Source: Branchiostoma floridae
Lineage: Eukaryota; Chordata; Leptocardii; Amphioxiformes; Branchiostomatidae
NCBI RefSeq assembly: GCF_000003815.2
Contig: NC_049984.1
Coordinates: 8,326,197 to 8,390,196 of the forward strand
Direction of reading: 5' to 3'
Length of the DNA: 64,000 nucleotides
Shown here: positions 1 through 64,000 of the stretch, in pieces
How positions within the stretch are numbered: position 1 is the first letter of the stretch
Layout of the letters: the number at the start of each line of letters is the position of its first letter
Program-made: the position numbers and the translations under genes
Notes under the pieces: model-generated
What the model was told of the DNA's origin: nothing
The model's input: only the letters and a program-made list of their open reading frames with translations
Databases searched by the model: none

Positions 1-1918
1 CTTCTGAAGCTGAATTTCTGGCAAAGACAGACAAACAGGAAGTTTTTCTATACATGTATATGAAACGAGGTAAAAGTTCAATTTGATGTTAGATAAATGA
101 TATAATTGTGCCACATTCCATGAAACTCTACAGGGCCTATTGTTCAATCCTGAAATGTTTATATGGTATTATTTTGAGAACAAAGGTGCACTGGATGTAA
201 GTAATTCTTTAACAGATTTCTTGCACAACTTGGTGATATTTTTGTATTGTATTTTGTACAAAGTTATCCAATTTTACAACATGTGATTGTTGTGCCAGTA
301 TTGTGTGATTTTTGTCCTAGGGCTAGCCATACTGTGTTGCTGCTACAATGTTATGGTAAAATATATGTAAAATTTGCTAGCCGAATTAGGATTTGTGTTG
401 TATAAGAGCAATGAAAAATTCATTGTGCAATTAATTTCAAACTGCTGTGCCAAAATGGTTGGCAATGTTGGCATGTATATGCATCTAATATTATTGCTTT
501 TGCTGAAGAATTAGCTGTTTTTCAATAGAGTAAATCGACGATAGTAATTGTCAATATTTTTTATTTGTCGTAGTCGGAGAGTAATGAATTCTAGTAGAAT
601 TTCAGAATTTTCTAGAATGTTGTACACCCTGTTTGATAATATTTCCCACCTAGATGTTTCCACAAATGAAATTTCATAGAGTTTCATGATTTGAAGACAC
701 TTATTGAATGGTGAACGTCATTGGGTTGTCAACCTACATGTATCACTATTGCCTCCTAGCAGATGTAGTGTGAATTACATTATGTATTCCTACAGTGCAA
801 GTACTTAACATGTAACGTCTTATCCGTCCATATTGGTGTGTATGATCCACATTCCTGTGTACAGAGAGCATTTTCTGAAATAAAGATGAACCATGTGTCA
901 TACTCTTATAGTTGAGTTGTCCGTATTTGCTGGTATCTGTTCTACAATGTCCCCAATTGTCTGCTTGACTGGACAATTCAAACCTTTGCAGTAACGTTAG
1001 ACTATGAAATATTTGGTTGCCATGGCATTATCTAAATGAAAGTCAGATTGAAGCTGCCCAGGCATCAGTACATTCATTCCATCAGCTTACCAGACAGTTC
1101 ATGATGCCGCATGAAAACAATTTTTTCAGTGACTCCAAAGATTTACAGGCATAGTATCAGCGACATCATCATTACCGGCGGCTTGCCCGGACCAGGTCCA
1201 CTCTCTCTCATTCCAGTTTACCTACCATCAGTCAAGAGTTACTAATGTTGTTTATGAAATATGAGTGCGAGAATACCGGTCTCACAGCGACATCTAGCAG
1301 GTACCGTTTGTACTACAGGTTTTAACCTGTTTAAAAACTTTCGTGTTGGCTGACATGAACATGGTTGTGTTAAACCACAGTGACTTCCAAGCGGGTCCGT
1401 TTTCGCTAGTTTTCAGAAAGAAAGGGGAAGCAGCTTAGCTATAGTGTATGCCAGCTTGCTACACCGTCTTCTGAACAAGATAATCAACATAGTCTCCAAA
1501 CAGATGTTGAGATGGTCGTGACGACCTTATGTTAAAGAGCAAAATTTGGCAATTTGAAGGTAATCTCTCTAGTCACTTTCGTAGCTGCGGTCCAGAGCGG
1601 TACTGCAAAGTAGGCTCTCGTAGGGTATATCCGACTTTTGAAAAAGAAAATGTGTGAAAATGTACAAGACATTCGAGACGACATAAAAAGATATAAGGAG
1701 CCCATGCCATGGAACACAATGATCGCCCATTGAAGCGGCACCTACATTTATGTACACTTCTTGTACCTAATGCATAGGCTATGGATACACATGGACATCA
1801 TCTACTTTGCCCTGAAAACTTTGGCCTGTTGCTTCATCGTTGCAGTGGGTGGTGCATCAGTGGTAGGAAGCCAGGGACCATGTCGCTAAATACGTCTACT
1901 GATCTCTAATAATGGCGC
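1..1918. other. Noncoding flank, no gene seen
   Basis: AT-rich sequence with no long open frame, recognisable exon or repeat array. Short open frames on both strands look like chance. It lies far downstream of the 3' end of FoxF. I see nothing specific in it. Confidence 0.5.
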
Positions 1919-2106
1919 AGTCACCTTCGTAATGGGATTTTGATGTCATGCGATTTTCAAGCAGGCTGTGACAGAACCAACCGCCAATAACTATGCAAGA
2001 CAATCTTTTCGGTATCAAGACAGCTGAATTTGTACGATGCATGCGCGACTAACCCAAGAATGCCCTCATTTTCGATCGCACGACGGTCGTACGACGAATG
2101 TGACCA
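1919..2106 (+). repeat. Dispersed MITE-like repeat, GTCGTACGAC family, copy 1
   Basis: The right part (about 2025-2106) reads ..TTTGTACGATGCATGCG.. then AACCCAAGAATG, then GATCGCACGACGGTCGTACGACGA. The same order of words occurs reversed at 8013-8168 and in direct orientation at 57661-57846. The left boundary is approximate; GTCACCTTCGTAATGGG is the probable start. No coding capacity. I infer a short nonautonomous DNA element of unknown superfamily. Confidence 0.45.
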
Positions 2107-4738
2107 TGTCCTTAACCCCCCCTCACATTAGGCGCGATTCGATCGGACGACGAGTCTGCGAGCGCCTAAGTGACGAAGAGGCATGTCCGGGAAGCCTGCA
2201 TCGTGCAAATTCAGCTGCTTTATTCGGGAATGGAGACTCGTCGTTCCGATCGATTTTCACTACATGTGACGGGTGCATGAGCGCAGATTTTAAAACAAAT
2301 ATTGTACTAACACTGCTGTGCCTGTAATAACTGGGCAAACACCTAAGCAGTAGCCTGTTTACGGGGGTGTGATGGGGCGAACACTGAAAACAGTACCAGT
2401 GAAAAGTGCCAAACCACGGGCCTCTTAAGACTCTTTAGCCTAGTTACATCTGGGGACCCAAAACAACTCCTTCACGCACGCTGGGTCGGTCTGGTGAACC
2501 ATGTTCGGATGTCGTGAGAGGAGAATGACGGCACCGTGGATTCCCCTGGACCGCCCGACAGGCGTCACACATTCCTGTGCCTTAAGTCCGTCCTAACCAG
2601 ACAATTTAGTAAATGGGGTTTCACTTAACAAGGCTTTGTGTGGCGGAGAGCGCCCGGATTGACTCGGGAGCTCAGGAAATGCCTGAAATCTGTGAAATCA
2701 TCCTCTGTGAATGTCAGGGGGGACGCAGGTGGTCCAGGTGCCAGAATAAACAGCCGTGCGACGGTCAAGATCAAGTTGGATTGGGCAGCAGGAGAACGAC
2801 GGATTTCATGACGCCTGTTGGACGTCAGCGTTGGCGCAGAACACGCTTAGTACGTGACTTAGCTGTGACTTTAGGGATGCTATTCTAGGGATAACCTTTC
2901 CCACACCTTATGCCAGGACAGTCTGTTATCAGCAACGAGGAAAGAATGTGCTCACTAGCTACGACAGACAGTATGACAGAATGGTGTGTTAACGCTTAGC
3001 GATTGGGATTGTGTCCATGGAGCGCCCAAAGGAAAATAGGCAGTTTGGTCAATGCGAGATCCTTTCCTCTTCACACTTCTTTTTTTTTTTTTGACGTTGT
3101 CTGAACATTATCATAATCAGGCATGTCTCATACAGAAATTAGCTGCCTACATAAAGTGCTGTCTTAAATGTTGGTTCTGCCACAGCCTGCTTGAAAATTG
3201 TACGGAATCAAACTCAACGACTTACGACAAATCAATGTGACCGCGCCATAACCCTCCACGTGTGTTTTTCTCTTGCTAAAGGGGAATGACCACACGTCCC
3301 ATCACACCCAAAACACCTGTTTCACAGCCCAGGGGCTGGGTCAAAGGTCAACCGAGCCTCTGGGCCCTCTCCACCCACGTGTGCATGACGGGAAATGCTA
3401 CCGCCCGAATAGATGGAATACTTCCTCAGAATGTCAAAATATCGACCTTCTCAACCCCCATACGCTTGTTGTTGGGATGGGGAAACTTCGAGGAAATAGT
3501 TTTCAAATGTAAGGATGGTTTCTCATGTTAGGATGGGTTTTACAACACAGACTCTGACGGGTAAAAACAAAAAAAAATTCCCGCCGTCCGGATCCCATGT
3601 TTTATTGCCAACTAATAATGCCATATAATCAACAAATTAGAATCCCCATCAGTTTTGAAATTCTGCAAAAGAAAAATATAGATTATCAATGTTTTTCGTA
3701 CATTGGACGATCTATGAGACCAGTGTGAGAACGAAACAAGTAAAATACTCTCTTTAAGCCAAAATAACGGTTGATGATCTTTACTTGCACGTTCTTGCCC
3801 ATATTATATGAGACTCTCTTCCCCAAGCGCCATTTATAAATTATCATAAGTCAGAAAGTCATTGTATGTCCAGAGCGCCGGGCTACCCAAACCAAACGTT
3901 CAACTGCAGTACCGTAAAATGCCACTAGAAGGCCCATTTTCGAATTTGTCCAATGTTTTTCCAACCCCCATACACCTACCAAATATTGTCAACATCCATC
4001 CTCGGGATATTCGATAGACACACAGAAACACAGACAAACGGCATCCAAAGTAAACCTTCTTGGCGAAGGTAAAAATAAGAAAAGGTCATAATTACGAATT
4101 TCACAGTCCCCTATGTGGCGGTCAAAACCACCATAAGTCCCTGTATGATTCCAACACCTTGTGGATTTCATAACCGGATTGACAGCTATAATCTGTTCTA
4201 ATCCTAACCTTCGACCCCACAGATTTTCCATTTTCCTCTCGTTCTGAAATCGCTTCCCGAAAGCCAGGTCCGTTTTCCAAAACAACGGCCACTTCATTTC
4301 CCCTGCTTCCTCCTCGGCATCGTCCCAACCTGTAACCGGACCTGTGCCTCTGCTATGTGTGCGACCTGTTGTGTTGATTTAAGGGCGATGTACTCTCTCT
4401 TAAGAGCGACATCATCTCGGCTACCAGGAGAGGATGTCGTCCCTGAGGAGAGGAGGACAGCCGAACTTTACCCCGAGATTCTGAGTTACGTTTTCACGGT
4501 GCCTCTAGTTACAACAACAGTGGGGACCTCTGTGGTCTGTCGCATGGGCCATGGGCTCGTGTTTTATTCACTGGAATCCTCAGAGTTCTTCATCACATAT
4601 GAGGACGAGAAAGACATATCAATTCCGCACGAAGTCCACGCTGACTTGACATCCGCGCGTGCCTAAATTTCTTTACTTTGGGACTATACTGTAAATCATA
4701 CAAAGAAGATGCAAATTTAGAAAACATATGCTGTAGAT
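2107..4738. other. Noncoding flank
   Basis: No gene recognised. A 103-codon open frame at 4355-4666 has no recognised domain, no convincing splice context and no repeats. A poly-T tract lies near 3080. The stretch 2340-2880 is mildly CpG-rich. Confidence 0.4.
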
Positions 4739-4798
4739 TGCTAGCCTGTGTACCATCCTATTTACCACTCTTAGATTTCTTTGCACCCAGGCTAGTAA
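4739..4798. repeat. Short imperfect inverted repeat with CTAGCCTG / CAGGCTAG ends
   Basis: CTAGCCTGTGTACCA at the left is mirrored by TTGCACCCAGGCTAG at the right, about 12 of 15 positions pairing, with roughly 28 bp between. The termini resemble the AGCCTGG ends of the transposon at 40.9-50.4 kb and of the MITE at 39.6 kb. It may be the remnant of a related element, but it is too short to be sure. Confidence 0.3.
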
Positions 4799-4910
4799 AA
4801 AAAGAAACCATATGCATCGGGAAATTAATACTAACGAACGAAGTATTGGGGACATGTGCATTTTGCCCGTGACATGCTGCTGACCAAACTCGTAGTTTGA
4901 GAGCATGTTA

Positions 4911-5088
4911 TTTGTTTGTTTGTTTGTTTGTTTGTCTGTTTGTTTGCCATAACTGGTAACACACCAGTTTTGTACAATATTTGCAAGCTGTCTAAGACCA
5001 GGCAGTAAGGTTCGATCTGCTCACACTGGGACTGATCCCTTCTCTCTCCGCTACGTGTGGTGGGTTCTTTAATGAATGAATGAATGAA
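4911..5088 (-). repeat. (TTTG)n tract, SINE-tail-like segment and (AATG)n tract
   Basis: 4911-4946 is a TTTG tetranucleotide run, equal to CAAA on the minus strand. It is followed by unique sequence and then, read on the minus strand, TTAAAGAACCCACCACACG near 5052-5071. A close match to that word, GTTAAAGAACCCATCACACG, occurs on the plus strand at about 63057-63077 near the second SINE. 5071-5088 is a short AATG run. I infer part of a dispersed SINE 3' region. Confidence 0.4.
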
Positions 5089-6125
5089 GACCTTTATTGT
5101 ACATTCATACCCACTGGGTTTAGTACAGGTCACAACAAATGATACAACATGATATAATGATACAATGAATCTACACTACTCAAGGATCGTATTCTACTGC
5201 GTACATTCGGCTTCTTCTCGTTTCTTTGTGATATTGAAAATGTAAGAACAGATATGCTTGATAAGTAAAGGCTTGTCTAGATTCATAAGGAATATAAATT
5301 TGTCTATATTACTTAGTTGTATGAAGTGGTAATGTGGTTTCCGTTAATGCTGTTTGTTTCAATTGTGTTTTGTGCGTCTTTAGGGTTTTGTGAATTTGCG
5401 TATTTTGTCCGTTGCTTTCTAGTGGCTCTCCTCAAATACGTGACCTCTAGCTTTACAACCCATCCTAGAGGACGTCCCTAACCGAAGCTAGGCACTCTTT
5501 TTCACCATAGTCAAGTGAAGAAATAGGTCATTAAGCCTTTCCCAGGGGCAGAACAACCCTAACCACTTTGCCACTTTTATCATTGAGGTACGTTTTCCAA
5601 GCAATACTTTAGGTTTCATTCTGATCAGTACTTTGCTGTATGTAGCTACGCCATATGTTAGCATCGAACTTAACATTATACTATTCGATTAAGACTCGGT
5701 GATGACAGACAAACAAGGCTTTCAACGTGTAATTACACGATGATTGAGCTAACACGTGTGATCCATAATTCCGTTTATTATTTGACTCCATCAAAACAGC
5801 CCCCTCTCTCCTGCTGAAATCCCTCGGGAACAGAGAGCATCGTGCCCGAGGGACGCAGCGACCACGCGTGCCCCACTCCTGCGCGTGTGGTCGTAGGAAA
5901 ACAAATTTGTTCGCGATGTCAGGAATGCGAGGTTGAGGCACGTTTCGTTTCATGGGTGCACAGATCATTTCTGGCAATGAAAGCTGTTGCTGCTCCGCCC
6001 CCGGTGCCTACTGTTTCCCCTCCCCCGCATCTGGCACTGAACGTTACCGCCACCTGCACACTTGGTCTCTACCAGACTCCGGCCTGGCCAAGTAGTAATA
6101 GGGGACTTTGGCCAAGTTAGGAATA
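5089..6125. other. Noncoding, with CpG-rich patch 5800-6070
   Basis: No gene recognised. The 5800-6070 segment is clearly richer in C, G and CpG than its surroundings, like several other patches in the window. It could be a regulatory element, but nothing in it proves that. Confidence 0.35.
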
Positions 6126-6520
6126 AAATCCTAATCTCCAGGCAGATTTATCAGTGGCATAAGATAGTATCGAAGCTGGCTAAGAGGTATAGCTGGCCAA
6201 AGGGAGTCATCAGCCACAGGGAGATTAAAAAATTCTACTAGGACAATGTAGGAGTAGGAGTGAACTGACTAATCTCCAATCAGATCCTACGGTAGCATAA
6301 GATAGTAATAAAAGACTGACTGAAACCCCATGGCAACTTATTTGTCTATATTTGACCAAATTCTTCTCTTTTGTCATCCAGCTGACATGTCTGCTTGGAG
6401 ACTACTGCTCTGTACTTACTAGCCTTACCAGGATCCATATGTCGGAAAAACAGTAGAAATTGGCCAGACAGATACTAGTAATACACCAGAGGAGTTAACT
6501 GGCCAAAAAATACAGTTAGC
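6126..6520. repeat. Degenerate repeat block (AATCTCCA / GCATAAGATAGTA words)
   Basis: AATCTCCAGGCAGAT...GGCATAAGATAGTA at about 6131-6170 recurs as AATCTCCAATCAGATCC...AGCATAAGATAGTA at about 6270-6310. The right part (6441-6520), with AGTAGAAATTGGCC and ..CCAGAGGA.., is shared with a block at 36590-36672. This is dispersed repetitive DNA, possibly a MITE, with no coding capacity. Confidence 0.5.
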
Positions 6521-6639
6521 GACATAGGCGAGCCTATGGAGAGTCGACATCTTCAAACAATAGGTAGTTTTGGGCTCTGGTGTGTGATCTGTCTATATTG
6601 GCCAATTTCCACTATTTTCCAGCGACATCATGGGGCCTG

Positions 6640-6960
6640 GTAGAGATTCTAACAGCACGTCGGTAGAACGTATTGTCTAATGTTTTGTTTGCCTGTAACG
6701 TTAACTTTATATCTATTCTGTTGTTTCCTAAGATTGTGTCGAAATCATATCGTATGTACTCGTAAGCGGGGAGAAATCCTGATGCGACGTTGACCGAGCA
6801 TCCACAGACAGAAACCATGATGATTCTGGTGTATTACACAGTGCCATACTGGTCAAGAGTTAAAAGGTATCTAGTTATTGTTGACAAATGACTTGTTTTG
6901 ATAAATACAAACAATTCACCAGCCAGACTGATGGCCGCCCTAGAGCCCCTCTGATGCGCC
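6640..6960 (+). repeat. Dispersed repeat family X, copy 1
   Basis: The order of words is GACGTTGACC, ACAGAAACCATG, GCCATACTGGTCAA, TTATTGTTGAC, GATAAATACAAACAATTC, CCAGCCAGACTGA. The same order occurs at 9105-9470 and, interrupted, at 11735-12255, always in this orientation. Copies are diverged. No open frame. Origin unknown. Confidence 0.6.
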
Positions 6961-8012
6961 TTGCGTTCTGGGATAATGTCGGTTCTAAAGTAAGAACGAT
7001 TTAGTAAAGCTGGAACCTGTAGGAGACAGTCAAATCACCATGACATTTTACCCAAATCTGAAAGAACATGATTATATTCACGCTACGAACAGTGTGGGTA
7101 CATGTGTAGAATAGGGACTTTGAGATTCCGTGTAGAATTGGATTGAGATTGGTCCAAATTGATCTTCCAGACGTTGTTGCAAGCTGAATGATGTTCTCCA
7201 ATCATGTAAGTTGAATTGGGACGGTGTAATGTATGTCCGACATCCTCCTTTCTCGAGCTCCACCAACCCCTTATCATACAGTCGAAGTCGCATATATATA
7301 ATACAATGATATACTAGTATGTGATCGTTCCATCCCCTCTCCCACAGCTAATCCTCTCTGTTTTCGCCGACGGTTTTCCTGTTCAAAAGGCAAACGGAAT
7401 CCCCACCGACCTCCAGGCGGAGTGAAGGCTGGCCGCCACCTTCACCTCTCCTGTTCTCCAGACAAGCCCGGGCGATGACAAGCGCGCGGACGCAGCGCCT
7501 CGGGTCAGCGCTAGGGGGCGGGGCAGAGGTGTCAGGAATAGGAAAATGCCACGTGTGGCCATGAGAATGACGCAGGCGGCGGCACGTCTGTTGGTTTGGG
7601 TGGCATCTCTCTTCTAACAGATCGTGAGGATGGTGTTAGAATAAGGTCCATTTCAGATTGTTGATTGCTACCCTGGGAATCTGGGATGACGCGCGTACAA
7701 TGGAGTGTTGAAATATGCACAGGTGTCTCTCAAGAAAAATAATGCTTCCACACATCGTTGCTGCAAGGACCTCCTTGGTTGCTGTGACACTTGAACAACT
7801 TTACACTTGAACAACTTTTTTGGTACATTTCCTGCCTCGGCTATCTTTAGTTATCTCTTAACCTTGACGTTTAGACGTAGCCTTATAACAGGTGTCTGTT
7901 GAATTTGGCGAAAAAGTGTATCAGAAGGAAACAGAAAGACGAGTAGTTTTTATGCTGCTGTAATTCACGTTAAACTCATCATTAAACAGCAAGGGCAAAT
8001 CACATCCATCGT
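6961..8012. other. Noncoding, with CpG-rich patch 7330-7560
   Basis: No gene recognised. 7330-7560 is CpG-dense, including GCGCGCGGACGCAGCGCC. It is a candidate regulatory patch on composition alone. Confidence 0.35.
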
Positions 8013-8168
8013 AAGCTGTCGTCGTACGATCGCAAGCTGGGGGCATTCTTGGGTTTGTCGTGCATGTGTCGTACAAAATCCAACTGTCTTGTTTGGGAAA
8101 AAGCTGTCCCAGATCCCTTTATAAACTTTATATGACTCTATCACAATCTCGAGACGACCTACGACGAC
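8013..8168 (-). repeat. MITE-like repeat, GTCGTACGAC family, copy 2 (inverted)
   Basis: GTCGTCGTACGA at 8018-8029 and GACGACCTACGACGAC at about 8153-8168 mark the ends. Read on the minus strand the inside matches the copies at 1919-2106 and 57661-57846, including ACCCAAGAATG and GCGATCGTACGACGACAG. Short nonautonomous element, no coding capacity. Confidence 0.5.
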
Positions 8169-9104
8169 TGACTGGACCGTTACAGGTATTCTGAGGGCGC
8201 TAAAAAGAGTCAAAGTAAGGTGCTTCCGACTTGCGACACAGGGCTGACTTGAGTTGCCGCAAATCCATAGCGGGGGCGGTGTAAGTAAGTGTGTGCGTGT
8301 GGAAAACTGGACTTCACACGTGTAAGAACGATCGCGAGGTTTCCTCTCCACGGTCAGACTTCCCAAAGTGCGGGTCGTGGTTAGCCCCGGCGTCCGGGTG
8401 TGAGGCAAGAGGGAGGGAGAGTGGCGCGGTAAGAGCCTGGGCTGATCGCTCTGCCAGCTGTGTAGGAATAAAGGACTTTTAACAGGTACCAAACACAAAG
8501 GAACACTATTAAGCCTAGCCATTCAACCCCCAGGGCAATGTCAGATTTGATAAAGAGCGAACTGATGTTTTTCCATAATACATACCTATCTTTGAGTATT
8601 AAAATCACCTGTATCAATTCTTCTCATTTATATCTTTCCCCATGCTGTACCAATGGTTTGCCGTAATGTTAAAAGAAACGTCTCTGTGATCCCCCTGAAA
8701 AAGTTAAATGGAACAGTCCAAAACGGATATGAAAGTCACAAAATTAACCTTACGATTTGAGGATATAATATAATATACTTATCTTTTGGACTTGTTCCAA
8801 TGCATTTACAATATCTCTTTAAAGGGTGGAAAGCGGTGTGTACTTGAACGTGATCGGATCCTCCTACCGGAACACAATCCCTGGAGATCTCTCCCTCAAG
8901 TTCGCCGGGAATTCCCAAGTTCACATACCAGCTGCTGGCGCGCTGAAATCTGTGTGATTAATTATCCCGGGGTCGGAGCTTAATTAAAAAGCTGGAAATT
9001 TACACGTGTTGTGGAAATGAACATGGGTCGAACTGCCGACCCTGTGGCCATAAGGTCCCCCTAAAGGCATATTTAATACTGCAATGTCGAAATCTCCATA
9101 GGCA
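8169..9104. other. Noncoding
   Basis: No gene recognised. A GC-rich stretch lies at about 8340-8460. Open frames on either strand overlap each other and show no domain. Confidence 0.35.
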
Positions 9105-9470
9105 AAGCACTTCGACAGAACGTATCGTATCAAGTCATGTATGCGTATACAACGATGATATACGATCTATAGTTTGAAACTGTTGTTTCTGTATATATAT
9201 CGTAGGCAACGGATGAAACTCTGATATAACGTTGACCAAACACACCACAGAAACCGTGCTGGTTCTATTGTAACTACAAGACAACAACTCCTGTACATAT
9301 AACACATTGTAACTGAGCTGCCATACTGGTCAAAGGCTAATATCATAAGACATAAGGTGTTTTGTTATTGTTGACAGTTAACTTTGCCACCGATTATTGA
9401 TAAACACAAACTATTCGCCGGCCAGGCTAATTGTCCGGAGTACTGTGTATGCACATTGCGTTCAGGACAG
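9105..9470 (+). repeat. Dispersed repeat family X, copy 2
   Basis: This shares with 6640-6960 the ordered words GACAGAACGTAT, AACGTTGACCAAACA, CACAGAAACCGTG, GCCATACTGGTCAAAGG, TTATTGTTGAC and GATAAACACAAACTATTCG. It continues with GTCCGGAGTACTG...GTATGCACATTGCG, which is shared with copy 3. It is the most complete copy. Confidence 0.6.
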
Positions 9471-9938
9471 CGAGCCATACGAAAGACTGTATAGCGTATG
9501 CCGAAAATGATATATATCAAACCGTATTAAATTCCTTTCCAAGAACAGAAGCTTTAGGTGGCGTATGGAAATGTGGGAAAATGCCATTTGTTAAGAGCCA
9601 GTTGAGTAGATCTAATGTGTAATGAATTATCTACAGATTTTTTCCACCATAGCACATTCAACGAGATATCGAAACCGAAACCCCTGCTGCAATGCCATGG
9701 AGTGTCACCAGGAAGGCATAGGGTAATCATTTCTTCCATTGGCAAGCACCTATCAACGTATCAAGTATCGTAAAGATAAATTGACGACTTCCCGAGTTGT
9801 GCTGTTCACGAACAAACAAACAAACAAACATTCAATCCAGAAAACACAACTACTTGGCAAAGAATTTTTCTGTTCACGAACAAACAAACAAACAAATACA
9901 CAACCCAGAAAACACAACTTCTTGGCAAAGAAATGAGG
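9471..9938 (+). repeat. 68-bp tandem duplication with (CAAA)n core
   Basis: TGTTCACGAACAAACAAAC starts at 9803 and again at 9871. Each copy has a CAAA run followed by CCAGAAAACACAACT.CTTGGCAAAGAA. The upstream part (about 9685-9760, CTGCTGCAATGCCA..) resembles 11935-12000 (CTGCTGCAGTACCAAGG..), which also ends in CAAA repeats. This suggests 3' ends of a retroelement family; that origin is an inference. Confidence 0.55.
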
Positions 9939-11734
9939 CAAGTGACTTTGTCGCGGAGTCTCGAACTGGTAGTATACAAAGCGTGACGTAAATAATGACG
10001 TCACTGCATGGTCATCTATTGAAGTCTCAAATGCACCAAAAAACGTTTGATTTCGTTACGATCACTGAATTGAAAATGCCGTTCTAAGCTAATTAGCTTG
10101 ATTACTTTCACATTGTTGCCATAGCAAGATAGCGTTGATTAGAAATAATAAATTGGTGGAAAGTCGCTGATTTTTGGCCAAACGCCAGGAGTGACACGAC
10201 GTTACTTCTGGGAAAAGTGAGGGTTTATCAGTGGAGCAAATCTCGCGTTCTCATGTTTGGTCTGTTTAATTAATAGAAGGCAGGAAACTTCAGGTCCGAC
10301 TCTTTCCTTACCGCTGGAGGGAGGGATTACGGACTTAGGGAGACATTCGCCTTGTTTTATATCTTCCTGTGCGTTTGATAGAACATTGATAACAATGACG
10401 GTAAAACATAACATCTTGAAGATTAAGGCGTTTATACACCTATGCCATATGTTGAGGCTATATATACATATCTAAATTTTCATCTGAATGCTGTTTGAAA
10501 TTTTGATATTCTGTATTGGAAAGATGTAATGTAATCGTTGGGTATGATTCTTATGATATAAATTCTTGCACATGCATGCGCACTCACACACAAGCACGCA
10601 TGCACACATAAACATTATATCATTACATCAGTTTGTATTGACTAAAAATGTGTGAAAGTTTTTTTCTCGGTATTCTCATACCATTACATGCACACCATTG
10701 TCCATTACCCCGTACTCCGCCGGTATTGCTGAAAGTTCAGCTGACGGCCGGAAGTTGGGGTCGTCCTGCCGGCTTTCCTGTGCCAGCTGAGCCCGTGCCA
10801 GCCCGGCCATGAGACCAGGGAAGCGCTGGGGAAACGGCGCGAGTACAGGAAAAAGGGACACGTCCCGCGGGGGGAGGGGGGCTTACTGATTTCAGTCAGG
10901 CTGAGCGGACGATGACAGACAAGGGATCAGTAGTGATGTAACATAAGGACCGGTCCGGATAAAAATGGCGCGAGGGGAGTTGAAAAACGACCACTGTCTT
11001 GTTTTCTGTGAAAGTTTTTTTTTCAACTCTCTTCTTTTTTACATACACTCCCGTTCTTTTATATCTCAAGATAACTCTGCTTCAAGGCAACGTCACAACA
11101 TAGAAAATCTTATGTTTAAGAAATATCTATAACAATATACACATGTATTTTCAGAAATCTTACAAAATAAGTCGTTGAATAAGAAATGTGTTCAAATTTG
11201 TCTTTGTTATGCCATTTTGATTTCATAGTCAATACTTAATGTGTCGTTTATATCCCCTCTAGGGCAATAAAGAAATATATTTGCGGACGAAGAATTTAAC
11301 ATTGAATACATGGAATTGCATGTATATCTACATATCATCGTAATCAAGAAGACTCTATGCCTGTGTATTCCTTAGACTGATAGTTTCATCCGGTTGAGAG
11401 CCGGTAAAAATCACCATATTTCCCAAGAGTGTCTTTGATTCCATTCTTCGGCAAGTTTGGGTACGATAACTTGGTACGGTAACAAAGAGCTTTGATTTAA
11501 AAAAAATACGTATGTAACAGTTATCGTATATCGGACAGCGTCGCTGCAGCACGGAAGGACTTACAAAACTTATTCAGCTGCTAGAATAACTCATTTCCTG
11601 GATTAAATCTGACCTCCATCGACGTTAGAAAGATATGGCATTAATATGAAGAAACAAGACACCCTACCTATGTACAATCAAACGAAGGCATGCATTCTTT
11701 AATTGTGAAAATGTATGTACCACAATGTTGTGTC
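9939..11734. other. Noncoding
   Basis: No gene recognised. 10560-10615 is a degenerate CA/GCATGCAC-rich tract. 10720-10890 is GC-rich. The remainder is AT-rich without structure that I can see. Confidence 0.4.
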
Positions 11735-12255
11735 GGAAAGAGACATGGAATGGAAGAAATTTTTACGTAACGCTGACCAAAAAAAAGAAACCCACAGAAA
11801 CCGCGGATAGTAGTATTGTAACAAGCTGCCAGGAGTCCAAGTTATACCACTTCTTCCTGACATCAAGAGCTGTCTACCAAACAAAATTAAACCTTACCAC
11901 GTCCAGGACAAAGGATACAAAATCGGGAAGCTCTGCTGCAGTACCAAGGTCAGTCGCCAGGATGGCTACCATCGACCTTGACCTTCGCCTTCCCAAGGAC
12001 ATGTTATGCGGACCACAAACACAAACAAACAAACAAACACACAAGCACACCAAAAACTATACCTCCATTTTTGATGGAGGTCAGCCACAAGCCAACAAAC
12101 CCTGGTAACACATTGCAAGTGAGGTACCATGCTGGTCAAGGGTTACATTTTTTTATAAAATGTGTCTATTTATTGTTCACTTAATAACTGGTTATTGATA
12201 AATACAAACAATTTCGTCCGGAGTCCAGCGTATGCACATTACACTCTGGGAGTCC
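11735..12255 (+). repeat. Dispersed repeat family X, copy 3, split by an insertion
   Basis: The left part (11765-11825, AACGCTGACCAAA, CACAGAAACCGCGG) and right part (12120-12255, TACCATGCTGGTCAAGGG, GATAAATACAAACAATTTCG, GTCCGGAGTCC, GTATGCACATTAC) match copies 1 and 2. About 290 bp lie between them where those copies have about 40-60 bp. The insert contains a CAAA run (12021-12036) and a CCTCCAT/ATGGAGG hairpin at 12061-12080. Confidence 0.55.
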
Positions 12256-12586
12256 CGGACAATGCTAGTTCATGATCAGTCTGATATCCAGCCTTAATTA
12301 GGTCGGCTTCCCAACGGTTGCTCCAAAACCTAGTGCCCGTTGTATGGACCTAAGATGTATAATTGTTTCATACCGCCAAGATGACTACCAGACTCCCCAT
12401 GTGCCCCCTCCCTCCCCTGGATCAGTGCAAGTGCGTCAGAGGATCCAGGCGTGACGGAGAAGTATCTCCATCTGAAGATGAGTCAAGAGCCAAAGGTGTG
12501 TGCGCATCATGTGCTGAAAAGATGTCACGAAAAACAGGAAAAGAAGCGAGCATGTTGCTGACTTCCCAGTGAAGCCAAGGAAAAAG

Positions 12587-12789
12587 ACTTACATCAACAC
12601 AACACAACGCAGCACAATACAATGCAACACAACACAACAGAACAGAACAGAACACAACACAACACAATACAGCACAACGGAAATGCAACATAACAGAACG
12701 CAACACAGCAGAACGCAACACCATACTCTACAATAGAACACTGGTTGGCTGGTTGGTTGGTTGGTTGGTCGGTCGGTCGGTCGGTCGGT
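12587..12789. repeat. Pentanucleotide AACAC/AACAG array and (TTGG/TCGG)n array
   Basis: 12587-12722 consists almost entirely of CAACA, CAGAA and CACAA-type words. 12742-12789 is GGTT repeats passing into GGTC repeats. Both are simple-sequence arrays, and open frames crossing them are artefacts of the repeat. Confidence 0.9.
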
Positions 12790-15697
12790 TAGTTATCTTC
12801 TTTTAAGGAGAAAAGATCTAAATAAACTCAAAGGCAATGTGATCATAACCCATTTGCCTTCCGTGTATTATTTGCCATGGTCGTTTCCCATAACTATCCC
12901 GCTTCACTAATTAGGTGGTGTATTCAGTGGTCATTGTCGCCGCTACCCCATATTTGCGCTCTCTTCGAAGTTGTGGAGAAGAGAGCACATTTTCTTTCCT
13001 CGCTTCGCTCACTCTGTGGTTTATTCTGTGGTCATAAGAACTGGCCATGCCTTGTGACACTTTACAAACCTAAGGGCGGGTCACCAACCCTATATTGGAT
13101 CATCACAATCATTACTATTGCTATATTCAAGTTGAACTTCAATCATGAGTTACTTTACAAAACGAGCCACCAGTGGTCTTTCTTTCGACTACTTCACATA
13201 CTGGAGAAGACATGTCGTCATACCAGGTAAGGCAAGACGAGCCATGCTGGCTGATTAGAAAATTCATCTGCATTATACGCTTGGACAAATCGTTAACCCC
13301 GCAGTGGTGGAGGTCTAGTTTGTTAGTTTAAGGCGACCATCTTTTATTACGAGCTGATTGGGAGGTGAGTCAATGCGTCTGGGATGTTACATTTTCATTG
13401 CCATTGACTGAGGCGATTTGTGTCCGTAACGACTGATTGGTCTACCAAGGCATTCCCGTCTAAGTGGTACGGTACAATAAATCCTAAAGAAACACTTTTA
13501 GCGAGGTTTTACGCGACCTCCATCGTGACACTAAGTGTTTAAGGCGACCCCATTTGCGTTGCCGTGACATGGAGAAAGCCGGTGGAATCTGTCGGGGACG
13601 TCTGTAGACGGGCCGACTCGCGGGAGATTACCTGGGGGCTGGGGTGGGAGGTGAGAGGTAGGGGTGGTCCCAGCATACCTCAACAACATCCAACGGGCTT
13701 CTCCTGAACAATGTTCCATCAAAATTTTATAAACGGCTGACACCTTAACGCCGTCGTAAGAAAACAACAAAATAATATCTGCGTTGTCCTCTTAGATATA
13801 TTTGTGAGAGAGCAACTTGCGACTTACTTTTACCATTGCAGTGCTTTGGTGGTCTCGTGAGGATTGTAGGACAATTGGGGATCACCCCTCTCTTTCTTTA
13901 AGAAGCTTAACGATCAGGGTCTTAAGGGACTTCTTGGATCTCAGGAAAACCGTCAGGAAGACTTTTTGCTGAATTGGACAAATCCACAAGACGCCACCTA
14001 TCCGCGTGAACTGACTGTGCTTTACTCAGACACAGCGTCAGGAGGATTTTCTGGTGACGAGTTAGGATTTAGGCTCCTTTGACATGTGGTTTCGCTGCGG
14101 ATGGAACGTGTAAGAAACAACTACAAAAGGGACGATTCTATTCTAGCTATCTCTCATCTGAGGATAGAGCTTTCTTTTGTTTCAGAAATGTTTTGAACAC
14201 TAAAACGATAACGCTCTTCACTTCCAATCGCGTCCGGAGAACAGAGACCATCAAGACCCGTTTCAGGGAAAAGAACATGGAAGACGTCATGGGATAGATA
14301 GTGCTTGTAAAATTCGCTGAAAGAATGCCCACAATGTCCTATCTACACAATAGCATCTGTAACATTACCCACAGAACGTTCAACATTGTGGTCTATGATT
14401 ACATCTTCAAGCAAACTACGACGGACGGAACTTAATTTTCTTCACAACGGTTCTGAGATGTTTAAGATGTAACTTTTTAGAAACTACAGCAAGAGGCACA
14501 CAAGACCAACTCTTCCTGGCACACGCCTGAGACACTTAAACTCACACGTGTACAAAGAAAAGTATGTGAGTTAGGTTAAGACAATACTGTGCTGTCAGCG
14601 TGTCCGGCTGGTTGTCAGGTCGGCGGGGGGAACCAGCGATGGACGCGGACATTCCTGGATGTCAGCCGGCTGACAGACGGGAAGCTGACGGGCCCGCCGC
14701 CCGCCTGACACAACCTGAAACAATCACACCCCGCAGCATTTAACGGGACCTACAAATCACGCACTTTGCCTCGCCATTTGTGAACGACGATCCTTTTTAG
14801 TCTTGACACAAGCAGCTCGTTCGGCTTGAAAATTAGTCACTCTTATTTTTAGTCTAGTCCACTCTTAGTCCAGTTGTATTTTGAGGACTTTCATGCTATT
14901 CACATTTTGACGATAGGTGTTCGGGCATTGCGATTTCAAAATGCATTGTTCTCGTACTTTTACAACTCATTACTTTTATACATGTAGACACCTCTTTCTT
15001 GTAAAAGTCAACTACAAGTAGATTGCTATATACCTGAAGATGGAATTTAGTCGTACATTTGAATGTTCTTGTTACTTGTTCTGTGCGTCGCTTAATATTG
15101 CCTTCATTCCAACATTACTGAAATGGTCTTTTTCTAATATTTCTATCGCTACAGTTGTCAAACAAGTTTCTTATTAGTGTTATACATTCTTTGAGCCATT
15201 ATTTCAAAAGTACAATAGCAAAAACAAAATATCTTCCTTTTTATTCGACAATTTCAAAGTAGGTCAACTTTGCACGAATGTCGGTGTTCTGAAGAAACGG
15301 ATCTTACCTCTTACAATGATCACACCAAAAATCGTATTGATAAGAAAATACAGTATCATGACTTCAGTTGCTTTTCATCATCTCTGCTGCTCCAAAAATG
15401 CACAAAGTTTTCTCTAAAAACATGGAGAGACATTTTTGAAGAAGAGACAACAACAGAACCACCGACTGACGAGCATGTCGTCCCGCTCAGAGGAAGCTTC
15501 ACTCTCCCTTCAACACGCCCAGATTTAAATGATTACCGGGCTAGAGTTCAGTCCCAAAGTCTTCCATAAATCAGAGGTTGGGTTTTTAGTGTCGAGCTGC
15601 CGACAACAGACCCGTTCATCAGGCGGGGATCTCCGCCGGTGGTCCGGGCGGCGTCACGGCCATCAGCAGCCCGGCCAGCTGGGAGCCATCCCCGTCT
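12790..15697. other. Noncoding, with CpG-rich patch 14590-14720
   Basis: No gene recognised. A 117-codon open frame at 12877-13230 has no domain. 14590-14720 and 15600-15697 are strikingly CpG-rich islands in AT-rich DNA, and could be regulatory elements of the FoxF 3' domain. Confidence 0.35.
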
Positions 15698-16490
15698 CTT
15701 GGTGACACGGGGATGGGGGAACTGATGAGCCTTAATTACAGCTGATGCAGGGAAGTATCGTCAGGCGCGCACAGTACAACAGCACAGCAGCACAGCACTA
15801 TAATGCATAGCATAACACACTGGCACAGCACACCAAGCCACCCTCGATACATCTGTGATCTGTAGTGGCGTCAGGTGCATACAGGCATAACATCATAGCA
15901 CCGCAGAGCACAGCACACTGTACAGCACAACACACCGGTGACACGGGGATGGGGGAACTGATGAGCCTTGATTACAGCTGATGCAGCGGAGCGTCGTCAG
16001 GCGCGCACGGCAGAACAGCACACAACATCGCACCCCACCCTACATCACAAAACTGCATAGCACAGCATGGTAAGGCACACCAACGCACAGCATTGCCTGC
16101 CCTCGATACATGTACAGTTTCGTCAGGTTCGCACGGCAGAACGCCACACAGCATCCCAAAGCACAGCACTGCACAGTACAGAACTGCATAGCACACCTTT
16201 GATACATCCGGACAGCGTCGTCAGTCGCGCACAGCATAACAGCACAGCATCCTAAAGAATTGCACTGTACATCACAAAACTGCATAGCACGACATAGCAA
16301 GGAACGCCAATGCACAGCATTACCTACCCTCGATACATCTGCAGTGTCGCCAGGTGCGTATAGCATCGCAAAGCACAGCATCGCAAAGTACAGCACTGTA
16401 CATCACAAAACTGCATAGCATAGCATAGCACAGCAAGACACACCAACGCACATCATCACACACTCTCGATACATCTGCACAGCGTCGTCA
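15698..16490. repeat. Complex tandem array of CAGCA-rich higher-order repeats
   Basis: GGTGACACGGGGATGGGGGA begins at about 15700 and again near 15937, with about 80 bp nearly identical at a spacing of about 237 bp. Downstream, CGATACATCTG-like words recur at about 15845, 16104, 16200, 16331 and 16467, each followed by a CGTCRGGYGCGCAC-like word and CAGCACAGCATAGCA filler. It is an irregular minisatellite with units of about 96-136 bp. Open frames across it are artefacts. Confidence 0.75.
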
Positions 16491-18060
16491 GTTAGGTATT
16501 GGGGAACGAAGTAGAATCGGAGCGACATTGTTTTTACAAGTGTATACAATCAATGAATATAGTATAATATTAGATAATAGACTTTCAATGCGGCAGCTGT
16601 ACACTACCTCCCAACTTTCATTAAATGTTATGTTAAAGATACCAATACATCCTTTAATTATATGGATCATGCAATAGCTAGTTAATATACGTTACAATAT
16701 GCGACGCGATGCGATGCAGCGCAGCCATGCGCATTTCTTATAAGTGAATGACCTTCACAACAGACTTTTGGATCTGAATATGTTTCACATAACGCTCAAG
16801 AAATTCACCAAGAAAGTCGCAGAGTCCTAACTAAGGACCCACTCTCCTCAAGGAAAAAGGTCATTTCTGCACAAACCTTTACGCTTAGTAAAATTATCTT
16901 ATCTTATCTCAAGGGAACCACAGAAGATCTCACGTGACAACCAGTTTTCTCCGCCCTTCTCTGTTATCTGTTCTCCTTATTGTTTCACTTGGTGTCATGT
17001 CCGTCCATTCTCTGATATCATCCTCCCATCTCTACCGTTGCCTGCAATCCTTACTTCCTCCCTGAACAGTTCCTTGTATGAGAGTATTGGCTAGTCCCGA
17101 TGACCGTACCACTTCAGTTTCCTTTCTTTTAGGCTAACGTCATATTTCCAAACCGGGTCTCGGTCGGGCTGTTTGTGGAAACAAAAAATAGAAATGCATA
17201 CGTGAAATTATCAAATATTCGCTAGACGTCTTGTGTAGCTTTGTGTCTTTAATATAATACTTTTCGTTCTCGACAGCTGCTCGACCGGGCACCGGTTGGG
17301 AAATGTGACGTAGGCCTTAGTAGGGGAACATCAATTCGTACAGACCGGTGTTTTACCTGACTCTATCTGTAGGTATTGAGATGCAGTGTCTGTATGTGAT
17401 CTTCAGAATCATCCGGAAAAGCACTTTGCAGACGATTGAACTTGACCTTCGCCTGTGCCCTGACGTTTGCGTGAATGACAGTCTCATTGTTACGTCAGAG
17501 CGCATTAATGGACGCGAAACCTCCGTCCACATTGTACGATAAGAGCGAGCTGCCCTCACGTTAGACACTGTCGTCAGGGGAAGGAACAACAGCCTCGCAA
17601 ATCTCTGGAATATTTCATTGTCATCGGAACTGCTGACGGCATAATGTGGTGTTCGGGTCGACACTTCGTCTAAGCAAACCATCAGCTATGAGGGAACTGT
17701 TCCACACTTTGTCCGTCCTCCTATTAGCGGTGCTGGGGATGATTTAATAGGGCAAATATGTGACAGCTTATACGGAAGAATTAGACTTGATGACAAGCAT
17801 CCGCTTTAGCAAGAAGAAACAGTTGGAGACTAGCTACGTAAAACCTGACGTTCAACTTATGACGAAGTTTTTTTTTCTGATCCTAGATAAGAAATATGCG
17901 AAATAATTAAAATCTATAAATTCCAAATTTTGTTTAACTTGTAATTTTATTATTGAGCATTGATATGTGGTTGAGCATTGTGGTGCGGTCATGTTTATCA
18001 TATCAGTGCCAGAGAAAACCATTTCGGTGCTTTTTCAACGAAAGAAACGGCTGCCCTTTT

Positions 18061-18200
18061 GGCGCACTCCTGTCGCTGTCCTGTCGTAGTCCTGATACTA
18101 CGGACACCCTCGTGACGCTTCTGACGCACACAGGACGCTCATGACGCACTTATAACGCTTTTGACGCACACCTGACGGTACGGACGCACTCCTGACGTAC
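18061..18200 (+). repeat. Degenerate GACGCACNCCTGACG array
   Basis: The words GCGCACTCCTG, GACGCTTCTGACGCACACAGGACG, GACGCACTTATAACG, GACGCACACCTGACGGTACGG and GACGCACTCCTGACG follow one another at roughly 15-30 bp spacing. This is a diverged short tandem repeat. Confidence 0.6.
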
Positions 18201-20565
18201 TTTTTGTCTTCAGACGGTACGTCTACAAAATCTATTGTTATATTGACAAATGTGTTTTAACTTTGCTTAAGAAGTTAACCGTTATACGCATTTACACCAG
18301 GTCCCCATATTTCAAGCAATATCAGGTACATCGAGACAGGTAAGTAAAATAAAACACATCTACAGAGATTTATAAACGATGAATATCCTCTTCTGGCTTG
18401 TTTTCCGTATACTTGTGACTGACAACCTGTTCCAAACTAACTTTGTCGCCTCAAACATATCTCCGGTAACATACACTAGTTTCCAGCGGTTTAATATGCT
18501 GTGATGTTAGGGTATTGTTTGCCTCCTTGGCCAGCTACCAACCAACCGTGTCCGTCCGCGGGACTATTTGTTTTCCCTCAACTCTGTCCCAGGTAGAAAC
18601 ATGCTCCACCATCCGCCATGCTCGACCCCACCTTTAGTTAAATTTAGCAGAAAATTTGTCTACGTTGATTCCCCGCAGGCGCTTCACGTGGAATTAGCGC
18701 GACATTTGTAGGGTGACGATTGCCTCCTGTGTGAGTCGGAACCACCGTGTGGGCCTTCTCCACAAGTTTCCCGCTCTTAATCCGCCACATTCTTACGGAG
18801 TAACCACCCATTGGAGACTAGATCTTATCGCAGCTATGTTAAAGCACCATTTAAAGTCTCTTAACACCAAAGAAGCTCCTGTAGTGAACGGACCTCAGTG
18901 AACCTGTGCCGAGCCCTCCAACACTTTTCACAACAACCTTCCTCTCCGTGCGCCCTACTGCCTTTTAGGGCAGCAAGATTTATTCTATTTCGTTTGTTTT
19001 CTTCACCCAAAATATAACCGAGTGTTTGGCCTTGGATGGGAAGCCGTACGCGTTACCAGGATTATGTAGCTACCATACTGTGACGCGGGGAAAACATTCT
19101 CCCGAAAACCTACAAAAAAGGAGGTCGCGTCTACGATATTCCACACCAAATAGGATTAGATTATGCAAATGTCAAAAATATGTCAAAAAGTACGATAATG
19201 ATTTCTAGTCGCTGGATGGAATTTCTTTTTTTGTCGTACATGTGAACGGCGGCTTTTGCAGACGACAAGAAAGAAAATACCCCAAAAGAAAAACGCCGGA
19301 GGAGGCCGAAATGTAGCCGCTACCCAAAATACAAGAGGAGAATGGGGTGTGCGTGTCACTCATTCAAAACAGTAAGAAGACACTTCCGTTTTCAAGAGCC
19401 ACTGGGGTCAGCCGTCTGTCGTCTGCGACAATGTTGTATCTAAAGCTAGTGTGGTTCTCTTTTCTGTAGTAAACCTTTGTACGTTTTACTGTGTGTTACG
19501 TTACTCCAATCAGGCTGGGGAAATGCCCCGGCTCGAGAATATGCAATACCTACCGCACGACATTTCAAGACGTACTAAGACGTAAAATACGGTCCTCCAT
19601 TTACCACAATCACTTCAAGGTCTTCCTTTAATCCCTTGGGTCAGACGTAGGTGAAAGTGTATGTGTTGCAGACAAGTCTGGTATATCTTAGCATTTGCAT
19701 ACGTACTAACGTTTATTTTAGAACACCGCTGTACAAGTTCTTACAAGGTTTAAGTTTTGTGCAGACATTTCGAACTCATGCGTGTTGTTGACATTGCACT
19801 TGGTGATTGGTACAGGTTACCTTTATCCAAAATTATGGAGATTTTCCTTTCTTTTGACAACTTCGCTAGTGAGATTCTAGACACAAAGAGACGGTATATA
19901 GTGTTACGTTTATGTGGCCAGCGAGATCCGGGTTTCTGTCCTCATAGGACCATTCTGAGGACACTGAAATGTTTATGTCAGTACGTTTTACTTGGCACAT
20001 TGGCCATCGGTTACTTAAGGTAGCATCACGAAACATTACAAATTTAATCATTATGGTGTATATTCTTGAGGGAAGAGAAGCAATGTGAATTTTTGTTGGT
20101 GTAGTTGACAGGGTCTGAAACTGTCCCCTCGGATTTTCTATGTACGTGTGATTCCCGTTGAGTATTTCAACATACAACAGCCATGTATAACGAATGCGAT
20201 ATGGCGATGGTCGAGGTGAAATTTTCTAATAGAAATAAATAGTGAATAAAATGCGATTATGCAGTTGTCGGGCACCAATTCACATGTACGATTTCTTTAA
20301 ACTCAGAGAAAGCGGTATTGGTGCAATGGGTTGCGAGAGTCGCATAAAGAGACACCTACACTAATAAGGTCATTTTCACAGGTGCTGGAGAACTTTAAAG
20401 GACAGTTACACCTGTGTAAATAAGTATTTACTGTGTACTTTGACGACGCACAGCAAGTCTCTATCGCTAGCGTTTCAGACTTCTAGTGTGAAGACCATGT
20501 TTACAGTCTCATACGTGTAAAAATGCAGGATATCTTGAGTTTGTACAATTGTATTGGGCGTTTTC

Positions 20566-20589
20566 TGTGTGTGTGTGTGTGTGTGTGTG
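20566..20589. repeat. (GT)n microsatellite
   Basis: Twenty-four bases of uninterrupted GT dinucleotides. Confidence 0.95.
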
Positions 20590-21195
20590 CATGTCCCCGG
20601 ACAGACAGGCATACCGTCGGCGTGAGGTTGTGCCAACAGTTTACTCCTCTCCAATCGACCGGTCAAAGCTTCATTTGTCTGGCTCGTATTTACCGAATGC
20701 CGCGGGACAATGTAGCTAACAGACGGAAACAGATTACATGCGGGTCCGGCTGCCTCTCCTCTTTTTTCTTTGGCACAATAAAACTACACAACAAATGCGT
20801 TGTGCAAAGCTGTACCTGGTACTGTAGTGTTGTAAAATGGGTGGACTAACACTAAAACCATACTGTTGATCCTACCAGTAAGAAAACGAACAGCACAAAA
20901 TCAGCACGCAATATTTGTCCTAATACAGGATGATGACGGGGCGGTTGTATGATGTGCTATTAGTGCATTCCTGTCCCATTCTACATGATCACTACCCAAG
21001 CAAACGTGATAGGGGGCTTTCAACGTACAAGTGCCGTGTGGTGGACCATCCGAAACTAAGAATACTGTATTTGCATAGAGGAAAAGGTCGTGCATTGTCC
21101 TTAGCAAATGCCGAGTTCATGTGTTGTTGAACCCGTAATGCAGACTCACACTATCCACACAACACACGCAATTTTGGGTCATCAAAATACAGCTC

Positions 21196-21201
21196 TTTAT
21201 T
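21196..21201 (-). terminator. Possible FoxF polyadenylation signal (AATAAA, minus strand)
   Basis: TTTATT on the plus strand reads AATAAA on the minus strand, about 1.24 kb beyond the FoxF stop. A nearer variant, ATTAAA, is at 21997-22002 (about 440 bp beyond the stop). Neither can be chosen without transcript data. Confidence 0.25.
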
Positions 21202-22441
21202 TCTGTCTTCCCCCGCAGACACGGGACATGTAAATGCCAGACAAGGAAATATTACAAGTTGTGCCCCTTCCGTCTGGGTAGAAAGAGCTCCACTATAACG
21301 TTACACTGAGTGGATTTCGTGTAACACATGTCAGTTATCGCTATGTAGCTCAGACTCTAAGTGGCTGTCATTATCTAATTACAAAAATATTCAACTTTTC
21401 CGACTATAAACACTGCTATCAGTATCACAGCTCCTCCTACTTTTGCTGTATATGTGTATCAACTCGCTGTACAGGTAGTTATAGGAAAATAAGTGCTGTA
21501 TACATTCGTCTATCTTTACATACAACTTCGTATATATCATGGAATGTTCGCGACTAGAACATGCTAAGTGATATGATACATTTGTAACGTTAATCTTAAT
21601 ATCATATACGATGTGTAGATATATGTGATAAAATAACATGGAATGAAACAAGAAGAAGAAAAACTGTACAAAATTAAATCTTCATTGGCAACTTTGAAAA
21701 GCAAAATAAAGACATAAACCTCAAATACGATTCTTCAATAGAGTATTTCCCTAAAAATACTATCTTCATTCGAAAACAACAACGGGTACTGTTCTACTAC
21801 AATTATAATATTATTCAGCAGAACAAAATTGCCTATGTTTGACATTTTGGAGCAAAAAACGAAAAGATTTCCTATTTCATGAATACAAAGCACAGTAGAA
21901 TGTGAACATTACGAATATTGTCGCCTTGAAACATCTTACGTTTGGATGCACGGTAAAATGTGCTTTGTCATTGTACATTGTAGTATGTCAGAAAACTTTA
22001 ATTGTCTTCGTAGCTTTGTTTTCTGAACAATACGTCGCAAGAGTTTGACATATTTTCAACACGTAAGGCACTGCTTTATCATATTTTCTGAGAGCACTGC
22101 TGTTGTTATGATATACATTTTTCCTTAATAATACAGCCATTCACAATACACATGATATCCAAACACAAACTACATATTTACTAACAGCCCTTTCCACCAG
22201 AGGATGTGACCGCCGAGCGTCCAAACAATCTCATTGATTTGATAAAGAACGAATCTTGTTACACTTTATATGTTTTGCTGTCTTTTAAAGTATACTTTAA
22301 CAACGTGTACCAAATACATATTAGAAAATCAAGGCTCACGCAAATCTAATTTTGGTCGCTGGACGGTCGCTCAGGAATCGCCATCTGATGGAAAGGGACC
22401 TTTACCTTGTATAAATAGAAAGAAGCCTCTGTGGACTATAT

Positions 22442-32994
<10,553 letters not shown>

Positions 32995-33223
32995 GCTGAA
33001 GAAATCCGTACAAGTCCCGCTGTAGTCTCGATATACAAAAATCAAACCCGACAGATGTGTCAGTCCTGAGCCTAACTCAACAGCGGTGGGAGAGAGAGAA
33101 CCGCACGATCGTCCCGGACTCTACGGTTCGTTAGCCCCAATTCTTCCGTGTATACAAATAAAGGCGGATTGATAGGAAGGAGGGAGTCCTTGCGGGCTAG
33201 CGCGCAGCTCAATCCCGGGCGCA

Positions 33224-33237
33224 GTAAATATTTTAAA
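33224..33237 (-). promoter_or_regulatory. Possible FoxF core promoter element (TTTAAAATATTTAC)
   Basis: About 230 bp upstream of the FoxF start codon the minus strand reads TTTAAAATATTTAC in a GC-rich context. The left part is TATA-like, and the right part (GTAAATA on the plus strand) fits the forkhead consensus RYAAAYA. It could position transcription near 33200 or allow autoregulation. Both are inference from a short motif. Confidence 0.25.
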
Positions 33238-36200
33238 CTTCTGTGTATGACTAGACGCAGACGGATTCGCTCCTGGAGGAGAGGTAGTGGTGGAGAGGTT
33301 CTGTGGCACACGTCCGATCTCGGGGAGGCTCTCGGAGTCAGTGATGATCAGTGTCCACGACGCACGATGTATAAGGGACGGTCTGGTCCTGGTGAGTGTG
33401 GCGTGACACTGTGGTGCTTCCCTGCCCGGCTGGCCCTTATCTGCGACTCAGATCGCGATGTGGAGCCCAGGACTGTCCGGACGTGAGAAAAACTGCTCAG
33501 AGCCCGCCCCCCACATCGACGGACCTGCACCATTCCGCAACCATCGGAGGGGTGTCCAGGGTGGTGGTAGGTCCGCACACATTCCCACTTTGTTTTCTCT
33601 CAAAACTTTACGAGCTAGGTCGGTAAATCACCAGGGGACGCCTAATTCCTCCACTAATGTGGTCACCCCAAGTTACTGAGTATTGTTTTTCAGGACTTCG
33701 AGCAAAGCCCCACTGACTTAGTCCGTATAAAGTTCTATAAAAGTCTTGCCCCATTGAAACTTGTTTAGGCCAGTAGTGTCCTGACCCTACCTTAGCCCCC
33801 GCATACTGCTTACATATTTCTAACGCACAGGTGTGTGAGCACAAGACGATACCTCGGACAGCCCCCGTGAAATAAGACACGGGTAAGAAAAAAAGGGCTG
33901 GTCTTAAACGTTTGCTATTAAAAACAACGAATGAATGGCACGTCTGTATAGCGGGTCGGCTGTCGGGGTGGGCCTCGGGGCCTGACGAGCGTCGCCCCGC
34001 GCGCACATGGTTTATGTCACCGGTACCCACAACGCGCCATTCAGGCGGATAGAAGAGATTGGGGACGCAGATGTAGAGAGTTGGCAGCCCGGATTTTTCC
34101 CTTATCGCCCGGCCATCCCGTCTACTGTTCCACGTAATAACTAACAGTCACACTTCTCTGACTAATCGGCGGGAAACCTGTCCTCCCCTTCGTGTGCGCA
34201 ATCTGCGCTCGCGTTTCCTTAGCAGTATATCTCTTCTCGGAATTTCGGAATGATTTGCGCACACGACACCTATACCCATTTACGGTGACATGGCAATCTC
34301 GTCTTTCCAGTGCTTTTACTCTGACCGCAGTGATTTGCTACAAGGTACGCTTGTACAGAATATAAATTATAAAATACCGAGTAACCTGTAGTAACTGTAT
34401 CAGTGTTATAGATACGTAGTGATTACTACCACATTTCGTTGAATGTTCTTTCTGTGGACGAAAACATTCAATGTTGAGATAGAGCACCGACGAACTGACG
34501 GAGCGTCTTTTCTTTTCGGTTTTCGTACAGGAAGATGTTTGTCTATGAGGAAACCTCGCGTGAAGTGAAGTTTCTACTTTCTGTTTGGCACAATTTTGCA
34601 CCAGTCTTGTATTCATCATGACGTCACAGACTTGATAAGGACTTCGCCCAGGCGGGTCTGAGACGTGACACATTTCCTGGTTCGGCTGAAAACAAGTTTT
34701 TAACGGTAAAATTATGAAAAAAAAGATCCCCAAAGAATGTTGAATGGCAACGGTTCCAAGCTTTTTTTCTGCCATATCATGTAGTGCATGAAAAGATACA
34801 GGTGCAAAGAGTTTATAAACTAGTGTGAAACGTGAGCACACGTATGACTATGATGTGATTCCCAGACCTACTTTTAAAAATTGTCTAACATTCAATCAAC
34901 TGGAACTATTTGTAGACATAGATTAAATCCACCCATGAATTATTATTTGTTAGGTCAAATTATGCGTTTTCATATGAGAGACGCTAGTAATGCGTTCCAT
35001 AATTGATCTGCAGACAGTATGCCTGATTTGAAATAACAGTCCGCTGTTACTCCATTACCCCGGGGGAGTCGTGCCTGTCAACGCCTCGGGGGCCCGGGGG
35101 GCCACCCCCGTCACTCAGTTGTATTTCTCATCAATCATCGCTTCTTTAAATACTTTTCTCCTCTTTATAAAATTACCTGTTCTTATCCATGTTTCAGGTT
35201 CATAATAATGTGAAGAACAGGAACCATGATGGTCTTTTCTTTAAAACATCGAGCTACTGCTACATTTTGCGAAATTAAGAAGAGGAAAGTTGTCCTGTTT
35301 TGTACATTGTTACCTCTCTTTCTTGGTGATTCACTGATTGTGAAACAAATTCTTATCTATGACCCTTTGCAAACTTGTCTTTCCAAACTTTGCAAATGCT
35401 AGCGCGTAAAACAATGCTTGTTACATTCCGATGCGGTGTTGTTGTCAAGTTCGCAAGTCCCAGACGAGAATGTGTGTGTGTCGCGTTTGGCGGCGGTGCT
35501 GTCAGCCCTATCTCCCTGCCCATCAGGGTTGACCCCATGTAGAACGATTTCTCGCAGGTTATTCCTCACGCTTATCGGTCTCCAGAAGTCCTGTGTGACT
35601 CACTGAACGACTGGCCGAGATGCCGACATCAGTCGCGCGGTTTCCACATTTCCTGGCTGTTATAAATCCATCAAACCGACAGAAACACAAAGAAGGAAAT
35701 GGAAAACAATGGAAAGTCTGGTTGTCGGTTTCCAGCAGAACATAGCGGTGGATGTTGTTGTCATTCTTACACCTAGATCCGTGTTCGATAGGTTTTAACA
35801 TGAGCCCTTGGGCGAGAAAATACGATAACTGTCAAATTTAGAGTGGATCTAAATATTTATGACCGTCTGGGGTAATATATTTGCAATCGATAGCCTTTTC
35901 AAACCTTTTACTTCAGCCAATCATTTTAAAGTTTATAAAGCAAGAATTCAGGAAATAACATTTGCTTTACTATAGTCTAGAGATAAGCCCTACCTTATGA
36001 GCCAAACATAAATGTAAAGCTGGCTCATGATTTGCGTAGTAGATTTTGTAATCCGAGCTCCTCGCACCATATGTGCACCAAAAAAGCTCGTTATCCATCT
36101 ATTGCATAACAGGCCCGAAAGCTACATCATTACTATTGTGACGATTGATGGAAAATGGCAAAAAATACAAACACGTTAAGACCACCTGAGCACAGATTGT

Positions 36201-39142
36201 GACAGAACAGCGCGTTTCTCACGACTGTAACTCTGATTGACGCTCTAAACCGCAGGAACATGGTAGAACATTTGTACGGGCGCCCCAGCTGGGCCGATCT
36301 AAAGTCAATTAAGGGTTCTCTACTGGGCGGGGTGAGAGGTTATCTTGGAGGGCCGGGCGGACGTCTAGCGGGTATTGTTCTTGGTAACTGTAGGTGACAT
36401 TAACGCGGGCGGGCGGAGCCGTCAGCAGCGAGCCGCACCACACACATGGCGGGGGCTCGGCTTACCCGGCCCGCATTCCTTCATTAGCGCTGCCCCGCCT
36501 TACTGGCTTGTACAGGATGACTTACAGGACAGGGCGTGAAAGTACACGGGGAGGGGGGCTGCCTTTGGTCCCTACTAGACTCTATAAATCTAGGCTGATG
36601 GAAAAAGTAGAAATTGGCCCAAAAAAATGAATAATATGCCAGAGGATTTAGCCGGCCATAGACTAGAGTACAGATTGCAACATTAGATTCTAGCAGAAAA
36701 TAGCAGGACACAAGTAATACTATGAAATCTCCCACCGATTTTTAGCTTTAAAAATAAACCTCATACTTGTTACGTTAGACTTAAAGAGTAAACGAGGTTT
36801 GTGTGAGTATACAAAGATACAACTTTATTACAAGGCGATTTGCACCATCACTAAGAAGTAAGAACGATACAAAGTGTTACAATCTGCTGTATCGTTCACA
36901 CTGTAGAGGATTTCCCGCGTAAACACGGCAGAGCAGATCCCGCGGTGTGGACCAACTGTGCTGCCCCGCCCAGGAAAATGTGCCGACAAATCACTCCAGA
37001 CTTACAACAATTCATCATCCGTTTTAGAGAGGTTAAATTTCGGATAACACGTAGTATGGTTGGGGGTGTAATGTGTGCTTATATTAATAGGATGAACAGG
37101 CAAAAATACAAGGAAAAACGTCTGCAGATATTAGAAGAAATAAAGATATAACGTTACTCCTATTTTCCTGACAACAATCCACAATTATCTTACCTCAGTA
37201 TAGGTACATGTTATCCGAATCCTCTATGCAATTATTTCCACACTATCCTGACTTATCTGTCCCTACAAACTGCCCTAATTCGCCCCTTAAAATAGACATT
37301 TATGAATGTCTCTTCACCTTGTATTGTACACACTCCATCTGTGTTGGTTGATAAAAATAGTCGCTGCCCTTTCTCGGGGGTTAACTATTGGCCCGCCCAC
37401 CAGTGGATATGTCCTATTGTGACATGATTTGCTGTAAACAGCACTTCTCACCTCAGTGAATATGCTAATTGTCTTTTAATAAACTCGTAATATACTCCGG
37501 ACCCGTTCCGCAAATAGGTGTGAACAATGGGAGGTGTTGGTCCATAACAACACCGATGTGTACAGAGATTCGGTCAGCACAGAAAGATATAGGCTCGGCC
37601 CTCAGGTTCTGAGAGTATATAGGAAACAAAAGTTTAGAAGATAGTTGCTTTACAAACGCCCGTGCCAAAGTTGTGAGGCTATAATTACGAAAGGTTGTTG
37701 TTTGGAATTGTTTGAAAGAAATGAGGATTAAACTTGACCGTTCTGTAACGCGTTTCGTGTGTGGGCAAGGTGGGGAGGGGAGCATGGAAATACTGAAAGG
37801 ACAGACCGCTTTTCTCCAGAATGTGCCTCGCAGTCTCAGTGTGAATGGATCAGAAAGTTTCGGCGCAAAGAGATCAGTACATCGAGCCTCAAATTGTCCC
37901 TAAAACGTTCTGCAAATAAAAACAAACAATGGGGGTCAGTGGCCCATGTGAACGAGACTATGTACACGGGGACCTGGGGTCGAGAGTACCTCAATCCGTA
38001 CAATGAAGGGACTCCTGACTGTGTGTAGGCTTCATGCCGATGAAGTCTTACAGTTGACATGACCTTTCTTCTCTTTTTAAGATCTCCCTTTTGATAATCA
38101 AGTTCTTTTCGTAGAACGTATGTGAAGATTTCATACAAGTTGCTGTATCTGTCACAGATCTTGTAATTGTTAGTCTTTATAAGGAAACTTTACTAGATAA
38201 CGTTACATGTAAGATTTACATACCTTCAATTTAGCTATCTGCGAATTGTCAACAATGTTAGATATTTACCTGACCTAAAATCGTCTTTCTATACCCTGGC
38301 ACTGACTTAAATGATTAAATGGCTGACCGCAAATGCGATAGGATGGTTTGGTTGATGTCCCACTTAGCAGCGCCAAAATCATGCAAGCGAAGTTTTGGAT
38401 CTGAGATCGAGAGAAAAACAAGTATTTTGTGGTGTCCATTTTTTCCTCTGTTCGCACATCTTTGCTGGCACGCACATGGCAAGTGAGAAAGACTATCTGT
38501 TCTCTAAGTGTTTGTCTTGACGTCTTGGCTCCCATAAGAAAACACGAGTTCGCGCGAAGAACAAACGTTTCCACAGGTGAAGCCTGCGTGCTGAGTGCAG
38601 CGGCCATCCTCTGCTGTGTATCCAAGGGCCGTGCCAAAACAAGATCGCTGTGTTCCTTCAAACTCTGGAACCAGAAAAAACACCACACGTAAATGTGGGT
38701 CACGTCGACGTGAAGAGAAATGGACAGATAGGTTTTGACCGGCGTATGTGAGATTTGGAGGTTAAGCATATGGGGGAGGGGGCAGGAACTTTGTATAGAA
38801 CGCTGTTGCATTTGTACTGACATGATGCGATAATCTAGGCATTGTAAAAACAGGTACATGAGAAACTACGTAATTGTTAAGACACTGCTCAAGCATTAGA
38901 CTCTAGACTCATCCCAAACTAGAACTGTTGTTATACCCTAATCGTTATGCAATAAAGCTATCACCACCGTCTGTTGGTCATCAGAACAACTCATTACGAC
39001 TGGATGGATTGATTTTATCATTTGTATGTTAGTGGGCTGTGAAAAACTTTAAAGATTTCTGTCCCTAGACCCAGATTGCTTTGCACGGTCCTGCAGAGGA
39101 ACTTCCGGCTTCGGGCCCCTAGCAGCTTCTTCTAGAACTGCA
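33238..39142. other. FoxF upstream region, no gene seen
   Basis: GC-rich to about 34100, then AT-rich with CpG-rich patches at 35050-35110 and 36280-36520. 35056-35107 contains the self-complementary GGGGGCCCGGGGGGCCACCCCC-type hairpin. No Fox paralogue (FoxC, FoxL1, FoxQ1) and no other conserved exon is seen. Open frames up to 194 codons (38275-38859, minus) show no domain or splice support. Confidence 0.45.
36590..36672 (+). repeat. Copy of a dispersed repeat also at 6441-6520
   Basis: AAAGTAGAAATTGGCC, then AATAATATGCCAGAGGATTTAGCCGGCCA match AACAGTAGAAATTGGCC, then AGTAATACACCAGAGGAGTTAACTGGCCA in the 6.4-kb block. Short and diverged, no coding capacity. Confidence 0.5.
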
Positions 39143-39155
39143 GGGGGGGGGGGGG
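39143..39155. repeat. G13 homopolymer
   Basis: Thirteen consecutive G. It is prone to length variation and sequencing error. Confidence 0.95.
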
Positions 39156-39638
39156 ATATTTGGAAGAGAGTAATTCAATAAGGGGTATCAGATCGTCGTG
39201 TTTTTTGTATGTAAGTAGCTTATGTGATGATTGACATAAACACATAAAACAGATGACAATCATCATGGCCAATATTGCCGTTTTGCTGAGAGAAAACGAC
39301 CAATGTGGTCCGTGTGCATCCCTGGTTGTCGCCCCTGTACGTGATTTTGATCTGTTGAAATGGTGACTTGAGAAGGGCACAGTGTCACCATGATTCGTAT
39401 GGTTGAGTTTCATGTTGTCATTCGTATGGTTGAGTTTACATTCCTCCGTTAATCGCTGTGGTGATTTTGTAACAACCAACGTAATTGGTGCAGGTGGACC
39501 AGAGAACAGGTTCGGCGTTTAATTAGGTGTACGTAAGTCCATAATAGCGCCCTTGGCTGTTGACCTTGAGAACCCCCGGCATGACAACATTACCAGACAC
39601 GACGCGTGGCAAACACAGCTCTGAATCCATGATAGCCT

Positions 39639-39828
39639 AGCCTGGATGCCAGACTGTTTCTAGGGTCTACAACTCTACATCAGGCCAGCTTCTCGGCTCT
39701 AGGATAAACATGCCCCCACTCCAAAAGTCTATCGGGGGAGATTGGTGAGATTTGCCTTGAGGCGTGCTCGCCCTAAAACCGAGGATCTGACATGATGTAG
39801 ACTCTAGAAACAGTCTGGCATCCAGGCT
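39639..39828. mobile_element. 190-bp MITE with 32-bp terminal inverted repeats
   Basis: AGCCTGGATGCCAGACTG.. at 39639-39670 is the reverse complement of 39797-39828 with one mismatch in 32. The interior has no coding capacity. The outer AGCCTGG..NCCAG matches the pattern AGCCTGGTATCCAG at the ends of the large transposon 1.07 kb to the right, so it may be mobilised by the same transposase family (inference). Flanking bases do not give a clean target duplication. Confidence 0.75.
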
Positions 39829-40888
39829 GACCATAGCCCAGAGAACCAAGTAACGTTCGACCAAACCTCGTCTCATTACGTAAACTTAATTTGCGTAGCA
39901 CTTGGAACCAATACATTTAGGACGTCCGCCAGGGGTTTACCATCATTCTTAAATGTTACTGTTTTTGTCAATAAAACCCATAAAACCCAACCAGACAGTG
40001 TAAGATACTGATCCAGGCAGATTTGAATAGATTTTTACTTGATGACTGAACATTACAACCAGAAATACTGAGCATTAATGTACTGGTAGACAAGACGCTA
40101 TACAGTTCCTGTTTAGAATTCCTTCGAAAAAAATGAAATAATTGCGTCGACAAACTAGTATCTTCGCCGGCTCAGGTGCATCTAGAAATATTCCTTCTTG
40201 GCTTCGCAACTCCCGGTAACATCATAACTTCACGTACGACATTTTTGTGGCTGAAACAGAAACGAGTGATGGCATTAGTAGGTGCTCATTTCTCGGGAGG
40301 ACCGCTTGGTGCGTGTAGTTTTAATTGGCCTGCCCCTATTTGTGATGCCCGTGTCAGGGGTCGCCATGCTATATAGGTCAAGTTTCCTGGGAGATGATGG
40401 ACAAGTTGAGGCTGGGGTGTATATAATGTTGCAGACGTGCACAGCCAGGTGGGCTAGTCCATTACAAGGAGTAGATCTAGGAAGACATGAAGACAACAAA
40501 AAAGGTAGAGGATACGAGAATAGAGAAGAAAGGAAAATACGCCAGAGACACTGCATACAAATCAGAAATACAGGCAAGAATTAGAATGATGACATTGCAA
40601 GTATCCCCCTTGTTTTAGATGGTACAGTCCTCTTTTGCGAGATGGGCATGTACAGGTCGTACTAATGGGTGTGTGCTTATTATGAGTAGGCGATCCCACT
40701 GACCAGGTGATAGGGACTTGTCCTTGATAAACAGACCACAGCTTGCAATTTGTGTGTATTCGTTAAGTATAGATTAGTCGTTAGACAACCACGTTTGCTT
40801 GGTTGTGGATACTTAATGTTTTGTGCTGACGCTGAGCGATTCGAAAAACGTTTTCCACATCACTTTGAGCGATCCATGTCAATTTTCT
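39829..40888. other. Noncoding spacer between MITE and transposon
   Basis: No gene or repeat recognised. Confidence 0.5.
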
Positions 40889-40896
40889 GTATTCTT
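40889..40896. repeat. Left target-site duplication (GTATTCTT)
   Basis: GTATTCTT directly abuts the left transposon end and is repeated exactly at 50413-50420 directly after the right end. An 8-bp exact duplication at both tips of an inverted-repeat element is the footprint of cut-and-paste integration. Confidence 0.9.
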
Positions 40897-40965
40897 TAGC
40901 CTGGTATCCAGCCGTAATATAGCTTCCGAGTCTCTTCTTTCCTCTCTGGCAATTACGTCTGGCCC
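40897..40965 (+). repeat. Left terminal inverted repeat (69 bp, one 33-bp unit)
   Basis: It runs from TAGCCTGG to ..ACGTCTGGCCC. It is identical over all 69 positions to the right repeat once the extra 33-bp units there are removed. It contains one copy of the AGCTTCCGAGTCTC..CTCTGGC unit. Confidence 0.93.
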
Positions 40966-41005
40966 TCGTCACTTGGAAAACGATTTCCGTTACATCACTA
41001 AGTAG

Positions 41006-41050
41006 CTAATAAATATGCATGAGTTACTATCTAATAAATATGCATGAGTT
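41006..41050 (+). repeat. 25-bp tandem duplication upstream of the transposase gene
   Basis: CTAATAAATATGCATGAGTT occurs at 41006 and again at 41031. It lies about 275 bp upstream of the predicted start codon, between the left terminal repeat and the gene. It contains TATA-like and ATGCAT words, so it could be promoter sequence (inference). Confidence 0.6.
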
Positions 41051-41323
41051 GCGCTCTTAGCTGGTCGGGTGACCTTTGGAACAAATGCGCCAATCAGGAA
41101 GTGCCATTTTTCACGTGACCTGTTGTTGATTAACAGAGGTCACGCAGCTTCCAGAATTTCGCGGGAACGGTCGAATTGGTTTTGTTGCGTATCTGGACAA
41201 TATTCTCGCCGATTTCCGTCCAATTTCAAAGAGACATCATGGAATTTTGGATTAGCACCTTAGTGGCACTCTGTATGATGGGCCTGGGAGAAAAAATTCA
41301 CAGAAACGGGACAGTCTTTCGCG

Positions 41324-44300
41324 ATGTCTGCGCCGAAGAAGGTCGGTGTTCAGACATCCAACCTCCATGATTTTTGCCGACTGTGCGACTCCAACCAGAA
41401 GATCAAGGGAACGTTGCAGCATTGCAGACTTATTTTTCGAGCTAAGATAGCGCAATCGTGGGTAAAAAAGGAACCTGGTACACCGTCGCCACCACCGATT
41501 CCGATTGTGGATGTGTTGCAGTATATAGGCTTGGACGTATCGGAACAGGACGAAAGCAAATCCCACCGAATCTGCGAAGCCTGCTGCCGCAAAGTCGCAA
41601 GGGTTCGGGGGTCCATAGGAGATCTGAACGAGTGGAAAGCAAATGAAGGCCGTAAGGATGCGTGCCGCTCTCCAGTTGCAACGAGAAAACGGAGCCGCGA
41701 AACACCATCTAAGACACCGCGTGACAACAAGAAACGGGCCACCAAGACACCGACAAAAGCAGCCACGCCATCTGTAGCCGCGAAGCCTGATAAAGGGAAG
41801 AAGATGAGTCGCCTGCCCGACCGAAAAAGTGACACAAAGGTATAGTACACAATTTTATATGCGGTAAAGTGTTGACTATTTCATTTCTAATAGTAACATC
41901 GCATTTAAAACATGCTGTTGTAATTGACACGTCTCCCTTCAAAGCGAGAAATTCATCTTTTACTCGTCGCGACAAAGAAAGTAACGTAAATATTGTAGAG
42001 GGGTCACTATAAATCAAGTGCATTTTCGTGATTTTCTACGCATGAATTATAACGTTAATGGTCTGGACAGTGTTTTAGAAAAGTATTTATGTGTCTGGCA
42101 TTACAAAATTTAGCAGGTCAGGGATTATTAAAGTGAAATATGCGTAACTGAATTGATGCCTAATGAAAATAAAAATAGATTTGTGATATATTCTGTGGGA
42201 CATAAAGGGTGTCCTGGCAAGGTGCAAAAATTATATGTATGTGTGTAGAGATTAGAGAAGTGTATGAACAAAATACAAAAGAATGAACCCGTCTGTTATT
42301 TTTCAAGTTCAGTCACTGATGTTTTCAATTAGCAGCAAGAATGATTGACATATATGTGTGAAATGCTTCCATGTAAAAAAATACTAGAAATATATGGGAA
42401 TATTTGTTGGATGATATTAAGAGGTGCACATTAATTGCCACTTCATCACGTATACTTTCTTGCCTGCCTGTCTAAGTTGGTTTTTTTCTAATTATGATTT
42501 ATAGTTGGCACTGATTTCAAACTTGAACATTTTGAAATGAACATATCACTAAACATATGATTATGAGATATATTTATCACTTGTGTAGTTGTAACTTGTA
42601 TTCATTATTTTATCTGCAATCATAATTTTCTGTAATCTGATAGTGATCTGAACATGGGGCAATAGCATTTGACTGTTTTCTAATTTTTTTCTTCAGCTCA
42701 GCATATCCTACCAGAGCAAAGAACGAACCCACTCGTGCAAACAAGATGTTGCTGGCATAGCTGAAAACCTTGCCAAGGGAAAGTTTGATACATGTGCTAA
42801 GATGATCATGATACACCCCACACTGAGGCTGAAGATTTGGGACCAGCTGGTACAACAGGTACAGGCAGAGAGAACCTCACTGCTAGCCACATCTCCCAGT
42901 CCCAGCATCCTTCGAAAAACGACACCGTCTGATCTACAGAACTTTTCCTACTCAGCCATGGAGACAGAGCTGAAGGAACGAACACCCCTTCTCCACATGG
43001 TACTGTCAAATATCTCCAATGATTCGCAGGTACACACCTGTGTTGCAGCATCAATTGCCATTCGTGGCAAGGAGGCTAGGATGTCTGCCCTGGCCTACAT
43101 CACAGATGCCATTTTGCAGTATGGCGGTACAAAGAAATCAGCTATAGAAATGCTAGCCAAGATGGGAATTTCCACCAACCATAACAACGCAGTCGCAAAA
43201 CAACATGAAATGAGCCTGAACCATGACAAAACTGTAAAGGAATGGAAAAGAGACCTTGAAGCGTACTACAACAGAGATACAAGCCAGCCAGCCTCCACCA
43301 ACCCATCACTGAGCCAGCCTGCCTCCACCAACCCAGCACTGAGCCAGCCTGCTTCCAACGACCCATCACTGAGCCAGCCTGCCTCCACCAACCCAGCACT
43401 GAGCCAGCCTGCTTCCAACGACCCATCACTGAGCCAGCCTGCATCCTACAACCCATCTCTGAGCCAGCCTGCCTCGACCGACCCATCACTGAGCCAGCCT
43501 GCCTCCACCCACCCATCACTGAGCCAGCCTGCATCCTACAACCCAGTACTGAGCCAGCCTGCCTCCTACAACCCAGCACTGAGCCAGCCTGCATCCTACA
43601 ACCCAGCACTGAGCCAGCCTGCATCCTACAACCCATCTCTGAGCCAGCCTGCCTCGACCGACCCATCACTGAGCCAGCCTGCCTCCACCCACCCAGCACT
43701 GAGCCAGCCTGCATCCTACAACCCAGCACTGAGCCAGCCTGCCTCGACCGACCCAGCACCGAGCCAGCCTGCCTCCTATAACCCAGCACTGAGCCAGCCT
43801 GCCTCCTACAACCCAGCACTGAGCCAGCCTGCCTCCTATAACCCAGCACTGAGCCAGCCTGCCTCCTACAACCCAGCACTGAGCCAGCCTGCCTCCACTC
43901 ACCCATCACTGAGCGAGCCTGCCTCCTACAACCCATCACTAAACCTGCTTGCCTCCAGCAACCCACCACTGAGCCTGCTTTACTCTTGCAACACACCACC
44001 GCACCTGTCATTTGCCTTTGAGATAACAGACGAGGAGATGGCCATGTGTGGGCTGCAAAGTCTGAACATAGATGATGCCCCGTCACCAACCGGCTTTTGT
44101 CCCCTCCCACCTTGCACGTACGGCATCACATTCGACAACGTGAACTTTTACGTAAAGGCCCACCACCAAACAAACAGTAAACACAACACAATGCTCAACT
44201 GGACACACCATGTAGCAGTTCTAGACAGAATCACCCCTCACCACCTCCGCAACACAGGCTCAACTAAACCTCTCCCTGACCTAAACCTGGATGAGGTGCT

Positions 44301-46683
44301 ACCTACACACCTGGATCAGCAACACACGAGAAGAGAGTTTGTCGTCATGGCTACAAGAGTCATCCCCAGACACCTTAAGGAGTTTGAGATATTCAAGGAC
44401 GTCGTTGTGGCCCACATACCCCACCAATACTCCAAGGAAATGGCAGAGAAGTCCACAGAGGTATGTTTGAAATACTGTACTATATGGAATCTTTCAGTAT
44501 GATTTGTGAATAAACAGTGCACTACAAAACAGACTTGTTGCATCCTACTTTATAGCTATGAGTGACTGTAATGCATGTAGTATATATGTATTTGTCAAGC
44601 TATTTGATGGAGATTTGCATGAGGTGAGTTATTCAGCATGCTTTTGAATTCTATCAAACATACATGTTCCTGCAGTGACTTAATGTTAATGCAACCAAGA
44701 CCAAATATCCATGTTTCTCATGTGTTTTCACAGGTGCCATTGGGGCTGCTGTTCAAGGATGAATGCAAGACTGGGGACCTTGTTGACATCCTACTCCATT
44801 TCCAGAATGAGTAAGTTTGGTTCATATCACTATCATGTACTAAGCTGCTCATGTAAATACTTATAAAGAGTATTAGTTTTGACTTTGGGATGTATTGAAC
44901 AACTGCATGTGGTGATGGACATGTCATATTAAAACAAAGTGAACTTATCTTCCTGCAATGTTCCAGGTACGTCCCACGTCAGGGAGAGAACATGGTCCCC
45001 ATCTTCGTTGGCGGGGACAGGTTGTCCGAAGGCAATTCCCGCAACATACAGTGGGCGTTTGCGGAGGGAGACACACGGGAGGACCGCCTGCAGGGAATCT
45101 TTGTCAAGTTTGAAGACTGGCACGCCATCCGAAATAAACACGGGGTATGTCTTTCTTCATTTTACAAGCATGTGTGCACATAGTATTGAGACACACTAAC
45201 ACATGTTTGTCTGTGGTCACATTATATTTTTATGTGTGTGTGTCATTCAGTCTATACAGACTATGAATTCTACGCAAGCTAACGGCAAGACTATTACAGT
45301 TGTACAGTAGTACAATACAGAATATTTTTATAATCCCAGAAAAATTGTTTTCCAGATACACAAGTCAATCTTCTTCTCTGAGAAGTCTGCTCGAGAGCAT
45401 GGCAGCATGTGCAGTAACATGAATGTCTTAAGAGCCAGCAATGCCAAGAAGGGCCCGCACCAGGACTACAACTCGTACAAAGAGTTTGTCGACAAGGACC
45501 TGGATGCCCTGATCCTGACGGTTGCCATGGACTACTTCGGCATGGACACCATGGAAGGTACACTTTTCACACCGTTATTTCTGTAACATAAATTGGTGGA
45601 TGTTAATTGCATATGTTATGCTATTAATGTGTAATTTACTTACTGGTGTGGTTTGCCTGTTTTTCAAAACTTGTCTTTGTTGTACATATAATATCTCTAG
45701 ATCTCCCAAAGAAGAACTGCTTTCCACCCGACATTGCTGTGGCTGACAAGGAGACCAGGCGAGCCTGGCTATCTGAGCAAGTGGGCCACATCATTGACAA
45801 GTACGTTATGCTGAAGGAAGGGGAAATTGTTTCCAATGTAGCTAGCGGGGTAAAAAGTTCCTTTTTCCCCCCAGAGCCCCTTCCCTGCAGGTACCCAGAT
45901 TGTCATCGCACTTTCCGACATGAGAAAATCAGAAATGACCATGAAATTCAAGCACACGATCTCAACATGCAGCCTACACCTAACCCTAACTCATCACCAG
46001 ACAAGCCAAAGGAGTCGTGCCAGGAGGAAGACTACAAAAGAAACTATACCCTGGCACGTCTCTCCTATGGCCTGTTTCTCAGAAACATGAGGGATGCTGT
46101 GAAAGAAGGAGATGGGGAGCGCCTTCAGAGACTTTACTCATTTGCAATGCTATACTACAGGGCATATGGACACACCCAATATGCTTACAGCAGTTTTCTC
46201 ATGAAGGTTCAAGTTGCCTCTATTCTGTCACCACACATGGCTCACAGTCTTGTCTGGAATCGCTTCTTCAACAAAAGGGGGGGGATGGGACAAAATATCT
46301 CACTAGATCTAAACCTCGAGAATCATAACAACTTCGCGAAGAGTTTCCTCAAGAACATGGGCCCAAATCTCAATGAAAAAAGTGCTTTACGAGTCACCCG
46401 TAGTTTGCATTACCTCAAGGCATTGATGGACAATCAGAATGCAGCATTGGGTCGAAGGGGTGCTTCAGGTTACCACCACAAAGAGAAATGGGATGAAGAC
46501 ATTAAGTTACTCGTTGAGGAGAACAGGAAGGCTGACCTGTTGGCCGTCATCCCAGGCCGGGCATTTGAATCTTTCCCTTCATTCAACAGAAATCTGTTGC
46601 ATAAGATTGACTACAACAAGACAGCAAAGTGGATGAAAGAGAAGCTTAAGTCATGGAATAAACACTACCACACTGACCTCTAA
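41324..46683 (+). CDS. ZAD-like / DUF6589 protein, probable transposase (six exons, 1,239 aa)
   Basis: Exons are 41324-41839, 42697-44460, 44734-44810, 44967-45144, 45356-45557 and 45701-46683. All junctions are GT/AG and every phase matches, giving 1,240 codons. Residues 18-87 have a ZAD-like pattern (CRLC ... ICEAC, Cys 18, 21, 84, 87), followed by a Lys/Thr/Pro-rich basic stretch. Residues 368-607 are a 10-residue repeat. From about 675 the sequence follows the DUF6589 family: VLDRITPHH, VGGDRLSEGNSR (like family GDQLT), FEDWHA, LRNMRDAVKEGDGERL, GQNISLDLNLENHNNF. D803, D836 and E1119 are candidate DDE residues (inference). A C2H2 finger (C975, C980, H993, H998) lies between the second and third. 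It ends 1.0 kb from the convergent helicase gene, inside the same element. The domain match is from memory of the family, not a search. Confidence 0.88.
43282..44001 (+). repeat. In-frame 30-bp minisatellite, 24 units (SQPAS..P.L)
   Basis: Inside exon 2 of the DUF6589 gene. Twenty-two good units (to 43941) and two degenerate ones encode S-Q-P-A-S-x-x-P-x-L with x = T/Y/N, N/D/H and S/A/V. Units are highly similar, and the frame is never broken. The last units (NLLASSNPPL, SLLYSCNTPP) are diverged. A 322-codon antisense open frame over the array is a by-product of the repeat. The region is probably an unstructured Ser/Pro-rich linker of variable length. Confidence 0.95.
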
Positions 46684-47666
46684 ATTCACACTCGATGCTT
46701 TTGTTCTATTTTTCTCAAAGTAAACCTCATTCAATTTTTTCAACCCTGTATACATTGGAGTCTGTCTAATTTGGGAGTGCAAATGTATTTACATATCATC
46801 AGTCACGAGAACTGTTCATTCCAATGAGGCAATGTGAAGTACAACCGTTTGCATAATTTGAGCTCTGTATAAATGTATTTGCGTATAATCGCAACGAATC
46901 TCCAGTCCAACGAGACAACGAAAATATATCATTTTGCATAATTTGAGCTATGCACAAATTTATTTGTATATCAACATTGATGACAATCTGGGTCATAAGC
47001 AGCTGATTGGTACCTTCCATGGTTTCCTTGTAAAAGTGATCTATTTTAGCCCTTGTATCAAATAATAGCAAAGAAAACCTCCTGACTTTCATATGAACTT
47101 TATTGTAACATAACGATGTCCTATGAATGTACAGCCAAAGCATACAGTTCATATACAATCTTGGTCATTGCTATGTCACCAGTTATGTTAATGGTGCCCA
47201 ATGTATTTCTATTGTAAATTATTGTTATATAAAACATCCATAGTAATTTGAAAGCATGTTCAATCTATTCCATTACTTGATCACTAAATATCTGAACGGT
47301 GACTGGAATTAGTGAATAGTTGTACATGTACTAAGTCTGCTTCTACTCAGGCTCAAATAGTTTGCCGTTTAGAGTCTGGTGATACACTTTTTGTAAATGT
47401 CTGTACATACAAGAAACTTAGCCCAATCTCTTGACTTTCATATGATCTGTACTGAAGAAAAGGGTGTTCTATGAATGTACAGTCATTCATATAGATTATA
47501 TACATATACTGTCACTTCAGCTGTGTCACCTGTTGTGTTAATGGTGCGCAATGTATTTCTATTGTAAATTATTTAAATGTATATTCACTGTTTGTCGTAT
47601 AAACTTACTGCATCCAATATAGTAACTTGAATACATGTTTAATCTATTCCATGACAAATACGTTCA
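46684..47666. repeat. Gene-end spacer of the transposon with nested direct duplications
   Basis: Three related words (GCAAATGTATTTACATATCATC, TAAATGTATTTGCGTATAATC, CAAATTTATTTGTATATCAAC) recur about 85-90 bp apart at 46779-46985, the later two preceded by TTTGCATAATTTGAGCT. Then about 240 bp at 47040-47281 is duplicated with divergence at 47388-47657, sharing TATGAATGTACAG, TGTTAATGGTGC.CAATG and TTTCTATTGTAAATTATT. No open frame of note. Confidence 0.7.
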
Positions 47667-47672
47667 TTTATT
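47667..47672 (-). terminator. Probable polyadenylation signal of the helicase gene (AATAAA)
   Basis: TTTATT on the plus strand reads AATAAA on the minus strand, 45 bp beyond the helicase stop codon. The short spacing suits a compact transposon gene. Confidence 0.5.
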
Positions 47673-47716
47673 AAACATGTATACAATGCTATCAGTAGGC
47701 AGCAAGTATAATCTGT

Positions 47717-50130
47717 CTAATCTTCTTCATAATCATACTCCTCAACATTATCAATGTCATCCACAACATTAAGCACAAGTCCTTCATCAAAATATCCAGC
47801 AAAATTGTAGTCAAAAGCTTCTTGCTCTTCTTCTACAGACAATCCCCAAGGGTAATCCCCGAGTACCTCATCTATGTTCTCAATGTCATCAAAGACTTCG
47901 CTTATAACACACAAGATTTCCTTAGCATGGTTTGGATTAAAGATAGAAAACCTGTCAAACACATACCCCAATGTGAAAATATGATCACAATTTTGTACCA
48001 CAGAGTCAATTAGCCCATCGCTAAAACCTGTGCACTCAACATCAGTGGTGAAAAGTGGGACATTCTGAGACAAAGACTCCTTATAATCTCCCAGTACCTC
48101 CCTTATAAGTGCTCGCTGACGTTCATCGACATCTCTAGTTCTGGTTGGAAGTGTTATTATATTCATGAATGATTCGTGCTCAGGAAACTTCACAATGCAA
48201 GGGTCTGGCTCTGAGCAATTACATGTGCGATGACAAACTGAGCAACAGTCATGCCCCGGCTGAACTGAAATTGGACTTTCTTCAAAATGTTTGTATAAGC
48301 GTTTTCTTATGCAGTCATTCCCCCCATCCTCTCCCCGAGCAAACGCTTTAACAGCCTGGTCTGCATGTATCATCTGTACCCGGTTGTAGTAAAACACAGC
48401 ATGTGCCTGTCCACCATCACGACCTGCTCTACCCACCATCTGAAGTACATCTTCCATGTCATTAGGTGGCCCAAACAATACTATCCTTGATATAGTCTTA
48501 AAATTCAATCCCATTCCTAGGGCAGTTGTGGCTACAACTACCCTACAACTCCCCATACCTAGAAATGAATTAACTACCCTGGTCTTGTATTTCTGCCATG
48601 TTGGAGCGTGATACATGCCAATAAGCAAGTTTGCTGAACACTGCTCCCCTACCCAAGCATCATCACCTAGTTCAGATTGCAGGTAATTGTATACCCTCCC
48701 CGCCAAAAATATAGATGGACTGTAGATAATGATGTGGTCCATGTCCAGTCCTTTCTTCCTAAGCTCCTTTACAATCCAGTCAAGGCAGACCCAGGAATCG
48801 AATTCTGTTTTTACCACAGACAATCTAATGTTCAGCCTGTTTGGACTGGCTTTCACTACATGTGCGTTCTGCAAGTGGAGGATCCTCACCACCTTCTTTG
48901 TAGATTGTAGCTCTGCTGATGCGGTGAGAGCTAGAATTGGTGTTCCTGTACAGGAAATGGAAACATTCAAACTAATTAAAGTACTGAATGACTGGAAAAA
49001 AATTTACTGAAAATCCAGCAAATACTTCTTAATATTAAGAGTAGAATAAATACTGCTTAAAAAGTGCTTATAACATTGCCATGGTCTCATACTGTTTGTA
49101 ATATTGCTTCTAATATTGTTTCCTGTTATCTTTAATGTTGTATGTTATGTTTCCTTGCTAAAGTCACATAATGTCTGAAAAGCAAAGAATAAAGTTGAGA
49201 AAGTATAACAAATCAACTTACTAGCCTACATAATAGGCTAAAATTGATTCACAATAACAATATCTGTAAATATTCAGAATTTAAAATTGACATAGTGATG
49301 TACTCACCTTCTTTTGTAAGAGATCTGAGTTCTCCAAGTCGACTGAAAGCTTCTCTGAAGGCTTGCTTTTGTGGATCTTTAGTCAGTCCCCTGCGAAAAA
49401 ATCATGTTATCGAGTTAGCTTTAAGAAGAGAGCTACGGCCTTGCAACACACACACACACAAAACAATGCATGCAACGCAAGTCAGTGCCTAATGCATATT
49501 GTTATGCAAACGACCCAGTGGTAGCGCTGTGCACGCATTACATACGTACAGCCAAGGAGGTTAAAAACAACCCAAGCAACTTGCATAGTATGTCCATGCA
49601 ACACAAAAATGGTACATGCGTACTTGACAGGCAGAAAAAAAGAATATCGTTAATAAGTACCATTTGTATGTGACGTGGACCTCATCTACCACAACCGCAA
49701 GGAGATTTTCCTCATACACGGTGGACGATAGCATGTCCCTCCACTGCTCTTGGCAAATAAACCGCTCCGGGCTCCCAAACACTAGCTGGAACTCTCCATT
49801 GATGATACCAGCACGTTGATTGTCGTCTCCAAGATGTGTTGCTGTCACCCCAATTCGTGTAGCCTCGCGAATTTGGTCCTCGATTAGTGCAGTGAGCGGC
49901 GACACCACCACTACAATTGGATTCTGGCGACCCAATTTCCTCGACACAAGCGGGGCGATTTGATAGATTAAACTCTTACCAAATCCGGTAGGCAGGAGCG
50001 CCAAAACGTCCTTTCCGTCGAGAAAGGCCTTTAAGACCTCTGTTTGCTCGTTTTTCAGTGAAGAAATGCCGGGCAATTCGCCCAAAACAGACGCGATAGC
50101 ATCATTTACGTCGGCTTGGGGGCCGGCCAT
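47717..50130 (-). CDS. RecQ-like SF2 DNA helicase of the transposon (three exons, 593 aa)
   Basis: Exons on the minus strand are 50130-49661, 49390-49308 and 48945-47717. GT/AG sites and phases agree (W157 split TG|G; G185 split G|GA). Helicase motifs in order: motif 0 LKNEQTEVL; motif I PTGFGKS (47-53, ATP binding); Ia VSPLTALIEDQ; motif II DEVH (149-152, Mg/ATP hydrolysis; usual RecQ is DExH); III LTAS; IV IIIYSPS; V VATTALGMG (322-330); VI QMVGRAGRDG (353-362). A Cys-rich zinc-binding-like segment follows (CIRKRLYKHF at 396, then C418-C434), as in RecQ proteins. No HRDC or exonuclease domain is seen. The C-terminus is acidic. It probably unwinds or processes DNA during transposition (inference). 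It is convergent with the DUF6589 gene and starts 115 bp inside the right terminal repeat. Confidence 0.9.
49445..49461. repeat. (CA)n run in helicase intron 1
   Basis: Short CA dinucleotide run inside the 270-bp first intron (49391-49660) of the helicase gene. Confidence 0.85.
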
Positions 50131-50244
50131 GTTGATGATGATCGCTGTGCCTCCCGAAGAGGATCATTTGCATCGGATGAGCCTGATTGGCCCGCATACT
50201 TTCTATGCGGGGTATTTGAAATCCAACTGATATCCGTTTGATCG

Positions 50245-50412
50245 GGGCCAGACGTAATTGCCAGAGAGGAAAGAAGAGACTCGGAAGCTTTTGCCAGAGA
50301 GGAAAGAAGAGACTCGGAAGCTTTTGCCAGAGAGGAAAGAAGAGACTCGGAAGCTTTTGCCAGAGAGGAAAGAAGAGACTCGGAAGCTATATTACGGCTG
50401 GATACCAGGCTA
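50245..50412 (-). repeat. Right terminal inverted repeat (168 bp) with four 33-bp units
   Basis: GCCAGAGAGGAAAGAAGAGA units begin at 50260, 50293, 50326 and 50359, exactly 33 bp apart and almost identical. The repeat is therefore 99 bp (3 x 33) longer than the left one. Outside the units it matches the left repeat perfectly. The units may be transposase-binding sites (inference) or simple replication-slippage expansion. Confidence 0.93.
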
Positions 50413-50420
50413 GTATTCTT
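50413..50420. repeat. Right target-site duplication (GTATTCTT)
   Basis: Exact copy of 40889-40896, directly outside the TAGCCTGG-type right terminus. Confidence 0.9.
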
Positions 50421-53400
50421 TGCCGTTCGCAAAACCCAATGCCTGACCAGAACGCCTACTGAAAGAACAAGTACACTTTCAGTCTTCAAACAGTAGACAA
50501 TATCTACATACACTTGTAGATCAGCAATCCGAGTTTGAGACCATCAGAAGTTCACTCTCTGTGCCATCATTGGAGAACGGCAATCATTACGTTTGAAAAA
50601 AGAAAAACTTGTTTGGGGACATTTTTGTCCGAAACAGACATCTACTATAGTGCATCAACAGGTTATGGTACTTTCCTTATCAGAAAGTATCCCCTTATTC
50701 ACTTAAGTATTTCAAACGCATAGAAGTGAATCCTACAATGTAGCAAATGTGAACTGGGTTTTTGAATGCATGTACCTGTAAAAATATACACAATTCCAGT
50801 TGGTTACGAGGCTGTACTTCAGATATACATTCAGTAATTATCGAAAAAGTCTAGATTCAGTGTAACTCATACGATATAGGATATACATTCAATAATTAGC
50901 CAAGGCGTAGTTCTAATCTGTGTTAGGGCGGGCTCGAATTATATGCTCGATTAGATGCTATAAATCGGGACTGAGTTACGTCATCTATAACGTTACAGAT
51001 GGCATGCCGCAGAAAAGAAAACAAATGTATAATGTATTGTTGGGTCCTATTGGCCAACCACAAGCTAGCTTTATTCCAGACAAGACCGAAGTCATTTCGT
51101 CTCAAAAGACGTGGGATCGCAAATTTCAACAAACTGCTACTATTGAACAACATAGTTTCCTTTCCATCTCGTTAGACTGTTTCTATTTTTCCATCTCGTT
51201 AGACTGTTTCTTTAAAGGGTTTAACTATTAGGGATCGTAGTAAACGTTCCTAGGGGGCATCATAGGTCCAATAGCCGAGGAACTTGTCTCTGTAGACCCG
51301 GGAAACAGCCTGCAAGGTAAGATGGGGGCTATCTATGAATCATGGTGAGCCGTGGTTAGTGGTTACAGAGAGGACCACCCGGCTGTCTCATCTGGTGTGC
51401 AACTGGACAGTGTAGCCGATCGGCGGGGCCCTGGCCCTCAGTGTTTGGACAAGATATTATCACAGGCTCTGCCATGCCCACTAAAGCCTCGAGTGACATC
51501 TTACAAATCACGGGAAAATCATGGGAAAACAGGCCAAATGAAGACTGGCACACGGACATAAATCATATGTGTACTTATGTTTGTTGTGTTCGGTTTCAAA
51601 AACATTGACACTAAGATCCTGTTCTATATCATTTATTAGTATATATATAGTCTAGATGACACGAGTTACACTGAATCTATACTTTCTCAAAGAGAAAGCA
51701 AAAGACGTGGCATTTCGTTAGAATGCAGTCCTTATGTACTACAGTAGACCTTGCTTTTTGGCAATTTGCGAACAACAATTTCTTGAGGTACGAAACGTTG
51801 CGGTTTTGCATACATACCCTGGACAGGTCAGGTCCCTGGCTCCAGGGACAACACGCCCACAAGGAAATTTTGCTCATGGGCGTAAATTTGGGATAGTTTT
51901 GTAAGACCTGCTATAAGTTAACAGTACATGTCCATCTGAATTAGGGTCGCTCGTGCCAGTATACACGGCGGAAACCAAGCGGAAAATTGAACATATGTTT
52001 CATGAAACCTATCAATGGAACGGACCCCGGCATTCCCATAGGGACCCGTGTCACAGGAATGCGTTTTACGGCGTCACGGGAATGGGGAATGGGAGCCGAG
52101 ATTCCCATTGGGATTTTTCATTGGGAATTTGTTGTGCTGAACATAGAAAACAATATGTGTGTGGTACACGGTGCAGGTTGAAGACAGCTAGGTCAGGCAT
52201 TGTTATTCTCCAAGCAGAGGTTGGGTAGCGGGGATTATAGTGACCTGGATTTTTGCCGCTCGCTCCCCTCAAGTATTAAGTATTGTATTAAGGATGCATT
52301 GATTAGGGGTATGTGCATGAAAATTTTGAGGTAAAATTTGTGTGCAAAAATGTGAGGTAAAAAGTTGTGTGAACGGACTAAACGATGATATCCTTGTGTT
52401 AGATTTGTCATTTTAAAAAAGAGGAAAGGGCATGTCGTCAGTTTACCGACTCCTAACAACCGTAGGACGGGTGTATGAAGTCACCAATAAAGCTAGCAAC
52501 ATCCTTAGCACATCCCCGGGCATGTATCCTCTCCCCATACCTGTACAGACTCGCTACACAGGCTAGCGTCTAATAGCGAGATGTAACGATTGACACAAGC
52601 CAAGTGTCGCGTGTGTAGACGTCTACAGAACTGTTCAGCGAGATGCGAAATCTCATTCGGTCAACTCTATTTGCTCCGATTGGTGGAAACGAAAATAGCT
52701 GGAATAATCTTTGCCATCCAGTCAATATAAGAATAATTAGCGTCTAATTTTGTCGCCCGACTACAGCTTTTAGTGTCACAGTTTTGTGAACGTGTGTCCA
52801 CGTGTTATTTTGGCGAAGCGTTTTGTTGCAGTGTTTCCACTCTGTCATCTGTAGGCAGATGTCACTCAGCGCACACCCCACCACCAGCCTAATACTGGGT
52901 ATAGGGTTCTCACCATTCCGGGCTACTACAGGAAAACTAAAAGGGTTCGTCAATGGTAAATATAAGACTTTTGAGTAAAAGGACAATTCTTAACGCGAAT
53001 GGAAAGTGTTGTTTTACGTTGAGAACTTGAAGGAATTGAGTGGTCTTGTGAAAGAAAGAGGCTTGAAGAAATAAAGACATTTTGGGGGCGTGGAGGTGTA
53101 TTCAATTTCGATGGTCAGTTTGCCCTCCTACCGACACATTATACAATCGGTACTGCCCCATGGACTGTTCTATTTGGAGAAATAGAAAAGGGAATACTCA
53201 TTGCACCTCTTCCGTTTTTTTTTTCTATTTACATATGGTAAATCATCGGCCCCTTCAGCTCTTTTAGTGTCTTCTTATATAGTTGGCACCCTAAGCATCT
53301 ATTTGTCTATGAATCTCCAAAATGAAAGATATTTAGTATTTTTAGTAATTACGATGTCGGAGAAGGCAATTCACCATTACAATCAGTTCCTTGCTCTAAA

Positions 53401-56400
53401 TGGTTTATTGTAACTTTTTGAAATTTCTAAGCATATAACATACAACTTTTTGTTTCAAGAGTAGTTTGAAAAAGTCTACCCCCTACTTCCCGAATGGTCG
53501 GACCCTACCTCCCCGGTGTCTCAGTCCTAATGCTGTTAATGGCCAGTAATGGCCCTGTCAGTTCTGGTTAATTTCAAGACCCTGGCGTGTTCTGTTTCAG
53601 ACGCGATTTCGCTCAAGTGATTTACGTCCGTTTAATGGTTTAAACTTCCATTTAACCCCTGGGATAACGGGAGAGATGCTTTCAGGGTGTTCTGTCTGGA
53701 GTTATCCTTATCTTTTCATTCCCATACAGGCGTGAGGAGATAAAGTTTTAAAAAAAAATAGGTCACATTAAACTAACACTTGATGTTGCGAACAAATCTA
53801 AAGAAATCTTATCCATGAGAAAGCCACAAACTTTGGTGCTCTTTAAGACGGACTGTACTGTATCTAAGGACCTTGAAACAGACAGTGATGACTTCATACG
53901 TCGCATCCTGTATTGTACTGGAGAATTTAGTGCTAAGTATCTCAGGGGGTGGGCTAGGACAGAAAAGGTGAGGGTCACCGGCAATGTCATTCCGTTATAG
54001 GAGATAAAAACCGCCCCTAAGGCCTACTGGAAGGTACAACACGATTCTTGTACAATCTTGGTCTACGTGTGACTAGTAGTTCAAATAAAAGATATTCCGC
54101 ATGAGATTGTTTTCATGTATAGAGCTAAGTTGCATTTTGTTCAAATGTAGACTTTTATGAAGACTTTGTTGATGTATGTACCGCGCATGCGTCCGCTCTA
54201 CCTCATGGGTAGATCGGATGTTATGAGAAAACGGTAGTTAGTGGATTGAACAGGAAAGAGAGTATGATATAAATAAGATGATCAAAAGTGAAGAGCGGCC
54301 TAAAATGGAACCAGCCGTTTCCTACCTGGCCGAAGAAACTCTACTCTACTCTACTCTAAAAACAACTTTCTAGCAACTTTGTTCTGTTTTGAAGCAGTTT
54401 GGTTTGTACGTATGCTGTATGCCACTATGTGTGATGCCATGACCTAGCCGTGCCCACAACCACTCACTCCACAAATATTCCACCAGTCACTTAACGTTAA
54501 TCGCCTTTGCGTTACTGCTTAATTTTCCCTGACTCCAGGTCAGGGGGCAAGGTGGTTTTTAGCCTAATGCCGGTGTCCCTTTCTGACATGTTAACCCAGG
54601 GACAGACGTCGGGCGGGAATTCTCGCCTATCAACGCACAAAATTGAAATCCCGCGAGATTTAGCAAACCCACGACTCTCTGAGCTGTAACAGGACATGAA
54701 AGGAGAAGGAGTGTAGGATTTGGTGCGCTCTGATCCGCGCAATCCCAGAGTATTGGAAGCACTGGGGCGAAAATAGAACAACTGCGAGCTAGGCCTGGCC
54801 CTAATATCGGACACCGCAGTGCCTCGACTAAACCACAACGTTGTTTACATCTTATTAGACAGCACACGCGCTTCTCCAAACAAGAGACGAATCTATACTT
54901 TACTGAGCGCAGTTATATCAGCTGCGGAAGAATCGGAAATTAAAGCTAATTGGGGCCTTTCGTCGAATGATTATAGGACATTTTCCACCTGTCTGCCCGA
55001 GGTTTGCTTGTTTTAGTACGTAATTGAGTTAGAAAGGGATGTCTACATTAGAGGGAAAAGTTGAGTCCGTGCCAAAAGTAGCTGTTTTGTGTTCTTATTT
55101 TCAAAAGAGTTAGTTGGTTGTGTGACAAGTTTTCTTTGGGGATAGATACATTTAACAGATCTTCTGGCAAATACTTGGAATAAAGGCTAGTAGCGATTAT
55201 AGAATGTGGGGCTTTTGACGTTTTGGCACTCTTCTGAAAATTCGGAATACAGCGTTTCAACTTTAAGGTGACCAGGAGTTTGAGATGTTCAGGGCACGGG
55301 ACATGCAACCTGTTAGGATAATTGGACAGACTTCATTCAACCTTTCTTCGGTCCCGAATCACATTGTTGATAAAAACAAAGGATACAAAGAACAGCTTAA
55401 AACACTTGACGAAGACGTTAACCTTGTTGTGTACACGCATGCGCAGTAAAGAGACAAACTGTGACGTCAGACACACACCCCCTCCAACACCGACGCAGGT
55501 TTTTCCTTCCTGACCAGGGGGTTCTCCAGCTGTGTCATCAGGACCCCCCAGGCCCCCTTCCCGCCGTACACCCACGCTCCTTCCGAGAAACGTCTCCGTC
55601 CTGGTGTTTTCCTGCTCCGATCATGGTTCATACCACGGTTGCCTAGCAACGGTCATGGCGAGGAAAGGTCACGAACATCTGTTCGCCAAATGAAGAAAAC
55701 GTCGTCTGCAGCGTGTTTTTTTTGTGTGGAAGCAAACAAGGACATTACGTACCACCGCGATCCTGTAACCGTCGTGTTGTTGTAATATGGGATAAGAATA
55801 GGACAATTCTGACACAAAAGAGGAAAACTGTATCTGTACCTGTAACGTTATCTATATGTACCCAGTATAACCGTCCTTCGGCGTAACGCACCAGCATCGA
55901 TAGCCTGCAGCGTGGACATTTTCACAATGAGTCCATCTTCCCACTGTCATATTACAAAAGACTTTAATAAGGCAAACATATTCTCGCAGATTCAAACTCA
56001 TAGCACTATTTCGCCTGCGGGAGAAAGGAATTCTAAGGTTCTTTCTTGAAAGGCGAGATCCCCTCATATTCTACGGCTAAGTCGGCTTGTTGAAATATCA
56101 TATCTCATTTCCAAAAGCATTCCTTTTCCATGCTTCACTTAACTAACGTACTTAACAGAACAAAAGCCACTTCAGAAGAAGGACTCAAAATCATATGTAC
56201 ACTAATCCATGGGTTAAACGCTTATCCTACTACAGTCACCTCTAGATGTGTAGGAATACTGCCGTACTGAAATGAGCTACTACAGTTTAAATCCCAGGCT
56301 TGGTTTTATCCCTGGTCAAATATCATACTCACCTTAAGGCGGTAATCCCACGTTCGCGGATTCCCTTACTTCTGGCTAAAGATCTGTGGCAAGAAAGACA

Positions 56401-56794
56401 CACCTGACCGCTTTCTTAATCAAAGGAGACTAAGAGGGGACGAAGGAGTCAGCTATGTGGAAGGAGGAACAGCCATTTCAATCTACTACTTTTGATAACT
56501 TAACGTGCGATTTTCACCCTTAATCGAAATGAAAACATGTGATGAAAGCCGTTGTGACTTTGTCGATGATCTTACATTTGAGTGGTATAATCCTTACTTC
56601 TCTGGGAGACACTTGGCGCCCTAAGTTAAACCATCCGGGCATTAAAATCACAAGTCTGAGGTCCTGCTATGGGCACCCTGTCCTGTCCTGACTAGACATG
56701 GAAACTTTCCCCTAGGTGAGGACATTGTTCGGTAAAATACACAGCCAGGACATTCCTGGGATAGTCATGCATGTCTGCTGCAAAATTCAGCTTG
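50421..56794. other. Noncoding flank beyond the transposon
   Basis: No gene recognised. 51161-51214 is a 27-bp tandem duplication, 54339-54357 a CTCTA run. CpG-rich patches lie at about 54540-54690 and 55470-55640. Remaining open frames (up to 108 codons) overlap on opposite strands and show no domain. Confidence 0.45.
51161..51214 (+). repeat. 27-bp tandem duplication
   Basis: TTTCCATCTCGTTAGACTGT begins at 51161 and at 51188, followed by TTCTAT and TTCTTT respectively. Confidence 0.85.
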
Positions 56795-57150
56795 TTTTTC
56801 ACGAAAAATCTGTCTTAGATCCTTGTCAATGTCAGTCGTTGGTTCTCTTACTCTCTTTTGATTAAAAATTCTATACATCAAAATCGTACGACGATTTTCG
56901 ACGAATGTGACCGCACTGCAGAGTTCGTGGGTGATTGGTTTCATGGCGTTTTTTAGTCTTAAGCATGTTATCTCTTCCCAAAGATGGCTTTTTACGAAAA
57001 CTCTGTCACTGATACTTGTCAGTGGTTGATTCTTTTACTTTCTTTTGATTGAAAATTCTATAGCATCAATACCGTACGAGGACTTTCGACGAATGTGCCC
57101 GCGCCGTTACTGGGCGATTGGTTTCATGGCGTTTTTTCAGTCTTAATCGT
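56795..57150 (+). repeat. Diverged tandem duplication of a roughly 170-bp block
   Basis: The words ACGAAAAATCTGTC, TTTTGATTAAAAATTCTATA, CGTACGACGATTTTCGACGAATGTGACCGC, GATTGGTTTCATGGCG and TTTTAGTCTTAA (56805-56955) recur in order with substitutions at 56995-57150. It also contains the CGTACGA..TCGACGAATGTG words of the MITE-like family at 1.9, 8.0 and 57.7 kb. No coding capacity. Confidence 0.65.
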
Positions 57151-57660
57151 TTAATCGTAGCTCGTCCCAAATACATTATATGATATAATATTTTCTATGT
57201 GATGTCCTTACGTATCCTGATATGGATTACATGGTTTTTAATCATTATTTCTGATTGTTCAGATTTCCCTTGTTGTTGTTTTGTTCAATCAATGGTTCCC
57301 AAAGTCTGCTTTTTGAGAGATGTGCGCTTTTGCCGTTTTTCGTCTTTATGATACTTATCGAATGTGTGATATGGAAATAAACACCTACTTAATGACAGAA
57401 CTTCTGTATTTCACATGTTGTCTGACTTCGAGCATATACAATTTCATGTGCAAAGTGCTGATCACCGGACCAACGCTTCACGGTTAGCCGGGTTGTATCG
57501 CTTCCGACCCGGCAGCTCCCAGACTGTACTCTCCCCGGCGGCGCCGGTACGGCCTTCTGTTCTCCCCAGACAACTTACGGGACGTACGCGTCTGATATTT
57601 CAGCTGGTGTCTTATCCACAGTGTCTTCTTATATTGTATCTCAGGACGGAGTTACATTAG

Positions 57661-57846
57661 TCGTAGGTCGTCGTACGACTTTTATATCGCATCTAGAAGC
57701 ATGCTGCGTCAGAAGCAACTACCGGCAAGGACCACTGTGCAAGGACAGCCCTTTCGGTGATAAATAAGCTGACTTTTGTACGACGCGTACACGAATATTT
57801 CAAGAATGGTTTGCGATCGTGCGACAGTCGTACGACGACGGTCACG
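57661..57846 (+). mobile_element. MITE-like element with GTCGTCGTACGACT inverted ends
   Basis: GTCGTCGTACGACT at 57667-57680 is mirrored by AGTCGTACGACGAC at 57826-57839 (14 of 14). The inside contains GACTTTTGTACGACGCGTAC, TCAAGAATG and GCGATCGTGCGAC, also found at 1919-2106 and, reversed, at 8013-8168. About 185 bp, no open frame. No target duplication is clear to me. Confidence 0.6.
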
Positions 57847-60800
57847 ATTCTATTACTAGTGAACAGTTTCGTTTTGTGCAGTATCTCGAGCAGAAATATC
57901 AGCATGATACAATATTACGGGAGAGTAATTCTTAACTCCAAGACCAAGGCCAATGCTTAGCTACTGTGTGCAGGTGCTCAGGTCTGGCGGCGCCTTTGAT
58001 CACGGCGACACACCTGACCTCTCCCGGCGATACACCTGACCCCACCTGCCGGCCCACCTGTCCGGAACACAAAGGTGTGAACGCCACAATAGTTCTGTCT
58101 ACAGAACCCGATCCGTAACCGCCGATTCAGGCCCATGGCCACAATGGCGGGCGGACAAAGCCAGGGTCCGCGGGGGGACTGTTAGTCGTAACGGGATAGC
58201 CCAACATCGCATTTACAGTTTTGATAACACCTAATTTTGATACATTTTATACTAACACCTGTTTCAAGCCTTAATTCACACGTATAACAATAAAGCGATG
58301 GATGAGTAAATCTGAAGTGTCTTGCTTCTTGATGATTCAACCATAGACGTAAGATAGAGGATGTATCTTAGAGTCCTACTGAAGGAATGCGCGACCTTTA
58401 TGTCTTAAATATTAGCAGGACCTGCTGTGTTAGTCAACTTGACCGCAGCTGAAGTTGAACAAAGCCCAGGGGCAGGGGGCTTTGGCTCAGAAAGGCGATA
58501 TCTTAACAGTTTTCATAGCATTCCATTCTGATACACTGTGATGAACGAATCTCTGTATGTCGGGCACAAGTCGTGAGACGCCACAATGCATTTACGAAAA
58601 CGGCTCGCAGAGGCAAATGCGCAGTTCTTTTTTTCTTAAATTCTTTTCTTATTGTAGTTGTAGGAGGATCTAAGGTCTAAGGTAAGGTCTTACTGTAGAA
58701 AAAGACTGCATCTTTACGGAAACTTTAGTAAAATCTAAGATAGTTTTGCGTTGTGACTTGTGTCCGATTCTCTTATTTCTTTCCATTTCCTACTCTATAC
58801 TCATGTTCAGAATCGTTGGTATACAAGAAGTTGACACAGTCTTTTTGTGTTTACATCAAGCAACGTTTTGGCAAAGCCAAGGAGTAAGAAAAATAGGATA
58901 TCGCTTATAATCATTCACATAAAACTGATCTTTCCAAGATCTTTAAAGCAGATCTTTGTAACATGAAAGGTAGTCTAAGGATTGTTTCCTTCTATTTCAA
59001 AGATGCAATGTCTAATAAACTCTTGCCATTATCCTATTCCATTTACTTTGGCACGTTAGCGCACACCAATTTTGTATTTAGCGACCCAATAAAGCGATGA
59101 AATGGACCCGTATCTCTGGTTAGGTTGCCAAAACACCAGCGCACGTCAGCCTCGATTAGTGCGCTTCCGACAGCCTTGGTGCCCCGTCCACAGGTGCGCT
59201 CGTCGGAGCGGGCAGTTTACCGTAAACCCGATTATTTTGCTTTGACCCCTTTCTAATCGTTGCACTCTAAAAAGTTCATCATTCTAAAGGAACGTGCTAA
59301 CTGTATATGAGTATATATGACAAGGATGTCACCGCCAGAGACTGTATCAGCTTTCATAGACATAAATGCAAACATTGGGACGCAAAGACAGAACACTTTC
59401 CTGTAGCGCGAGCTCGGACTGTAAAGATTAGCTGCTCTGTAACCGTGAAATTTCCCCTTGTTGACTGTGGAAAAGGCGCTTTGAAGATTTCCAATGGAGC
59501 AGATTAAGTAATAGAGACCCGCGGGCAGGCGAAGCCGAGCCGCTCAGGTGAATGGAGGAGGCGTGGCCGCCCCGTGTCAGCAGACCGGACCGCCTGTCAG
59601 ATGTAACCTTCCGACTGTTGTGGGTTTGGTGGTCTAAAAGCTTTTCCTTTGTTGTAATTAAGGTGTTTTATAGGTGCTAAGTGTCCAGCTGCTAATAAGG
59701 CGGGTAACGACTGGGTGACCTGACAGAGGACGACACATTCCGAGAATGAAGAATGACACAAGGGATACACATGTAACAGTCTTCCAGATTGAGGCATCCT
59801 CGAAATGTTTTGTCCATCACTCAAAATCTTCTAAAAGAAAATCAGCAATGAGAGACTGACACGACAATTTGTCATGGACGTTAGGACTAATCTTGTTTCT
59901 GTTACTGGGTACATGTATTACAACAGGTTCCGTCAGTATTTAAGTTCTGAATACAACAACAACAAAAAACAGTGAATAAATGAATTGAGAGTTTTATTTG
60001 ATACATATATGCCCACCGACAATGTGAAGCCATGTGTATTTGCCATATTTTATTGTCTTCCCAAATTTCAGACGCTATCACCGATGACGAAAAGAGAGAA
60101 AAGTTAGATTGTGAAGCTAAATGGTCCAGTTCTCCAATATTGTTTGGTTTCATACCTTTCGAAAATGCTAGAGCAGAGTTATCCATGTCGAATTTCAAAC
60201 TATCTGGGAGTAATGTCTTGGTCTTTGTTTATACATGCATATTACATGCGTACTATGCTCCTGACTAAATGAATATTTTAGGAATAGAAATTGCATCAGT
60301 AGTACTTGTCAAACGTATTTTACGCTATTAAAGATCTTGAAATGTTTTACATCGTTTCGAACGCGTGGCAACATCGTTGAGTTGCACGCCGTACCTTGAT
60401 TTTAGCAATGTTAGGACAGCTTCCTGAAGTTTTGTGCACCAGACCGACGTGTTTGTTGACACACAAACATCACGGAAAGTAGAGGAAACAACAGACAAGT
60501 AGGGTCATGGCTGTGAAGGTCGGCTTTAACCACTGGTCTGGCCATGTTTTCAGCCTCAGAAATGTTATTTCTACGGCATATTCCGTACCTCATAGTCTAT
60601 ACTGTCTACATGTAGCTAAGAGGCGATGCTCCAATTTAGTTTTAAGTCGCCCACTTTCTACTAACTCGTTGACATGTACTGTTGATCTCGAAGTGAATGT
60701 GAATACTAGTAGTTTCTAAAGATTACGAATTCAAATACTATACTTTGTATATGTATATCTTTGAATCACACATGCGTTAAACAATAAAGTTAGTTGTTAT

Positions 60801-61913
60801 ATCATCAAGATCGAAAGTATATACTGTCAGCAAATCACTGATATCAGCTAGCCCATCGCTTATAAACTACATGTGACGTAAAGTTACGCATTATGGTGTG
60901 ATTCACAGTATCCTCAACTATAGGTCATGTTCAGATGTCGAGGGTCATTGCGCAAAATCCAGTTCTTACAAGCCGTAAAGAACGACATAAATTCTTCGTC
61001 ATGACTCTTTATACAAAGCAGTGAAATATTTTTGTATCCAGCAAGGCTACCGTAAAGAATACGCTCCTGTAACAGTAACAACAAGTTAATTTTACGTTCA
61101 CCTTATAATCTTCTAATACACAAAATAACTACAACCCCTGCTGACCAAAAGCTGCACAAAATTCCACAACACACAAGACCCACTACTGGAATTTTCCCCG
61201 AGAGTTCAGAGAACGAAAGTCGCTTCCATATGGGAAAAGACACGTGGGGGTAATCTTCTTTTATGGAGACCGTCTTCTTTGAGGCTCGAGCTCTGTGCGC
61301 TAAGAAAATAAAGCCAAGCCTGCCCCATAACCCATAATCTCTCATCCGCTAAAAATTTGCGTTCCAGATTTCCAACTCATCCCTCCTTCAAAGCGCGCGC
61401 CGGACTCTGCGTGACAGCCGGGCGGGTTTTCCCTCTCCTGGCATCCCCACATCTATATGCGCGTCACACGTCCGTGAGAGGGGGGCTCCAGGCCAGGTGA
61501 GAGAAAGGTAAGACGGTCTTAAGGCTGGACGTCGGGTCAGCATACCTGGCGGCAGGTAAGTTTATGTAGCTGGCAGGAGGGTCAGCGCGTGTGCCGACAG
61601 TTTGCTGGGTGTATTTGCTGAGGCCAGCTATGGTAATGGGGTGGGAGGACCCTACATGTAAGGGGCTTTGGTCAGGTTGGACTGACCTGGAAAACGTCTT
61701 CCTTTTAAACAGGTGGAAGGATTTCTATATACATGTACACCTCCATCTAAAAACACGTCTACACTTTCAGCAATTTAAGAAAATAAATCTTCAGTAGGAA
61801 GTCAAACCTTTTATGGCGCTATGTCCAAAAACAGAAGGGATGATGTGTATTTGGAGCAAACGAGGACAGAAAATGTTGTACCTTGGTGTTTTTAGGATAA
61901 TTTCGTCTCCTTC
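57847..61913. other. Noncoding, several CpG-rich patches
   Basis: No gene recognised. CpG-dense stretches lie at about 57990-58180, 59120-59220, 59510-59600 and 61390-61560, separated by AT-rich DNA. Open frames are short and without domains. Confidence 0.4.
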
Positions 61914-62150
61914 TGAGTCGACTATACAGAACAGGTGTTCCAGTGTGTGTAGTTTTGTACATGTACTTCAGTTTCCCCCCTATCATACTGAGAGCCAACT
62001 TTACAGAACAGGTGTTCCGGTGTGTGTAGCTTTCCCCATGCCAGAGTCGACTATACAGGACAGGTGTTCCGGTGTGTGTAGTTTTGTATCTCAGTTTTCC
62101 CCCTATTAGAGCCGACTGTGCAGCGCAGGTGTTTCGATGTGTGTAGTGTG
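61914..62150 (+). repeat. ACAGGTGTTCCRGTGTGTGTAG minisatellite, four irregular units
   Basis: The core word occurs at 61931, 62008, 62060 and, diverged, 62125 (spacing 77, 52, 65), each preceded by a GAGTCGACTATACAG-like word and followed by a CAGTTTTCCCCC-like word. A further isolated copy lies at 62415-62460. Confidence 0.7.
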
Positions 62151-62745
62151 TACCCCAGCCCCCCTTCCCTGTCAGAGCCGACTGTACACTGTGCAAAAAC
62201 AAAGGTTTCTTATGGAAAAGGCAAAAGCACTTTACAACAGGTTTGAATCTCATGGAAAAAAGTTTATGCAGACTGGCCAACCACTATTGGGAGAGGATAT
62301 GCTTCTTAACATTTTATTTTGACTCTAAAGCATTGGGTATTTTGATTTTGAAGAATTAAATGGGCATATGTCATCATGAAAAAATGGTTCATGGTTCATA
62401 AGTGACTCGCATATATACAGAACAGGTGTTCCAGTGTGTGCCTCAGTTCCCCCTGTCAGTCCCAGGTCCTGACGCCTTGGTGGTCCGGCCCAGCGCGCCT
62501 GGTAAGTAGCATATCTAAAGTACACCGTATCATTATTCCACCTCCTGAGACATATCTTATCGCTGCTAATGCACAGAGCCATATCTGGCCCTCCCCCTAT
62601 TCCCTCCTCACAGCACCAGCCGTAAGATAAGCACTGATGAAATTCCTCCGCTTCTGTTGGATACAAAACGTACAGGGCGTACAAGAACTAGATCGTATAG
62701 TGTAGAGAAAATAAAATACCGACACAGTAAGTTTAGTAGATATAA

Positions 62746-62872
62746 AGGTGGTCTTGTGGTTAGGGTTGTTGACTTAGAATCTAAAGGTTCTGGGTTCGAA
62801 TCCCCAGCGGGCCTCGACGTTGTGCCCTTGGGAAAGGCACTTTACACCCGTTTCCTCACACTACTCAGTACA
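62746..62872 (+). mobile_element. tRNA-derived SINE, 5' part
   Basis: A box-like GGTCTTGTGGTTAGGG and B box GGTTCGAATCCC are spaced as in a tRNA. They are followed by GTGCCCTTGGGAAAGGCACTTTACAC, a body motif I recognise from invertebrate deuterostome SINEs. The expected 3' segment (GTTAAAGAACCCATCACACG) appears only at 63057, after a foldback at 62873-62943, so the element may be interrupted or rearranged. No target duplication was identified. Confidence 0.65.
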
Positions 62873-62943
62873 TACGCCAAAAAAACTGTTACTTAAGCAA
62901 CTGGACATGATTTAGGTTGCTTGAGTAACTATTCTTTTGCGTA
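62873..62943. repeat. Foldback (stem about 28 bp) inside or next to the SINE
   Basis: TACGCCAAAAAAACTGTTACTTAAGCAAC on the left is the imperfect reverse complement of GTTGCTTGAGTAACTATTCTTTTGCGTA on the right. The inner 14 bp pair at 13 positions around a roughly 12-bp loop. Confidence 0.75.
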
Positions 62944-64000
62944 TCCTATTACCTGGATGTCTAACCTTCATCAACTTACTTAGTACATAGCTTGCATAGG
63001 ATACCCTCTCAAATGTAATGTTAAGTTGGAGGCCCTATATTTAAAAACTTCGCACAAGTTAAAGAACCCATCACACGGATCGAAAAGTGCAAAAGAGAAA
63101 ATCAGCAACACAAGAATTGTCGCATGAAGAAAATGCTGTTGTGTTTTTTTCTCTGGTATACAGTACTTTTATTTTATTTGACTACTCCTTTATTCGTCTT
63201 CTTTTAATTTCTTTTTCACCTAACAACCCACGATCTAGACCTATCATGGTCTGCGCCGAACCAAGACCACTTCTGTCTGTGTCTATGTGGCAGAATTTTC
63301 GCCCTATGTGCACTAAAATACAGTTTGAGGCTTCTCATTTGTTACGTACATATATACAAAAAGATGTCACATGGTTAGACAGTGATGTACTCCTTTATTG
63401 TTAAAGCACAAATGACTAGAAATATGTGTATCAGCGCTATCTAAAACTCAAGCGGGTTGTTTGCTTTGTAACAGGAAGTACCATGTTATACTGAGAGAAA
63501 CTGGGACAGAAAAACAACAACAAGAGAGACGCTTCCAAATAATCAAAGGGCAGCGATTGAGGGCAATGTTCTCCCTCTTTCCTATCCAAGAAACCGGCAG
63601 GAAAAATACCGTTATTTCTAGAATATACTGATAGAACGCACTGGGTCTAGATACCATGCAACATGAAGAAGATTTATGAAAGAGATGAGTTTATAACTAC
63701 TCTTTTTTGTCATTGTTGTTTACGAAAATGAAATACTAGTATTTTACGCTCAGATTCTCTTACGAATTGTTGCTGTAGTTGTACAAAAAGATGCGATGAA
63801 AGTATAAAGGTGTCTTGTGTATTCATCTTTCAGTAGCTTAATACAAACAACACAGATATTGCAAATTGACCAAATTCTATCGGATTTTAAACTCAAGACT
63901 GTGCGATAACAATGCATCTGTAGTATATGCATGTATATGACTTTGCCTGTTCATACTCATTTTGTTGTTCGCAGGAAGATATGCCATCACATGTCATCAA
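62944..64000. other. Noncoding to window end
   Basis: No gene recognised. GTTAAAGAACCCATCACACG at 63057-63077 is a SINE-3'-like word, also present in inverse orientation near 5060. Confidence 0.4.

What the first reader, a model, noticed from the sequence alone, without database searches (positions are those of the whole stretch)
40889..50420. Complete, apparently recent DNA transposon coding for a DUF6589 protein plus a RecQ-like helicase
Exact 8-bp target duplications (GTATTCTT), terminal inverted repeats identical over 69 bp, and two multi-exon genes without a stop or frameshift form a whole autonomous element of 9,516 bp. The transposase-helicase pair recalls AcademH from memory, but the 8-bp duplication does not match the 3-4 bp I associate with Academ. 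It is either an unusual member or a separate lineage.
Basis: partly seen in the sequence, partly recalled or inferred. Interest (0 to 1): 0.9.

Follow-up and report, generated by a model that had tools for sequence, protein, structure and literature searches.

The report
Intact helicase-carrying DNA transposon (AcademH-like)
A complete, apparently recent 9.5-kb cut-and-paste "jumping gene" that carries a probable transposase and a RecQ-type DNA helicase; it belongs with the known AcademH-like elements, and its relatives in the same genome show that the puzzling 8-bp target duplication is normal for the group.

Summary
Window 40897-50412 is a 9,516-bp element with an exact 8-bp duplication, perfect 56-bp inverted ends (69 bp if a 99-bp tandem expansion in the right arm is skipped) and two convergent intact genes: a 6-exon, 1,239-aa DUF6589 protein and a 3-exon, 593-aa RecQ-type helicase. 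Of 28 fetched loci with the same ends, 21 have exact duplications: 15 of 9 bp, 6 of 8. Two diverged full-length families have 9 bp; an internally deleted copy of a third has 8. So the group makes 8- or 9-bp duplications. Of 51 DUF6589 loci, 19 lie by this helicase, 8 precede a different domain (AcademX-like), none has both, 24 neither. Best reading: an autonomous AcademH-like cut-and-paste transposon, recently active. Formal membership is unproven (no Academ reference sequence; 8/9 versus 9/10 bp). Mostly a good new member of a known kind; linking DUF6589 to the transposase core is the useful part.

The parts
40889..40896 (.). left target-site duplication GTATTCTT
40897..40965 (+). left terminal inverted repeat (56 bp contiguous perfect, 69 bp when the right-arm expansion is skipped); outer end TAGCCTGGTATCC
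41324..46683 (+). gene 1, putative transposase, 1,239 aa; exons 41324-41839, 42697-44460, 44734-44810, 44967-45144, 45356-45557, 45701-46683; DUF6589 at aa 702-1171; C4 motif at the N-terminus resembling zf-AD (E 0.5, not significant)
43282..43975 (+). in-frame 30-bp tandem array, 23.1 copies, between N-terminal region and DUF6589 core
   Evidence: 18.1 copies in the C16 copy
47717..50130 (-). gene 2, RecQ-type SF2 helicase, 593 aa; exons 50130-49661, 49390-49308, 48945-47717; convergent with gene 1
50258..50388 (.). 33-bp tandem unit x4.0 (100%) expanding the right inverted repeat by three units
50245..50412 (-). right terminal inverted repeat, including the 99-bp expansion
50413..50420 (.). 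right target-site duplication GTATTCTT

Best explanation
An autonomous AcademH-like DNA transposon. The DUF6589 protein is most likely a DDD/E (RNase H-fold) transposase that binds the inverted ends beginning TAGCCTG, excises the element and joins it to target DNA with an 8- or 9-base stagger; gap repair makes the duplication. The RecQ-type helicase from the convergent second gene most likely unwinds DNA at the ends or at the gaps during or after strand transfer. The same machinery probably mobilises the short, often nearly palindromic derivatives made of the two ends (at least 114 with perfect ends). Shown: ends, duplications, intact frames, relatives with the same plan, near-identical copies. 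Inferred: DDD/E chemistry, the catalytic residues (candidates D652, D803, E1119), the helicase's role, who moves the short elements, and present-day activity.
For: Exact TSD, perfect ends, intact frames. DUF6589 and RecQ assignments (recQ_fam E 2.8e-58, though 197.8 bits is under its curated cut-off of 219.8). TSDs over copies: 21 of 28 loci with exact 8 (6) or 9 bp (15) (loci, which scored 40 of 708 candidates). Diverged families (39-49% identical over the last exon) with TAGCCTG ends: C16:2513525-2523353, 9,829 bp, 9-bp TSD; C10:22670920-22682939, 12,020 bp, 9-bp TSD; C9:3202336-3207903, 5,568 bp, 8-bp TSD, internally deleted. Transposase pieces match exon by exon in these families and the helicase lies convergent to it. 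Across the genome 19 of 51 DUF6589 loci have a helicase match within 12 kb (15 convergent, 4 same strand, 0 divergent), about 0.13 expected by chance. Seven DUF6589 cores from diverged lineages keep D652, D803, W837-H838 and E1119 (numbering of the window protein). Recency: a partial second copy on C16 with 11 differences in 1,956 nt over exons 1, 3, 4, 5 and 6 and no new stop there; C9 and C10 copies of another family 99.8% identical over 2,100 bp. 114 short elements with both 17-nt ends perfect and 60-90 nt between them, 0 with the control pattern. AcademH 9/10-bp TSD (PMC10045372 passage).
Against: No Academ reference sequence was available, so DUF6589 = Academ transposase rests on an indirect argument; a direct profile comparison of the focal core with an AcademX-like core was not significant (E 0.55), and the supposed nuclease of that AcademX-like ORF is not confirmed by Pfam, the PDB or an XPG_I search. 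TSD 8/9 is not the printed 9/10. The acid before WH varies (ED, EL, EV, EL, DD, DV, AE), so the second catalytic position is uncertain. No solved structure clearly matched the DUF6589 profile (3 hits at E 0.07-0.36, two of them SWI5 zinc-finger chains). 32 of 51 DUF6589 loci have no helicase match nearby. The near-identical C16 copy lacks the helicase half, and 7 of 28 loci show no duplication. In the C16 copy exon 2 aligns at only about 95% in pieces because the array length differs. No empty site was seen.
Confidence: 0.8

Rival explanations
1. A separate superfamily-level lineage, like AcademH in its helicase but not a member, defined by DUF6589, 8/9-bp duplications and TAGCCTG ends.
For: 8 or 9 bp in each of the 21 short-element duplications and the 4 long ones, no 10-bp case; direct profile comparison with the AcademX-like core not significant.
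Against: 9-bp duplications overlap the printed AcademH range; the Pfam DUF6589 model covers both the helicase-bearing ORF (E 2.3e-39) and a long ORF with a nuclease-like domain (E 9.9e-10), the split expected of AcademH and AcademX.
Confidence: 0.12
2. A KolobokH-type element: DDD/E transposase plus RecQ helicase.
For: KolobokH carries a RecQ helicase, and Kolobok-1_CCri carries it on the complementary strand, as here (PMC9587614, Background section read).
Against: Kolobok duplicates TTAA and has 5'-RR termini; here the duplications are 8/9 bp, not TTAA, and the ends start TAG. KolobokH was reported only from fungi.
Confidence: 0.02
3. A non-autonomous or domesticated copy: the frames are intact by chance or serve the host, and the short elements are moved by something else.
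For: The second, near-identical copy is partial and no other close helicase match was seen; expression was not examined.
Against: Intact frames through nine exons, perfect ends and duplication here, and near-identical sister copies are what a recently moved element shows.
Confidence: 0.06

Closest known systems
AcademH (Kojima 2020, Mobile DNA 11:15; paper not held; seen only as cited in passages of PMC10045372, PMC10799480 and PMC12210899)
   Same: DNA transposon with a transposase plus a helicase, reported from animals and fungi, duplications around 9 bp
   Different: printed 9 or 10 bp, here 8 or 9; no reference sequence to compare; gene order of published AcademH not seen
AcademX
   Same: the DUF6589 core is shared with long ORFs here that look like AcademX
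   Different: 3-4-bp duplications and a nuclease; this element has neither
KolobokH and Kolobok-1_CCri
   Same: DDD/E transposase plus RecQ helicase, on the complementary strand in Kolobok-1_CCri
   Different: TTAA duplications, RR/YY termini
hAT / P (8-bp duplications, recalled)
   Same: duplication of about 8 bp; hAT and P share a C/DxxH motif that the [D/E]xWH here resembles
   Different: no hAT or P Pfam domain in 7 cores at E up to 1; helicase gene; 8/9-bp mixture

Membership tests
AcademH | encodes a helicase beside the transposase | tested here: met
   RecQ-type helicase gene; recurrent neighbour of DUF6589, 19 of 51 loci
AcademH | 9- or 10-bp target-site duplications | tested here: inconclusive
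   the element itself has 8; its short relatives 15 of 9 bp and 6 of 8 bp; other families 9, 9 and 8. Overlap at 9, never 10
AcademH | transposase of the Academ superfamily | tested here: inconclusive
   no Academ reference held; indirect link through ORFs with DUF6589 + CXC + nuclease-like domain; direct comparison E 0.55
AcademX | 3- or 4-bp duplications and a nuclease | tested here: not met
   8-bp duplication; no nuclease domain in either protein at E up to 0.1
KolobokH | TTAA duplications, RR/YY termini | tested here: not met
   GTATTCTT duplication, TAG...CTA ends; definition from PMC9587614
hAT | hAT transposase domains | tested here: not met
   DUF6589 is the only Pfam family in 7 of 7 cores at E up to 1
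Helitron | HUH nuclease plus helicase, no TSD | tested here: not met
   inverted ends and TSD present; no Rep/HUH domain; definition from a PMC12730594 passage and, for the missing TSD, recalled
DDD/E transposases | RNase H fold with DDD/E triad | not tested
   only conserved acids seen; no fold was predicted, because spliced products and loci from the genome search are not on the structure tool's stated list of inputs

The most novel reading that the evidence does not exclude
DUF6589, still a 'family of unknown function', is the catalytic core of one large transposase superfamily that pairs, exclusively, either with a RecQ helicase as a separate gene or with a fused downstream nuclease-like domain; the helicase-bearing branch here has its own 8/9-bp stagger, so the partner enzyme rather than the core would set the stagger length.
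Probability: 0.25. Interest if true: 0.6.

Novelty: new member of a known kind. Interest (0 to 1): 0.42.

Why it matters
It is a complete, recent, apparently autonomous example of a rare transposon type for which I know of no biochemical study (I did not search for one), with ready-made short substrates (natural derivatives of about 113 bp) in the same genome. That makes it a practical starting point to ask what a RecQ helicase does in cut-and-paste transposition and whether it affects the stagger. It also suggests a function for a Pfam family labelled unknown.

Tried and rejected
Rejected: KolobokH (TTAA and RR/YY not met), hAT, Helitron, AcademX for the element itself (see membership test). 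Rejected: the argument that 8 bp excludes Academ.

Led nowhere: DUF6589 and helicase relatives in IMG/VR, three scans, none confirmed. Pfam XPG_I: 9 matches in the genome, none within 300 kb of a DUF6589 match. Ends of the C11:1210317 and C18:59776 families: not found in 14 kb each; the C18 helicase model contained 3 stops. The C10:11936162-11948131 copy has both inverted ends but no duplication. Ends of the AcademX-like ORF on C7: not found in the 7.5 kb held. The nuclease-like domain has no Pfam hit at E up to 10 and no PDB hit; calling it XPG-like rests on my eye and on recall. Empty site: both 1-kb flanks are single-copy in the assembly. The Kojima 2020 AcademH paper is not held; a guessed DOI fetched an unrelated paper, outline only, unused. 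DUF6589 appears in no paper of the library. A DNA search with the helicase half for further close copies did not complete, so that point rests on the protein search (74 of 141 candidates scored).

Rows dropped before counts: 56 of the 74 helicase matches were entered. The 18 left out are 17 short matches within residues 18-72 and the element's own middle exon; a few similar short ones were kept. 23 of the 28 nuclease-like matches were entered (5 second pieces of the same place left out). Alignment A2 holds 3 helicases; the C10:11936 model (an exon missed) and the C18 model (stops) were left out, and C16:2513 was not modelled. A1 holds 7 cores (the window, six others).

Full report
What was checked. 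The window holds an element from 40897 to 50412, 9,516 bp, between two copies of GTATTCTT. Gene 1 (+) has six GT-AG exons and 1,239 codons, gene 2 (-) three exons and 593 codons, neither with an internal stop. Pfam finds DUF6589 (E 2.3e-39) in the first and DEAD plus Helicase_C in the second. The helicase is RecQ-type: a profile of three family members hits bacterial RecQ (2.8e-46), WRN and BLM among solved structures, and NCBIfam recQ_fam fits at E 2.8e-58, under its curated cut-off.

The host. The own genome is held: 513,431,437 bases in 431 contigs, with the window at C6:8326197-8390196. No tool named it.

Target duplications over many copies. A search with the left end gave 75 matches, with only 40 of 708 candidates scored. 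Thirty loci were fetched. Two of them (L001, L017) are the two ends of the element itself. Of the other 28, 21 are short elements of 112-176 bp with exact duplications, 15 of 9 bp and 6 of 8 bp; 7 show none, including the partial C16 copy (first pass). Many have the end sequence on both strands back to back, that is, they are near-palindromes. A whole-genome pattern of both perfect 17-nt ends with 60-90 bases between them gives 114 places against 0 for the control pattern. The duplications show no obvious shared motif.

Sister copies. On C16 a second copy matches element positions 1-6104 with a 1.4-kb interruption near position 250; it stops before the helicase. Exons 1, 3, 4, 5 and 6 differ at 11 of 1,956 nt, with no new stop; exon 2 aligns in pieces at about 95% because its repeat array is shorter. 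A third relative on C6 (27.70 Mb) is 91% identical over part of the last exon and has a TAG in it. In the helicase protein search (74 of 141 candidates scored) the other matches of 120 residues or more are at most 63% identical, so this is the only copy of its own family seen here with both genes; a DNA search meant to check this did not complete.

Diverged families. Seven DUF6589 relatives at 39-49% identity over the last exon were found; six of them have a helicase match beside them, the C8 one has none. Exon by exon the transposases match, including the N-terminal C4 motif in two families. For three families I could read both ends with a duplication: C16:2513525-2523353 (9,829 bp, ends TAGCCTGAGTATC identical over 30 bases, duplication GAACTTTGT), C10:22670920-22682939 (12,020 bp, TAATCATCA) and C9:3202336-3207903 (5,568 bp, ATTAACCT, lacking much of the transposase 5' part). 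The C10:11936162-11948131 copy of the C9 family has both ends but no duplication; the two are 99.8% identical over 2,100 bp. For the C11 and C18 families ends were not found.

Genome-wide pairing. Pfam DUF6589 gives 60 matches in the genome at E up to 0.01 and rings in none of 14 control genomes. They group into 51 loci; 19 have a helicase match within 12 kb, 15 convergent and 4 in the same direction, none divergent, against about 0.13 expected. Eight others are followed on the same strand by a different domain; 5 of these 8 report the same open-frame length for both matches, so the two lie in one long frame. One such ORF (C7, 2,147 aa) carries DUF6589 (E 9.9e-10) and a Tesmin/TSO1-like CXC motif (E 0.00067, 20.3 bits, under the cut-off of 23.5; 5.4e-05 and 23.8 bits, just over it, when the C-terminal part is scanned alone). 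By eye the domain between them has XPG-like motifs, but neither Pfam nor the PDB confirms it, and no Pfam XPG_I match lies near a DUF6589 match. No locus has both partners; 24 have neither. From memory, Academ was first described with an XPG nuclease and an eight-cysteine motif. This split therefore looks like AcademH versus AcademX, and is my reason to call DUF6589 the Academ transposase core. The direct profile comparison of the two cores was not significant; both reach the same Pfam model.

How it most likely works. Seven aligned cores keep D652, D803, the WH at 837-838, two cysteines and a histidine of a zinc-finger-like motif (C975, C980, H998) and E1119. The order (a likely strand ending in D, a second ending GGD, an inserted zinc module, a likely helix with E; read by eye) is what a DDD/E transposase with an insertion domain would show; in every row an acid stands one or two residues before WH. 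[quoted passage not shown] I infer cut-and-paste transposition with an 8- or 9-base stagger. The helicase could open the ends or process the gaps; nothing here tests that.

Comparison with what is printed. PMC10045372 (passages read) says AcademH makes 9- or 10-bp and AcademX 3- or 4-bp duplications, and relates this to the enzymes carried. PMC9587614 (Background section read; other passages) gives KolobokH a RecQ helicase but Kolobok TTAA duplications and RR/YY termini. The AcademH paper itself is not held. The library has no paper with the word DUF6589. Searches for LanceleTn (0 papers) and for amphioxus MITEs with TSD terms (3 papers, titles on other superfamilies) gave nothing on this family. 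Whether this very family is already in Repbase could not be checked.

Verdict. The puzzle it raised largely dissolves: 8 bp belongs to an 8/9-bp group close to the AcademH range. I file it as AcademH-like and not as a proven AcademH, because one defining number differs by a base and no reference sequence was available.

Noticed in passing
window 43282-43975; L065 8474-9017; L047 and L050: Three lineages carry a tandem array in the linker before the DUF6589 core, with unrelated units: 30 bp x23 here, 27 bp x20 in the C16:2513 family, a 17-residue RSEDTHMRSEGGERE-like repeat in the C17/C11 lineage. Copy number differs between near-identical copies (23.1 here; 18.1 on C16).
   Followed up: partly
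window 50258-50388: A 33-bp unit of the inverted end has been tandemly quadrupled in the right arm only, with all copies identical.
   Followed up: partly
   Followed up: partly
C6, 19-28 Mb: DUF6589 matches cluster on contig C6: 18 of 60 lie on it and 14 of these between 19 and 28 Mb, most of them partial.
   Followed up: no
window 31432-32487, - strand: Open frame with a Forkhead domain (E 5e-17), probably a host Fox gene about 8 kb from the insertion.
   Followed up: no
window 38275-38865, - strand: Open frame with a weak sterol-sensing-domain match (E 0.0018, below cut-off), perhaps an exon of a patched-like gene about 2 kb from the element.
   Followed up: no
window 23302-23555: GC-rich minisatellite, 46/93-bp unit, 5.5/2.7 copies.
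   Followed up: no
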